A model generated the notes under the pieces. That model did not search any database and had not been told where the DNA came from. It saw only the letters and a program-made list of their open reading frames with translations. From Aurantiochytrium sp. KH105 (Eukaryota; Sar; Bigyra; Thraustochytrida; Thraustochytriidae): a stretch of DNA of 64,000 bases. The translations under genes were made by a program, and so were the position numbers. Shown in pieces: positions 1 to 64,000 of this stretch (position 1 is its first letter; the number at the start of each line of letters is the position of its first letter). The stretch covers positions 62,001 through 126,000 of the forward strand of contig BGKB01000162.1 of assembly GCA_003116975.1 (NCBI GenBank), in the 5' to 3' direction.

Positions 1-1927
1 CGCGAACAATCATGTCCTCAGCGGCGCAGTAGCGCACGTCCGGCTCGTGACGGTGCATGAGGTTGTCGATGCGGTCCTTGTCGGCCAGTTTTTGTGACGG
101 CGACACTTTCTTGCCGTTGACGCGAATAAGACCGAGCTCGATGGCTTTCTTGTAATAGGCAACTGGATGAGTAGAGAACTCGTTGGCATAGACGTCCAAG
201 AGCTCACGACCAATCCAGCGGGCTTTGACGAAAGTGTGGTACTCGTAAAAGTAAGGCTTGACGTGGCGGAGCGCAAGTCCGGAGTCTGGATCAACGCGCC
301 TCTCATACTCGACCTCAGCGTACTCTGCCTGCGTCTCGATGCGATGACGCTTACTGCCCACAAGAGGTTCGTCGGTGCCATCAGAGGACGAACGAGCGCG
401 CTTCTTGCTGCGCGACGCCTCGCGAACGCGTTCCTCAAAGTCAGGCAAGTTCATAAACTCAAGCGAGCGGTATGGGTTCTCGTACGTGTCGCTGGCAAAG
501 CCGGTGCACCTGCCGTTGCAGACGAGGACCGGGTCACTGAACTTGCGGCCCATAAATTCGAGGAGATCCGTGGGACCGATGAGCCCGCAGGAACGGCAGC
601 GCGGGTTGGTGTTCCACTTGACACGCTGCTTGGCCTTGCGCTTGACCGCCTTGTCTGCAACGGCAGCGGCCTTGGTCGACGCTTCCTCTTCGGTCTTGGC
701 GTCCACAGCGGCGGTCGATGCGGCGGCGGCTGCGGTGGCCACGGCGCCGGCAGCTGAGGCCACTTGGCGCGCCTCCTTGAAGGCCTGCGTGCGCGAGATT
801 TGCTTTTTGATGGAGCGACGAATGTTGGAGCTCACGGGGCTCGCGTCCCAGCACTCTTGCAGCTTGACCATGAGTTGATCGATTTCGGCGTCGGAGAATT
901 TGTCCAGAAAGGGCTCATAGGCATTGCGCAAAAAGAGGTGGCGATCGCAGTAATACACACCAAGAAGCTTGGCGCGACAGTCGTCGCAGGCAAGAATGGT
1001 GCAGCGGCAAACGGCGCATACGCGATCCTTGCTAATGGCCTCGGTGGGGGCCTTGCAGTTAAAGCAGGCACCGACAACGGTGGCACCCTCGGGTTTCTGG
1101 AGGGCGCGGGAGTCGAATACAAAGTTACTGCCCTTGAAAAATCCGTCTGCGCCGAACTCTTCAAGGTACCGGTGGATCCCACCACTAAGCTGGCTAACAT
1201 CCTCGCAGCCCTTGTTGCGCAGGTACGCCGAGGCCTTTTCGCAGCGAATGCCGCCGGTGCAGTACATGAGAACCTTTTTGTCCTTCCAGCTGTCGACGTT
1301 TTTGGAAGCGTACTCGGGAACCCATTGCGCGTACGTGTGCGTGCTTGGGTTGAGTGCTTGGTGCGCGCCGTCTGGCGTCATGAAGCGGCCCGTTTTGAAC
1401 TCGCAGTCATTGCGAACGTCGAGAACGACAAGCTCCTTTTCCTTACTTTTCTTTTGCGCCTCGTCGCTCTGCGCCTCGTCGCCTTCGGCCTCGGGCTCTG
1501 CCCAGTAGGCTTTAAGTGTTTCGTGAAACTCTTTGGGCGTGAGATGTTTGCCGCCTTTACCGGCGTCGATGAGCTGTTTGGGGATGGCGTGGCCCGTGGA
1601 GCAGATTTCGCCCTTGATTTTGACGACCATGTCCGGGAAGGGCTGTTTCTCGGAGATGTCTAGCTTAAAGTCGATGTCTTGTCCCTTGAAAGGTTCCAGC
1701 TCGAGGAGCTCTTTGCAGAAGGTTGCGACGCCCTCGGGACCTTCGCTGGCGAGGTTGCCGTTGATGCCCTCTGTGGCGATGATGACGCGGCCCGAGAGCC
1801 CGAGTCTCTCTGCGGCCGTGCGCAGCCATTCTTGGACCTCGTCGAGCTGCGAGGCCGTCCCATCTTTGCGGTCTTTCGCCTTGCTGATGTCCACGTACTT
1901 GTAGAAGAGCAGGATGGTGTACGTCAT
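1..1927 (-). CDS. TrhO-type rhodanese fused to Pus9/RPUSD2-type pseudouridine synthase (C-terminus beyond window)
   Basis: About 642 residues are visible, read leftward from an ATG at 1927 and still open at the window edge. Residues about 1-100 form the N-terminal domain of the TrhO/YceA (UPF0176, TSTD2) family. A rhodanese domain follows, with the active-site loop CTGGIRCEKAS; its Cys is residue 223. Next are two Cys-rich, probably zinc-binding stretches typical of the TSTD2 C-terminal region. After a charged linker the protein matches the N-terminal part of Pus9/RPUSD2 (motifs YYKKAIELGLIRVNGKKV and MHRHEPDV). The catalytic Asp of the synthase would lie outside the window. Bacterial TrhO hydroxylates U34 of tRNA and Pus9 makes pseudouridine 32, so a single enzyme acting on two anticodon-loop positions is inferred. 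The sense-strand leader carries a long CAGC repeat ending about 20 nt before the ATG. Confidence 0.85.
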   Translation of the reverse strand, partial: MTYTILLFYKYVDISKAKDRKDGTASQLDEVQEWLRTAAERLGLSGRVIIATEGINGNLASEGPEGVATFCKELLELEPFKGQDIDFKLDISEKQPFPDMVVKIKGEICSTGHAIPKQLIDAGKGGKHLTPKEFHETLKAYWAEPEAEGDEAQSDEAQKKSKEKELVVLDVRNDCEFKTGRFMTPDGAHQALNPSTHTYAQWVPEYASKNVDSWKDKKVLMYCTGGIRCEKASAYLRNKGCEDVSQLSGGIHRYLEEFGADGFFKGSNFVFDSRALQKPEGATVVGACFNCKAPTEAISKDRVCAVCRCTILACDDCRAKLLGVYYCDRHLFLRNAYEPFLDKFSDAEIDQLMVKLQECWDASPVSSNIRRSIKKQISRTQAFKEARQVASAAGAVATAAAAASTAAVDAKTEEEASTKAAAVADKAVKRKAKQRVKWNTNPRCRSCGLIGPTDLLEFMGRKFSDPVLVCNGRCTGFASDTYENPYRSLEFMNLPDFEERVREASRSKKRARSSSDGTDEPLVGSKRHRIETQAEYAEVEYERRVDPDSGLALRHVKPYFYEYHTFVKARWIGRELLDVYANEFSTHPVAYYKKAIELGLIRVNGKKVSPSQKLADKDRIDNLMHRHEPDVRYCAAEDMIVR

Positions 1928-1943
1928 CGTCTTCTCCTTGCAG

Positions 1944-1944
<1 letters not shown>

Positions 1945-2001
<57 letters not shown>

Positions 2002-2017
2002 CCTGCCTGCCTGCCTG
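1945..2017. repeat. (GGCT)n/(GCCT)n tetranucleotide tract
   Basis: About 18 tetranucleotide units sit directly upstream of the rhodanese/pseudouridine synthase start. On the gene's sense strand they read CAGC/CAGG and contain no T, as in several other leaders in this window. Confidence 0.95.
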
Positions 2018-2162
2018 ACTCGCCGGCGTACTCTTTGTGCCTGTGCTCAAACCTCCGCGCGCCTTCGCTTGCTCGCCCCGGTTCGAGGTTTCGTGCGTCT
2101 TTCGCTCGGCGCCACGAATCGCAGCTGCACTGCCGGGGCGTCCCCGCGGCGTCCACGTCCTC

Positions 2163-2250
2163 AGACTTCCCAGACTTCCAGTCCTTTCAGTCCTTCCAGT
2201 CCTTCCAGTCCTTCCAGTCCTTCTAGTCCTTCCAGTCCTTCCAGCCCTTC
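2163..2250. repeat. 9-bp tandem repeat (CTTCCAGTC-like)
   Basis: Around nine copies of the unit TCCTTCCAG, some slightly diverged, lie head to tail in the divergent spacer. Confidence 0.9.
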
Positions 2251-3762
2251 CCGATGCGCGTTCCATTCCGTTCTCCATTCTCTGGACCTGCTCCTTCTCG
2301 CCTATCAGTTGCCATGGTTGTTGATTGATCGACGTCGATCGAGCTTCTCGTCTGCGGCCACTTGTTACGCAGCCTCGCTGTCATACGTCGTCGTGCCAGG
2401 TCGCGAGGCTGTTCGAGTTTACCCCCCTCGAGCCGCGCCGCCCTCTCCTTGCAGCGCTGGCGGAGCGGAATTTCCCGCCGGCCGGGCCGTCACATTATTC
2501 TTGTTCCACTTTGCCTCCGCCGGGGCCCTCTACGGTAAATAGCAGAGGTGGTACCGCGCGAGGGTCCCGGTGAGCGGCACCAACGCATATGCGTAGCCCC
2601 CCCTCTTCGTAATTCGTAGACGCGCCTGACGGCACCTCATAGTAATTCATAGACGGGACGGGGCCTGGCGGCGCGCGGCGGCGCGGCCGGCGCAGAGCCC
2701 TTCGAGGCGGCCGCTTCTCGAAGCCGCGCGGCGCGCGCGGCGCGGGCGGGGCGCAGGCGGCGGCAAAGCCCTGGCCCCCGCGGCCCCCCTGCGCGCCTGC
2801 GAGGAGGGAGCGGGCGGGCGAGCGAGCGAGCGGGCAAAACAGGATTATATTGTTCGCGCCTGGGATTGGTTAACGAGGACTTTGCAGATCAGGTTACGCC
2901 GCCTGTGATTGGCAAGCGAGAGAGAGAGCGAGCGAGCGAGCGAGCGAGCGGCCGCGGGGCAGGACCGCAGCAGACGCGTCGCGAACGCAAGGCCGTGGGC
3001 GGTCGCGCGGGCAGACGGGCTTTGGCAGGTGGCCGAGGTTGCTCGTTGCTTGGCTTGCTTTGCTTGCTTGCTTGCTTGCTTGTGTCGCTGGCGCGCCAGT
3101 CGCGCTTGGCGTCGAGAGCTTCTCGCCTGACATCGTTTCGCCTCGCGGGCGCTCGCCTGCCCACCTCTCCGCCCAAGTAGTTGACCATCCCGTCTCGATC
3201 GCGCCTCGCTCTCCGGCGGGCCGCGGCGCGGCGCCGCGGCCTCTCCGCTCCCGCGCGCGCGCGCGCCGCCACCGCCGCCGGCGCCGCCGTCCGCGCGCCT
3301 CGCATCCCGACTCTCGCCGGCGCCATCCATCATCCCGCCTCCCCTCCCGCCTGACACGCGCGCGGGCAGGCAGGTCAGGCGCGCCGCGCAGGGCTGGTAC
3401 CTGACTCGCGCGCCGCGGCGTGCCCCGCGCGCAGCGCTCCGCCGCGCCGCGGCCGCGCAGGCGGCAGCCCCAGCCAGCCAGCCAGCCAGCCAGCTCGCTG
3501 GTAGCCCAGCCAGCTCCCTCGCGCGGCCGCGGCCCTCGGCGAGGGTCAGGCCTGGCGGGAGGCACGCGGGGAGTCGCGTCGGTCGCGCGCTTGTTCGCCG
3601 GGATCGAGCATCGAGCAGAGCCTGATCGGCAGGAGCAGGCGAGGGAAAATCAGCCGCGGCGCTAGGCTCCGCCGCGCTCCCGGCGCGGCGCGGCGGGCGA
3701 GGCCGGCCTGCGGCACGGCGGCAGGGGCGCTGCGCTGAGCCAGGCCGAGGGGAGAGAGAGAG

Positions 3763-3795
3763 ATGCGCGTCGGCGACGGCAGCGCGGGCGGCGAC

Positions 3796-3846
<51 letters not shown>

Positions 3847-5118
3847 GGGTCCGCCGCGCAGGCGGCGGCGGCGGCGGCAGCGGCGGCGGCGGCGGCGGCG
3901 ATGATGATGGACGCGCAGCATGGGCAGCTCTCGCAGCAGCAGCAGCAGCAGCTACTGCAGCAGCACCAGCAGGCGTTCCAGCATTTTCATCCGCTACAAC
4001 TACAAGGAGGCCAGCCAATAATGCTCTCAGGCAGCCACGTGAACCCCTTCTTTCAGCAGCAGCAGCAGCAGCAGCAGCCTCAGCAGCAACAGCTGCAACA
4101 ACAACACTTGCAACCGCAGGCTCAGGTTCACGCGCAGCAACAGCTGCTCCTGCAGCAGCATCTGCAACAGCAGCAGGGTCAGCCGCAAGCCCGATCGATC
4201 TCACAAGGCGCTGCGGGAAGCTTCTCCTCCTCGTCTTCCGTCCCCGCGATTTCCGTAAGCTCCGCCAAAAACGGAGACAGCAATGTCAACAGCGACACCA
4301 ATTTAAGCGCTGTTTCGAATGAATACTTTCTCGCTGCTCAGCAGCACATGCAGCAACAGCTCAATGCTGGCGCAACCGCCAATAAGCGATCCCACAGCAG
4401 CAGCTCCAGCTTTAGTCACACCTTGGGCGGCGGACCCGACCTCCAGAGCGGCAACAATCCCTCCAGTATTGATGCCGGGTCCCGCCTCATTCTCGACGAA
4501 TTCACACGCGCAGGTCTCATGCAATCCAACACGAGCAGCGTCTCTTCGTCGTCTAGCTATACCACCGAACCTCCGCCCGGGCAGCGTCGTCGTGGTCCCA
4601 AGCCAAAGGCGCCCCCTGGAATGCAGAAAAGCTGCGGAATTCGCATCGACGAGCTCCGCGCGCAGCGCATCTGTCGTGTTCTCGGCGTCGACCGCGTCTA
4701 CAAGACAGACGTGGCTTCTCTCATCGATTTCTCGCTTGACCGCCTCGAGGGCCACGCGCTCTACGTGCGTCAAAATGGAATTTCAGGCGTCGAGTCCGAG
4801 TCGCTCCCTCTTCCAGAGTCGAGAATCCTCCCGTCCACCGCCTTGCAGGAAAGCATCAACGTGCACTCGCAGACTGCCATAATTTGGAAGCGCCAGTCGT
4901 ATCACCATGCAGAGCGGGTCGCCAAGGAAATGCGTCAGACCAAGTACAAGCGTCAATATAAGCATGCAAAGCGGAAACGTGAAATGCGCCAAGGGAAAGT
5001 CGAGCAGGAGTCGTCAACGTCGCAGCAGCGGCAGCAGCGGCAGCAGCAAAGTCCTCATGGCGCCGACTACAACAACAACGATAACGACGACGACGACGAC
5101 GACAACGCTTCTCAATAG
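3763..5118 (+). CDS. PolyQ-rich, basic, probably nuclear protein of unknown function
   Basis: The frame starts at an ATG preceded by GAGAGAGAG and encodes 451 residues. A 15-residue Gln run near the N-terminus is followed by an Ala run, then several more Gln-rich stretches to about residue 150. A Ser-rich segment comes next. An AT-hook-like motif, RRRGPKPKAPPG, lies near residue 275. The segment from there to about 385 is of normal complexity and is the only part likely to be conserved. A strongly basic stretch (about 385-410) precedes a Gln-rich, then Asn/Asp-rich tail. I do not recognise the family. The basic and AT-hook-like segments suggest a DNA- or RNA-binding regulator, and the Gln tracts resemble those of transcription factors; both points are inference. 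The Gln tracts are pure CAG repeats in places and so are likely to vary in length. Confidence 0.7.
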
Positions 5119-6141
5119 CCGGACAGACAGGTGGACATTGTGGTTCTCATCAGCGTTCAGGCTTTTCGCACGCAACAATTTCCCCCGCGTGCAGCCTTAT
5201 TCTGCGCCACAAACAAATGTCGCCACACCACCTGTCGTCGTCGTTCTTGTTTTCGCTGTCGTTGTCGTCGCCGTCGACATCGAAGTCATCAATATCCCAA
5301 TGAGTTTTTTTTGTTCGTGGCGGGAAAAGCGGGAACAGAGAAAAAAGAGGCATGAGGGCAGATTCTGCCAACTCGTTGTGTCGAAATCTCTGCCGTTAGG
5401 TCCGCCCCGAATTGGAGACGCGCCCAATCAACAAAGAGTCCCACGAAGTCAAGTTCCTCGGTTCCAAATAGAGAAGTTCTCATCCACGCTGTGAGGAACT
5501 TTTCTTGTCCATTTCTCTCAAGAGCCAAGTCCGCAATGAGGACCAACTCTCTGTGTTGAGTGCGATCTCACACGCACGGAGCTCGGAGTGCTATAGCCCA
5601 AACTGAAAAAATGTCAAGTCACCAATCACGACAAGGCGGATGCGCCAGACATGCAAGCATTCCTTTCAAGTTACAGTTAAACGTCAATCTAACAATTCTC
5701 TTCTTTCTAAAAAAAAGAAGAATTTTTACCCTTGTCCCGGCTGTGGCTCGTACTGTGTTCATTTCGCAGGCGATCAGATCCGCAAAGTCGTCGTCAACTG
5801 CAATGACAATGCCGCTCATCAGCTGCTCGATGTCCATCTCTTTCTCTAATTGGCTAGGTCTATCTATCTATCTATCCCCATGGTCGATGCTCGTGCCAGC
5901 GCGGCGAGGATTGCTCCCATCTTCATGCCCATATCCCCGTGGCCCTCCGCCCATGAACGCTCTGCAGTCGAGCACAAATCTTGCAGAATGACGCTTTTCG
6001 GCGTTCTTCTTGCAACGCCGGCAGCGCAGGCCACCTCCCTCATCGTTGGAATAAAGTTAATAATTACGACCGGCGACCTGACCCGCCGCTGCCGGCACGG
6101 GCATACCCCTCGCCCTCACCCCGGGCTTGCGTTCCCCCTGC
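5119..6141. other. Intergenic region, no gene seen
   Basis: This is the downstream region of the polyQ gene and upstream region of the kinase gene. It is less GC-rich up to about 6050 and contains a short CTAT repeat near 5858-5877. No frame has recognisable protein features. Confidence 0.6.
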
Positions 6142-8037
6142 ATGCAGACGAGATGCGTGCTCTGCTCGCGACCTCGTCCGTCGCGCGTTCGCGCCCCGGG
6201 TCGCTGGCCCCAAAGTGCCAAACTCCCTCCCGCACGCCGTCATCATCTCATCTGCATCCGCCGCCGCCGCCACCGCCGCCGCTTTTCGCAGGCCCGCGCG
6301 TCCGGCCCTCCCTCCCTCCTCGCCCGGGCCTGCGTTCCCCGCGCNCCCGCCGCCATCGCGCGCGAGCGCCCGACGCTGACCGAACTCGCCAAGCACCGCA
6401 CGGACAAGGAGATGCGCAAGAGGTACGAGCTCAAACAGGTCCTGGGCGAAGGCACCTTTGCCGTCGTTCGCCTCGGCGTCGACAAGATCACGAGGGACCG
6501 CGTCGCCATCAAAGAGATCTGCAAAGAGGCCAGCGAGATCGAGGCGCTCGAGAACGAGGTCACCATCATGCGCAACACCGGCAAGCACGATAACATCGTC
6601 TCGCTTCGCGACGTCTTCGATAGCAAGGACACTCTCTTTCTCATCATGGATCTTGCCGAAGGCGGTGAGCTCTTTGATCGCATCATCGAGCGCGGTGAAC
6701 TCTCCGAGCAAGCTGCAGCCAGCATGTTCCTCAGCGCCGTCGAGGGTGTGGCCCATCTGCACAAATTGAACATTGCCCACTTGGACATAAAGCCCGAGAA
6801 CTTGCTGCTCACCAGCAAGAACGAGGACGCAGGCATCAAAATCGCGGACTTTGGACTCGCCATCGATATGACCGGCGTCGAGGACCACGATGCCCGCAAG
6901 AGCGAGGTGCTCTGCGCTTGCGCCGACGAAGACACCGCGCAAGGCATCACCGAATGCGTGGGCACTCCGGCGTACTGGGCCCCAGAAATGGTCAAGAACG
7001 AGCCTTTTGACGAGAAGGTCGACATTTGGGCGCTCGGCTGCGTTTTGTACATTATGCTCTGCGGCGCACATCCGTTCGACCCCACGGGCGACGCTACGGA
7101 GGCCCAAATTCTCGCGCAGGTGGCCAAGGGCGACTACGACAAGTCGAACCAGGCCTACCACGAAATCTCGCGCAATGCCAAGGATCTTATCCGCCACATG
7201 CTCGACCCGAATCCCAGCACGCGGTACAACACCGACCAGCTCTTGAATCACCCGTGGCTGCGCGAGTCCGGCAAACAGAGCTCTAAACCGTTATCCAAGG
7301 ACCACATTACCAAGCTGCGCGGCTTCCGCATTATCCGTCTCCTGCGCCAGGGCATGGAGCATCTTGTGGGTAGTGCTGCCAGCGATCTCTTTAGCTCTTT
7401 TGACAACGATGGAGACGGCTACCTTTCGCGGAGCGAGCTCAAGCGCGCTCTTCAGGTCATTGGCATCAAGCTCAGCCGCCGCGAGGTCGACGCCATGCTG
7501 CGCATGCTTGACAAGGACAATGACGGCAAGATCTCCCGCGAGGAATTCGAAATCGTCTTGCGCGCGCCGGCGGGCAGCCCCTACAGTTCTGTGCGTCAAA
7601 GCACGAGTTTGGAAGACATTAGTTTCCTCTTTAATGTCTTTGACCGCGACGGCGACGGCTACATTCAAGAGGAGGACTTCCAGCATGTTCTCAGTCTCTT
7701 GGGTGCTACGATTTCTGCTTCGGGACTTTACAATGAGATGGCGCAGATTGACACCGACAAGGACGGCCGCGTGGATCTTACCGAGTTTGTCACGTACTGG
7801 CGTCTCATGGAGCGCGAGCGAATGCGGCGTGGTTACGACAGCGTCTCTGCGCTGCACGTGAATCAGCGGCGCACAACGCTTCGCAAGTTACCCGTATCGC
7901 CTGCATCGGAGCGTCCCGAGGACGATGAGGGCGGCCAATCCTCTTCATCGCGCAATCCTGCCAACGCTGACGGCGGAGAAGAAGAAGATGATGATGATGA
8001 TGACGATGTCCAGGTCGCGGCGCAGGCAGCATCCTGA
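6142..8037 (+). CDS. EF-hand protein kinase, CDPK-like, with a non-RD catalytic loop
   Basis: A Ser/Thr kinase domain is followed by an autoinhibitory-junction-like segment and four EF-hands. Counting from the Met at 6412, the glycine loop GEGTFAVV and VAIK are at the start, the catalytic loop is HLDIKPENL (His at 123), DFG is at 146 and APE at 190. Leu replaces the Arg of HRD, as in MLCK/DAPK-type kinases, so it is a non-RD enzyme. The activation segment is long (about 47 residues) and holds the cluster CAC. EF-hand loops start near residues 331, 367, 411 and 447, each with Asp-rich calcium ligands. A Ser/Asp/Glu-rich tail ends the protein. The start is uncertain. The ATG at 6142 adds 90 Arg-rich residues and spans the N at 6345, but the frame already looks coding just before 6412, so either 6142 or an unseen upstream exon is needed. 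It is likely a calcium-activated kinase. Confidence 0.85.
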   Translation: MQTRCVLCSRPRPSRVRAPGRWPQSAKLPPARRHHLICIRRRRHRRRFSQARASGPPSLLARACVPRXPAAIARERPTLTELAKHRTDKEMRKRYELKQVLGEGTFAVVRLGVDKITRDRVAIKEICKEASEIEALENEVTIMRNTGKHDNIVSLRDVFDSKDTLFLIMDLAEGGELFDRIIERGELSEQAAASMFLSAVEGVAHLHKLNIAHLDIKPENLLLTSKNEDAGIKIADFGLAIDMTGVEDHDARKSEVLCACADEDTAQGITECVGTPAYWAPEMVKNEPFDEKVDIWALGCVLYIMLCGAHPFDPTGDATEAQILAQVAKGDYDKSNQAYHEISRNAKDLIRHMLDPNPSTRYNTDQLLNHPWLRESGKQSSKPLSKDHITKLRGFRIIRLLRQGMEHLVGSAASDLFSSFDNDGDGYLSRSELKRALQVIGIKLSRREVDAMLRMLDKDNDGKISREEFEIVLRAPAGSPYSSVRQSTSLEDISFLFNVFDRDGDGYIQEEDFQHVLSLLGATISASGLYNEMAQIDTDKDGRVDLTEFVTYWRLMERERMRRGYDSVSALHVNQRRTTLRKLPVSPASERPEDDEGGQSSSSRNPANADGGEEEDDDDDDDVQVAAQAAS

Positions 8038-8322
8038 GAAGGGTGAAGGGACAAAAACGACCATTCTCCTTCCTCTTTCTACCCTCTGCTTTTTTCTTTA
8101 TTTGCTCCCCGTGTGATCAGCTCACCTCAAATTTTATCTAAAGTTGGCCTTTATCTTCTCGTGCACGGTGCCTCCACAAAGTCTTTCGCAGGTAAGAACT
8201 ATGCTATAAATTACGTGAAAGAGCTACAAATTCTATTACCGTCCTTTTCTTTCCTTTTCCCAAAAGGAAATGGAGTGGGAAAAGAAAAGACAATACCTTG
8301 GCGGTCCAAGTCTGACCAACAA

Positions 8323-10002
8323 TCAGCATACCATCAGCTTGTCGGCAAAGGTAGTCATTGCAATGCTCATCGCCTGTACCATTGTGAGCGGCGACTTGAA
8401 ATCAAGACTAAAACGGTGTTTGGAGACCTTGCCGAAAAGCATGAGCCATTCGCCGACATTTTCGTCGCGACTCTCTTGGATCTTGAAATTCTTCTTGCTG
8501 GCCATCTTGACGCGACCACCGAAGTCCATCGTCCATGAATTTGCGCTCTCTCTCCAAATAGGTTTGCGCGTACGGAGACACATGACGCCTTGCATTTGAT
8601 TGTCTTCAAAGCGGGAAACTAGGCCTGGGCCCGGCGGCAAGGCCTGGCGCAAATCAGGTGCTAAAACCGTCATTGCATTTGGAATGCGACCCATAACATT
8701 CTGATCGTACAGCACGGCGCCATGCTCACCTTGCACAAGCTCCGGGAAAGCTCGCGCAGCCGGAGCATCCGGCGAGAGCCCGTGATCGTACATGATAAAG
8801 GTGGTTCCCACAAAGTTGCACTCAATGTGACCCAGAAAATCCAAACTTTCACGTGTAAAACTTGATGGATACCCGCTTGCAAAAAGGAACTCGCTGGATC
8901 CAATTATGTGACATGCGGCCATGAGCACCTCATCCGAGTCTTCACTCCGCAAGACAAAGTGCGTCTCGTCTTCATTCGCGCCCATACCACGTCGACGCTC
9001 AACGAAGCAGCGATACTCCCCCTCGGCGCCCACACCTACGCGTCGCAAGGCAGCATCGACAGGCAGACATGATCCTGGCATGAAGAACGCTCGCTTGTGA
9101 GCAAGATCATCCTTGAGCACATCGTAAAATTGCGCCGCAGGCAATCTTTGCCCTTGACAACAAATATAGTTTCCGTCGTAGCTGACGTGAAGCCCCGCTT
9201 TCGAACCATCCTCGTTCTCTTCGCGAGCCTGGAGTTGTCCAGCATAGCACAGCCAGCGCATTAGCGCACGTTTGAATTGCTGGCGATGAAAGCGCTCGGC
9301 TGTGCGAAATACTCGTACGAAAATGGCCTCGCTCAGATTCTCGGCGAGAAAGTTTTCGGTCCGCTGCATGAGCTCTTCGTGGCCGATCATGCATGCTGCA
9401 GCGTGGACTTGCAGACAATTGTGAAAGCCCAATGGGACATTCTGCGCGCAATGCTCGATTGGACTCGCGACGCAGCAAAAGGCTTGCCAGAATGCGTCCA
9501 GCATGCGGATGCTGGGAAACTCGAGCACGGCGTCCCCGCCCGCGGTCCAGGCGCCGCCCTCGTTGAGCAGTCGCCGAAAGTAGTCATATTCCAGCAGTCT
9601 TTGTTTTAGGACGCGCACGCGGATCTCTTTGCGCTGTACAGCCAGCGCGACCGGTCTCGGTCGTCGTATGATCACGTCGTCCTCGTCAGCCATATGATTG
9701 TGGGTTTCGTCGTCGCTATTGCTGCGATGGCGTCCAAGCTGATCATCATCTTCATCTCTCTCATGTTGCGAGCAAATGTCCGTTTCACAGTCTTCACTCT
9801 CGAACTCGTGCGGTGGGAGCGTGAGGATGTCGAACAGACTGAGATCGAGCATCTTTTCCCGCTTTGCCTTGCGTTGGGCCAAGGTTGTCACTGTCGTCGA
9901 TCTTGGTCGTGACGAGCCTACTTCTCCTTTACCCTTTTTCAACGTGGCGCTTCTTGCCGCATTGCTGCGTAAGATGACCACTACGTGCTGATCCTCGTAC
10001 AT
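8323..10002 (-). CDS. BTB/BACK-like domain fused to a tubby domain
   Basis: The protein has 559 residues from an ATG at 10002. Residues 1-125 are charged and low-complexity. Residues about 127-225 look like a BTB/POZ fold (LLEYDYFRRLL followed by helices ending in ENFLAENL), with a BACK-like helical extension to about 255. From about 305 to the last residue is a tubby C-terminal domain: CNFVGTTFIMYDHG, LYDQNVMGRIPNAMTV, DFGGRVKMASKKNFKI and the terminal helix MVQAMSIAMTTFADKL all align with mouse tubby. The basic segment that contacts phosphoinositides in tubby appears replaced by a non-basic one. Plant tubby-like proteins carry an F-box and TULP4 a SOCS-box; a BTB here would make it a possible CUL3 adaptor (inference). 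It converges with the kinase gene, leaving 285 bp between stops. The tubby call is firm; the BTB call is moderate. Confidence 0.8.
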   Translation of the reverse strand: MYEDQHVVVILRSNAARSATLKKGKGEVGSSRPRSTTVTTLAQRKAKREKMLDLSLFDILTLPPHEFESEDCETDICSQHERDEDDDQLGRHRSNSDDETHNHMADEDDVIIRRPRPVALAVQRKEIRVRVLKQRLLEYDYFRRLLNEGGAWTAGGDAVLEFPSIRMLDAFWQAFCCVASPIEHCAQNVPLGFHNCLQVHAAACMIGHEELMQRTENFLAENLSEAIFVRVFRTAERFHRQQFKRALMRWLCYAGQLQAREENEDGSKAGLHVSYDGNYICCQGQRLPAAQFYDVLKDDLAHKRAFFMPGSCLPVDAALRRVGVGAEGEYRCFVERRRGMGANEDETHFVLRSEDSDEVLMAACHIIGSSEFLFASGYPSSFTRESLDFLGHIECNFVGTTFIMYDHGLSPDAPAARAFPELVQGEHGAVLYDQNVMGRIPNAMTVLAPDLRQALPPGPGLVSRFEDNQMQGVMCLRTRKPIWRESANSWTMDFGGRVKMASKKNFKIQESRDENVGEWLMLFGKVSKHRFSLDFKSPLTMVQAMSIAMTTFADKLMVC

Positions 10003-10898
10003 TTACGCCTCCGCGCACGGGCTCTCTACGCGCGGCAGAGCAAGCTCGCGTGCGACCCAGAGCAATGTGAAGAGAAGAGACCTGCTCGCTCGTCGCTGGT
10101 CTCCGTCGTAGCCTTGCGACTCTTGCCGAGCGCCGCGGAGGGGGAGGGGGAAATTGACGCTCCTACTTTCAGAGTGTCGCGTCGCGTCGTGGTCGACGTG
10201 GGTTGGATATCCGCGCCAGACAAGGCCTCTGCGCCCGCGAAGGGCCTTGCGCCGTGGTGCTCGCTCGCTCGCTCGCTCTTCGGACTTTGCGAACAACCCA
10301 ATTCGGGCAAGATGCTTTTTCTCGCCTGACTCCTCCCCGTGCCCCCCCTGGCCCGCGCCGGTTCCCGCTTCTACCCAGCGGTACTGCGCCCACCCGGGGG
10401 GTGCGCGGGGACTCTTCGTCTCTCGAGCGCCGCGGCGCCGAGTCCTCCGCCGGCGACCTGCGTCGCGAGCGCGAGCGAGACGAAGAAGAAGAAGCCGCGG
10501 CCGCGACCCCGCGCCGCCGCCGCCTGGCCCCGCGCGGCCCCGTGCCGGCGCCGGCGGCCCGGAGATCTCTCGGGAGGCCCGCCTCTGCGAGCTGGGAAAA
10601 GGGACCTTCTACGACGAGCCTGCTCTGCTTTGGCAGACCCCTAACGAGCTAGCTTGCGAAGAGGACCCCGACGCCGCAGGACTCACGCGCACGAGCAGCA
10701 GCGCGAGGGCGAGGGCGAGCAGGTAAGCAGCGTCGCCGCCCGCGGCGAGGGAGCTGCCGGACGAGAGGAGAGGAGAGGCGAAGAAGGGAAAGGAGACGAG
10801 ATGAGACGAGACTGGAGATGCTGACTCACATGGGGCTGATTTCACCGGGTTACGCTGACGGACAGGCACGAGCGAGCGAGCGAGGAAGGGCGAGAAAG
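10003..10898. other. Divergent intergenic region and 5' leader
   Basis: This GC-rich spacer lies between the BTB-tubby gene and the carrier gene. It includes a probable 5'-UTR intron of the carrier (10723-10865). Other open frames here have no protein-like features. Confidence 0.6.
10723..10865 (+). other. Candidate 5'-UTR intron of the carrier gene
   Basis: The donor GTAAGCAG at 10723 and the acceptor ending CTGACGGACAG at 10865 bracket 143 bp just upstream of the ATG at 10899. A CTGAC branch-like motif lies close to the acceptor. The same GTAAGC donor starts the coding intron of this gene. This is inferred from motifs only. Confidence 0.4.
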
Positions 10899-12000
10899 AT
10901 GTCGAGCGTGGTGGACGACGTCGCGAAGGAGGTCTTCACGTATGTGAACCTCGTGCACGCCATCTCCGGCATGGCTGGAGGTATGAGCGCTATTACAGTG
11001 TTCTACCCGCTTAACATTATCCGCATGAAACTGCAGATTGATGACAACCTCAAGGCCGCGGACCCGTTCACTGTCGCCAAGGTCATCGCCAAGGAGGAGG
11101 GCGTGCAGGCCCTGTACCAAGGCTGGTGGAGCTCGGTAAGCTAAAGCGGAAGCGCTGTCTCAGGCAGGCAGGCAGGCAGACAGGCGCCAGGAGACTGACG
11201 CACAGGAATCTCATGCCGACCCCTGGAAACTTGTGGTTTGCGGGCTTGGTGTGGGGTATGGCGCCTATTTTTTACGACCAACACAGGTAGTATCGCTGGG
11301 CGCGTCAAACTTTGTGTACTTTTACACGTACAATGCCTTCAAGAGCATTTACAAGAAACTCATTGCGGAGAACCCCAATGTGACGATCGACCCGATCACA
11401 AACCTGGCCATCGCTAGCTCCGCAGGCGTTATCAACGTTTTTGCAACCACCCCTCTCTGGGTGGCTGGTACGCGTCTCTCGGTACAGTCTCGCAAGAGCG
11501 AGGATGCCAACGGGCCCAAGCCGTACAATGGCGTCTTGGATTGCCTCATGCGCATCGCCTCTGAAGAGGGCATCGGCGCACTCTGGAACGGCGTTGGCCC
11601 CTCGCTCATGCTGGTGTCCAACCCAAGCATCCAGTTCAGCGTCTATGACCGACTGCGCACCATTCTCGAGAAGCGCGGCGAGCCCATTACGGCTGCGCAG
11701 TTCTTTGTCATTGGTGCAATCGCCAAGGCCGTGGCAACGGTCTTGACGTACCCGATCCAGATTGCGCAAAGCCGTCTCCGCGCAGACAGCGGCAGGAAGG
11801 ACGGCCAGCCGCGCAAGTATCTCAACACGATGGATTGTCTCGCCAAGATTGCCAAGGATAATGGCGTGGCCGGATGGTTCAAGGGCATGGAGGCCAAGCT
11901 CTGGCAGACGGTGCTCACTGCAGCCTTTCAATTTCTCACGTACGAGCAGATCCAAAAGGTCGTTTTCAAGGCGTTCAGAATTGACGCCGAGGGGCACTAG
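10899..12000 (+). CDS. PMP34: Peroxisomal adenine-nucleotide carrier, PMP34/SLC25A17-like (2 exons)
   Basis: The gene has two coding exons, 10899-11135 and 11287-12000, giving 316 residues of mitochondrial-carrier type. The splice restores the alignment to PMP34 exactly: WWSSVVSLGASNFVYFY matches the SNFVYFYT signature of that family. The three repeat signatures are PLNIIRMK, PLWVAGTR and PIQIAQSR. The second and third are the unusual forms seen in PMP34, and the first has Asn where carriers normally have Asp or Glu. PMP34-type carriers exchange ATP, ADP, AMP and CoA-type nucleotides across the peroxisomal membrane, supporting fatty-acid activation and beta-oxidation. A second, non-coding intron probably lies in the leader. 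The assignment to the PMP34 clade is strong; substrate preference cannot be read from the sequence. Confidence 0.85.
11136..11286 (+). other. Spliceosomal intron in the carrier gene
   Basis: This 151-bp GT-AG intron begins GTAAGCTA and ends CAACACAG, in phase 0. It contains CAGG repeats. Reading through it gives a stop codon, while removing it gives a seamless family alignment. Confidence 0.85.
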
Positions 12001-12276
12001 TTGGCTGGCTTTCTTGGCACCCACCATCTGTGTACAGGAGGAGCGCTTCAAACCAACAGATTCTCATTTTTCAATCAGCTGCCTGCTTGCCAGCTTGCCT
12101 GCCAGCTCGTCACATGATAACGGAAAGCTTCTTGCCAATGATCAAACATGGCAAAGCAAAATAAATTTTAGAGTATATATATGTATCATCGACTGTGGTG
12201 GTGCACAGCACGCCATTCCGCCACCGCGCCAGTCCTTAGGAGCGAGCGGTGCACACATGGCAAAGCTCAAAGAATG

Positions 12277-13308
12277 TCAAAAGTACGCGCTGGCCATTGG
12301 AAGAAGCTTGGCGCGTGAACGCGGATCTTGCACAAGAAAGAGAGCGCGTGCAGACTGAGCCATACCGGGTCCAGAAATAACAGCTTCACAAGCCTGCTCC
12401 GCCTTTTCGAGCGTGAGACCGAGAGACGTAGCCTGCAGAATACATGCTGCCCGAAGTGCCTCGAGCGCGAGTGCAAACTCATCACGTGCCAGTCTTGTGC
12501 GCCGCCCGGGAGCGGGAGCGCTTGCTACCGTTTCAGAGATCTCATCGATGCGCGGCTCCATTCCATGGTTTCCAGCACGATCTTGTGCTTTGGATTCTGC
12601 ATCTTCACATAATGCACATGCAAGATGAGCAACCGGTGTATAATGTCGATATGAGATGATTCGAACGGGGTGAGCAATCCCAAGCATTTTCCCGGCCTTG
12701 GCCGCGCTGAGACCGGCCACGAGCGGGCAAATAACGTGCGTCGGTCGGAGTATGGGATGCAAGTCACTTGCAAGAGTCTCAAACTGTCCAAATGTGCACA
12801 CCAAAAAGATGATACGAGGAACACACTCGACAATGGCGTCTTCCAGCGTTTTGGCATGGTGAACTTCCTCGGGGAGACCTTGAGGAGGAAAGTGTCGTGA
12901 ATGCACAACGAGCTCCCTTGGTAAAACGTCGCCCGACTCCAGCAGCATTGAGGCAATGCGAGACCCCGCAGGGCCTGTTCCAATCACGCATGCACGAAAT
13001 CTGCGTTGGGTCTTGGTTCTTGCGACTGTCTTGGCGACGCAGCGTGCAAAGAGTCTGCAAGTTGCGCCCAGGTCCTCAAGAGCGCCTTCTCGTGCTACGC
13101 ACGAAGCTTGCAAGGCTGCGGAGGCCGGTGCACTGAGGCGTGCGACGTTCAAATTGTCCAAAAGGTTTCCCGACACTCGGTGCGCCACGCTCCCGAATAA
13201 ATCGAGGGCGTCTCGCTGTTCGCCAGGGCGCGATCTTCGTCGCGAGACATCCATGGTTGTAAAGTTCTGCTGACGTAGAGAATTTCTACGCCCTTGACGC
13301 TGCTTCAT
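12277..13308 (-). CDS. NOXRED1: NOXRED1-like NAD(P)-binding oxidoreductase (ProC/F420-dependent fold)
   Basis: The ATG at 13308 gives 343 residues. After an Arg-rich N-terminus, a helical segment is followed by a Rossmann nucleotide-binding motif, VIGTGPAGSRIASMLL (residues about 108-123). The following strand-helix pattern (RIIFLVCTFGQFETLASDL, HVICPLVAGLSAAK) matches the pyrroline-5-carboxylate reductase/F420-dependent oxidoreductase superfamily. The order of blocks is closest to animal NOXRED1, whose substrate is unknown. The C-terminal helices, which in ProC form the dimer and substrate site, are present (LALEALRAACILQATSLG). An internal Met at about residue 19 is an alternative start. 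The gene is followed by nucleoredoxin on the same strand, 285 bp upstream of this start, but a shared transcript is not implied. Family assignment is good; a metabolic role cannot be assigned. Confidence 0.7.
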   Translation of the reverse strand: MKQRQGRRNSLRQQNFTTMDVSRRRSRPGEQRDALDLFGSVAHRVSGNLLDNLNVARLSAPASAALQASCVAREGALEDLGATCRLFARCVAKTVARTKTQRRFRACVIGTGPAGSRIASMLLESGDVLPRELVVHSRHFPPQGLPEEVHHAKTLEDAIVECVPRIIFLVCTFGQFETLASDLHPILRPTHVICPLVAGLSAAKAGKMLGIAHPVRIISYRHYTPVAHLACALCEDAESKAQDRAGNHGMEPRIDEISETVASAPAPGRRTRLARDEFALALEALRAACILQATSLGLTLEKAEQACEAVISGPGMAQSARALFLVQDPRSRAKLLPMASAYF

Positions 13309-13592
13309 TTCCACCCCTGAGAGTAATGTCCGTTGCGGATTTAAAAAAAAAAAAACTTGTTTTTAGCCTTGGATGAAACCTTGTTGGGAAGGTTGCTCAC
13401 ATGAAACAATGGAAAACTTATAAGTAGAGAAAGAGAAGAGCATGTTTGGCCATTGCAAGGGATAGTTATTTTTGTAATGTCGGGCTTGTTTGGGGCGGGA
13501 AACATTGAACAAAAAAAATCAACTTGAACTTTTTAGCAATTCACTGCGCAGGGTCGCAGAGCTTTTCTTGGGAAATTCTTGTATGTCTCTTT

Positions 13593-14900
13593 CTAAGCGT
13601 TGAGCTGCTTACGGGAGTCCTTGAGCTCGCCAGAGACAAAGCGCTCGTGGAATTGGGCAATGTTCTCCTGAGTAAGCTCCCCTTCGAGCTCATAGTAGCC
13701 ACCATTGTCCGGGATGTCCAGCAGAATGACCGCGGTCGAAGCGTGCAGCTTCATGCACATGTCTCCGTTACAGAGTGTACGGACTTCATCCTTGCTCGAG
13801 TCGAGACCACACAGCTTGCGCACACGATCGGCAAGCATATCGCCTGGAGGCGCCACGAGGAACTGCATGGGATCTTTCTTTTCCTCCTTCACCATGGTCG
13901 CATGAGTCTCGGCGACCTGAGTAAAGATGGTCTCGAATTGGGCCTGGGTTCCCTCGGACTCTTGCTCCATGAGAACGACCATGCTCGGCAGCTCGTTGAT
14001 GTCACCGGCGCCCTGTGTGAGCGTGAGCACGGGCTTGGGCTTCCAGGGGAAGTCCTTGCCTTCAGGGTCGGCGTCGACGTAGCCGCGAAGACCCTTGTTG
14101 AGTACGGAAAGATCCTTGTCGAGCATAATCGCCGAGGGAATTCCCTCGATGCCAAAGTGCGAGCTGAGCATCTCCTTACTCGCGCGGTCTTCGTAGGGGA
14201 GCGCAAGCCAGGGCATTTCGGAAAAGTACCCCTTGAAGGCCTCTGCGTCGCGGTCCGAGGACACAAAGATGACCTCCCAGGGCTTGCCCTCCGCCTTGAG
14301 CTTCTTGTAAAGCTCGATGAACTTGGGCGTAAAATGACGGCACGGCGGGCACCAGTGCGCGGAAAAGTACAGGGTCACGTACTTGTCTTTGAGATCCGCG
14401 AGCGTCTTTTCATTGCCCTCGGCGTCGATGAAGCGGTCTCCAAGGCAATCCTCGAGGCTCGGGGGCAGCCACGGGTAGTTTTCTCCCTCCTCGTCGCTGC
14501 TCACCGCCTCGCGGGCGCTCGTGTTGTAAATCTCACCCGTCTCGCCGTCGACCATGGCAAGCGTCGGGATGTACTGGAGCTTGAGCTTACGCATGAGCGT
14601 CTGCTTGCGCTCATTGTCGCTGAAGGGGATGGCCAGCCAGGGCATCTTTTTGAAGCAGGCGTTAAAGTCATCCTCATCCTTGTCCGCCGAGAGGAACACG
14701 ATCTCCAGCTCCTTGCCCTCCTCGTTCAGCTTCTTGTACAGCTTGCTGAGCATCGGCGTGAACGTCTGGCAGGGCGGGCACGTGTTCGAGCTGGCGTAGA
14801 TCGCCATCACCTTCTTCGCCACGGACTTGGTCTCCACGGTGCCTTCGTGCGAGAGCAGCTCGGGCCCGAAGAGTTCCTCCATGGCGGCCTCGGACGCCAT
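13593..14900 (-). CDS. NXN: Nucleoredoxin-like protein with two CPPC thioredoxin domains
   Basis: The ATG at 14900 (GAGATGG context) gives 435 residues. Two tryparedoxin/nucleoredoxin-type thioredoxin domains each carry a CPPC centre: TCPPC at residues 41-44 and WCPPC at 184-187. The first lacks the Trp normally preceding the active site. The motif KMPWLAIPF and its copy EMPWLALPY are typical of nucleoredoxins. A third, C-terminal thioredoxin-like domain (about 300-435) has no CxxC pair. Family members reduce disulfides in cytosol and nucleus and protect antioxidant enzymes or act in signalling. There is no targeting sequence. The leader may contain a short intron (14933-14985). The neighbouring gene on the other strand is a large CTC1-like frame starting 398 bp away. 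Confidence 0.88.
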   Translation of the reverse strand: MASEAAMEELFGPELLSHEGTVETKSVAKKVMAIYASSNTCPPCQTFTPMLSKLYKKLNEEGKELEIVFLSADKDEDDFNACFKKMPWLAIPFSDNERKQTLMRKLKLQYIPTLAMVDGETGEIYNTSAREAVSSDEEGENYPWLPPSLEDCLGDRFIDAEGNEKTLADLKDKYVTLYFSAHWCPPCRHFTPKFIELYKKLKAEGKPWEVIFVSSDRDAEAFKGYFSEMPWLALPYEDRASKEMLSSHFGIEGIPSAIMLDKDLSVLNKGLRGYVDADPEGKDFPWKPKPVLTLTQGAGDINELPSMVVLMEQESEGTQAQFETIFTQVAETHATMVKEEKKDPMQFLVAPPGDMLADRVRKLCGLDSSKDEVRTLCNGDMCMKLHASTAVILLDIPDNGGYYELEGELTQENIAQFHERFVSGELKDSRKQLNA

Positions 14901-15297
14901 CTCGATCTCTCGATCTCTCAACTCTCCTCCTCCTGCGCGCGCGCGACGCGCGGGGGCGGAAAGCGGGGGGGGGGGGGGGGCTTACGGTGCGATGCGATGC
15001 GATGCGGCGCGGAGAGCAGGCGGGACGCGGCGCGGGGTTCGAGGTTTGCGGTCTGCTGCTGCTCGATTTTGCACCCTGGTCTCGTCCCGTCTCGTCCCGA
15101 AGACGGCCTCTCTTTGCAGGCCAGTGCTATCTATCTATACACGCCGGAAGAGAACGCCCGCCGCCAGACCCGCTTCACTTCACTCGCGGCGGCTTGGCGC
15201 GGCGCGGCGCGGCTTCCGGGGCCGCTCCGCGCTCTCCGCTCTCCGCGCTCTCCGCTCTCCGCGCGAGCCAGCGGGCGCGAGCCGGCGGGCGCGCGCC
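14901..15297. other. Divergent promoter region with a homopolymer G tract
   Basis: The spacer holds both leaders, a run of about 16 G on the plus strand ending at 14980, and CTCTCCGC repeats near 15230-15265. No gene is seen. Confidence 0.6.
14933..14985 (-). other. Candidate short 5'-UTR intron of nucleoredoxin
   Basis: On the minus strand a GTAAGC donor at 14985 is followed by a C-rich run and an acceptor-like GCGCGCAG ending at 14933, giving 53 bp. Motif evidence only. Confidence 0.25.
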
Positions 15298-18200
15298 ATG
15301 GAGGCCGCGCGGAGGAGATGTCGCGAGGTTCTCGGCGCCGGCCCGCGAGCCGCGCGCGGGCGCAAGCGAGGCAGGCGCGAGGAGCCCGCGCTGGAGCACG
15401 CCGCGGAGACGCTCGTGGCGTGGGAGAACGCGAGAACGAGCGCGCATCGCGAGGTGGAGATGGGGACGATCGCCGACGCCCTCCGCGCGCGGAAGCAGCA
15501 GGAGAACAAGGTGCTGCTGGGCCTTGTGGCGATTGGGACGCCGCGCGAAGGCGCAGCGCTCACCCTGAAAGACGCCTCCACGGTCGCTTGCGCAGAAGAA
15601 GATCTGGCGAAATTGCTCGTCAAAGATTCTGACCATGAGAAGGCCGTCGCGGTCGTACTCGCAGAGCGCGCACGAAGCACATTGAGCACGTGCCTGCGCC
15701 ACGACGGCCTTGCAGTGATCGTGACCTCGTTCACGATTCATGACTTGTGGCAGCCCAAGCCCGAGACGGGCCTTCTCTCCGGGGCGCGCGAGGCCGCCTC
15801 CGCAACACCTGTCATGGAATCGTCTCCAACAGGTTATGCATGGGCCGACTATCCCTTAGGCTCTCTTTCACAAACTTGCCTTCGCCACGGCGTGTACCTT
15901 GAAATCGACGACCTCTTTGTCTTGAACCCGCGCGCCGTCACTACCGAAGTGCAAGGTTCTCTGCCGCTCTTGGTGCGCGCCGTGAGTCCTGTGATTCAAG
16001 CGAACCAAAGCGACCAGCCGTATGCGCTTGTACATGTAGCTGATCCTGAGAATCGTAAAGACCGTTTCTTGGTGCTGCGCAAGGGCGCGCAAACCCTTGC
16101 CACTGTGCTCCGGCCAGGGGACACCTTGGAGATCTTGGGCGGCATGGCTGGCTTGGCAGAAGAACGCGTTCACCATATTGCGGATGGGTCACGAGCGAAA
16201 ACGTATCACAACCTGACTGCGTCGACACCCATCCGTGTTGTCCCGCGGATTCCCGATGAGGCCGTATGGGCGACCGCTGGGACCGAGACCGGATCGTCCG
16301 CGGTATCCCAGCAGAGTAGCCGTGAGCTCTCGTCCGAGTGCTCGTACATGGGGCGCATCTCGCGACGCATTGGAGCATTTGTACTCGAGCTCGATGGAAT
16401 CACCAAGGTCTTTTTTTCCCATGTACCCCCATCCGCGGGAGGCCGCGGCCTGCGTGTGGGAGCCATCCTTCGACTTGACCAGGTTCACCGCCTGTACTTT
16501 CACGGTGTCTTTGCAGGCTTCGTCATGACCATGCGAAGCACGGTGTCCATACTAAACTTCGCTCCTCTTCCTCACGACACCACAAATGACAATGGCGTCT
16601 CGAGACTGGCCTGCGTGCGAATGAGCCCGTCTCAGCAGGCGCTTTTGCCCTCGCATCTGGATGCACTGACTTCCTTTTGGGTTCTCGCAAGTCTCGTGCA
16701 ATTGTCGTATCATCTCACCCCTCGCGTGCTGCATGCGGTCTCCTTCTTCACCAAGACGCGTGACTTTCTCGCATCCGTCGCCGCAAGTCAGGGCCGTGCT
16801 GACGCCGTGCGCGACATTTGGGACGAGTTCATGCTCGGCAATCCGCTCGGCATGCAGGGCCAGGCACGTATTTCAAACGGTAGACCAAGCGCCGCACCCG
16901 TCACACTCCCCTTATTTGTATCTGTACAGAAAATCAAACAAGGCGCCTTGACATTTTTGCAAAGGCAGGGAGTTCGCAAACTTCCCAGCGTAAAAAACGG
17001 CATCAAGGACATGCACAAAGAAAACCACTTCGTGAGTCTGAGCGCTGAGACCGCCGCACAAAGTATGGGTCAGCCCGTTGCCTTAGTGGGCTGCATGGAG
17101 ACCTCGGAAAAAACGGGTCAGTTGATCTTTCGCGACCGTACCGATACAATCGAGATTTACTTGACGCAGGCACTCGAAGATTACGTTCATAAAATGTTGA
17201 GCAGCAAAAGCAGTACAAATGCCGACACGCCCCTCATGCTTGCGCTGACCTCGTGCAGCATTTCAATCGAGGCACTGCACGCGCGATCGCTGCGCGACAT
17301 TCGACTTACGCGCCAGCCTCAGTCTGGGGTCCCGATCTTGCTGTGGGACGACCAGTACATTGAGGCAGACCCCGACCGAGAGGGCGTCTTTCGCTTGTAT
17401 CTCGAAGCGGCCGAGTTTCATCAAGTGAGTTTCGACGAGAGGCCTTTCCGACCGAGAACGTTTGCACCTGGACCTGAAATGGGACACCATCTCGAGACAG
17501 TACCTTCTTTCGCAGGTCTGCTCGTCTCCCGCACTCTTCCCTGCCGGCGCTCTCGAGAGCCAAGAATCGTAGAATCGATCCTGAAATTTTGGTCGGGTCG
17601 CCTTCAGTATGTAGATGTTGTATGCAAGTCGCGTCAATTCCCTCAATATTGGAATTTTCTCCGCGTGGGTCAAGTGTATCGCATTGATGGAGCAAAGGCG
17701 GCGAGGAGTACGGCCCGAGGGACTCGCGCGGCGGCAGACACGCACGTTTTTGAGGCCGTGCAATCAACACGATTTTTTGCGCTCGATGCCTCGATTCGGC
17801 GGGCCCAACGCGAGGCATACTGGAAAAAACACCCCGAGCCTGGTTTCACCCTCGATGAACCGCAAAGTATTTCGAGCGTCTTTGAGAGAAGTCCGAGCTC
17901 CCGCACACAGTGGGCTTTGGAGGGTATCGTGAGTATTATTTCACTTCGCGAGGCCCGAGAACCCGAGACGACGCCTCTGCAAGGTCGCGATGTGGTATTT
18001 CCCTCGCTACTTGAACGATGCACGGCCATTTTCCTGGAATTGCGCGATTTACACGTGCCGATGGTCTTGGGCCTGTACATTTCAGACGTCTCGCGCATAC
18101 ATTTACCTCCGGGGGCCATGCGCATTGGTTCCAAAGTCACTGTCTACAATCCAGACCTCACACGGAGCGGGCAAAAGGTGTATTGCCGGCTTGCCACAAA

Positions 18201-18987
18201 CTCATGCATACGGGTCGAGAGCGTCATGTCTCCGCACGAGAGCGACATTGCTGCTCCACAAAGATTGCGAGAGCTGCCGGTGTGCAATCTTGCAGATGCA
18301 TTGCTTCAAGGGTTGTCCGCGCCTCAAAAAATTGCCTTTGTCAATGTTGTGACGGGCATCTCACAGCTTTCTTTTGCCCTTGCCGAGAGATGCTGTAGAC
18401 TTTGTGGTTGGGCCATGGGCGGTCGAGAGAAGTGCCCAAAAGGGTGCATTGTTCCTGATGCGATGGATGCATTCGAAGTCATGACCAAGGTAGCAGCGAT
18501 CTTGGACGACGGGTCGGGTCAGGGCCAGCTCTTTGTGGACGGTCCAATGGCGCTGCGCGTGTTGGGCATGGATAGCCGGCAACATGCGCTGCATCTCCGC
18601 GACCTCACGCGCGACGCTGTGGGTGGAAAGGTAGTATTCAAATCGGGTAACTTGCCAATGTACGCGCAGGGACTTGAGAATGTGGACGTCAAGGAACTCA
18701 AAAATTTGCCACCTCCACAACGGGCGCAGGCCGAGTTTGAGCGCTTCGTCATGGCGCGCCAGCTCTCGACCACGGAAAAGCTCTACATCTACGCCAAGTG
18801 CAAGCACAACTTGAGCCAAAGCGATCGAACCATGTTCCATCGCGAGCAAGCCTATTTTGCGCCCATTAATGTTGGCAAAAAGGACACCGTGCTGACGGCA
18901 AGCCTTCCGAAACTCGTTCTCATTGGCTTGCACGTGGAAAGGGTCGACGACTCAGCCGCCTTGGCTCGCGCTCTCCTTTTCCCTTGA
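15298..18987 (+). CDS. Large protein resembling CTC1 of the CST telomere complex
   Basis: The ATG at 15298 sits in a near-perfect Kozak context (GCGCCATGG) and opens 1229 residues, close to the size of human and plant CTC1. There are no membrane segments or catalytic motifs. Repeated strand-rich blocks of about 100-150 residues are compatible with a string of OB-folds. A Cys4 cluster, CRLC and KCPKGC near residues 1033-1051, resembles the zinc ribbon inserted in the RPA70 C-terminal OB-fold. The block LPPGAMRIGSKVTVYNPDL is the kind of OB loop seen in CTC1 C-terminal domains. CTC1 binds single-stranded telomeric DNA with STN1 and TEN1 and recruits polymerase alpha-primase. The assignment rests on length, fold impression and the zinc cluster, so it is tentative. 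Another multi-OB DNA-binding protein is the main alternative. Confidence 0.6.
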   Translation: MEAARRRCREVLGAGPRAARGRKRGRREEPALEHAAETLVAWENARTSAHREVEMGTIADALRARKQQENKVLLGLVAIGTPREGAALTLKDASTVACAEEDLAKLLVKDSDHEKAVAVVLAERARSTLSTCLRHDGLAVIVTSFTIHDLWQPKPETGLLSGAREAASATPVMESSPTGYAWADYPLGSLSQTCLRHGVYLEIDDLFVLNPRAVTTEVQGSLPLLVRAVSPVIQANQSDQPYALVHVADPENRKDRFLVLRKGAQTLATVLRPGDTLEILGGMAGLAEERVHHIADGSRAKTYHNLTASTPIRVVPRIPDEAVWATAGTETGSSAVSQQSSRELSSECSYMGRISRRIGAFVLELDGITKVFFSHVPPSAGGRGLRVGAILRLDQVHRLYFHGVFAGFVMTMRSTVSILNFAPLPHDTTNDNGVSRLACVRMSPSQQALLPSHLDALTSFWVLASLVQLSYHLTPRVLHAVSFFTKTRDFLASVAASQGRADAVRDIWDEFMLGNPLGMQGQARISNGRPSAAPVTLPLFVSVQKIKQGALTFLQRQGVRKLPSVKNGIKDMHKENHFVSLSAETAAQSMGQPVALVGCMETSEKTGQLIFRDRTDTIEIYLTQALEDYVHKMLSSKSSTNADTPLMLALTSCSISIEALHARSLRDIRLTRQPQSGVPILLWDDQYIEADPDREGVFRLYLEAAEFHQVSFDERPFRPRTFAPGPEMGHHLETVPSFAGLLVSRTLPCRRSREPRIVESILKFWSGRLQYVDVVCKSRQFPQYWNFLRVGQVYRIDGAKAARSTARGTRAAADTHVFEAVQSTRFFALDASIRRAQREAYWKKHPEPGFTLDEPQSISSVFERSPSSRTQWALEGIVSIISLREAREPETTPLQGRDVVFPSLLERCTAIFLELRDLHVPMVLGLYISDVSRIHLPPGAMRIGSKVTVYNPDLTRSGQKVYCRLATNSCIRVESVMSPHESDIAAPQRLRELPVCNLADALLQGLSAPQKIAFVNVVTGISQLSFALAERCCRLCGWAMGGREKCPKGCIVPDAMDAFEVMTKVAAILDDGSGQGQLFVDGPMALRVLGMDSRQHALHLRDLTRDAVGGKVVFKSGNLPMYAQGLENVDVKELKNLPPPQRAQAEFERFVMARQLSTTEKLYIYAKCKHNLSQSDRTMFHREQAYFAPINVGKKDTVLTASLPKLVLIGLHVERVDDSAALARALLFP

Positions 18988-19434
18988 GATTGATCAATAG
19001 AATTCTGAAGGAGAAACATGCGCCAGAACATAGATCCCAACGATAGTCTCACCAAGAGTTGAGTGACCTTACTTTATCTTTTTGCAATTATGAGGAAGTC
19101 AAAGTGCGCATGAGTCACTCTCCTGCAATTGTGAGCTTGACTTGACATGGTTCGGACCGCCCCCTCGACTTCATGAAATGTCAAGATTATTACCCGCATT
19201 GAATACATGAAAATCTCGTAGGCAAATGAGGAGGACAAGAGACGTATACCTCCACACTCACCATATTGCATGCATGCATCAGGGGGTGTTCCTTTTTTGC
19301 TTCGCATGGTTAATTTTGAAGCCCTTTCTCTTCCCTTGATTTACTTTTTCTCTCGCCCCCTCCCATACTCGCCATCATTTTACCATTTCCTCGCATAAGG
19401 GGGCCACGAAAGTATACCGTTTGCGGAGTGCTGC
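18988..19434. other. Convergent intergenic region
   Basis: These 447 bp lie between two stop codons, are AT-richer than the flanks and contain pyrimidine runs. No gene is seen; it presumably holds two 3' UTRs. Confidence 0.6.
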
Positions 19435-21843
19435 TCAAGCAGTTTGGGGATAATACTTTTTAGCATAGCCGCGAAAAAGCTCGGGAACCTGTGAGAGACG
19501 GTTGAGAAGGGCCATCTTTGTGGCCTCGGGTCCCGTGATGTCAAAGAACCTTTCATCTTCATCGACCACACGACGATCGACCACCTTGATGCCAGCACAC
19601 GAAATGTCAAAAAAGGCAGCGAAGCGACTACCGCCAGTTTGATTGCTAATGCGATCAAGGACCTCTGGACAACGCTCGTAGCCAATAAAGACGGTATGCG
19701 TTGCAATGCCGGCATTTACTGCAGCTCGAATTTGCCGCTCCAAGGAAAGGTCCCCAAGAGTTGGTTCACCATCCGTGATGAAAAGAATATGCTGGTCACA
19801 AGACCTCGCGCGTCCACTGCTTGTCATTTGGCCGCGCCGTTTCATGATTCCTGCGCGGCTGAACTCTTCGAGAGCCATGTCAAATGCTGCTTCGTAATTG
19901 GTCATACCAGAGCATGAGACCTCACCCGAACGCTGAAGCAGAGCCTCGTACTCGCGCGTAAAGAACTTGCCCTTGCTGCCAAAGGCGCGAGCGTCGGAGT
20001 CGAATTCGGCATATCCGACACGCATGTGTTTGCGTTGCGCAAGCTCAATAACCCGCGAGCACACTAGCGAGCACCAGTCTGCCCAGATGCCCTCCATCGA
20101 GGCCGAAGTGTCTCGAAGAATTACAAGACGGCCACCTGCACCAATACGCGTACGGCGTTGAGCGCGAGGAAGGTGCGGAGACGGGCTATCGAACCACCGT
20201 GCAAGGTCCGTGCCATCCGCATCAGTCATGGACGAAAGACGCTCTCCCGAGGTCCATCCGCGAGGAGCCCCACCCGGATGAGTCTCTTCGTTTGCGGCGC
20301 CGCGATCAATGTTACCACGCAGGGATCGCATGATTGGCTCGATGTTGTAGGTTCCGAGGCCCGCGTCGAACGCAGGTTTGCGTTCAGGCCGCCATTGGGC
20401 CTGCTCGGCGCCTTTGCTTGCTCGTTCTTCGAGTTTAAGCTTGTGAGCCCCTGGGCCACCGCCCTCGCTGCTAGCGTCCGATTTATTCTGGCCACTAGGG
20501 TCTTCACATGGGGGGCGATCCTCCTTTGCGGTTGGTGACTTCGTCGAGGCCCCCGGGTTCTTTGCATCGGGAGACGACTTCGGGTTCTCATCGGAAGTAT
20601 CGCCCGAATCGTCGCCGGGGACCTGAGCCGGAGATGGTGACGAGGGTGGCGTGCTTTCCTCGTAGTCGCGAAGTACAATATCAATGATCTCATCCATCTT
20701 GTCTTGTACATTTTCCGGAACACGAAATGTTGTGAGGAAGCGGAGCACGCGGAGATCATTTGGTACACAACGATCTCTGCCATCTAGAACTGCGTTGGCT
20801 TTCATCACACGCACAGCCTTGACTAAAAAGGTGCGATCGGAAAGCAGCGAGTTTGACTCGTCAAGCCTGTACTTGCTACGAAGAGTACGCAGAAACGTAA
20901 GTAGCACTTGCTTGGACGGTTCACCCAATACTACACATGGGACGAGTTTGCATGCCTCTTCAAGCGTCTCACGGCCGATGCGGCGCACCCTGCGGTCTTC
21001 CACATCGGCCTGTGAAAGACCGTAGAGATCGATCACACGTTCTGCTGATTCCCAATCGTCGCCCTGAACGAGTCCGTTCGCACGCACTTGCAACGTGAAG
21101 CGATCGAGGTTGGCTGGATCAAGCGGTTCGGCAAAGTAAGCATCGTCCGTGGCCGGATTACTGCTCGCAATCGCAGAGTACAAAGGTAGTTTGTCCTTGG
21201 AAGAACCGAACTTGCGCTCGTTAAGGATGCGCAACAACACATTCAAAGCTTCGCCTGGGGCTCGACTGATGTCATCGAGAACACAGATTTCGCTCGTAAG
21301 GATACCGCCAGGGATGATGTCCTGCCGAATGACCTCGCCGCCCGTGGCTTCGTCCCTGTCGCGCACAATGACGCTATCACCAACGAGCTCTGCAAGACGC
21401 GTGTCGCGGTGCATCTGGTACATGAAGACCTCGAGACCGGTGCTTTCGCTGATGATTTCGGACATCATGGTCTTGGCAACGCCCGGCGGGCCTTCAAGAT
21501 AGACGTGCTCTTTGGCAAGAAGGCCGAGCAGCATGGCCTCTTTAACGTCTTTATGGCCAACGACATGCTCGTCCAGAGATACTCTCAGGGTTTGCAAATC
21601 TTTGGCAACATCTTTGAGGCTGAACTGTTGCTGCTGGTCCTCGTAGCCTTTCTTGCAAGTCTTTTGCGGACGTTTTCCACAGGCTTTTTGCCTTGAGGTC
21701 TCAGTATTTTGTGATGAAAACGCCCGTGCAGCCTCGGGAATCGCCGTCGCCGGTTTCGGCCGCACCAGAATCACTGCGGCGAGTCTCCTCCGCGTTGAGG
21801 CCAGCGACGCCCTCGCCAGTACGGGTGTGGCCCGGCCAAACAT
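19435..21843 (-). CDS. Mitochondrial MoxR-type AAA+ ATPase fused to a VWA domain, copy A
   Basis: The ATG at 21843 gives 802 residues. The first 45 are Arg/Ala/Ser-rich with no acidic residue before position 37, a good mitochondrial presequence. The MoxR AAA+ domain follows: Walker A GPPGVAKT (118-125), Walker B CVLDDIS, and sensor region SSNPATDD. A Pro/Ser/Asp-rich linker separates it from a C-terminal von Willebrand A domain with a MIDAS, DTSAS at 578, the distal Thr in SGMTNYEAAF and the Asp in FITDGE. In bacteria these two parts are usually separate partners (RavA-ViaA, CbbQ-CbbO, NorQ-NorD) that remodel metalloenzymes. Here they are one polypeptide, so a mitochondrial metalloenzyme or complex-maturation role is inferred. 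An upstream in-frame extension exists but the presequence favours this start. A tandem paralogue lies 733 bp upstream. Confidence 0.88.
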   Translation of the reverse strand: MFGRATPVLARASLASTRRRLAAVILVRPKPATAIPEAARAFSSQNTETSRQKACGKRPQKTCKKGYEDQQQQFSLKDVAKDLQTLRVSLDEHVVGHKDVKEAMLLGLLAKEHVYLEGPPGVAKTMMSEIISESTGLEVFMYQMHRDTRLAELVGDSVIVRDRDEATGGEVIRQDIIPGGILTSEICVLDDISRAPGEALNVLLRILNERKFGSSKDKLPLYSAIASSNPATDDAYFAEPLDPANLDRFTLQVRANGLVQGDDWESAERVIDLYGLSQADVEDRRVRRIGRETLEEACKLVPCVVLGEPSKQVLLTFLRTLRSKYRLDESNSLLSDRTFLVKAVRVMKANAVLDGRDRCVPNDLRVLRFLTTFRVPENVQDKMDEIIDIVLRDYEESTPPSSPSPAQVPGDDSGDTSDENPKSSPDAKNPGASTKSPTAKEDRPPCEDPSGQNKSDASSEGGGPGAHKLKLEERASKGAEQAQWRPERKPAFDAGLGTYNIEPIMRSLRGNIDRGAANEETHPGGAPRGWTSGERLSSMTDADGTDLARWFDSPSPHLPRAQRRTRIGAGGRLVILRDTSASMEGIWADWCSLVCSRVIELAQRKHMRVGYAEFDSDARAFGSKGKFFTREYEALLQRSGEVSCSGMTNYEAAFDMALEEFSRAGIMKRRGQMTSSGRARSCDQHILFITDGEPTLGDLSLERQIRAAVNAGIATHTVFIGYERCPEVLDRISNQTGGSRFAAFFDISCAGIKVVDRRVVDEDERFFDITGPEATKMALLNRLSQVPELFRGYAKKYYPQTA

Positions 21844-22576
21844 GGTCGTCCGAGGCGAAGCGGTGCTTCGCGACGCGAGCAAGATCCTCGTCCTCTGTTC
21901 TTCTGCGCGCGCGTACTCTCGCCTTGCCTCGCCTCGCCTCGAGCTCGGGACGGTCTTGTCTCGGGCGCGGTTGTCTTGCTTGCGTGTGTTGTACCGCGTT
22001 CCCAAAGACGATGACGCTGCTCGGGCCGCCACTCAACCCGGACGCGCGCGCGAGGAGGCCGACGCCCCCTTGCCGCAGGCCGGGCTGGCGACCTCGCTCG
22101 CGAGGGAAGGGCGCGGGACTTGCTGTTCTGCGGCGCCAAGATGGCTCCGGCGGCGGCACCTGCAGGCGAAGAGGCTTCGGAGCCGCCGCAGGAACGCGCC
22201 AATTTCACACGGAGGGACGCCTTGTGGTACTAGGCTACTAGTACCACAATGTGGAAGCGGCGCATGTGCTCCAGGCCGGCCATGCCGTGGGGATCGGTTA
22301 GGTGGCATAGAAGTGAGAAGGACGTGCGGACACGGTGGCAGCGGCGATGACGGTATGGTTGCCTTGTGTTGATGATTGCGATCTACATGCGATGATGATG
22401 GTAGGAAAAAATTATCGTCGACTGCTGCAGCAAACGCCAGACTAAGTTATCTTGACTTGTTCATGAAAACGTCTACGTCTGTGACATCGAACATCCTTTA
22501 ATGTTCGATGCACTTCACCATGGTGTGTGGCGGGTGTATGAATACTAGCTTGTCTAAAAATCTAATTCATCTGGCT
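21844..22576. other. Spacer between tandem MoxR-VWA genes
   Basis: The spacer holds the GC-rich leader of copy A, then AT-richer sequence with a perfect inverted repeat (22485-22510) downstream of copy B. No gene is seen. Confidence 0.6.
22485..22510 (-). other. Perfect 10-bp stem-loop 3' of MoxR-VWA copy B
   Basis: CATCGAACAT and its exact reverse complement are separated by a 6-nt loop. The hairpin lies about 67 nt past the stop codon of copy B on the minus strand and could act in 3'-end formation or transcript stability; no function is shown. Confidence 0.5.
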
Positions 22577-25012
22577 TTACGGTTGCGGGTAAAACTTTTC
22601 CGTGTAGCGGCGGAAAAGCGCGGGAATGTGCGAGAGGCGATTGAGGGTCGCCATCTCGGCGGCCTCGGGGCCGTTGGCGTCGAAAAATCGATCGTTTTCA
22701 TCAACGATCCGACGATCGACAACCTTGACGCCTGCGCAATGAATGTCAAAGAAGGCGGCAAAGCGGCTCCCGCCAGTCTGAGTGCTAATGTGATCCAAGA
22801 CTTCCGGACAGCGCTCGTACCCAATGAATACGGTGTGAGTCGCGATCCCGGCGTCCACCGCACTTTGAACCTGATTGCGGAGACGCACATCCCCGCTCGT
22901 TGGCTTGCCGTCCGTGATAAACAGTATGTGCTGATCGCAAGGTCTTGCACGGCCCACTCCCGTGCCGGCATTAGTGCGGCGCGCCATGCCTCCGGCACGA
23001 TCAAACTCCTCGAGGGCAAGATTAAAGGCAGCCTCGTAGTTGGTCTTGCCCGAGCAAGTAACCTCGCCTGCTCGCTGCATCAGCGCACCGTACTCGCGCG
23101 TAAAAAACTTGCCATTTTCCCAGAACGCCTGGACATCCGTGTCGAATTCGGCGTACCCAACGCGCATGCGTTTGCGCCGCGCAAGATCGATGACACGCGA
23201 ACATACGAGCGAGCACCAATCGGCCCAAATACCTTCCATCGAAGCCGAAGTATCTCGCAAAATGATAAGACGGCCACCAGCCCCGACTCGCGTGCGACGA
23301 TGGGAGCGTGGAAGCCGTGGAGATGGCATGTCGAACCAGCATGCAAGGTCCGTCGTGTCCGATTCCGATATTGACGAGAGACGCTCCCCTGGACTCCACC
23401 CGCGAGGGGATCCACCCGAATGAAGCTGGTCGTTCGCCGCGCCGCGGTCGATATTTCCTCGAAGAGATCGCATGATTGGCTCAATATTGTGCGTGCCAAG
23501 GTCCATGTTCAGCGAACGCTGACGCTCGGGCCTACGCTGCGTCTGACCTGGGCTTCCGCTTTCCTCATTTTCCTGCGTCCGCATCTGCGGTTCGCCATCT
23601 TCGCCCTGCGTATCATTGTGATCATTGGCGCCGCTCGATTCGTCAGGGACATCGTGCTGCTTCGACGAAGCAGATTCGTCCGTTTCCTGCTGTCCATTCT
23701 CATCGGGGCTCTCTGCACCACTCGGTGGGGCATTATCCGATGCACGTGGTGAACTCCCCTTTGGCGAGTCGTCATTGCTTCCCATATCGGGGGACGACTT
23801 AGAATCTGGAAATGCTTCGCCGTCGGGTCCACCTGAGTCGTCGCCAGGATTTTGCGGAGGAGGTGAGATGGGTGGTGTGGTCTCTTCGTAATCGCGAATC
23901 ACTGCATCGATGATCTCATCAATCTTGTCCTGCACACCCTCCGGAACACGAAATGTTGTTAGGTAACGAAGCACATAGAGATCTCTTGGCTCGCAGCGAT
24001 ATCTGCCGTGCAGAACGGCGTTCGCTTTCATTACACGCACGGCCTTGACCAAAAAGGTGCGATCGGAAAGCAGCGAGTTTGACTCGTCGAGTCTAAATTG
24101 ACTCCGAAGAATCCGCAAGAGAGAGAGAAGAACTTGCTTTGGGGGCTCACCCAATAGAACGTATGGAACGAGGTCGCACGCCTCTTCGAGCGTCTCGCGG
24201 CCAATGCGACGCACGCTGCGGTCTTCCACGTCAGCTTGCGAAAGACCGTAGAGATCGATCACACGTTCTGCCGATTCCCAATCATTGTTTTGCACCAGTC
24301 CGTTTGCGCGCACCTGCAGCGTAAAACGATCGAGATTGGCAGGGTCAAGCGGTTCGGCAAAGTAGGCATCATCTGTGGCCGGATTACTGCTCGCAATCGC
24401 AGAGTACAAAGGTAGTTTGTCGGGGGAGGTACCGAACTTGCGTTCGTTGAGGATGCGCAACAATACATTCAAAGCTTCGCCTGGAGCTCGACTGATGTCA
24501 TCGAGAACACAGATTTCGCTCGTAAGGATACCGCCCGGAATGATGTCCTGCCGAATGACCTCGCCGCCGGTGGTCGCGTCACGGTCGCGCACAATGACGC
24601 TATCGCCTACGAGCTCCGCAAGACGCGTGTCGCGGTGCATTTGATACATGAAGACCTCGAGACCGGTGCTTTCGCTGATGATTTCGGACATCATGGTCTT
24701 GGCAACGCCCGGCGGGCCTTCGAGGTAGACGTGCTCTTTGGCAAGAAGGCCGAGCAGCATAGCCTTTTTAACGTCATTATGACCAATGACATGCTCGTCC
24801 AGAGAAACTCGCAAGGTTTGCAGATTCTTGGAAACGTCCTCGAGAGCAAGAAGTCTCTCTGCAAGACCTTTTTCCCTGAACCCTTTTCCAGTATCGCGCT
24901 TTTGTGCAAGTCCTCGTGTCGCAAACGGTGCACGTAAGGCATTTCTCCAAACTAGCATCTTTGCCTGTTGCCGTCTGAAGGCGACCTTGGGCGTCGAAAC
25001 TCGGGGCAACAT
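22577..25012 (-). CDS. Mitochondrial MoxR-type AAA+ ATPase fused to a VWA domain, copy B
   Basis: The ATG at 25012 gives 811 residues in the same order as copy A: a basic presequence (MLPRVSTPKVAFRRQQAK), the AAA+ domain with GPPGVAKT and CVLDDIS, a longer Ser/Asp/Gln-rich linker, and a VWA domain with DTSAS, SGKTNYEAAF and FITDGK. The AAA+ and VWA domains are nearly identical in protein sequence to copy A, while presequence and linker have diverged freely. One stretch of roughly 70 bp (around 21426-21495 in A and 24654-24723 in B) is identical at DNA level, including silent sites, which hints at gene conversion. Both copies keep all nucleotide- and metal-binding residues, so both look functional; they could form a mixed hexamer. 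The target enzyme is unknown. Confidence 0.88.
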   Translation of the reverse strand: MLPRVSTPKVAFRRQQAKMLVWRNALRAPFATRGLAQKRDTGKGFREKGLAERLLALEDVSKNLQTLRVSLDEHVIGHNDVKKAMLLGLLAKEHVYLEGPPGVAKTMMSEIISESTGLEVFMYQMHRDTRLAELVGDSVIVRDRDATTGGEVIRQDIIPGGILTSEICVLDDISRAPGEALNVLLRILNERKFGTSPDKLPLYSAIASSNPATDDAYFAEPLDPANLDRFTLQVRANGLVQNNDWESAERVIDLYGLSQADVEDRSVRRIGRETLEEACDLVPYVLLGEPPKQVLLSLLRILRSQFRLDESNSLLSDRTFLVKAVRVMKANAVLHGRYRCEPRDLYVLRYLTTFRVPEGVQDKIDEIIDAVIRDYEETTPPISPPPQNPGDDSGGPDGEAFPDSKSSPDMGSNDDSPKGSSPRASDNAPPSGAESPDENGQQETDESASSKQHDVPDESSGANDHNDTQGEDGEPQMRTQENEESGSPGQTQRRPERQRSLNMDLGTHNIEPIMRSLRGNIDRGAANDQLHSGGSPRGWSPGERLSSISESDTTDLACWFDMPSPRLPRSHRRTRVGAGGRLIILRDTSASMEGIWADWCSLVCSRVIDLARRKRMRVGYAEFDTDVQAFWENGKFFTREYGALMQRAGEVTCSGKTNYEAAFNLALEEFDRAGGMARRTNAGTGVGRARPCDQHILFITDGKPTSGDVRLRNQVQSAVDAGIATHTVFIGYERCPEVLDHISTQTGGSRFAAFFDIHCAGVKVVDRRIVDENDRFFDANGPEAAEMATLNRLSHIPALFRRYTEKFYPQP

Positions 25013-25413
25013 GTCGCCAACGTGACCAAGCAAGCTTCCTCCCGCTTCTGGGCGTCCTTGCCAGCGTCTAGACCGCAGCCAGACCCGAGGTCTAGTGCTC
25101 AAAGAACTTGGAGTCTACTGCTCGCGCAAGTCGCGCAACATTACTCGCTCGCTCCATCGCAATCGTCTCAAATGTGCCGTTTCGCAAGGGCCACATTCGT
25201 GGACGTGTGAGGCTCGTAGATGATCTCTCTCCTACGCAGCGAGCGACACCTCCAAGAGCAACAACGCCTGGGCAGATCCTCGACGCCTGAGACGCCGCCG
25301 AAGAGCCTTTGGCTGCGCGCGAGACTGGGACGCTCGTGCGGAGAGCCCGTGCCGAACGCGAGCGCTCGAGAGCAGCCGAAATCTTCGAGAAAAGGGGCGC
25401 AGACAAAGAGAAG
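25013..25413. other. Divergent promoter region
   Basis: These 401 bp separate the start of MoxR-VWA copy B and the Exo84-like start. The frame of the latter is open upstream but has no ATG before 25414. No other gene is seen. Confidence 0.6.
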
Positions 25414-28233
25414 ATGGTGGCACTAACCAAGGTCTCCGTGTCGAGGTCGACTCCTGCCGCGGGGACAGCGGCCGCTGGACAGCTAGGAACGCAGCAGACG
25501 GGCGACGCGGCGGGAAGACGCGTGGCGTCGAGTCTTGATGACTTTGCAGACGAACTGGATCCGGAACTGGAGGTGTTTAGCACGAAAGGGTTCGACACCA
25601 AGGCTTTTACAAGGTCGTTCTACGAACAACACACGGAGGCGCAAGCCAAGACATTTTGCCTGCAATTGCTCGAACAACGAGGTAAAGCGAGCGACCTCTT
25701 GCAACGCAAGGTCTTTCGACATTATCCGAAGTTTATCGAGTCTGCCTCCGACCTGCGCAAAATGGATGCTGGGCTCTCTGAGCTGCGTCGCGGCCTCGGC
25801 AAGACGGAGTTTGTCTTGCAGAGTATTCAGGTAGCAGCGAGCAACCTCGAGCGACTGCGTACCTTTGAAGAAAAACGTCTCGAAATTGCCCATCGTCGCG
25901 AAAAGGAAAGGCGTAAGCTTGTCAAGCTTTCCAGCGTCGCAGGCTCAGCATCGGCCGACGAGATGCAAAACTCTGCTACAAATAGTGGCCTAGGTCGCAG
26001 CAATGGCGCGGCACAAGGAGGGAGCAGACTCGACACTGAAGCACTGGCCGCATCCTTGGAGGTATCGCGGTTCAAGAAGGTGCAATCACTTTACAGCGAT
26101 GCGTCCTTTCCTCTGGCCTGGCTCATTGAGGCACCAGACAAACTTCGTCTTTTGCTCCACAGCGAGGCCTATGAGGATGCTGTGGCTCTTGTCAACCGCG
26201 TCCGCAAGGTTGACGTGGACAAGTTTCAGAGTGATCTTGAGGCCAAGTTGCAAAACGGCGAGCAAGTCGACACGTATATGTTGGACGAGAAGCTCTGGGC
26301 ACTTTACTACGCGATCCGCATCGTCGAAGAGGAGGCTGAGAGCTTTTTAGACGAGCTACTCCAGCTTTTGGAGCGAAACCAGCCTCGTCTCGGCGGCAGG
26401 GTTCTCGCCGATGGAAAGAGTTCCAAGACGCAGAAACAGCAGCAGCAGCAATTTGCAAGGCATCCCGTGGAGCTCATTTCCGCGCTGGGTCAACCGGTAG
26501 TAGCCTGTCGCGGCTACCTACGAGGGCGTCGTCGGTTTATTCGCGAGGTTTCGGACGAGGTCATTTACGGCCCGCTTGCCACCGAGCCTGAACAGTGCAT
26601 TCTCGAGCTCGCGCAGGGCGTTTTTGGCGCAATTCTGGAAACAAGCATGGAGTTCCGGAGTCTTTTCGCCGAAACGCAGGCACGTTCCAAGTCCAACTCG
26701 AACAATGGCGCCAAGGTCGACGCTGTGAATGCGGTCCCAGACACCTTGCAACCTCTTTTTGTGGTCTGGGCGCATGAAGAAGCAACACGATTTTGCACAA
26801 ATTTTGTACGCTTTCTAATTCCAGGATTTCAGGAAAGCTCTAGTGCGGGTACTGGCGGCATGACATCTTACGAACTCGATCTCTACGATGACGCAACCGT
26901 GGATGACGAAGAGCGGGAGCTTTTACTTGGGGATGACCTCAATGCGCTGGCGATGAAAGGCATTCCCTTTGCTTCCGAAAAGGGCGGTCTGGAATCACAC
27001 GTATCCCTGAGCAGCGCGCAGTGGACGAGTTTGGGAACTTGCTTGCGTTGGAGTTTGCTGCTGTGCAGACGCTTAGAAAAGGAGGATGTGCCACTGAGCT
27101 TTGTGCTCGCGCGGCAGCTGGGCGGTCCCCTCCTCTCCGCAGTGAATGCGCTGTTTGCCAACGCAGAGAAGGCGCTTCGAACGCAGCTGCGTCGCGAGAC
27201 TTGGCAAGCGGAGCAGCTCCGTGTAGAGGGTCGAATTGCGAACGAGGAGGCTGGCCTCACACTCACCGCCAGCGGTCAAACGGCGTACTCTGTGGTTGGA
27301 ACAATTCTCGAGCGCGTCAAGCAGATCTACAAGAGGAGCTACGCGACACGTACCGCGACCCTCGAGGCACGAATTGTCGAAGGCCTTGTGGGCTTGCTGG
27401 GCGTTTACTTGGACAATCTGGTTCATGCTGCCGGAGCCTGGCCGGCCAAGCTCGATGGCTCACGAGACAAATTCGAAGAGTTTATTCTGGCCCAATCGCG
27501 GCGTGGGGAATCCTATCAAGGTATTTGCACCAAGATTGAGCGACCTCTCACATATCGTGAAAAACGTTGCGTGACGATTCTCATGAGTGGTCCGTATTCA
27601 AACGCGCAGCTGCTGGGCATGATCGCGGACGCTCTCTATGTTTCGACAGATCTTAGCACGCGCGCCGTGGAGAATTTTGAGAAACTCTTTAAGCGTCGCG
27701 TTCGCACGCTGCGCAAATTCCTTTCAAGCGTGCGTTCGTTGGACAATGATGAGTCTCCATGGCGCATGCTTTGCGATGCTTTTGTGACACGGAACGCAAA
27801 CAGTTTTCTCGAGGACGTGTTGCAGTGGAGTCAGTTCAATTACAGTTCTGGCCAGCGGGTCGACGCAGTCCAAGAGGATCGCGCCGCAGTCAGTCCGAAC
27901 TTTGAACGCCTTGCCAACGTCCTTGCGGACCTGAAAAACCTGGGCACCAAGATTCTTGGAGGCCATTCCTGCGCACTTGACATGGTTGCTTCGATTGTGG
28001 AACACATGATCGATAAGCTTGAGGCCGATGGGATGCCCTCTGCGATCTTTGGTCCTGTCGACGGCCCTACCAACAGCAAGCGTCTTGCAGCGGACTTGCA
28101 CCTCCTTTTGCAACTTCCACAGACTCTTTTGCAGAGGCAACCTTCTGAAGAGGCGACAGCCAAGGTAGAAAGCATCCTGCAAAAGACGGGGGCTTACGCA
28201 GCCCTTGCCCGGCCGGCAGCAAAGCAAGGGTGA
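25414..28233 (+). CDS. EXO84: Exocyst subunit Exo84/EXOC8-like
   Basis: The ATG at 25414 (AAGATGG) gives 939 residues. After a short variable N-terminus, residues about 57-135 match the Vps51/Exo84 N-terminal helical region: FDTKAFTRSFYEQH, then LLQRKVFRHYPKFIES and ASDLRKMDAGLSELRRGL. The remainder is almost wholly alpha-helical without membrane segments, with a Gln-rich insertion near residue 350, as expected of the rod-like CATCHR tethering subunits. Exo84 belongs to the octameric exocyst, which tethers secretory vesicles to the plasma membrane. A PH domain, present in animal EXOC8, is not obvious here. Other helical-rod tethers (COG, GARP) are the alternatives, but the N-terminal block favours Exo84. 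It converges with the MKKS-like gene, leaving 169 bp between stops. Confidence 0.65.
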   Translation: MVALTKVSVSRSTPAAGTAAAGQLGTQQTGDAAGRRVASSLDDFADELDPELEVFSTKGFDTKAFTRSFYEQHTEAQAKTFCLQLLEQRGKASDLLQRKVFRHYPKFIESASDLRKMDAGLSELRRGLGKTEFVLQSIQVAASNLERLRTFEEKRLEIAHRREKERRKLVKLSSVAGSASADEMQNSATNSGLGRSNGAAQGGSRLDTEALAASLEVSRFKKVQSLYSDASFPLAWLIEAPDKLRLLLHSEAYEDAVALVNRVRKVDVDKFQSDLEAKLQNGEQVDTYMLDEKLWALYYAIRIVEEEAESFLDELLQLLERNQPRLGGRVLADGKSSKTQKQQQQQFARHPVELISALGQPVVACRGYLRGRRRFIREVSDEVIYGPLATEPEQCILELAQGVFGAILETSMEFRSLFAETQARSKSNSNNGAKVDAVNAVPDTLQPLFVVWAHEEATRFCTNFVRFLIPGFQESSSAGTGGMTSYELDLYDDATVDDEERELLLGDDLNALAMKGIPFASEKGGLESHVSLSSAQWTSLGTCLRWSLLLCRRLEKEDVPLSFVLARQLGGPLLSAVNALFANAEKALRTQLRRETWQAEQLRVEGRIANEEAGLTLTASGQTAYSVVGTILERVKQIYKRSYATRTATLEARIVEGLVGLLGVYLDNLVHAAGAWPAKLDGSRDKFEEFILAQSRRGESYQGICTKIERPLTYREKRCVTILMSGPYSNAQLLGMIADALYVSTDLSTRAVENFEKLFKRRVRTLRKFLSSVRSLDNDESPWRMLCDAFVTRNANSFLEDVLQWSQFNYSSGQRVDAVQEDRAAVSPNFERLANVLADLKNLGTKILGGHSCALDMVASIVEHMIDKLEADGMPSAIFGPVDGPTNSKRLAADLHLLLQLPQTLLQRQPSEEATAKVESILQKTGAYAALARPAAKQG

Positions 28234-28402
28234 AGGAAAAAGCAGGAGAGAAAGATGTATTTTCCGTCTCTCATCCTGATGATCTTTGTATAGTAAGTTT
28301 AAAAAAGTAGTCTAACCCTTTATATCGTTCGAGAGAGTCAGATATTGATTGATAAATACTCTTGTCAGCTGCAGGCACATCGAGACGCTCAAATTCTTAC
28401 CA

Positions 28403-30169
28403 TTATCTTGGTCTTGCATCCGATGACATATCTTCAATGATAATCGATCCTATCCCAAAAAGTACAATTGCGGTCTGCACACCCACTTGGAGCGCATGAG
28501 CTTTGGCTGGGCCCGAATCCAGGACCGTTTGCGGGTTGATGCAACGCTCAAGAAGTGGATCCCAGCCCCTCGCTATCTTGGAAGCATTGTTTTTACAATC
28601 CATGAGCTCGTCGAGGACATCGAAACCAGTTAGACCACCCGAAGAGACTGGCGCTGGCTGCAACGCGCGCACAACAGAATCCAGTGCGCTGGCGAGAATC
28701 TCTGCTGAGGAAGCGTGCGCCGCAGTAGGCGCCTCTTTGGCCCAAACTTGCCGTAGACGGGTCGCAAGTGCCAATTCAGTTGCTCCCGCGCCAAGCAGCG
28801 CAAAAGGGTTGTGCACAAAGGCTTTGAGCATGACGATTGCACGTTGCGCCACGACGCGAAGTTCGTCGGCTGCAGCTTCGTCGGGAGCACAAAGCACAAC
28901 CGAGGCGACGCGAGCACCGCGCGAACCTGCCTGAACACGAAGGAGACGTTTTCCTGAGCCTGAACGCAGGACCTCGACGGCACCAACGTTGCCGAGGTGA
29001 GTGACGTCGAGGGCAGAAGATCCCGCAGCAAGCACCGCTGCGGATCGAAAAACGTGAGCTCCAGTAAGTTCCTGAACAGCAGCGAGATGCGTTGCAGAGA
29101 CTCTTTCGACAGCAATGATGCCGCGCTCGAGCAGATGCATACGAAGCCATGGGTGTATAAGTCGCTGAGAGAAGACATAGCGGACTTCGGCGCCCGGAAT
29201 GTTGACGATGCGATCCGCAAGCTTGGCCAAAAGTTTCGTTTCTGCATCACGCGCTGTCCACTCTGTACTCCTTTGATTTGCTGCGGCTGATGATTCGTAC
29301 GACTCGGTCGTAAGTGCGAATCCGACATCGACTTCGTCTCCTGAAAGCAAAAGGGAGGTGCTAAAGAGAATGACGTGCCCGGCACTTGAACCGTGCTCTC
29401 GTTGATACTGCGCAAGGCGATTCCAAATTGCTGGCGCGAGTGGTATATCCAAGACAAGCTCGCTGCGAAGAGCGCGCGATGCGAGCACAGGCTCTCCTGG
29501 ATTCACGACAAGTTTGAGCCCAGAGGAGATGCGACCTTGGGCATCAACATTCAAGGAAACGAGAAACGCATCAAGGAGGACTTGCGAAACATGTCGCGCT
29601 TCGTTCGTGCATGGATTCCACGCAATGCATGCATGCTTTGTGGCCATGGCCGTCTCGAGGAGTCCACGAAGAGTCTCCCTGTCGCTCAGTTTGACCTCTT
29701 GACGTAGGAAAAGCAGGGCTCCAGAACCAGGATGCAAGTCGCTCGCACTTTGGGCCAGCGCCCATTCTAGACCCGCGCGCAATGCACGAGGTTCCAAGCC
29801 GCGGTCGTGGGCCTGTCGCAGCGTCTCGGTCGCAATTAGAGTCGCAAGGAGGCCCGCATCTCCATGCGCGCGCTCCTGCGCAGCCAGCAATTGTAGAGCA
29901 AGCCGTAATGCTGGGTCACGTTCATGTAGACTTTGGCGCAGACTCGCTGCGCGCGCCAAGACAGTGGGCGAGCAGTTGCTCTTGACGCCGTTGGCGTCGG
30001 GTCCGATCCACTCGCCAGCTCCTGCCGGGCCAAAGCAGTGGCGGGCCAGGGTCGAAAGGCGCGAAGCCGCCGCCAAGATTTCCGACCTCGCCACCGTCCC
30101 GGTTGCGAGGCGCTGGGCGGAGTTTCCTTGTGGCGGACGCGCACGCGTGCGTGTGCGTGCAGAAGACAT
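28403..30169 (-). CDS. MKKS: BBS6/MKKS-like chaperonin-related protein
   Basis: The ATG at 30169 gives 588 residues, close to human MKKS (570). The protein is a divergent group II chaperonin. The intermediate/equatorial block VVLCAPDEAAADELRVVAQR, followed by the GATELALATRLR segment (residues about 460-472) and the closing strand-helix VGVQTAIVLFGIGSIIIEDM, correspond to conserved CCT regions. The ATP-hydrolysing GDGTT motif of true CCT subunits is replaced by GDAGL near residue 103, as expected for the non-ATPase BBS chaperonin-like proteins. MKKS helps BBS10, BBS12 and CCT assemble the BBSome, which traffics ciliary membrane proteins. Its presence implies a flagellated stage. BBS10 or BBS12 are alternatives within the same group, since members diverge quickly. 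Confidence 0.65.
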   Translation of the reverse strand: MSSARTRTRARPPQGNSAQRLATGTVARSEILAAASRLSTLARHCFGPAGAGEWIGPDANGVKSNCSPTVLARAASLRQSLHERDPALRLALQLLAAQERAHGDAGLLATLIATETLRQAHDRGLEPRALRAGLEWALAQSASDLHPGSGALLFLRQEVKLSDRETLRGLLETAMATKHACIAWNPCTNEARHVSQVLLDAFLVSLNVDAQGRISSGLKLVVNPGEPVLASRALRSELVLDIPLAPAIWNRLAQYQREHGSSAGHVILFSTSLLLSGDEVDVGFALTTESYESSAAANQRSTEWTARDAETKLLAKLADRIVNIPGAEVRYVFSQRLIHPWLRMHLLERGIIAVERVSATHLAAVQELTGAHVFRSAAVLAAGSSALDVTHLGNVGAVEVLRSGSGKRLLRVQAGSRGARVASVVLCAPDEAAADELRVVAQRAIVMLKAFVHNPFALLGAGATELALATRLRQVWAKEAPTAAHASSAEILASALDSVVRALQPAPVSSGGLTGFDVLDELMDCKNNASKIARGWDPLLERCINPQTVLDSGPAKAHALQVGVQTAIVLFGIGSIIIEDMSSDARPR

Positions 30170-30549
30170 GACGATAGCGCCGGCTAGGGCTCCGCCGTAG
30201 CCACGCCGCAGGCCCCCGTGGCCCTCGCCACGGGCTGCCTGCGCGAGGACGATTTCTTTGGAGGGTTTTTGACGTGTCCCCTTGTCAGGCACCTTTACAG
30301 CAAAAAGTTTGACAATAATAAAAAATCGACACGGACACTTAGATACGAGTTGAGGCGGCTATGTTTTCCTTCTGGAGGGGAGGAGGGGGCGAAAATTCTG
30401 GGCTTGGACGCGAGCTTGGCACTTGCCTCTCTTTTGCTCAATGGCCGGTTTCATGGTTTCATGGCTGGCTGGTGAATGCAACTCAGCTTTCGGACGACAT
30501 CCGGAAAAGATATAGAAGAAGAAGAGCAAATACAGCAGTCACGGCTGCG
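30170..30549. other. Spacer between MKKS-like start and deformylase stop
   Basis: The spacer is 380 bp. The MKKS-side half is GC-rich leader, and the rest is mixed sequence with an AT-rich patch around 30299-30325. No gene is seen. Confidence 0.6.
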
Positions 30550-31337
30550 CTAGACGTACTCTCGCTGCACGTCCGGTGGAACATCGTAATCGCTGCCAGC
30601 CGTGGCGGCTTTCATCGCAGCCACCGGGTCATCGAGATCCTCCACTGGGGCCCCGTTCTCGTGAAAACCGGAGACGAAGGATTCTGCGACTATGTCACAC
30701 GTATCGAGAATGCGATCTGTAAACATAATACCCTCAAGGTGGTCATACTCGTGTTGAAATACGCGGGCGGGATGGTTTCGCAAACGACGCTTAATGCTTG
30801 TGCCCTCAAGATCTTTAAACTCGACCTCGATCCATGTGTGGCGTGGCACAAGAGCCGCGACACCTGGCAGACTGAGACAGCTTTCGTAGGAGGCTTCGAC
30901 TTCTGTAGAAACGGCCGTGACAACAGGATTGACGACGGCAATAAAGGCGAGGTCCCAGCTCGGCGTGACGCGAATACTCTTGCCGATCTGCTTGAGCTCC
31001 TTGCCCGCAGGCATGCGCGGCCTGCCCATAATAAAGACCCTATCATTGATACCGATCTGCGGCGCGGAGATTCCGAACCCGGGCTGGCTCCCCACGATCT
31101 TGAGCAGTCGATTGCACAGCCTTCGCGTTGCCGGTGCGCTCGGGCTCGCAACCTTGCTGCTAATTTCCCTCAGCGCTGCGTTCGCATTCCTTTCCTCCGT
31201 CAGACTCTCACTCGCTGTGGCCGAGGACGCTTTTCTCTCCCCTTCCTCCCTGGCACGATCTCCGCCCGCCGCCCGCCCCTGGCGCCGCCCCGTCGCTTAC
31301 CTTTGTCGCCGAGGAGGCGCACCTTGTCGACGGCCAT
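30550..31337 (-). CDS. PDF: Peptide deformylase (2 exons proposed)
   Basis: All three deformylase motifs are present: GFGISAPQIG, ESCLSLPG and FQHEYDHLEG (the HExxH metal site plus the Cys ligand in motif 2). The enzyme removes the formyl group from N-terminal Met of organelle-made proteins. The frame runs upstream without an ATG, so a first exon is needed. I propose 31337-31301, encoding MAVDKVRLLGDK plus one base, joined to 31214 by a GTAAGC...CCACAG intron. This keeps the frame and gives 233 residues. No clear organelle presequence results, so the first exon is the weak point of the model. The proposed ATG overlaps, on the other strand, the first ATG of the MFAP1 frame. A mitochondrial location is expected from the family. 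Confidence 0.8.
31215..31300 (-). other. Proposed intron of the deformylase gene
   Basis: The donor GTAAGCGA at 31300 and acceptor GGCCACAG at 31215 give an 86-bp, phase-1 intron. The donor matches the GTAAGC of the confirmed carrier intron. The acceptor was chosen because it preserves the frame; other AG sites are nearby. Confidence 0.5.
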
Positions 31338-33237
31338 GTCGCGAGCCCGCCCCCTCGTGGCGGCCTCCTCCGCCGCGCCTCTCGCGCAGCCGCGGCGTCG
31401 CGCGGCGCTCGCTGGTCTGGTCCCGCCGCGCGCGCTGCCGCAGCCGCTGCCGCTGCCGGCGTCGGCGTCGGCGTCGTCGCCGCTGCCGCTCTTCTCGTCG
31501 CCGTCGCCGTCGTCGTCGTTGGGGTTTTGCCGCGCTCCGATCCACGACGGATCCGTGCGCATGGATGCATCCACGCGCTCTTGGCCGCCGCTGCTCGAGC
31601 TCGCCGCGGCCTCGCTCGCGCAGAACGGCATCGCGGCGGGCGGCGCGATGGCGCGGCGCGGGGGCGCGCTCGGCGGCGCGGAGCTGCTGCGCGGCGTGCT
31701 CTCCGAGGACGTGGACGCGGCGCGGGCGGCCGACGACAAGAACGAGTCCGCCGCGGTCGCCAGCTTCGCGCCGCGGCTCGACGCCGCGCCGGCGCAGCCG
31801 CGGCCCCGCGCGGGCGGCAAGCGCAGCGTCGCGCGCGGAGCGCTGGCGCGCGTCTTCGAGCGGGAGCGCGAGGACGTCCGGCGCAGGAAACGGCCTCGCG
31901 CAGGGTCGGCGGCCTCGACGGCGTCGTCGGCGTCGTCGGCGACCTCCTCGTCGTCGTCCTCGGCGGCATCCTCTGCGGCGGCCAGCTCGAGAAAAACGCG
32001 AGCCCGGGAAGAGCAGGGCCAACGTGGTGGCGGTGGGGACGAAAATGCAGAGCTTGCGAGGCGGCGAGCCTTGATCCGCGAAAAACTTTTGGCGCGAAAC
32101 GCAACGCAGGATCCCGATGCGTCCCGAAAACACGAGCAAAAACGCGTCATTCAGCTGCCGAGCGTCTCGGTCCGCAAGCCTAACAAGGACGCACCTGGGG
32201 CTGCGGCGGTGGCAGAGGATGAGGAGGAGGAGGATCGATTGGCCGAAGCAAGGCAGCGACGGCTAGCGCTGTTGCGGAAAAAGCAAGCGGCTGCCTCAGA
32301 CTCAGACTCAGACTCGGACTCGGACTCTGACGCCAAAACCGGCGACGTTGCGAACAAACGCGCAAGGGAAAATGCCCGCGAGGCGCAAGATCATCTCGCA
32401 GAGGGCATGCATTCGAGTCTTGAAGCGGGTGCCTCTGGATCAAAAGCGTCTTTTCAAGGGCAAAGCAAGCCAAGACCTGAGTCGCCATCGGCTTCGTCGA
32501 CCTCTTCCTCAGCATCGTCGTCTTCTTCTTCTTCTTCTTCTCTTTCGTCTGGATCTTCGTTGTCATCATCAGCAAACGCGGAAGATGCGCGCATGGTTCG
32601 ACCGATGTTTGTGCCCAAGAAACAGCGGGTCATCGATGCAGAGCGAGCCAAGCAAGAGGCCGAGGAAGCGAAGGAGCGTGCTGCGCAAGATGAAGCGAGG
32701 AAAACGCGACGAAAAGAGACGCGCAAGACGATCACAGCAGAAGTTCGGCAACGCGCTCTCGCCGCCGAATCGCAAACAAGTGAGTTGAAGCGCTCACTGC
32801 ACAACACACGGCGCGACGAAATGGTTGATGATACCGATGGGGTTGACGAAGAAGGCGAGTTCAAGGCGTGGGAGCTACGGGAGATGAAGCGATTGAAACG
32901 AGCACGCGACAAGGCAAATATGCGCGAGGAACAAGCAAAGGATACGGCACGGCGACGTGCGTTGACGGACGCCGAGCGCGAGGCCGAGGACGCTATACTG
33001 GTCCAAGAAGGTGTTCGTAAGGACGGTGACAAGATTATCAAGAGGGCGAACAAGGGCATGTTTTATATGGATGACGACGCCATGGAAGGATCCTCCGATG
33101 TACGTCTTCGCGAAGCTAAAGGTGAAACACAGGACGACCGACTCCGCGCCATGGAGCGCGCCATTCGAAAATCGCGTGACGCTGATCGCGCTCAGGCTCA
33201 GGGGAAGAGGTCAAGACGCGAGACACGGGATGTCTAG
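31336..33237 (+). CDS. MFAP1: MFAP1-like spliceosomal B-complex protein, short C-terminus
   Basis: The first ATG at 31336 gives 633 residues; a second at 31561 gives 558 and would avoid overlapping the deformylase start. The N-terminal half is Ala/Arg/Ser-rich and low-complexity. The C-terminal half carries the MFAP1 signatures: RPMFVPKKQRVIDAERAK, a long charged coiled-coil, and the acidic-to-basic block GEFKAWELREMKRLKRARD, then ANKGMFYMDDD. MFAP1 (Spp381 region in yeast) is a nuclear component of the pre-catalytic spliceosome. The family's usual last segment (consensus around TKYTHLVDQDTT) is not found; the frame ends soon after MDDDAMEG with a basic tail, so this protein is shorter than animal MFAP1 at that end. 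A missed downstream exon cannot be excluded. Confidence 0.75.
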   Translation: MSRARPLVAASSAAPLAQPRRRAALAGLVPPRALPQPLPLPASASASSPLPLFSSPSPSSSLGFCRAPIHDGSVRMDASTRSWPPLLELAAASLAQNGIAAGGAMARRGGALGGAELLRGVLSEDVDAARAADDKNESAAVASFAPRLDAAPAQPRPRAGGKRSVARGALARVFEREREDVRRRKRPRAGSAASTASSASSATSSSSSSAASSAAASSRKTRAREEQGQRGGGGDENAELARRRALIREKLLARNATQDPDASRKHEQKRVIQLPSVSVRKPNKDAPGAAAVAEDEEEEDRLAEARQRRLALLRKKQAAASDSDSDSDSDSDAKTGDVANKRARENAREAQDHLAEGMHSSLEAGASGSKASFQGQSKPRPESPSASSTSSSASSSSSSSSSLSSGSSLSSSANAEDARMVRPMFVPKKQRVIDAERAKQEAEEAKERAAQDEARKTRRKETRKTITAEVRQRALAAESQTSELKRSLHNTRRDEMVDDTDGVDEEGEFKAWELREMKRLKRARDKANMREEQAKDTARRRALTDAEREAEDAILVQEGVRKDGDKIIKRANKGMFYMDDDAMEGSSDVRLREAKGETQDDRLRAMERAIRKSRDADRAQAQGKRSRRETRDV

Positions 33238-33590
33238 TGGCACGGTCCGAACTTGAGCTCGTGAGGGCTCATTTCACGACGCGTCTCTCTGAGAAAGAGA
33301 GAGAGAATCTTGCGCAACGTAGTTTTGCTGTTGACTTTTAGAAAGAAGAAATGACGAAAGAAACAAAGAAATTGAAGAGAGAATCCGAAAACGAGCCCAT
33401 TAGATTTTGTATTTATCCTTGTCTGAGATGAAGCGCATTCATGGTCAGTTGTCGGAGAAGGACGCTTTCGCCACGCAAATAAAACACTGCGAGGATAGCA
33501 GGTCGGTCGGTCGAGACCGGCAGAAATTTCTTGGCCCCCCTCCCCCAGGTCGGCAAGGCACCTTGCAAAAACAGTGCAGAGGCTCGTGGA
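33238..33590. other. Convergent intergenic region
   Basis: These 353 bp between the MFAP1 and JmjC-like stops are partly purine-rich on the plus strand. No gene is seen. Confidence 0.6.
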
Positions 33591-35669
33591 TTAGAAACTA
33601 TTTGGTGCGAGCGAGACGGGACACTTTTTGTAGCAATGATATTTGCGTGGGCAGTTTCGGGAACGTTCTCCTTGGCAGCAACATAGTTGTTTGCAAAATG
33701 GGCAACCCGTCTCGAAAACGTTTTGCCCGTGCTCTTCACGCATCTTCTCGCTGCATTTCCGGCAGTAAATGTTGGGGCAACGAGGGCAAAGCACGACCTT
33801 TTTCCGAAGGTTACCGCAGCGATGGCACGAGGAGCGATGGGTCGAGCTCTGGACCTTAATCGACTCATTGCCGTCGGCGCCAATGTTGATTTTGGGACGA
33901 TGCAGACTGTAGTCCTTCTTGAGCTCGCCCTTGCAGTAGCGACGGTGTGGACCAAGGCCCTTTTTACTAAAGTAGCCGAGACACTTGTCGCACTGGAGCT
34001 GTTCGTTGACGCGATTGTTGTTGCTTCCGTTGAGAGGCGCGACAATGACTCGCGCAGGTGCGCGAGGCACTCGCGACTCGTCCTGACCTTGGGAATAGGG
34101 ACGGCCCGCGCCGGCCTGCGCGGCGTACGCGCCAAAGTTGAGACTGCTCGCAGCAGCTCCCGACGCGCCAGCAAACGTGTTGGTTAAGGTATTGGTCGAG
34201 GTGTTGGTCGAGGTCGACGCCGAGGCCGACGACATAGGTGGCACGGGCCGCTGGACGAGGGCGGAAGCTCCAGGAGCAGAGTCTGCTGCGTTGTTGACGG
34301 ACATTTTCCACGAGCGGACAAAGATTGCCTCGTTGGAATTGGGCTCCACGGAACCCGAAGTAGAGAAGTGAAGGAGGGCGTCGAGGTATTTGAGTGAGTC
34401 GATGGTGGTTTGCGGAAAGTCGGGCTCGCTTTCGAGCGTTGTGTTCGAGTGGTACTGCTGCCAGTACTCGCGCTCTCGGTACCAGAGAAGCATCGTGCGC
34501 AGCAAGGAGGTGTACATGGACGCCTGAAGGCGAGAAATGCGGAGGTCAGCTTCAAGGTTCGAGCTTGAGACGCGGGATCGGATCCAGTTGATGGTTTCAA
34601 AGAGAAGCGACTCGAAATGCGGGTAGCGAAAACGAGTCGGGGCCATGAGGCGGCGCTCCATGGCATAAATATCCATGTGCGTAGGCAAGGCCAAAGGCAT
34701 GAGGATGTTGGAACCAAAGATGATCGAATCCTCGGGGTAAAAGGTGCCGATGATCCAGCCCGGGGGAATGTAGGCGCTTGCGCCGGCCTCGAGCTCCATC
34801 TTGTCGCAGCGATCGACGAGTCCACCAAAGAACTGGAACTTCATGTTGCCCGCAGCGACCCACTGCTCAAACTTTTGCACATTGGACGTCGATGGCTCGA
34901 CGAGGTAGATCCACATGGCACCGGAAGCGACGTAAAAGTAGCTGGCAGAGCCGCCGTATGGAATGAAAAAGTCCGAATAGCAACCCGAGGTGCACATGGT
35001 GCAAAAGAGAGGGGTTTCCAAGGGCCGGACCGGGCTCTTTGCCATCTTGTTGTCGGAATTTTCCGAAGATTCGCTCATGGAGCCCTTGCTGGGATCAACT
35101 TTAATTTTCCCGCCCGCGCCTTCAGACTTCCACTGTGAGGCAACACCGATGGTGCTTCTAAACTTGAAGTCTGCAGTGAGCTCCATGCGCCAAGAGGCGG
35201 CGGCATGCGCAGCGCCGCCATCGTAGCCGAGTAGCACACCCGAGGTCCCGATGGAGCCCTCGACGGTTTTTTGCTGTTCAGGACCGTAGACCATGTGGCG
35301 CAAGTCGAGGTCGAGCCAGAAGTCTGGTAGACGCACGAGATCTGAAAGAGGGGTCTTGCGCACATTAAAACTGACGGAATTGAGCTCAGTCTTGTCGGTA
35401 TTTTCGCGTGCCACCATGTCCTCGAGATACGAGACCCACTCGCGAAAGGGAAGGATGATTTCGCGCTCCTCCGTGTATTGGAGCACGGTGACGAGGCAAT
35501 CGGGGCCTACGACGTCGACGAGATCGGACGGCTCAGTGTTGGCCGGGGGCATGGACTGTCCAGGGATGTTCGTGCCTTCGCGGCAGAGTACCGGGCGCGA
35601 GAGGTCGGGGCCAGCATCGCGTTGGAGCTCCTCTGCGGCCACCTCATTGTACGGCGGCGCCGTGGACAT
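33591..35669 (-). CDS. JmjC (KDM2/KDM7-like) protein lacking iron ligands, with C-terminal zinc clusters
   Basis: The ATG at 35669 (AAGATGT) gives 692 residues. Residues about 80-360 align with the KDM2/PHF8 JmjC group: CTMCTSGCYSDFF, the Tyr/Trp strand, and AYIPPGWI followed by FGSNILMPL. The iron- and cofactor-binding residues are missing. In the HxD position there is Phe235-Ile-Pro237, the distal His is Ile307, and the 2-oxoglutarate Lys is also changed. A Ser/Thr/Asn-rich linker follows. Near 560-580 is a C2HC finger (CDKC, then H and C), and from about 610 to the end a dense Cys cluster resembles the zf-4CXXC_R1 domain of CDCA7 and plant JmjC proteins. It probably binds chromatin or another protein without demethylase activity (inference). 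The upstream frame is open through a CTTT repeat but is not protein-like. Confidence 0.75.
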   Translation of the reverse strand: MSTAPPYNEVAAEELQRDAGPDLSRPVLCREGTNIPGQSMPPANTEPSDLVDVVGPDCLVTVLQYTEEREIILPFREWVSYLEDMVARENTDKTELNSVSFNVRKTPLSDLVRLPDFWLDLDLRHMVYGPEQQKTVEGSIGTSGVLLGYDGGAAHAAASWRMELTADFKFRSTIGVASQWKSEGAGGKIKVDPSKGSMSESSENSDNKMAKSPVRPLETPLFCTMCTSGCYSDFFIPYGGSASYFYVASGAMWIYLVEPSTSNVQKFEQWVAAGNMKFQFFGGLVDRCDKMELEAGASAYIPPGWIIGTFYPEDSIIFGSNILMPLALPTHMDIYAMERRLMAPTRFRYPHFESLLFETINWIRSRVSSSNLEADLRISRLQASMYTSLLRTMLLWYREREYWQQYHSNTTLESEPDFPQTTIDSLKYLDALLHFSTSGSVEPNSNEAIFVRSWKMSVNNAADSAPGASALVQRPVPPMSSASASTSTNTSTNTLTNTFAGASGAAASSLNFGAYAAQAGAGRPYSQGQDESRVPRAPARVIVAPLNGSNNNRVNEQLQCDKCLGYFSKKGLGPHRRYCKGELKKDYSLHRPKINIGADGNESIKVQSSTHRSSCHRCGNLRKKVVLCPRCPNIYCRKCSEKMREEHGQNVFETGCPFCKQLCCCQGERSRNCPRKYHCYKKCPVSLAPNSF

Positions 35670-36164
35670 CTTTTTTATTGGCCGACGCGCTGCGCTGGCC
35701 GGGCGTGAACAGGTCTTTGCAAGAGTTGAGGTACAAGTAGTTGTACTGGCAAGAGCAGGATACTTGCGTCTGCGGCGCGGTGCGCACCGTCCCTGCAGCG
35801 CAGGAGCTGCACGAACTTGCTCGCCTGCTCGTTCCGGCGCGCGAGTTGCGGGCCTTAAGCGGGCGTCGGTGCCTCGGGCTTTTTCACCCCGCTGGCCTTT
35901 ACGCAGCACGAGCGACGCGGCGCTCGCTCGCGCGCGTGCGCAGTGAGAGTGAGTGCTCCTCGGTGGGGGCTCGTACCCTGATCTCGGAGCCGCCGACGAC
36001 GAGGACGCACGCGGCGCGGCAAGGGCGGGCGCGGAGGAGAGCGCGGAGGGGGGTGCTAGCTGGGCGTGGGCAGCGGCGCGGCGGCGCGTGCTGGCTGAGC
36101 GCGCGGTCGGCCGGGCTGGGCTGGGCTGGGCTGGGCTTTCTTTGCTTGCTTGTTTGTTTGTTGC

Positions 36165-36165
36165 T

Positions 36166-36261
<96 letters not shown>

Positions 36262-36262
36262 T
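36165..36262. repeat. (CTTT)n microsatellite
   Basis: About 24 uninterrupted CTTT units lie about 500 bp upstream of the JmjC-like start; on that gene's sense strand they read AAAG. Confidence 0.95.
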
Positions 36263-37010
36263 GTCTCTCTTTGCTGCGATTGGATTGTCCACTGGCACGT
36301 CGGATGCCCAAGTTAGCACCGGGCTTTGTGCACTTGTGGACAGTTTGTTCTACTTGGGAGCGCGTACCGCACAAGTCGGCACTTGCGAGAGGGTTTTTTC
36401 CCTCTGCCCCGCAACTGATCGACCACTCGACAACTCAACATCTCGACAACTCAACTCGCTCGACAGCGACTGATCAACGCCACATCTTCGTCCCGCTCTC
36501 TCTAGAGGGGCGGGAGCGGGGGACCGTACACAGGACGCACCAGCCAGCAGTGCGGAGCGAGACAGCAGCAGCATGCGGAATCGAAAAGCCAGCCGCAGCC
36601 CCAAGACAAGTGCTTGGTCGCTGAACCAGCCAACTTGAAAACTGCTTCTATACATCTGCTCTGTATAACGTTGACGATGTCTACATTGCTGATGTGTGCG
36701 AAACAAGCTGAGTCTGCAAATCAGTTAAAGAGCTCTACAGGTGAGCGCCTTTGCTGTCATCGAAATGGTACCGTAAGAAGCGGCAGCCACGTGCACGTAA
36801 AATTGACATGAGCTTGAAGTAAGTGGATCTTCTTTGGCTCCTTCTTGACAGCATCTGCATTCGAAGACAACAATAGCCAGTGATGATTGCAGGGGAAAAG
36901 CTCTGCAGTCCTTCATGCTCGTTTTGCTCATCTTAAGAGAGCCTAAGTGAAATCTCTTCCGTTTCTCGTCGCGTGTCGGTCTCGAAATGACTTTGCGGGG
37001 ACGGAAAGTT

Positions 37011-37591
37011 GTGCAACATCGATTTTAGCACATGCTTTCGACAGCACTTTCACGAAGTTTGCTCATTGTCGCTGCCGACATCCACCTTGCCCGGATTCAG
37101 CCTTTCCCATAGACCACAACCAGTTGGAAAAGGCGCGCGCACGCGCGAGAAAGAGAAAGAAAGAATGATGTGAATGGTTCTCCTCTTCAACTCTTTCGTG
37201 GTGAAACATCGATTTTAGCATATGCTTCCGACAGCACATTCACGAAGTTTAGTCATTGTCGCTGTCGAAATCCACCTTGCCCGGATTCAGCCTTTCCTAT
37301 AGACCACAACCAGTTGGAAAAGGCGCGCGCACGCGCGAGAAAGAGAAAGAAAGAATGATGTGAATGGTTCTCCTCTTCAACTCTTTCGTGGTGAAACATC
37401 GATTTTAGCGCATGCTTTCGACAGCACCTTCACGAAGTTTGCTCATTGTCGCTGCCGACATCCACCTTTCCCAGATTGAGCCTTTCCTATAGACCACAAC
37501 CAGGTTGGAAAAGGCACGTTCTAAAGGCGCGCGCGTGCGCGAGAATGAGAAAAAATGATGTGAATGGTTTTCCTCTTCAATTCTTTCGTGG
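37011..37591. repeat. 190-bp tandem repeat, three copies
   Basis: Copies start near 37011, 37201 and 37391 with a regular 190-bp period. The first two differ at about eight positions; the third has an extra 10-15 bp insertion and more changes. Each unit has an alternating CG/CA tract (GGCGCGCGCACGCGCGAG) followed by GAAAGAGAAAGAAAG. The period is not a multiple of three and substitutions are not biased to silent sites, so the unit does not look coding. Confidence 0.9.
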
Positions 37592-40500
37592 ACAAGACAG
37601 GCCAACATCGCAGCGTTGCAACGCTCGTCGCAGACAAGGCCGCATGCATACGTACTAGGTCAAGGTCTACCTTGCGTAACAAGACACGCTCACTATGATA
37701 AGAGCGAACGACGACAAATTTTAATGCATTCACAGAATTGTAGGCCAATGGGTGCTCTTCTTTGATGCTCATAACGCAAGGAAAGCGCGCAGGCAATAAA
37801 CAGCCTTGATGAGGCAGCCGCAGAGCTGCCGAGCAGCCGCAAGAGTCGCTGGTAAGCGAAAGAAGAGTTGTCAAGCAGCCGGAAGATGCGCCGAGCAAGT
37901 GCAAGTAGAGATGTCAAGCATCCGAGAATGGTTGTCTTGTCCCGATCTTTCCTGTCTTCGTGAAGAGCCAATGATGTTCTTGGCGATGGGGGTGTTGCTG
38001 CTGCTGGGGACGATGCCTTAACTGATGTGAGACGTTTCTTGGGCCGAGCAATCGATGGTGGTCGAACGATCTTTGAGGAAAGTTGGAACGTGGATACCAA
38101 CGACCAAAATCCGCGTTGCGCAGATCTCTATTTTACAATTGGTGCCTTGCAAACGAAACAGGTATACTTTTGTGTCCTGGGGCTGGGCGGCTGCGAGCAA
38201 CGACGCGACGGTGCATGTTCCGCATATTTCTAACGGTCGCTCCTGTGCCCGGACAAACCTGTGACGGAGACCAGAGCGGAACATGTGGCACGCGCCACGG
38301 TGCCGAGGGAGGAAAACAATGAAAGTTTTTTCCATGTATGGCACCACATGCCAGCGAGCGAGCGAGCGAACGAGCGAGCGAGGGAGGGATGGAAGGAGGG
38401 AAGAGGGGAGGGAGGCGCCCGTGCAGAAGTTGACGTTACTACCATGGCTCGATAAAGATCGCTCGGTGCGCTGCGGTACGATCTGCCAAAGTAGTGCGGA
38501 CAGCTACCTGCTGCTACTACCACTGCCAATGTTAGCAGGACCGAGCCAAGCTTGATGCGTTGCTTGCCGTGCACCGCTTGCCTTTCTGACGAACTTACTA
38601 ATATTCCTGCCTCGATTCGCAGTGAGTGATGTTTCCCCCTGACTCAATCGCACACCCACTCGGGCCATAGCTTACCTCTTACTCACTCGCGATCCGCCAG
38701 ACGTACCGGCGACGACTCTCTAGAGCTCGACCGCCTCCTGCATTGCGCCCGTGGCTCCGTGCGAAACACTTGCCAGCTGGCTGGCTTGCGCCCCGCCCCC
38801 GTTGTCCTGACCGCTTTCTTTCGCTACACCTGCCAACAATGCAACTTGAAACCATGCCTTTCTGTGGGCCTCGTTCCAACTCGCACACGCCCGAGGTCTT
38901 TGAGTCGGTCTTTCGCTCGATCGTCTCCGCTGGCAGTGGCACAACGTGCATGTCTCCGGCCCCGGCCCCGGCCTCGGTCCCGGCCCCGCCGCGCGAGTGC
39001 GATCCTTGCTGGAGCGTGCTGGGGTTTGCTGCAGCCGGCTCTGCGGGTAGTTTGGGCCAACTGTCGGCCCGACTTCGTTGGCGAGGGCCTTTCAAGATGC
39101 CCTTGCCTCCTTGTCTGCTTGCTTCGTTTCGCGAGGCCCGGCCAGGCGGATCAACCTTGGCTCAATTTCTGTGGTATCGCGTACTACTCGCGGTGCCAGC
39201 TGTGAATACTCGAGCCCGCGCGTCCAACAGAGGGGAAGGGCACGTCGAGCAACCTCCTCCTCCTGCCCGAGCCGTACGTCATGCGTTGTCACCGTGCGTA
39301 GCTATCGCCCGCCACTGTCCGAGCGTGTCCCTCGCGGCCCCAGTCAGGCTGCTTGCTACTTGTTGTTGGTGAGCTGCAAGAAAGAGACTCCTTCGCAATG
39401 ACGTTGTCGCAGCTCGCCGTTGAACTTTGGCCCAAGAGGGACTCGGATGGAAGGAGACGAGCGAGCGAGGCATGAATGAATGAGTGGAAAGCTAGTCCAA
39501 ACTCGCTCGTTTCTTCTTGACTCCGCCACGGCACGCGCGGCCACGAGAGTGATGAAATCTTGATCCACGATGATCCACGGACGAACGAAGCGACCCCAAA
39601 GCTACGGGCAAGCACGTGCGAGCTGCAGCCACAGAACGCGTGACAGAGGCTGTCGACAGCGCGGACGTTAGGCCTAGTTTCGAGTAAGAAAAGCTATGGC
39701 GGCCTCGGCTGCTTGAGTGGGACTCATTCATTCATGCGCGTGCCTCGGCGGCCCTGGCGCCCGTGTCGCCATCGGGGCAGAAGCTGGTTTAGCCGACACG
39801 AGCAGCATACCATTGGGTGATTGGCAGCCTGTTGCAGCCACTTGCACTTGGTTGGTTGGTTGGCTAAAAAGATGGCCTTGGAAGGAGGAGAGAGTGGCGA
39901 CTGGGGAAAGCGAGCACGTGCCAGGGCTTCCAACAAGGAAGGCCATCGTTCATGCGTGGGAAGGGGAGGAGAGGGGGGTGGCACGCCGCCAATCCACGAG
40001 CTTACTATTAGGTCTTGAGAAGAGCAGTGGCAGCTCAAGCCCATGTCCTTCTCACAAACTTTCCACCTTTGGGGGCCTTCCACTTCGGCAATCCATGCCA
40101 TCTCATGCAAACTCTTGCAGGATCACCAATGCAAGTGCGCCACACACACGCTCATCCAAGCCCAAGCAGCCAACCAAGCAACAGCAACACCTTGCGGATC
40201 AATGCACTGGCAATGCATAAAGGCGTGTGTCCCTGATTTTATACTCTATTGTGCCAAGAAAGACTCGTTTCCCGGGCGCGACGGTGTCGCCTGCCGGCTT
40301 TCCTTCCCCTTGGCCGCTCGTGCTACCATGCATGGCAAGTTGCAATGGACGCGCGCTGGTCCGAGCAGGCCAAGCCCTGGCTGCAAGCCCAGGCCAAGCC
40401 CAGGCCAAGCGCTGGAGCAGGAGCAGAAGTAGGGCAGGAGGCGGTCGGCTGGGCCCTGCAAGACGCGCGCGCGGGGGGAAAAGATCCCCGGAGAAAAAAA

Positions 40501-42847
40501 AAGGTTGGCACGAAAAAGAGAGAATGAACGAGAGCCAGCAGGCTTCTATTTTGCCACGCCACGCAGGCTTGGCATGACTGTTGTAGAAAGACTCGCCCGA
40601 CTGACGCTTGCGATCGGCCAGCGCGTGTGTTCTTTATGTTACGAGTCAATCGTCTCGATGTGTTTCTGAGCCACCGCAAGGTGAGTGAGATGAGGTGGGC
40701 CACGGGATGGGAAGAGAGGAGCAGCTCGTTCTTGCCCTGTTGGTCAGAGCCGTTCCTGGCCTTTTTTCGCTTCTTCTTATTTTCATGTCTCACGCGTTAG
40801 AGGATGTAGGCCTTACTTGAGCTTGGCCGGCACTTCGACCCAGAAGGCGTCGCGGACGCCAGAGGCAGCGGAAGCGGACTGCCCGCCGTTCCTCCCACGG
40901 CGAGCCTTGCAGCTTTAGCCGTTTGAACTGTGCAAATACGTCGCACTGACGAGCACCTAGCCAAAACAGACAGACGGGCGGGCCGGTGCCCGAATCGAAG
41001 GAGAGTATCCAGGGGCAGACTTCGTCGGTCGCTACAGCTACGACCCAAATCCGGCAGTAGCCGCAGATAAAATATGCTAGCAGCCTCGGTATAGCCTAGC
41101 TATGATTTCTATTGCAGCTGACAAAGGACTAGTTCGAGTATGTCCTTGCAAGCCGTCTCCGCCAGCTGATAGTGAAGGAAGGCGGGAGGAACGGAATTCT
41201 CTTGCTCAAGGCCGGTTACGAAAAGTCTGTGGCTGCACGAGCGAACAAGGTTGTCGACCAATAAACAGACCACCTGGCAGATCCTGGCGGCTCAGAGCCG
41301 TCGTTGAGCAGTCTGTCTACCTGAATACTCTGCTTCCGTCGCGTAGGGGGAGGTGGAAGGAAATACATTCTGGCACAGCTCGGATGTCATAGGTGGTTGC
41401 TGCCACTGATTGACGCGAGGATTGCTTGGTGGGATGGCCGGTGTGCATTCCGCGCGGAAATGATGGCTTGAAAAGTCGCAGAGAGCGACCTTCGGAGACC
41501 CAGTCTCTGCCGTGCAGCTCGAACCAGGACGGCACGCTGCGTAGCGGGACGGCTTGCTCGGCGTCTCATGCATGGCCGGCTGGCGCGCTGTTGAGGTGAT
41601 GAGCCAGGGTTGGACTCGCGACCAGACCTGACCGCCGGTCCCCTCTGGGCAAGCGTTACTCCTGGGTAAATGACTGTGGCCCGCAGCCGCAGACCTCCTC
41701 GGATCCAGAGGCGTAGTTCTGCCCGCAGCCGCAAGCGCATTCTCCTCGTGACTGCGGTGCAGAGACGGCGTCTGCGGCAAGTTTCCGAACTAGCTCGGTG
41801 CTCCGGGTCCGCTGCGGTAAGCAAGCTAGCTTCTTCCACCGACCCCGCCCGTTTCCTACGCGAAAGCAGCTTGCTTTAGCAGCGGGTCTTGGGGGCGCCC
41901 CGCCCTCGCGGCTTCGAGTATCGCGTGCTGAAACCTCCGCGAGGCTGCCCCTGGCAGATCCGGCTGCGGCCGGCAGTGGAGCTCAAAATCACTCAAACCA
42001 CGCATCATTTCTGCCAGCCGGCCGCCGTTCCCGTCTCGAATTCTCAGGGGGGGAGGGGAGGGAGCATCGTCTTTCTGGCTGGCCACAGCCTGCCAGCCAG
42101 CGTGCGTGCCTGCTTTGCTATCTCTCTCGCGGTCGCTGTCCCAAATCGGTTGCTCCCTCGTCAGCCAGCTGTCGAGCAGCCGCCTGGGCTACGTACCTAT
42201 TTCGATAAATGAAAGTCACAAACCAAAGCCAACCGACATGGGGACCGTCACCGCTGCCCTTTGCGCTGCAGCGGCCTCATCGCGATCCGGACTCGTGATC
42301 GCTCCCTCGCTCGCTCGCTCGCTCGAGCTTTCTTTTGTGGCAGTGCGCTGCCACCACGCGAACGGCGCGACCGGCAGCGGCCTGCCTGCCTGCCTACTTG
42401 CCTCGGAGAAATGCATCGCGCCTTCGCCGCGGCAGGATCCCGGGCGGCCGCCAGCCAGCTTGTCAGGAACCGCGATCTGGCTGACTGCCACTCCTGGCGG
42501 CCAGCGGCTGCCGCGCCTCGCAGGGGCGGCCGCCGAATAGCCAGCCAGACCAAACAGACTGACAGACAGCCGGCCAAGCGCGCGCGCGCCTGCCTCGCCG
42601 GCGATCGCTCGGCTCGCAGCGCGCGTCTGCGTCGAGCCGCTGGCCGGTGGTGGCACGGATGCAAGCGAGGCATTTGGAGAATAAGTATAAGTGCCGATGT
42701 AAGAAGTGGCGATAACGCGAATTGCCCCCCTCAGCGCGAAGTTTATGCCGATGGCGTCCGTGGCGGTTGCGGCGCAGCGGTGCGCTGCGAGCCAGTCGGC
42801 AGTCTGCACTTGCAAGTGCAGCCCGCCGAGAGACGAGCGCGACGGAC

Positions 42848-42849
42848 GA

Positions 42850-42878
<29 letters not shown>
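42848..42878. repeat. (CGAA)n tetranucleotide tract
   Basis: About seven CGAA units occur in the gene-poor region. Confidence 0.9.
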
Positions 42879-42880
<2 letters not shown>

Positions 42881-43571
42881 ACTAGCGAGTGCGCGCCGGC
42901 GCGGGTTCTTGCGGAAAGGGAAGCCCGCTGCCGCTGCAGGCGTCCCCAAGGAAAGGAAATGCGCCGCCCCGCGCGCGCGCGTCGAGCGCCGCGTGCCTCG
43001 CTTCTTCCTTTCTCCGCCTCCGCCGCTGCAGGGGGAGAGGGGGGGGGAAAGGGAGGCAAGCTAAAACGGAAGAAGTTCTAAGCTAGGACGGAAGCTGCTA
43101 GCTTCTTCCGCCACGCACTTTGGCCCACCAGCCGGCACGTCCTCTCACCCACATCTCCCACCAGCTGCCAACGGCGGGGCGCGCGCCCCCTCTCCAGCCC
43201 CTCGGCGGCCGCTAACTAGAGTCGACGGACCCCTAGGCGGTCTTTCACGGGCGTCCGGAGCAAATCGGGTAGCTAATAGCAGTGCGCGCCAGGCAAAAGG
43301 CTTTCTTTCTTGCAGCTGCCCTTCGGCTGAAAGACACCGCCTCCGCGCGCAGAGCCGCGGCCGTCGCGACAAAACCGAAACTCACCTCAACTTCGTGAAG
43401 AAAGGCTACAAGCACCAGCACGCCACCTTCGCGCGCGCCTGGTCTCCAAGACAGACAGACGAACGCAGACGAGGACGCAAACGCAGTCAGCCAGGCAGTC
43501 AGAGCCAAGGAGGCCAACCTGCCGACCGACCGACCGACCGACCGACCCGGCGAAGAAGAAGAAAGACCAAG

Positions 43572-43799
43572 ATGACCGCGAGCGTGACCGAGGCTGCGCC
43601 CAGCGCCGCGCAGGTTCCCCTGGCTAGGTTGGTCAAGACACAGGCGTGCGGTGCACGGATGAGCCTGCACCGGACAACCAGCGCCGACGGCGCGGACCGC
43701 AAGCGCAAGATCGTCAAGCGGAGATCCCGGGTCGTGACTACGGGCGAGCTGCCTGTGTACACGCCAAAACAGATGCCAGAGGTCAAGAGCGCCTTGTAG
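43572..43799 (+). CDS. Possible small protein, 75 residues, unknown
   Basis: An ATG in AAGATGA context follows a T-poor leader containing CCGA repeats and GAAGAAGAAG, the same leader style as recognised genes in this window. The product is Ala/Thr-rich at the N-terminus and has a basic centre, DRKRKIVKRRSRVVTTGELP, ending in TPKQMPEVKSAL. Third codon positions are mostly G or C, as in neighbouring genes. No family is recognised; a small nuclear protein would fit the basic stretch, but this is speculation. Confidence 0.35.
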   Translation: MTASVTEAAPSAAQVPLARLVKTQACGARMSLHRTTSADGADRKRKIVKRRSRVVTTGELPVYTPKQMPEVKSAL

Positions 43800-44337
43800 G
43801 TGACCAAGCAAAATAACACGCATTGCTTTGCTGGGTTCCAAACATGATGGAGCACCGCTGCGTCTTTCCAAAACGTACAAACATTGCAACGCATCACATC
43901 ACATCACATCACATCACATCACATCACATCACATCACATCACATCACATCACATCACATCACATCACATCACATCACATCACACAAAACACACAGCTTGG
44001 GCTAAGACCAAGCAGCTGCGTACGGAGAATCCACTCCCCGTCTGCATACGCTGTGCTAACACAAGCACTAACAAAACACGGCAAGGCAGCATCAAAGAAT
44101 ATGTCTTTTCGCACCCGTTACCAGTGCGGCAACGGGAAGCGAGTCATATACGGCGTCTAGCTCCTTTCCAAGCAACGGCTCACCGCGAGTTACGAGTCAT
44201 CTAGCCTCGCTTTTGACGCAAGCGGGCCGATGGCTCGGAACTTCGTGGACTCGACAACACCTTTCGTATTGTCAATTGTCACCAAAAGTATCGATATCTA
44301 AAACCAAGTGTAATCATTCATCTGTTGATCTATTTAT
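43800..44337. other. Intergenic region with pentanucleotide array
   Basis: These 538 bp hold the (ATCAC)n array and an AT-richer 3' flank of GST copy 1. No gene is seen. Confidence 0.6.
43892..43983. repeat. (ATCAC)n pentanucleotide array
   Basis: About 18 perfect 5-bp units. The pure repetition without spacers excludes a CRISPR array. Confidence 0.95.
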
Positions 44338-45021
44338 TTAGGACCTCTTGCTGTACCACGCGGAGATCTCGGGGATGCTGAGGAAGCGGCCCATGTATGC
44401 CGTCACCGTATCGAAGTCATCAAGATTTGATTGCGGAAACCCTTTAAAGTAGCCACCATGCTGGAAAGTGCGCAGCAAGGACACCATGTGGCAATCGGCG
44501 ATTGAGGGTACTTTTTTGGTGGCCAGGAAGCCGTCACCGCCGTTTGCCTCAAGCAAAGCTGTCACCATCTTCATCAGTTTGGGAAGTTCTTCCGCGACCC
44601 ACTTCTCGCGCATGGCCTTGATTGTGGCCTTGCCCTCGTCAGTGTCTGGGAAATCCTTGGGTCGGCCATACTTTTCTGGCTCCAGAGCAATGAACAAGGC
44701 CGGCTCAAACGAGCGAAATATGTCATCCGCAAGGTGTAGGGCCTCGTCGACCCTAAGCTGGTCCACGGGATCCTGAGGAATGAGTTTGGCCGCGCCCATC
44801 TTTGCCGCCATGTTCAACAGCGCGTAGCTTTGCGCATAGACGGAGCCATCTTCAAGCTCCATGAGCGGGATCTGCCCGAATTTGGTCTTGGGCTTCAGGT
44901 CTTGCCACTCGCTTTCCGTGACCCGGACATCTTCAAAGTCCACGCCGTTTAGGACAAGCGCCAGACGAACCTTTTCTGCCTTGGCTTCGAGGTCAAAGTA
45001 AGTAAGCTTGATCTTGGCCAT
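44338..45021 (-). CDS. Glutathione S-transferase, copy 1
   Basis: The ATG at 45021 gives 227 residues of canonical cytosolic GST length. The thioredoxin-like N-terminal domain begins KIKLTYFDLEAKAEKVRLAL, with the Tyr that activates glutathione in sigma/mu-type enzymes. It continues KPKTKFGQIPLMELEDG (the cis-Pro glutathione site) and AQSYALLNMAA, where the usual glutathione-contacting AQSxA is kept. The helical C-terminal domain ends AWYSKRS. It conjugates glutathione to electrophiles or acts as a prostaglandin-type isomerase; the substrate cannot be told. This is the most diverged of three tandem copies on this strand: it has AKAE where the others have a Gly-containing turn. Confidence 0.88.
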   Translation of the reverse strand: MAKIKLTYFDLEAKAEKVRLALVLNGVDFEDVRVTESEWQDLKPKTKFGQIPLMELEDGSVYAQSYALLNMAAKMGAAKLIPQDPVDQLRVDEALHLADDIFRSFEPALFIALEPEKYGRPKDFPDTDEGKATIKAMREKWVAEELPKLMKMVTALLEANGGDGFLATKKVPSIADCHMVSLLRTFQHGGYFKGFPQSNLDDFDTVTAYMGRFLSIPEISAWYSKRS

Positions 45022-46231
45022 TTTCTCCTTACTCTCCAAGTGGAGCAAACCTTTTATCCTTTGATGAGAACCACAGGCCTCTTTATTCGCCGGCCCGTGT
45101 TTGCGGCTTTGCGGCTGCGGCAGGATTACGGTTTTGCGGGGGGATGCGAGTCTAATCCTTTGTCGAGGAGGAGTTGCCCTCGTGATCGCGTGTGAGCGGG
45201 AAAATGAATTTTGGGTCTGCCTGTCGGGTCTGCGTGTTTACGAAATTGCGGGATTGCGTGTCTATACGGGTTCGCGCGTCTATACGGGTTCGCGCGTTCA
45301 AGCTGGCACGACTGCGAGAGATCTACCATTCCCACGGATCGCCCGCCGCTCGACTCCAGCCTGAGACCGGCCGACCGATCTGAGATTTGCCGCGTTGCGC
45401 GTGGTCGCGCCACGCTGGCAGCTGCAGCTGCAGCAGGTGCTGTAGGCACCGCCGCGCTCGGAGGTTGGCAGAGTTCCACCGCGGGGCGCACGCGGATCGA
45501 TGCCAAATCGACCGGCAATACGCGACAGAACAAGGAGAGAGAGGGGGGGGGGAGATGGACGTTCATCGACGTTCATGCTAATTTTTTTGTGATGTCACGG
45601 CTTGCCAAGATCGAGGCCAAATGCACGCGTGCATTCATTCAGGATCCAATGTACCTGGTGCAGGTCGCGGTCGCTTGCTGCGCCGCGGGGTCCTGCGCAT
45701 ATCGCCCGACGACGCCGGTCCGACGAGTACTCGCGTTCGGCGTGCGACTGAGGAGGAGAAGAGGCCGCAGCCGACAGCGACAGCGACAGGGACAGCCGAC
45801 AAGTCGATCGAAGTTTTGGGGGACGGTCAGCCAGCGCAGTTAAACACAAGGTAGGCCTAGTGCGTGGTGTGCGCTAATGCTCATCGAGCGGGAGGCTGGT
45901 GCAATAAAAGGGGCGTGACACGGCTTCTCGCAATCTTCTTGAAGGCGCATGGGTCGGCGAGGGGAGAGCTGCGCCAGAAAACAAGGGAGATCAGCATTGA
46001 TCAAAGTGTTACAAAAGCCAAAGTGGTCAGCTTGACGACGCTTCTCGTGTGTCAATCTTGGAGGAGCAAGCCTCAGGCGACCCCAGCGAGGAAAAGAGCA
46101 AGTGACAAGAATCTTTGGAAAAGGGATTCACATTTTAGAAAAAAGAAATGGGATTGTTTCTAGCGTAATCATCGAGCGATCGAAAGTCCGAAAGATCTAT
46201 GATCTCGTGACAATGAAAGGTGAGAGCTCGT
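45022..46231. other. Spacer between GST copies 1 and 2
   Basis: These 1.2 kb contain two adjacent copies of an 18-bp unit (CTATACGGGTTCGCGCGT) near 45261-45297. Open frames are Arg-rich and without motifs. No gene is seen. Confidence 0.55.
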
Positions 46232-46906
46232 TTACTTGCTGTACCACTTGGCGACTTCAGGGATGGCGAGAAAGCGCTTCATGTACGCCCCAACGGCCTC
46301 GTACTTGTCAAAGCATGAGGCGGGAAAGTGATCGACGTTGCCTGACTGCATCATGCGCAGCAAGGAGACCATGTGACAGTCCGCAATGGTAGGGCCATCC
46401 TTGGAGGCAAGAAAACCCGAAGGCCCGTTCGCCTCGAGAAGCGCGGATACCATCGCCATCAACTTTGGCGCCTCCTCGGCGAGCCAGGTCTCTCGCATCG
46501 CCTTGACCTTTGCCTTGCCTTCATCGGTCGTATGGAAGCCCTCTGCGAAGCCGAACCTCTCTGGCGCGAAGCCCATGAAAAAGCTCGGTGTGACTGAGCG
46601 AAAGATGTCGTCCGTGAGGCCCATTGCTTCGTTGACCTTGAGCTGCTCCATCGGATCCTCTGGCATGAGCTTGGCCTTGCCCATGGTGGCTGCGAGGCGC
46701 AGCAAAGCGTCGCTCTGGGCATATACAGGCCCATCGTCGAGCTGCAGGATGGGGAGCTGGCCAAATTTAACTTTAGGCTTCAGCTCGGCCCACTCGTCGT
46801 TCTTGAGGCGTTCATCCTCGAAGTCTACGCCGTTGAGAATGAAGGCTAGGCGGACCTTTTCAGCAGTTCCTCCCATGTCAAAGTAGGTCAGCTTGATGTG
46901 CGTCAT
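46232..46906 (-). CDS. Glutathione S-transferase, copy 2
   Basis: The ATG at 46906 gives 224 residues. The start is THIKLTYFDMGGTAEKVRLA, followed by the cis-Pro site KFGQLPILQLDDG and AQSDALLRLAA. The helical domain contains LKVNEAMGLTDDIFRS and ADCHMVSLLR, and the end is EVAKWYSK. It is closer to copy 3 than to copy 1. An open upstream extension of 59 Arg-rich residues exists but lacks an ATG in good context and the family does not need it. Cytosolic; role in detoxification or redox signalling is inferred from the family. Confidence 0.88.
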   Translation of the reverse strand: MTHIKLTYFDMGGTAEKVRLAFILNGVDFEDERLKNDEWAELKPKVKFGQLPILQLDDGPVYAQSDALLRLAATMGKAKLMPEDPMEQLKVNEAMGLTDDIFRSVTPSFFMGFAPERFGFAEGFHTTDEGKAKVKAMRETWLAEEAPKLMAMVSALLEANGPSGFLASKDGPTIADCHMVSLLRMMQSGNVDHFPASCFDKYEAVGAYMKRFLAIPEVAKWYSK

Positions 46907-48019
46907 TTTGATTTTCGTCTGCGACCTGTGTCTTCTTGTTGGTCTTCTTGGGCCTTTCTTTCTGTCTCTGTAATTGCTAGTCTCGCTCGTTTCGGGTCTG
47001 CTTTGCCTCGCCGTCGACCGAGACGGCAGCGCGAGCCTTGCCGCTGGACGCGCGCTGGTTTTTCGCTGTTCACGCCCGTCCACTGATTTCTGGCTCCTAC
47101 CTGCTCGTAATTCGTTTTACCTGCTCGAAATCCAAGTTCGCACCCGCGCCATGATGGCAGACCGTGAACGGACGAACCCGCTGCTGTTCGCTCGGGCGCA
47201 CTGCCACGGGCATAACCTCGTCAGAGGCCGAAGGTCCGAAAGTGCGCGAGATTTTGCCCTTCCTGTTCCAGCTTCGATGTTCGATCCCGCCAGCCACCAC
47301 TGGCGGTCTCTGGTACATTCACATGCCATGGTAAGAGCAGAAAAGGAGGCACGGGCGTCTTCGGGTCGGCAGCTCGGCGATATCGTCGCACAAGGGCGAG
47401 GTGCGGCGGGCTCACGTACCCAGCGACAGTGGTTTTTGATTATGTTTGGAAGGGAGTGGGCGGGGGGGAGAGAAGCTATTCTATTTTCCGGGAAAACGGA
47501 AACGGACAAGGAGGTGAAGGCGCACTTTGGCAGCAGCGCGCTTTTGGTCTCGGGACAAGCAAGCCGAAGGACCGAGAATCGTAATCTGGGGCACGGGTGG
47601 GTGCACTACCGAATGCACGCAGTATGACGTAGTCGCGTGTACCTAGTGGAATGGAAAGAGTCCAAGCGAAGGGCACTGGCCCAGCGCAGATATTGCGCAC
47701 TCGCAAGTGCGTTGTGATTCACTAGAGGCCAAGGAAAATTGTGATGTAGTGCTAACGCGGCGACGATACGCGCGTCGTCACGAAGGAACGACGAAATGAG
47801 TTGAAGCGGTGTGCCACGACTCGATCACTGATGCGTAGCAAAATTGTGCGTTCTCCCGAGATCCTCTTATTACTTGGCTTGAAAAAAGTTGGAGCAATTT
47901 ACTCTTCGAAAACAAGACAAACTTTAAAAATGTGTTATGTAGAGGGTGCTGTGCTAGCTACCGCGGGATCTGCGGAGCCAGCCAGACCGATCGATCATAA
48001 GCTACAACATCTGCGCACA
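46907..48019. other. Spacer between GST copies 2 and 3
   Basis: About 1.1 kb with no convincing frame. It includes the T-poor sense leader of GST copy 2 and AT-richer sequence near 47860-47950. Confidence 0.55.
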
Positions 48020-48694
48020 TTATTTCTCGTAATACTTGGCGACCTCAGGAATACTGAGAAAGCGCTTAATATAGGCTGTCACAGTTGTAAATTCGTCAAG
48101 GCTGGTGGTCGGCACGCCGTCCATGAAGCCGCGCTGGTAGTTGCGAAGGAGGGGCACCATGTGACAGTCTGCGATGGTGGGCGCATCCTTGGAGGCGAGG
48201 AAGCCCTCGTCGCCATTGGCCTCGATGAGAGCGGTGACGAGCTTCATAAACTTGGGCAGCTCCGTCTTGAGCCAGTTTTCGCGCATGGCCAGAACCTTGG
48301 CCTTGCCCTCATCAGTGTTTTGAAAGCCTTCCTCGTAGCCGAACCTCTGGGGCGACATACCAATGGAATGGGCCGGCATCCAGGAACGCGCAATGTCGTC
48401 GACGAGACCCATGGCCTCATTCACCTTGAGCTGCTCAATGGGCTCCTTGGGCATGAGCTTGGCCGCACCCAAGGTGGCCGCAAAACGGAGCATGGCATCG
48501 CTTTGCGCGACCTCTTCGCCGTCGTCAATCTGCATCAACGGCAGCTGGCCGAACTTGGTCTTGGGCTTGAGCTCCTGCCACTCGGCGTGCTTGATGCGGA
48601 CATCCTCGAAGTCCACGCCGTTCAGGACGAACGCCAGCCGGACCTTCTCGGCCACGCCCTGGATATCAAAGTACGTGAGCTTGATCTTGGTCAT
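48020..48694 (-). CDS. Glutathione S-transferase, copy 3
   Basis: The ATG at 48694 gives 224 residues. The start TKIKLTYFDIQGVAEKVRLA keeps the catalytic Tyr, the cis-Pro site is KFGQLPLMQIDDG and the next motif is AQSDAMLRFAA. The helical domain includes LKVNEAMGLVDDIARS, and the end is EVAKYYEK. The sense-strand leader carries CAGCCAGC repeats and GACAGACAGACG right before the ATG. This copy faces away from the first crotonase gene, 1.6 kb to the right; the two families might share a control region, but nothing in the sequence proves this. Confidence 0.88.
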   Translation of the reverse strand: MTKIKLTYFDIQGVAEKVRLAFVLNGVDFEDVRIKHAEWQELKPKTKFGQLPLMQIDDGEEVAQSDAMLRFAATLGAAKLMPKEPIEQLKVNEAMGLVDDIARSWMPAHSIGMSPQRFGYEEGFQNTDEGKAKVLAMRENWLKTELPKFMKLVTALIEANGDEGFLASKDAPTIADCHMVPLLRNYQRGFMDGVPTTSLDEFTTVTAYIKRFLSIPEVAKYYEK

Positions 48695-50326
48695 CCTGCC
48701 TGCGTCTGTCTGTCTCTCTTCGTGCGGCCGGTTGGCTGGCTGGCTGGCTGGCTGCTTGCTGCGCTGCTCGCTCCTCTGTTCCTGTACTGCTCTTCCTCGC
48801 TCTGCGTTGCGGGTTTGCCTGCCGCTGCCTCTCGCTCAGCTGCTCGTTCCCAGGTCTCCTCCCTCCCTGCCCCCGGCTGCGAAAGATGAAAGATCCTCCG
48901 CGTGGCTCCCCGGCCAATGCATCCTTCGCGAACCGGCCGGCGCCCTACCGGCCCCCTACGCGAATCCCTACGCGGCCGCCGCCGCCGCGCCCAAAATCGC
49001 GAGAAAGGCCGAGCCGCCGCCGGCCGTGCCGCCGCTCGCCGCCCTGCCTGGGCCGCGCCATTGCCATTGACAGTGAAGTGGCCGCGGAGGCGCCGCGCTG
49101 CGCCGTCTGCGCCGCTTCGTTCAGCCGCGCGGGGCGGGAGAGCCGCGCGGCGCGCCCGAGGGAAGGGAGGGAGGGAGGGAGCGAGGGGAGCATGAGAGAT
49201 GGCGGCGAGCGCGCGCCGGAGAAGCGCCGAGGACGGCAGGGACGAGGGCGAGCGAGGCGCGGCGGGAGCGGGAAGTGGGGGCTGGCTGGAGAAGGTGGGT
49301 TGCTTGCGCCGAGGCTGGCGAGGTGTCGGGAAGCTGCTGCTGCTGCAGGGTATACCTAGCGGCCAGCAGGCTTGTGAGAGAGAAGGGAAGAAAGGAAAGA
49401 AGGAAGGAAGGAAGCTGAAGAAATTTTGAAAATGCCCGTCTTCAAGGCGAGGTCGACTCGCCGTGGTCGGGTGAAGGACGGGCGCAGACCGCAGCCAAGT
49501 CGCTGGAAATGATGAGGGATGATTTTGTCTCTAGCGTCGGCAAGCACGGCGCCCGCCGATGTTGGTCTTACTGTTTTAAAATGAACGCATCCCGCTGTCT
49601 GTGTTGCCAACTACGTCTCAATACAAGAGGAAAGGAGGTGGAGCGCAATGTCATTGTTGGTGGCTCAGTTCGAGACTAGGGCGTCCGCCGCCACGCCACG
49701 CCACGCCACGCCTCGCCAGTCGGCCAAAAGAGGGTCCACGTCTCTCTTGTTCGCGCGCTTCCCAAGGCCGCTGCTTTCTTGTGCTCATGATCCCTTTCCG
49801 CCTTATCTTGCTTGTCGGGATCCTCACAATTCACGCATCATCATAGGGCCTTGCGAAGAAGAAGAGGAAGAGCAAGGTCGCCACGCCCGCCCGCTCGCCC
49901 CCGCCTGCATATGCTCTCTGCCCCGCCGGCGGATTTGGGTTTTGCGAGCTCTCGATCCGTAGCCCGACGCCAAGGCTCGCGAGGAGGTCTGGCCTTGCGT
50001 GAGACCCGCCAGGCCGATGTCGGAGTTGCGGCCTGCACTGCTGCTGCTGCTGCTGCTGCGCGGCGTCCCACTGGCAAGTCTGTCCCCATTGACCCGAAGA
50101 CAACATCCTGACCGCGTGTCGGACATGACGAAGTTGGACTCTTCTCCTTCTTCTTCTTTCTTCTGGCTGCTGCTTCTTCAGCTTCTGCTTTTTCGTCGTG
50201 CACTCGAGGCAATTCCCCAAAGTCACGACGCCTCGTCTCGCCGCGGAGACAGACAGACTGACAGACCGACAAACAGAGACAGACAGAGTGTGGCTTCTTT
50301 CGGGACGTGGAGGTGAGCATCGCAAG
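48695..50326. other. Divergent spacer between GST and crotonase families
   Basis: The 1.6-kb spacer is very GC-rich at 48900-49360. It contains GGCT repeats near 48735-48756, CCACG repeats near 49691-49712 and CAGA repeats near 50250-50285 just before the crotonase start. No gene is seen. Confidence 0.55.
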
Positions 50327-51154
50327 ATGAGCACGTACAAGACCATCATCGTGGAGCGCGACCCGGGCGGCTGGGACGTGGTCACCCTGAATCGCCCGGA
50401 CAAGCTCAATGCGGCGAGCCCGACATTGATGGCGGAAATGCTCTCGTACCTGAGTGGCCTCGAGACGGACGAGCTCGTGACGCACGAGCGCAATGGGCCC
50501 AAGCCGCGCGCCATCCTGCTCAAGGCCAACGGAAGGGCGTTCTGCGCAGGTCTCGACCTCGTCGAGAGCGCCGACGACAGCAGCGACGGACCGGCCCACG
50601 GCACACACTTGTTCAATGCCCAGCGCAAGGTGGCCCAGATCATTATGGTGATGCGCAGGATCAAGCAGCCCATCGTTGCTCTGCTCCAGGGCCCGACCGC
50701 GGGCTTTGGTCTTGCGTTGGCTCTGGCCGCCGACGTGCGCATCATCCAAAAGAACTTCAAGTGCAACGTTGCCATGGCCAAGATTGGCCTCACGGGCGCT
50801 GACGTGGGCATTTCCTACTTTTTGCCGCGCGTCGTTGGGCCTGGCGTGGCCGCTGAAATGATGATGACCGGACGTTTTTTAAAGGCCGACCGCGCCTACG
50901 AGCTTGGCTTCGCCTCTTCACTTCACGAAACGTACGATGAAGTGCTCAAGGCCGGCGAAGCCCTCGTCAGCAACATGATCGAGACCATGGCACCTATGCC
51001 ACTCTTTATGACCAAGGAGGCCCTCAACCTCTCCCTCGAAGCCCCGAGTCTTCACAGCCAGGTCGCTCTCGAGGACCGCCAGCAGCTCATGTCGCTCAAG
51101 GACCCGGCCTTTGCCGTCTACGTCAAGAAGGGCTTCAAGAAGAGCAAGATTTAA
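50327..51154 (+). CDS. Crotonase-fold protein (enoyl-CoA hydratase-like), copy 1
   Basis: The ATG at 50327 gives 275 residues. The crotonase core is clear: VVTLNRPDKLNAAS, the oxyanion-hole strand GRAFCAGLDL, and a second oxyanion element GPTAGFGLALALAADVRI. The two glutamates used by hydratases are absent: the GGGCEL position reads AGFGLAL and the PEI position reads AKIGLTG. An Asp in GADVGISYFLPRVVG sits where dienoyl-CoA isomerases have a catalytic Asp. The product probably acts on acyl-CoA but not as a standard hydratase. No peroxisomal or mitochondrial signal is obvious; the C-terminus is KKSKI. It is the first of three tandem copies. Confidence 0.85.
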   Translation: MSTYKTIIVERDPGGWDVVTLNRPDKLNAASPTLMAEMLSYLSGLETDELVTHERNGPKPRAILLKANGRAFCAGLDLVESADDSSDGPAHGTHLFNAQRKVAQIIMVMRRIKQPIVALLQGPTAGFGLALALAADVRIIQKNFKCNVAMAKIGLTGADVGISYFLPRVVGPGVAAEMMMTGRFLKADRAYELGFASSLHETYDEVLKAGEALVSNMIETMAPMPLFMTKEALNLSLEAPSLHSQVALEDRQQLMSLKDPAFAVYVKKGFKKSKI

Positions 51155-51684
51155 CGAATTTTACACCCAAAACAACACATTTTTTTTTTCGAAAGTAATG
51201 CTGCCCGTGCTGCTGGCCGCAGCTTGCTCATTGTCAGTGAAGAATGTCTGTGCTGCTCGCAGCTTGGCTCGCCGGGCTGTTTTCCATCATGGGCGCGTCA
51301 TCTTTCGTCTTTGCAAAAACCTCCAGTAGCCTGCGACAGCAGAACAATGCTTTCACAGTCAAGAAAGTGGAGCGCAGGCTACCCGTGAATGCTCCTCACC
51401 ACCACCACCACCACTGCACGCCCAATGCCAAGGTGAGGCCTCAGCACCAGCAAGAAAAGACAGACGCCTTCCGATCGTGAGACCTTGTGCATCTCTTCCC
51501 GGCGGCAAGGTCAACCAACCCACAGCCCCTGGATGTCGGACTGTTCGACGCGAAGGGGGGAATGGGCCTTCAACCAAGCAATCCCGAAAATCATTCCGCG
51601 CCGACCCAAAGGAGCAAGGAGGACGAGCATCACCGCTGCTGCAGACGCGCTGGGGAAAAGCGAGGCGAGGTAAAGCGCGAGAAG
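51155..51684. other. Spacer between crotonase copies 1 and 2
   Basis: It holds a T run just after copy 1, a motif ATGCTGCCCGTGCTG that recurs downstream of copy 2, and CAC repeats near 51396-51415. No separate gene is seen. Confidence 0.55.
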
Positions 51685-52509
51685 ATGGTCAAGTACGAAA
51701 CCATCATTGTGGAGCGCGATGCGCGCGGATGGGATGTGGTGACACTGAACCGTCCAGAAAGGCTCAACGCGGCCAATCCTAAGCTCATGTCCGAGCTGCT
51801 GGCGTACCTGAGCGACCTCGAGACCGACGAGCTCGTGACGCACGAGCGCGACGGACCCAAGCCACGTGCCATTCTGCTCAAGGCCAGCGGCCGGGCCTTT
51901 TGCGCAGGACTTGATCTCGTAGACGGCGAAACCCTGGGTGGCGAGCCTCCCCATGGAACCTACTTTTTCAACGCGCAGCGCAAATTCTCGCAAATTATTC
52001 TCGTCATGCGCAGAATCAAGCAGCCTATTGTGGCGCTTTTGCAGGGCCCCGCCGCCGGCTTTGGCCTCGCGCTTGCGCTGGCCGCCGACGTGCGCATCAT
52101 CCAAAAGAACTTCAAGTGCAACGTCGCCATGGCCAAGATTGGCTTCACGGGCGGCGACCTCGGAATCTCGTACTTTTTGCCTCGCATCGTGGGACCCACC
52201 GTGGCTGGAGAGATGATGATGACGGGCCGCTTCCTCGAGGCCGACCGCGCCTATCAGCTCGGCTTCGCGTCGTCGATCCACGACACCTACGATGAAGTGC
52301 TCAAGGCCGGAGAGGCTCTTGTCAGTGACATGATCGAGACCATGGCCCCCATGCCGCTCTTCCTGACCAAGGAGGCCCTCAACCTCTCCCTCGCGGCCCC
52401 GAGTCTGCACAGCCAGATTGCGCTTGAGGACCGCCAGCAGCTCATGGCCCTCAAGGACCCGGCGTTTGCTGTTTACGTGAAAAAGGGCTTCAAGAAGAGC
52501 AAGATCTGA
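51685..52509 (+). CDS. Crotonase-fold protein, copy 2
   Basis: The ATG at 51685 (AAGATGG) gives 274 residues. The order of motifs is as in copy 1: VVTLNRPERLNAAN, GRAFCAGLDL, AAGFGLALALAADVRI and GGDLGISYFLPRIVG, ending KKSKI. Both hydratase glutamates are again missing and the Asp is kept, so the three copies share the same altered active site. The frame is open upstream of 51685 through about 66 codons, but the family aligns from MVKYETI. DNA identity with copy 3 is very high over the last 200 bp (for example the NLSLAAPSLHSQIALEDRQQL segment), suggesting recent duplication or conversion. Confidence 0.86.
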   Translation: MVKYETIIVERDARGWDVVTLNRPERLNAANPKLMSELLAYLSDLETDELVTHERDGPKPRAILLKASGRAFCAGLDLVDGETLGGEPPHGTYFFNAQRKFSQIILVMRRIKQPIVALLQGPAAGFGLALALAADVRIIQKNFKCNVAMAKIGFTGGDLGISYFLPRIVGPTVAGEMMMTGRFLEADRAYQLGFASSIHDTYDEVLKAGEALVSDMIETMAPMPLFLTKEALNLSLAAPSLHSQIALEDRQQLMALKDPAFAVYVKKGFKKSKI

Positions 52510-53458
52510 TCTCTATGCTTGCGTAATCTTACCCGTCCTACACCTTCCGGTTTCCATGGAAAGGCTGCCCGTGCTGCCCGCAGCCTAGATTGAGGGAGCA
52601 CTAGTCCTTACACATGCGCTCGACGAGACGTCGGGGTGGTGGTGGTAGTAGTATACCGCATTCAAAAGAGAACTTCAACCTTGCTCACTCTCGCCACACG
52701 TTGATGGCCATCCTCGCAAGTCACTTGCGAAAGTCGAAAGCGAGATCGTCCTGGCTTTGGAATGACCTGCCAGGTCCTCGCAGGGTGTGAGCAAAGATTT
52801 CACCCATCCCGCACCGAGTCCTGGGTGGGGACAACTTGAGTTGTGCACGGGTAAACTTGTTTCACCGAGATTTGTGAGTCACTATCGTCCCATGAAGGGG
52901 GGAAAACGCCATTCGCAGTCGCCACTTTATACAAAGGAGAACTGGATGGATTGCCTCCGTGATGATCGACCCATGTTTTCACTCTAGGAACCCAGGCCTA
53001 GGGCGGCGAAGGCCCAGGCCCACGGGAGCCAAGTCCTAGTTCGGAGAAACTTGTTTTTCCGCGTGCATGCGCAATGTCCTGTCAGCGTCCCAGAACTCCA
53101 ACGCAGAACAGTTGGAAACGGATGCAGGCAACTTGAGTTGGATGGTGGGCACACGAAAATTCAATACCAGGCAGTGATGACGTCAAAGGCCAAAGAATGA
53201 AAAGGGCCCGGTGCGCAGGCCCCCACGCCTGGGTGTTCAAGCTCAGGCTTGGAGGACGCAGAAGCGGGGCGCAAACCACGCGTCGAGGTCCGTCCAAGCT
53301 CAGGCTTTAACGCCAGCGTAGACCGTCGAGGACGCACGGAGTAGCCGCCAAGAAGCCAGCCTCCAGCAGTCCCGGAATCCAAGGTGCGCCCAGAGCAAGC
53401 CCAGCGCAAAGCACGAGAATCGACCATCGCGGGATTTGAATACAGGGAACTCGAGAAG
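52510..53458. other. Spacer between crotonase copies 2 and 3
   Basis: About 950 bp. The first 80 bp include GGCTGCCCGTGCTGCCCGCAGCC, matching the 3' flank of copy 1. A GGT repeat lies near 52630-52650. No gene is seen. Confidence 0.55.
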
Positions 53459-54289
53459 ATGGCCGAGTACGAGACCATCACCGTGGAGCGCGATGAGCGC
53501 GGATGGGACGTCGTGACTCTGAACCGCCCGGATAAGCTTAATGCGGCCAACGGCAAGATGATGTCGGAGCTTCTGGCGTACCTGAGCAACCTCGAGACCG
53601 AAGAGCTCGTGACGCACGAGACCGACGGGCCCAAGCCTCGCGCCATTCTGCTCAAGGCCAGCGGCCGGGCCTTTTGCGCAGGACTCGATCTCATGGACAT
53701 GAGCGCTGCCTTGATGGGGGACGAGCCTCCCCATGGCACGCACTTTTACAACGCGCAGCGCAAATTTTCGCAAATCATTCTGGTCATGCGCAGAATCAAG
53801 CAGCCTATTGTGGCGCTTTTGCAGGGTTCCGCAGCCGGCTTTGGCCTCGCGCTTGCGCTGGCCGCCGACGTTCGGCTGGTGCAAACGAACTTCAAGTGCA
53901 ATGTCGCCATGGCCAAGATTGGTCTCACGGGAGGCGATCTCGGAATCTCGTACTTTTTGCCTCGCATCGTGGGGCCCACCGTGGCGAGTGAGATGATGAT
54001 GACGGGCCGCTTCCTCAAGGCAGATCGCGCCTACCAGCTCGGCTTTGCGTCGTCGGTGCACGAAACCTACGAGGAATTGGTCAAGGCCGGAGAGTCTCTG
54101 GTCTCGGACATGATCGAGACCATGGCCCCCATGCCGCTCTTTATGACCAAGGAGGCCCTCAACCTCTCCCTCGCGGCCCCGAGTCTGCACAGCCAGATTG
54201 CGCTTGAGGATCGCCAGCAGCTCATGTCGCTCAAGGACCCGGCCTTCCCCATCTACGTGCAGAAGGGCTTCATGAAGAGCAAGATGTAG
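53459..54289 (+). CDS. Crotonase-fold protein, copy 3
   Basis: The ATG at 53459 gives 276 residues. Motifs are VVTLNRPDKLNAAN, GRAFCAGLDLMDM, SAAGFGLALALAADVRL and GGDLGISYFLPRIVG, ending MKSKM instead of KKSKI. As in copies 1 and 2 the hydratase glutamates are replaced and one Asp is retained. It differs from copy 2 mainly in a short insertion after GLDL (the loop covering the acyl pocket), which could alter chain-length preference; that is inference. The upstream leader is open in frame but without an ATG. Confidence 0.86.
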   Translation: MAEYETITVERDERGWDVVTLNRPDKLNAANGKMMSELLAYLSNLETEELVTHETDGPKPRAILLKASGRAFCAGLDLMDMSAALMGDEPPHGTHFYNAQRKFSQIILVMRRIKQPIVALLQGSAAGFGLALALAADVRLVQTNFKCNVAMAKIGLTGGDLGISYFLPRIVGPTVASEMMMTGRFLKADRAYQLGFASSVHETYEELVKAGESLVSDMIETMAPMPLFMTKEALNLSLAAPSLHSQIALEDRQQLMSLKDPAFPIYVQKGFMKSKM

Positions 54290-54720
54290 GTCGGCAAACC
54301 CCTGCAAAAGCGCAAGCCACAAGCTTGAGCAGCAATTCCTGGAGCGAATGCGCAGTGACCATCGTACGTAGGCCAAACCACTACTCACCGGTAATCATCA
54401 TGATGATGGTAGCCAAATAACAATGTCGAAAATTCTTTCTTTTTATTGCAAGCATAGTACTGTGATCTTGAGACTTGTTTCTGTTGAGTGGGCGTTTGTT
54501 TTTGCTTCGCAAATGCTTTGGAATAGCTCCACAAGAGCCCCGTCGTGTCGTTGCATCTCAACTCATCTCAGCTCATCGCATCTCCCTGGCTCGTCATGAT
54601 TGCCCTTTTTGATTTTCGATGCGCACAAATTAGAAAAGGCCGCGCCGCGTATCGCGCGTCGTCAGAAAGAGCAATAACCAAACCATCGCTGCGCAGAAGA
54701 GCCATCGATCGAATCGAAGA
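54290..54720. other. Intergenic region
   Basis: These 431 bp are AT-richer than average and contain repeated CTCATC units near 54559-54580. No gene is seen. Confidence 0.6.
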
Positions 54721-55134
54721 ATGTCGTGCCCCGTGGTAGGCGAGGTGGACCCGGCGTTGAACCCGGATGCCAAAGTGAGCAGCTTTGTGAGCGCAGGCAA
54801 GGTTGCGCAGGCGGAGGCGCTCCTGCGCGGAGTGGACAGCATTTTGCCGACATGCGAAGGACCTGCGAGAAACCTGCGCGAGTGCCAGCGCAAGAGCGCC
54901 GAGACGGGAAGCGGGGACTGCTCGCGGCAGGCCGAGTGCTACCTGGGCTGTGATCGTATGGTTAACCAGCGTACAAAGCTCGTTTTTGGGGCGTGCGGCG
55001 ATAAACTCGAGGGCCACGTCCCATCGCCCCACGCGCGCTTCTTTCAATGCCTCAAGAGCGAGTCAGAGGAGGCGTGTCTTGGCGCGCTCGAAGCTTTTGT
55101 TGCCTGCGGTCGCAAAGCCATCGAAACCAAGTAG
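54721..55134 (+). CDS. Small multi-CX9C (CHCH-like) protein
   Basis: The protein has 137 residues and ten cysteines. Cys45-Cys55, Cys67-Cys77 and Cys119-Cys129 are each spaced CX9C, and Cys110-Cys119 is CX8C. The segments CEGPARNLREC and CSRQAECYLGC lie in predicted helices, as in twin-CX9C helical-hairpin proteins imported into the mitochondrial intermembrane space by Mia40. No presequence is present, as expected for that route. A third CX9C motif C-terminal to the pair is unusual for small CHCH proteins. I do not recognise a specific member; roles in respiratory-complex assembly or copper handling are typical of the class. The gene converges with the GxGYxYP gene, leaving about 110 bp. Confidence 0.7.
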   Translation: MSCPVVGEVDPALNPDAKVSSFVSAGKVAQAEALLRGVDSILPTCEGPARNLRECQRKSAETGSGDCSRQAECYLGCDRMVNQRTKLVFGACGDKLEGHVPSPHARFFQCLKSESEEACLGALEAFVACGRKAIETK

Positions 55135-55245
55135 TACTAGGTGAATTCGCACTCTTGCGTTCCCCCCCCTCCAACATCCTGTCGAGACAAGAACGCGATT
55201 CCTTTTTTCGGTCGAAAACGCTTCCAAAGTGATGTAGATCCTTGG

Positions 55246-56931
55246 TTAGCTTTCAGTCCTGCCACGCTCACGGTTGGCCTCGCGCTGTAGGGCCAAATGG
55301 GCCAGCTGCTCGTACGAGACGAGGCGGACATGCTCTGGAAGTTGCGCCGCAAGGGTGAAAATGTCCTCAATTGCCGTAGTTTGAATCGTATACATATATT
55401 GAATGCTGCCGCGTGAGAGCCGCCCTAGAAGCTGCGCGCAAAGCGCAGGTGGAAGGCTTAAACCTCCGGACGGATTTCCTGGAGCCCAGTTGAAGGCTGG
55501 CTTGAAGAGGACCACTGGTGTCTGTCCATGGACTCTGCTCGAATTGTCATTGCTAGAGAGAACACGGTATGTTTCGCCACGAAGCGCCATATCGGGCAAG
55601 GGGATTGGCCAGGGAACGTCGTTGAGGAAAAAGGAGCGAATCGAGTGAGATAAATGCGTGTACTGGGTAAAGTACGTCTCAAAGGCAGGCTTCCAGCGAT
55701 AAAACCATTCCCAGTGCACGCTTCCTGAAGTGTTCATGAGTCTTGCATCGGCAGTCATTTGTTGCACGAAGACGTGCTGATCTGCAGCAGAGAACATTCC
55801 AGGGTACGCGTACAGTGTGCCGGATGGGGGGAAAATAAACCAGTCATTTCCGCTGCGCTCACCCGCTGACATATACCAGCGCAAGAGATCGGGTGCAAGA
55901 CGAAGTAAATTTGGAGAAAGCGTCCACGTCAGAGGGAAGCAGGTCTCGCGCGCTGCAGCACACCTTGCTTCGCGCGTCCGCATATGCTCTCGTGCAAATC
56001 CTTGCACAAAGTCCAAGTTGTCCATGTCGCCATACACGATCGCAACGTAGACGAGCTCTGGGTCGTAGCGAACCATATCGCTTTGCTTTTGGCGAAGCGG
56101 CTCCGAGATGCCGGGCCGTTCATTCCAAAACGCCAAGTTATGCGTTTGCTGCGAAGCGATCTGCCCAAGCGACGCGAGACACCCCGTTTCCGCCTCAAAC
56201 GTGTACCCGCCAAGGATCTTCACCTGCGTGTTGTATCCGTAAACGCGGATGGGCCGTCGCCACGGGGCCTTGTCGACGACACGGTGCAAATAAGCGTGCT
56301 CGTAAGTGAGTGGCACGCACTCGAACGCCAAGTCTGTCACAAAAATTCGCTCCTTGACGATAAAATCAACGAGCTCTCCACGTAAAAGGAGTGTGCTCTT
56401 TTGCACAGCCAAAGAAGTTGTTTGTCCCACGATCGCTTCCGCTTCAAAGAGCGCGCGTTCCTTTGACCACGCTCGGGTGTCCACTTTGACTGTAATATTG
56501 CTTTGGGCCAGATCGCGAGGGAGCTGCTCAAGAGGTACAGCGCTGAGAACACCGGCCAAGGTCACGGCCGTAGCGAGTGTATTTTTCGCCTCGGCGGCCG
56601 CATACAACACAACGCCGAAGCGCTGCACAGCGTCGCGTACGAAGGTTTCTGCATCCACCCTTTGCGTTGGCGTGGTTCTTGGTTCACCTATCTCTTGTGT
56701 GCTCGCATGGATCTCATCCCACCAAAAGGCGTCGTCCTCCGTCATGATGACATAGGCGCTCTCGGCTCGCTGGCGATTGTGTAGCCCTGACGCGGCCTGC
56801 GCTGCCAGACGAATCTCGTCGCACGCGCCGCGAACGTCGACGACGCTTGTGTTTGTGCCGCGAGTCTTCGCGAGCGCAAGCGCCTGGACGCAGAGCGCCA
56901 GCAACCATTGCGACCGAGCAAACGTGACCAT
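55246..56931 (-). CDS. Secreted GxGYxYP-family protein (putative glycoside hydrolase)
   Basis: The ATG at 56931 gives 561 residues and opens with a signal peptide, MVTFARSQWLLALCVQALAL. The C-terminal half matches the GxGYxYP family: YVAIVYGDMDNLDFVQ near residue 295, FPLTWTLSPNLLRLAPDLL, and the signature region DWFIFPPSGTLYAYPGMF near 370. The family motif Gly-x-Gly-Tyr is changed to Gly-Thr-Leu-Tyr. The family is best known from bacteria, where it is presumed to cleave carbohydrates; no reaction is proven. N-glycosylation sites of the type NTS and NIT are present, in line with secretion. It is probably extracellular or in the secretory pathway. Family assignment is good, function weak. Confidence 0.72.
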   Translation of the reverse strand: MVTFARSQWLLALCVQALALAKTRGTNTSVVDVRGACDEIRLAAQAASGLHNRQRAESAYVIMTEDDAFWWDEIHASTQEIGEPRTTPTQRVDAETFVRDAVQRFGVVLYAAAEAKNTLATAVTLAGVLSAVPLEQLPRDLAQSNITVKVDTRAWSKERALFEAEAIVGQTTSLAVQKSTLLLRGELVDFIVKERIFVTDLAFECVPLTYEHAYLHRVVDKAPWRRPIRVYGYNTQVKILGGYTFEAETGCLASLGQIASQQTHNLAFWNERPGISEPLRQKQSDMVRYDPELVYVAIVYGDMDNLDFVQGFAREHMRTREARCAAARETCFPLTWTLSPNLLRLAPDLLRWYMSAGERSGNDWFIFPPSGTLYAYPGMFSAADQHVFVQQMTADARLMNTSGSVHWEWFYRWKPAFETYFTQYTHLSHSIRSFFLNDVPWPIPLPDMALRGETYRVLSSNDNSSRVHGQTPVVLFKPAFNWAPGNPSGGLSLPPALCAQLLGRLSRGSIQYMYTIQTTAIEDIFTLAAQLPEHVRLVSYEQLAHLALQREANRERGRTES

Positions 56932-57509
56932 GAGCGATCGTTGCGAGGAAAAGCTGGGCGGGGCCGACAAAGGGTGCAGCCGCCGCCGCCGCCGCCGCCG
57001 CCGCCGCAGTAATTCACAGTGACGCGAGCTATCGTTAAGCTCGTCGAAGTCTCGTCTGCTGGTGCAACAAGATGCTCGAGATCATGCGATCACGCTGAAA
57101 AGGAAAGGAAAGGAAGGAAAAGGAAAGAAATATCTGCGGAACGCGAAATCATCAAGAAGACTTCAGGTTGGTGTTCGTGTCATGTCAAGTCCCACTCACT
57201 TACCCATTTCCCCACTCGCTGTCAGCAGTAGAGCACCTCGAACGTTTCCAAAACAGCAATTCTGGCAAAGCGTGCGTGTTCTGCACTAGCAGGTCGACTC
57301 GACTGTGAATGCAATGAGAGCGGGGTCCCGCGTTGATCCAAAAGTTCTAATGCGGAACTCACATTTGCCGCGCTCTTCTCCCGCTCTCACGCCCCCAAGA
57401 CCTCAAGCAAACCCGAAAAGACTCGGAGACCGCGGGAGGCTCGCGCCGCAGCGCGTGCGCGAGGGCGGGGAGTGGAGCGCGGGGCCCAGGTCGAGGAGCG
57501 CGGCCGACA

Positions 57510-57532
57510 CAGCCAGCCAGCCAGCCTGCCAG

Positions 57533-57566
<34 letters not shown>

Positions 57567-57582
57567 TGCCTGCCTGGCAGAC
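57510..57582. repeat. (CAGC)n/(TGCC)n tetranucleotide tract
   Basis: Repeats CAGCCAGCCAGCC followed by about ten TGCC units lie in the sense leader of the SHPRH-like gene. Confidence 0.9.
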
Positions 57583-57847
57583 AGACAGACGGCCAGCTGC
57601 TCCGAGGCGAGGGGATTGGTCGGCGGCATTGCGAGGCGAGTTGCGGTTCAAATCCGCGGCGACAACCTTGGACGCGCGGTCGTTCGTTCGTGGGCAGAAG
57701 CCACTGTCCGCAGGTGGTCGCTAGCGAACGTCCTCTGCGCTCTGCCCACTCTCCCTCCCGCGCAGGTTGTTGTGGCGTGGTGCCCTCCGTGCGAGGTCTT
57801 GCGTCTGCAAATCCGCGGCTGCGCAGCGGCGACGGCAACGCCGGCAG

Positions 57848-57898
57848 CGACGGCGACAGCGACAGCGACAGCGACAACGACAACGACAACGACAACGA
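57848..57898. repeat. (GACAGC)n/(GACAAC)n array
   Basis: Imperfect 6-bp repeats end about 50 nt before the SHPRH-like start codon. Confidence 0.85.
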
Positions 57899-57949
57899 CC
57901 GAAGCGCGCATCGTCACCTGTGTGCAAGACAGCACGCCAGAGGACCACC

Positions 57950-60900
57950 ATGGATAACGCGCCACCCCGGCGTCGGTCGACACGGCAGTCTGCGGCGCGT
58001 TGCGCGGCCAAGGAGAAGGAGACAGCCGCAAAGGAGGCCAAAGCCAAGGCTGAAGCTGCCCCGAAAGGTAAGGCCAAGAAGACCCCGCGCAACAAGGCTG
58101 GCGGCAATGCGGCGGGAGCGAGCGCCAATGTTAAACAAGAAGACGAGTATGATGTTTGGCATACGCGCTACACCGTGTCTTACGACAAGATTGGCTCCAA
58201 AGTCCCCGAAACGATCTCGTTTTTCACGGGTAAACCCGCACAGCTGCCCCAGGATTGGGCCCAAGGTTGCGGTGGCGACCGCGCCGCGCAATACAGCCAC
58301 ATCTGCTCGCAGGGGCTCCGTGGCTATGATCCAGCCAAGAGCCTGGCCAAGAACGAGCTGCGCACGTACTTTGACGCTTTTCGACGCGTTGGCTACATTG
58401 ACATGCGCCTCAAGGGCCGCGACTCGTTCGTTAGAAATTGGCTCATGTACACGCCATCCGGACCGCACAAGTCGTACACTTTGGCGACCATGACCGGAAA
58501 CAAGGAAACTCCCAAGGCCATTCTGCAGCGTCTCTTGTGGCGACATGATACCGGCGAGCCCGCAGCTGTGGAGTCGCCCATTTCCATGGCCAAGCTGCGA
58601 AAGGCCGTTTATGGTGGCAAAGTACAGGTGAAGCACGAAGCGCATGATGGGACGGAGTATAGTCCGGAGGAGCTGCTTCAATGGATCGATATGGTGACGA
58701 CATACCAGCATCCACGTGTCTCGCCATGGAGAACGCCCTTTGTGCGCTGCGTTTCGCAGATTGAGCAGCGTAGCAAGACAGAGGTGCGCGCGCGTTTTCA
58801 TCTTTACGTGAATCGTCTTTTGTTTTACATGATTGCAGACGAGGGTCTGCGCGTGCTTTTCCGCATCCTTCGTCCATCTGGAGGCATCGTTGCGCCCCTT
58901 TCCAAGCAATGGACCGGCGAGCCTGTCTTTCGCAAATCCTTGGACGGCGCTTCGACTCGTCAAGGCGACCAATTCACGGTCACTTCGCTCCTCGGGAGTC
59001 ACGAGAGTGTGGGATACGCGCAGTACAAAGCATCACCGCCTGGTCTTGCGCTCGAAATGCGCGACTACCAGCTGCAAACGCTGCAGTGGATGGTTGACCA
59101 GGAACGCCTCCCGCGTGGTCTCAATGGATGTTTCTGGGAGGAGCGTGCGTGGACGCCAACTCTTCAAGAGGAAGCCGAGGAAGCCGTAACGACAGGAAGG
59201 AAAGCATCATCGCGGCAAAAAGGGACCAAGATCGAGGCCAAGGCCGAAACGGAGTCGACCGAGTCCAACATGGAGGAAAGCTTTTATTTTTCGAGCGAGC
59301 TCGGCGAGCTGAGACTGCAAAAGCCTCCTCTTGTGCGTGGTGGGCTCGTATGTGAAGAAATGGGACTTGGCAAGACGCTCGAGTTTATTGCTCTTATTCT
59401 TCACGATCGCGTCTCCCCAGAGGTAGATTATGCTCCACGCGAGGATCTTTATGCGTCTCAAGCCTCTCTCTTTGTGGTCCCAGACGCGCTTCTCCCTCAA
59501 TGGGCGGAGGAATTAGAAAAATGTCTCGAGAAGCCGCGTGGCCTCCGGATTGCCACGCTCGAGAGTCGTACGGAGCAGTACAGGGAATACGCCACTTTGC
59601 GACGTCACATGGGCCCGTCGAGCGCAGCCGCGTCCGAACCGCCGCTACCTGGTGCTTCTACTTCCTCTTCCTCTTCCTCCTCCTCCTCCTCCTCCTCATC
59701 TTCTTCTTCTTCTTCTACTTCTTCATCATCATCGTCATCATCTTCTTCATCGTCGGCTGTGTCACAAAATATAACAGATGCACCGCCAGCCCCTGATGAT
59801 GTCGCCGAGGATATCATTTTTTCGAATGTAATGACGCGACGCCGAGGCCCCGATACCGAAAAGGCGGCCCAAGATCTCGCGGCGTGCGACATTGTCCTTG
59901 CCACCTATCGCAGTGTACAGCAGTGTAGCTTGCTGATCAATATGGTGCATTGGCGTCGTGTGTGTCTGGATGAAATGCAAGAGATTCGTAGTTCGACCAC
60001 GGTGCTTGCCTCCAAGTGTCGCAGCATCACGGCGCGAGCGCGCTGGATGATTTCGGGTACGCCCGTGTACACCGGCATTGATGACATTCACGGGGAGCTT
60101 AATTTTTTGGGCGTCATTCCCTTTTGTTTGCCGGACAACTCGGACGGCTTTTGGGGTCGATGCGTCAAAACTCCTTACGAGGCTCGCGACGAGAAAAGCC
60201 TCTCCCGTCTCGGCCTTTTGCTCAGCCATATCATGATGCGCCACTCCAAGAAGCAAACCTACATTGCAAACCCATCCAAGACGATCCTGGAGCTTCCTGT
60301 GGCGACCATGCGTTTCGTTGGCGTTCCGCTGGCGTCTCCCGAACGAGCTTTGTACCGATACATTGAGGTTCTCGTGAACCGCGCCGTGGGGCTCATGGAA
60401 GTTCGCAACCAGCGCCGCAGCATGCGGAACGCGCAAAGTCGTCCATGGGCGGTGGGCGCTGAGCTCTTGCGAACGTTTGCGTCGTCCCCGCAACTCGTCA
60501 GCGGCGGCAACGGAGCACCACAACAGTTGTCCAACCTCAATACCTTTGTGCGCGACCTGCTTCAGACGCTCCGCGCGCGGGACGTGCTGAGGAATCGTGA
60601 GGAGTCTCGGGTGATTTCGGACATCTTCTCTGGCTTCCCGGCGCTTCCTGGAGACGAGCTGCGGGACCTTTTGCTTTCGGCTGAAGCCGCTGTGGCGAGC
60701 AAGAGCTCGTCATCGCGGGGTGGTCGTGGTGGTGCTAGTGGTGCTAGTGCCATGGTGAGCAGCTTGAATCGCCAACAGTATGCCGCAACGGCGGGCGCTG
60801 GCGCCGGCGCCGCTGCTGGCGCTGTGCGAGAACATATTCTCGAACGCCTCAACGAGACCAAGGACAAGCTCGAAACTGCTATTCGCGGAAGCAGCGAGGC

Positions 60901-63900
60901 CTTGTGCTCGGCCAAGGGCGGGAGTCTGCCCCGCTTGCGTTGGCGTTGGGCTGTGCAAGCTATCACGAGCGGCAAGTACCTGGCCATGCGCATGATGCAA
61001 AGTCGAAATGATGAGAATGTGCGCGTCGAGGTTTTGGCATATGGACAAAAACGTGCAGTGTCTGGAATCCTTTTTCGTCGTGCAGCCCGCGTGATGCGAT
61101 GCGTGAAGCGTCTCGAGGAGGCGCAGGCCGAGGTAGACGCCGCCTTTCGTCGATACGAGCAAATGTCATCAGAACAGCTCTGCAGCGAGCTTGCCTCGCT
61201 CTCGAGCGAGTTTCACTATGAGATCGTGATTGATCAGGAGACCTCGCTCATGGACTTTGGGCGACAGAGGGAGCGGACAACCATTAAACTGCAATTTCCA
61301 GGGCGCGAGACGTCTGTGAAACTGACGGATGATCCAGTTGGCATTCGACGGCGCCTCATTGATAGCATTTTGCCCCTGCATCATGGGCACCGCTGTCTGG
61401 AGCGGGTTGTTCAGGTGTTGCGAGCTGACTTTGATGAGACCTGCAGTCCGGGCATCGGTCTTACACTCCCAATCCTGCCTGTGGCGCTGACGTTGCAAGG
61501 TGCTCGTTTTGAGGCACGTTTTGCTGCCGGCGGGAAGCGAGCCTTTTATCTCGTGAGCAAACTGCTCGCTGTTGACGAGAGCGCTGGAGCAATTAAAGTG
61601 CGTTTTCTTGATGGCGAAGAGCGACTGCTCGCTGCGTCCGACGTTCGCTACGTTGCGCCCTACGCTGCTCCAGACAAGGCAAACGTCGAGGCCGAGGAGG
61701 AGAAGACAGAAATTGCAAGGTTGACATTGCTCGATGTCTGTAAACGAGTTGGTCTGAATCGCGAATCGCTGGATCGCATCGCCGCGGAAGAGTCGTTGGC
61801 GCAGACCTCGCTCATGAGTATACATGGCATCAATTTGGACAAGTTGCAGAAGCTCATGGTCGATAGTGACCGCGAAGCACTTGCAGCGCGCCGTCTCGAA
61901 CGCGTGCTCGACGGAGCTCACGCAGATATCGTTGCGAGACTGTTTAACGCACCATTGAAGCGCGATCCCTCTCTTCGCACTCGCGTACGTGAGTGGTATT
62001 GCAGCAAAAGCGCTTCGGAGCGACGGGTTGACGACTTGATCGTTTTGGTTGGCGTCGATTCTGAAATCGAAAGGGCTGCTCTTCGTGCGGCACTGAGTCA
62101 CCACTTTGGAGTGTCGTCTGCATTGCTAGACGCTCCATATGCGTCGTTTTCGGTGCGATTCGGACTCAAGGGAGATGCTCTGTCGTCCGCAAGCTCTTCA
62201 GCCGCAACGGGTGGAAGTACAGCTGCAGGAAGTATCGGAGATGATGGAGAGATGCGACCCGCCTTTGAGCTCGCAGGCAAGGCGCAATTGATGGCGCGCG
62301 TGGCGTCCATGTCTCCGACGCGAACTTCAAACCGACCGACCGAGTATCAGATATCGAAAGTGCTTCATGTAGACGATCGTGTGCGTGCCGCGCGTGTGCG
62401 TTTGGAGGACGACAGCGTGCGCGAGATCCCATGGAGCGAAATCATCGTGTCGTCGTCCGTGTCAAGCGCCATTATTTCAGATGATCGCAAGACGAAGATG
62501 ATTGCGAACGGTGTGAAGCACGCAGGCAAGCGAAGACGGCGCGAGGTTGAAGATGCGGCGGAGAGCGCGTCAGAAGACGAGAATGCAGTACAAGAAGAGG
62601 AATCAGACTTGGGTTCGCGTGCATCGAGTAAAAAGAGGCGCACTGGACCAGCGTCTCGAGGCGGTCATCGGCTTGCGTTTCAAGCAACTCGTGGCAGCGC
62701 GGTAATCTACGCGGATGAGATCGTGCGTGTGGACTTTGATGAGGGTGAAATTACGGTGCGCCGCGCTGACACCGGTCTGGTGGAGGTCTTCGACTGGGCC
62801 CATATGCTCGTGGACCACGAGTGGCACGGTGCCGTGAAGAATATGCACGAGGCTGTATCGGAAAAGTTTTCGCGGATTGCTGTGTTGGAGGCTACGATTG
62901 CCGAACAGTCCAAGCTGGCGCAAGATCTTCGTACCTATGCCAATACGTTGCAGGCTGCGTACGAGCGGGGCGCATCTCGCGTCGATACGCTGGAAAGACA
63001 GGGTTTGATGGCTTTGCAGGAACTCATTGACAAGACCAATGTACCGGAGTGCGGCATTTGTCTCGATAAGATGGAGCGACCCACATGCACAATGTGCATT
63101 CATTTGTTTTGTGAGGGCTGCATTGAGCAGCACATCAAGGCCACTGAAGGGAGAATGTGGCATATGTTGAGGAACGAGGCGCGACGCTTTCCGTGTCCGC
63201 TGTGTCGCCGCAAGCTGACGTACAATGAGATTTACCGTGTCTTGGAACCCTCGTCGAAAATGGATGCTCTGGGCGTGGCAAGCGCCTCTGGTGATGTCGA
63301 CAACGAGAATGCAGAGACAAAAGATTGTGAAGTTGAGGCAGGCAAAAAGGAAGAGTCCAAGGACAAAGGCAAGACGAGCAGAGTGACGCGCAAGGTAACG
63401 CGAAGCATGCGGCGTGGCAACGAGGCTGTCGAGGATGAAAATGGCGACGACGAGGATGCCGGGGAAGGAGGCGAGCGTGAAGAGGACGGGGGAGCCATGG
63501 ACACAAGTCCCAATGACAACGAAGTGGTGGAATCTATTGGCTTACCTTCGGCTGCTCGCTGGAGTGCATGCCCGGACGCTGAGGAGACAAGTCGGGAACT
63601 CGCTCGATTTGCGCTGAGTGAAGCCGCGACGCAAAGCGTGGTGTCGCGCGTGGGTCTCGAGGCGCTGAGCACGAACTTTATCAATTTGCTTGCGGCAGTG
63701 ACGGGGTTCCAGGGTCACGCGAACCCGTCGGAGCAGAACCGCGAGAAACGCGGATCAAAGATGGCTCGCGTGGTGAGCGATCTGAAGCGATTCGCCACAC
63801 AGGAGGGAAAGACGGTCGTGTTCTCGCAGCAGCGTCACACCGTCTTGCATCTTTCAAGTGTGCTGCAACAGGAGGAAGTTTTGCATGCGCGCATCGTCAA

Positions 63901-64000
63901 AGGCGACCGAGTTCCTGTCTTGCGAACAGCGCTCGAAGCGTTTTTAAAGAATGATGCTGTGCGCGTGCTCGTGCTGCAAAGCTCGAGCGCAGCCGCAGGG
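57950..64000 (+). CDS. SHPRH: SHPRH-type SNF2 helicase with RING finger, E3 ubiquitin ligase (C-terminus beyond window)
   Basis: The ATG at 57950 (ACCATGG) opens a frame of over 2000 residues that runs off the right edge. A basic N-terminal tail (to about residue 60) is followed by an uncharacterised region. The first helicase lobe has motif I EEMGLGKTLEFIALIL (about residue 470) and a Walker B of LDEMQE (about 674), the DExQ form typical of SHPRH rather than DEGH. A long Ser run (about 565-600) is encoded by TCC/TCT repeats between them. After a very large insertion, a RING finger starts CGICLDKM near residue 1702 and closes with CPLC, then the second lobe begins (VVFSQQRHTVLHL). The RING between the two lobes is diagnostic of the Rad5/HLTF/SHPRH group. 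SHPRH polyubiquitinates PCNA to promote error-free bypass of replication blocks. No intron is needed across the visible part. Confidence 0.85.
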   Translation, partial: MDNAPPRRRSTRQSAARCAAKEKETAAKEAKAKAEAAPKGKAKKTPRNKAGGNAAGASANVKQEDEYDVWHTRYTVSYDKIGSKVPETISFFTGKPAQLPQDWAQGCGGDRAAQYSHICSQGLRGYDPAKSLAKNELRTYFDAFRRVGYIDMRLKGRDSFVRNWLMYTPSGPHKSYTLATMTGNKETPKAILQRLLWRHDTGEPAAVESPISMAKLRKAVYGGKVQVKHEAHDGTEYSPEELLQWIDMVTTYQHPRVSPWRTPFVRCVSQIEQRSKTEVRARFHLYVNRLLFYMIADEGLRVLFRILRPSGGIVAPLSKQWTGEPVFRKSLDGASTRQGDQFTVTSLLGSHESVGYAQYKASPPGLALEMRDYQLQTLQWMVDQERLPRGLNGCFWEERAWTPTLQEEAEEAVTTGRKASSRQKGTKIEAKAETESTESNMEESFYFSSELGELRLQKPPLVRGGLVCEEMGLGKTLEFIALILHDRVSPEVDYAPREDLYASQASLFVVPDALLPQWAEELEKCLEKPRGLRIATLESRTEQYREYATLRRHMGPSSAAASEPPLPGASTSSSSSSSSSSSSSSSSSSTSSSSSSSSSSSSAVSQNITDAPPAPDDVAEDIIFSNVMTRRRGPDTEKAAQDLAACDIVLATYRSVQQCSLLINMVHWRRVCLDEMQEIRSSTTVLASKCRSITARARWMISGTPVYTGIDDIHGELNFLGVIPFCLPDNSDGFWGRCVKTPYEARDEKSLSRLGLLLSHIMMRHSKKQTYIANPSKTILELPVATMRFVGVPLASPERALYRYIEVLVNRAVGLMEVRNQRRSMRNAQSRPWAVGAELLRTFASSPQLVSGGNGAPQQLSNLNTFVRDLLQTLRARDVLRNREESRVISDIFSGFPALPGDELRDLLLSAEAAVASKSSSSRGGRGGASGASAMVSSLNRQQYAATAGAGAGAAAGAVREHILERLNETKDKLETAIRGSSEALCSAKGGSLPRLRWRWAVQAITSGKYLAMRMMQSRNDENVRVEVLAYGQKRAVSGILFRRAARVMRCVKRLEEAQAEVDAAFRRYEQMSSEQLCSELASLSSEFHYEIVIDQETSLMDFGRQRERTTIKLQFPGRETSVKLTDDPVGIRRRLIDSILPLHHGHRCLERVVQVLRADFDETCSPGIGLTLPILPVALTLQGARFEARFAAGGKRAFYLVSKLLAVDESAGAIKVRFLDGEERLLAASDVRYVAPYAAPDKANVEAEEEKTEIARLTLLDVCKRVGLNRESLDRIAAEESLAQTSLMSIHGINLDKLQKLMVDSDREALAARRLERVLDGAHADIVARLFNAPLKRDPSLRTRVREWYCSKSASERRVDDLIVLVGVDSEIERAALRAALSHHFGVSSALLDAPYASFSVRFGLKGDALSSASSSAATGGSTAAGSIGDDGEMRPAFELAGKAQLMARVASMSPTRTSNRPTEYQISKVLHVDDRVRAARVRLEDDSVREIPWSEIIVSSSVSSAIISDDRKTKMIANGVKHAGKRRRREVEDAAESASEDENAVQEEESDLGSRASSKKRRTGPASRGGHRLAFQATRGSAVIYADEIVRVDFDEGEITVRRADTGLVEVFDWAHMLVDHEWHGAVKNMHEAVSEKFSRIAVLEATIAEQSKLAQDLRTYANTLQAAYERGASRVDTLERQGLMALQELIDKTNVPECGICLDKMERPTCTMCIHLFCEGCIEQHIKATEGRMWHMLRNEARRFPCPLCRRKLTYNEIYRVLEPSSKMDALGVASASGDVDNENAETKDCEVEAGKKEESKDKGKTSRVTRKVTRSMRRGNEAVEDENGDDEDAGEGGEREEDGGAMDTSPNDNEVVESIGLPSAARWSACPDAEETSRELARFALSEAATQSVVSRVGLEALSTNFINLLAAVTGFQGHANPSEQNREKRGSKMARVVSDLKRFATQEGKTVVFSQQRHTVLHLSSVLQQEEVLHARIVKGDRVPVLRTALEAFLKNDAVRVLVLQSSSAAAG

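Follow-up and report, generated by a model that had tools for sequence, protein, structure and literature searches.

The gene described here encodes a tubby-family protein with two constrained parts, which we read as a C-terminal tubby domain deprived of its lipid pocket and, ahead of it, a diverged BTB/3-box-like module, the whole serving as a dimeric scaffold or receptor. We give this reading a probability of about 0.55; it overlaps with the rivals weighed below, and the odds do not add up to 1. The gene lies in a window, the whole stretch of 64,000 nucleotides that was analysed, of Aurantiochytrium sp. KH105, whose 76-Mb assembly of 367 contigs contains mostly two copies of each of the genes examined. 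An intronless ORF of 559 codons was confirmed at 8323-10002 on the minus strand, with a second, 98% identical copy on contig C57, and this ORF is a real gene. In the C57 copy the open frame extends further, the codon ahead of the ATG being GAA there and TAA in the window copy. By eye, the convergent neighbour at 6127-8037 (plus strand), in which a protein kinase precedes EF hands, resembles a calcium-dependent protein kinase, and the divergent neighbour at 10818-12000 (plus strand) resembles a mitochondrial-type carrier protein. On the same contig, about 23 kb from the gene and outside the window (C162:46573-47157), there is a distant cullin-like match (profile positions 396-586, E 1e-17), which is perhaps, as a guess, an APC2-like protein.

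Comparison of the two copies delimits the parts of the protein that are under selection. The acidic N-terminal region (residues 1-109; 9676..10002, minus strand) is of low constraint, with 3 synonymous and 8 nonsynonymous nucleotide changes, while residues 110-223 have 7 and 0, residues 224-262 have 0 and 3, residues 263-326 have 3 and 1, and the tubby part (residues 327-559) has 15 and 0, the borders of the regions having been fixed before counting but after both protein sequences were visible. From these counts, constraint at the protein level is clear on two parts, the tubby domain and residues 110-223. No constraint is evident in this two-copy comparison on residues 224-262, the segment that would hold a 3-box.

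The tubby domain (residues 328-552; 8347..9021, minus strand) matches PF01167 with an E-value of 1.2e-40 and 140.3 bits against a cut-off of 27, over profile positions 9-254 of 256, and among sequences of solved structures residues 330-556 match TULP1 at E 2.9e-26, the top structures being tubby, TULP1 and TULP3 chains. The domain can be aligned through its terminal helix, and the first-pass annotation, which had called it complete to that helix, was right on this point. The residues N310, K330, R332 and R363 (mouse numbering) we take to be the four PI(4,5)P2 contacts of tubby. When the domain is aligned with tubby, TULP1 and 14 paralogues, E or F (the first residue depends on the alignment), H, E and Q stand in their place, with H392-I393-E394 (8821..8829, minus strand) at the place of mouse K330-L331-R332. 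The second basic site, RKRKK at 301-305, reads A-C-H-I-I in the same alignment and retains no Lys or Arg in either of two alignments. In mouse tubby, PI(4,5)P2-dependent clustering is strongly reduced by R332H and almost abolished by K330A/R332A (PMC10445746); the excerpts of that article used here name K330, R332 and the second basic site and do not mention N310 or R363. The canonical PI(4,5)P2 pocket residues are thus replaced and the pocket is, as judged from the alignment, lost; the suspicion first raised about the basic patch is borne out, K330 and R332 having given way to H and E.

Loss of the pocket appears to be common among the tubby paralogues of this genome and not special to the protein in the window. 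The assembly holds 29 tubby matches; paired by score or sequence, they correspond to about 15 genes. All four contact residues (N, K, R, R) are kept only in L012 among the 15 aligned tubby genes (the 14 paralogues and this one), and besides L012 only L025 carries lysine at both 330 and 332; the paralogues are divergent, and there are gaps in L024 (all four columns), in L019 (310) and in L011, L013, L016 and L021 (363). L014 (L014:2557-5403, minus strand), a tubby gene with weak matches below the cut-offs to a zinc ribbon (E 0.044) and a PDZ domain (E 0.15), is likewise without the lipid-contact residues and has the stretch NV[LM]GR[VI]PN in common with the window protein. Two further paralogues, L011:2057-4306 (plus strand) and L013:2546-5164 (minus strand), have SH3 and GYF domains ahead of tubby.

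Within the second constrained part, residues 116-223 (9334..9657, minus strand) are taken as the BTB-like module on the evidence of an own-genome BTB profile, the copy comparison and the order of its predicted elements. The first-pass annotation had placed a BTB/BACK-like module here; an additional constrained module is indeed present and its similarity to BTB domains, although weak, exceeds chance, but neither BTB (PF00651) nor BACK is among the Pfam results at E up to 10, a search whose filters remove most matches weaker than about 0.1. Also missing, in the own-genome BTB alignment, are AH[RK] and YT[GD], the usual BTB hallmark signatures, which the other rows have. Against sequences of solved structures, phmmer placed KBTBD2 first for residues 106-258, in the expected register (E 1.4), followed by an unrelated dehydrogenase (E 1.8). 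An HMM of seven own-genome BTB domains gave 6.5 bits, was outscored by 5 of 2000 shuffles and set the hairpin in another register; one of 13 domains gave 12.4 bits and was outscored by none of 2000. Run over 906 ORFs, a set enriched for BTB loci, the latter ranked the two copies directly below 20 BTB ORFs and narrowly ahead of the next ORF (8.2 and 8.0 bits versus 6.2). With hhalign, the 13-domain profile scored 35.4 (probability 72), a value reached neither by 250 decoy segments (best 16.9), drawn at random from 409 ORFs eligible by the filter, nor by 250 shuffles (best 22.8). Smaller profiles of 5, 6 and 7 domains scored 23.3, 32.2 and 28.9, each reached by 0 of 150 shuffles, the register differing in the 5- and 7-domain alignments. 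When SPOP, KEAP1 and ZBTB7A segments were added, the score was 34.3 with the two GGPW-type BTBs and 24.65, over 24 columns, when these two were left out; neither value was reached by any of 200 decoys or 150 shuffles, but the margin of the latter is narrow (best decoy 21.1, best shuffle 21.3). The profile signal leans on two GGPW-type BTBs of the same genome.

Pairwise comparison with 15 BTB domains, which include two near-copies or overlapping pieces, gave L056 as the best match (z 8.3) and then L048 (z 6.1, over a BTB plus 3-box span), and none of 300 shuffles reached the score of either; for 9 of the 15 domains z was under 1. In the 906-ORF set, the five best phmmer matches below the two copies are BTB ORFs that represent three genes, L043 and L048 covering one locus of which L044 is the second copy, and L056 (E 0.48) and L048 (E 0.79) head the BLAST list below the two copies. 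A genome-wide search with the module, run to E 10, returned only its own two copies, though a more diverged one could escape it. L056 (L056:2-3310, minus strand) is a BTB-ankyrin-FYVE protein, an architecture that we presume to be Rabankyrin-5/ANKFY1-like, and its BTB reads GGPWYG where CUL3-binding BTBs carry the phi-x-E motif; L057 (L057:1048-2595, plus strand), an ankyrin protein with two BTBs, reads GGPWAG there. The module shares GG[PA]W with L056. Taken together, these sequence tests amount to a weak BTB similarity above chance.

The check proposed for a BTB-BACK fold was a structure prediction of residues 120-260. Two single-sequence AlphaFold models, both of too low a confidence (pLDDT 45.3 and 46.6) to confirm or refute the fold, show the element order strand-strand-helix-strand-helices, which fits a BTB plus 3-box, but neither gave a significant structural match: no BTB is among the 50 listed entries of each model's VIA list, and for the second model the best BTB in Foldseek has an E-value of 2.2 among the 50 matches listed. 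In the place of the 3-box, the first hairpin of BACK, the two low-confidence models have two helices (residues 224-252; 9247..9333, minus strand), which align in register with the 3-box of the BTB-Kelch protein L048. Of BACK, at most this first hairpin could be present, and not the full domain. We regard the evidence that the module is a highly diverged BTB as moderate, its identity being unproven.

Whether the protein could recruit CUL3, the link that the first-pass annotation had proposed, depends on features that point in opposite directions: a CUL3 orthologue exists in the genome, but the glutamate of the phi-x-E motif is an alanine in the module. There are about five cullin-like genes, in two copies each (12 matches); of four N-terminal parts taken from these (L059, L060, L061 and L062), the first two were compared with solved structures. 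L060 is CUL4-like, whereas L059 is CUL3-like (Cullin-3 E 2e-91, 310 bits versus 192 for CUL4B, match from query residue 5) and carries the F-x3-Y-x3-Y-x3-L spacing of the CUL3 recognition helix, the residues of which are given as F54, Y58, Y62 and L66 (PMC3616122, excerpts). By sequence, L059 is a CUL3 orthologue. The phi-x-E motif of the alpha3-beta4 loop corresponds to M83-S84-E85 in KLHL3 and L115-R116-E117 in KEAP1 (PMC3616122, PMC10564622, in the parts consulted). In the hhalign alignment its place is taken by W152-T153-A154 (9541..9549, minus strand), a bulky Trp at the phi position and Ala154 for the Glu. By eye, phi-x-E or phi-x-D is retained in 9 of 13 aligned own-genome BTB domains, the exceptions being L051, L054b and the GGPW relatives L056 and L057. 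In KLHL3, binding to CUL3 measured by ITC is severely disrupted by the disease change E85A (PMC3616122), while in vaccinia A55 a change at the phi position lowers CUL3 affinity only moderately (PMC6484134), both according to excerpts of these articles; loss of the motif therefore weakens the case for CUL3 binding without excluding it.

A CUL3 substrate receptor, in which BTB and 3-box would bind CUL3, the tubby barrel would bind the substrate and the complex would ubiquitinate it, we consider unlikely. The presence of L059 with its recognition-helix spacing, the bulky Trp, a 3-box-like hairpin that may be present and the moderate A55 effect would suit such a receptor, but the missing glutamate corresponds to the one whose change in KLHL3 is severely disruptive and is kept, as Glu or Asp, by most aligned BTB domains of the genome, the 3-box is without constraint between the copies, and the BTB identity of the module is itself unproven. 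A BTB-tubby substrate receptor that would bind CUL3 through a non-canonical interface, with the Trp in the phi pocket and no glutamate, we rate just as doubtful.

The module may also be an alpha/beta and helical domain of a different kind, confined to the lineage or too remote for the searches, its likeness to BTB arising from convergence of helix patterns. This explanation is possible but on balance improbable, since BTB proteins are the leading matches in the profile, pairwise and phmmer tests, ahead of decoys or shuffles, and the element order of the low-confidence models fits a BTB. If it is a BTB, it could act solely in dimerisation or membrane traffic, and the protein might work in endosomal traffic and not in degradation. 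The best pairwise match being a BTB-ankyrin-FYVE protein that has GG[PA]W in common with the module and likewise no phi-x-E would agree with this, but the likeness of two BTB domains says little about a pathway, and the tubby domain has lost its lipid pocket, which would be a likely membrane tether; we see little chance that such a role is the right one. Our preferred reading remains that of the two-module scaffold or receptor: a constrained tubby domain with its canonical pocket residues replaced, and ahead of it a second constrained module that is, fairly likely, a strongly diverged BTB followed by a 3-box-like helical hairpin and that in sequence most resembles the BTB of the BTB-ankyrin-FYVE protein. 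With less assurance, the BTB-like part would mediate homodimerisation, and the tubby barrel would bind a protein partner and no longer sense lipids, so that the whole might act as a dimeric scaffold or receptor, for which recruitment of CUL3 would be possible, but without the phi-x-E glutamate.

A plainer ubiquitin link than that of the BTB-like tubby protein is offered by four paralogues with a RING finger ahead of the tubby domain, L015, L016, L017 and L021 (contigs C62, C113, C115 and C52; Pfam zf-RING_2 E 3e-6 to 6e-4), among which only the match in L017 is above the curated cut-off. Their RING-like fingers have the spacing PC-x3-C-x5-H-x2-C...CPLC, which looks to us like RING-CH, and the proteins could themselves act directly as ubiquitin ligases that carry a tubby barrel. 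If the CUL3 reading were true, a third class of cullin would have been linked to tubby, which the genome seems to have combined with RING fingers as well, in four further genes. A BTB-like module of its own beside RING-, SH3-GYF- and possibly PDZ-tubby paralogues would show tubby to be a general protein-binding barrel in this lineage, one that has often given up lipid binding and has repeatedly been tied to ubiquitin parts.

Plant F-box tubby-like proteins link to CUL1, and TULP4 is one of the animal WD40/SOCS tubby proteins. Three classes of tubby N-terminal regions, WD40/SOCS, none and F-box, have been distinguished, and TULP3 has been found to interact with CUL3 and the BTB adaptors KBTB6/KBTB7 and to rise upon CUL3 knockdown (PMC7948452, 2020, in the excerpts used). 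Our literature search found no BTB-tubby protein, and the protein of this one genome would thus be a tubby-family member with a previously unlisted N-terminal module, of unproven BTB identity. With the plant proteins it has in common a C-terminal tubby domain, a separate N-terminal module and a possible cullin link, but it has no F-box, a module that is at best BTB-like, and replaced lipid-contact residues. It resembles TULP4 and the animal WD40/SOCS proteins in joining a tubby barrel to a possibly cullin-linked module, but neither WD40 nor SOCS box was found, and no F-box, SOCS box or WD40 is seen ahead of tubby, Tub being the sole Pfam listing at E up to 10. Compared with the CUL3 adaptors KLHL3, KEAP1, SPOP and KBTBD2, it shows weak sequence similarity and, in the low-confidence models, a fitting order of elements, while a full BACK, the phi-x-E glutamate and AH[RK]/YT[GD] are lacking and tubby takes the place of Kelch or MATH. 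Within its own genome it is closest to L056, the best pairwise BTB match, with which it shares GG[PA]W and the lack of phi-x-E, although the other domains of L056 are ankyrin repeats and FYVE.
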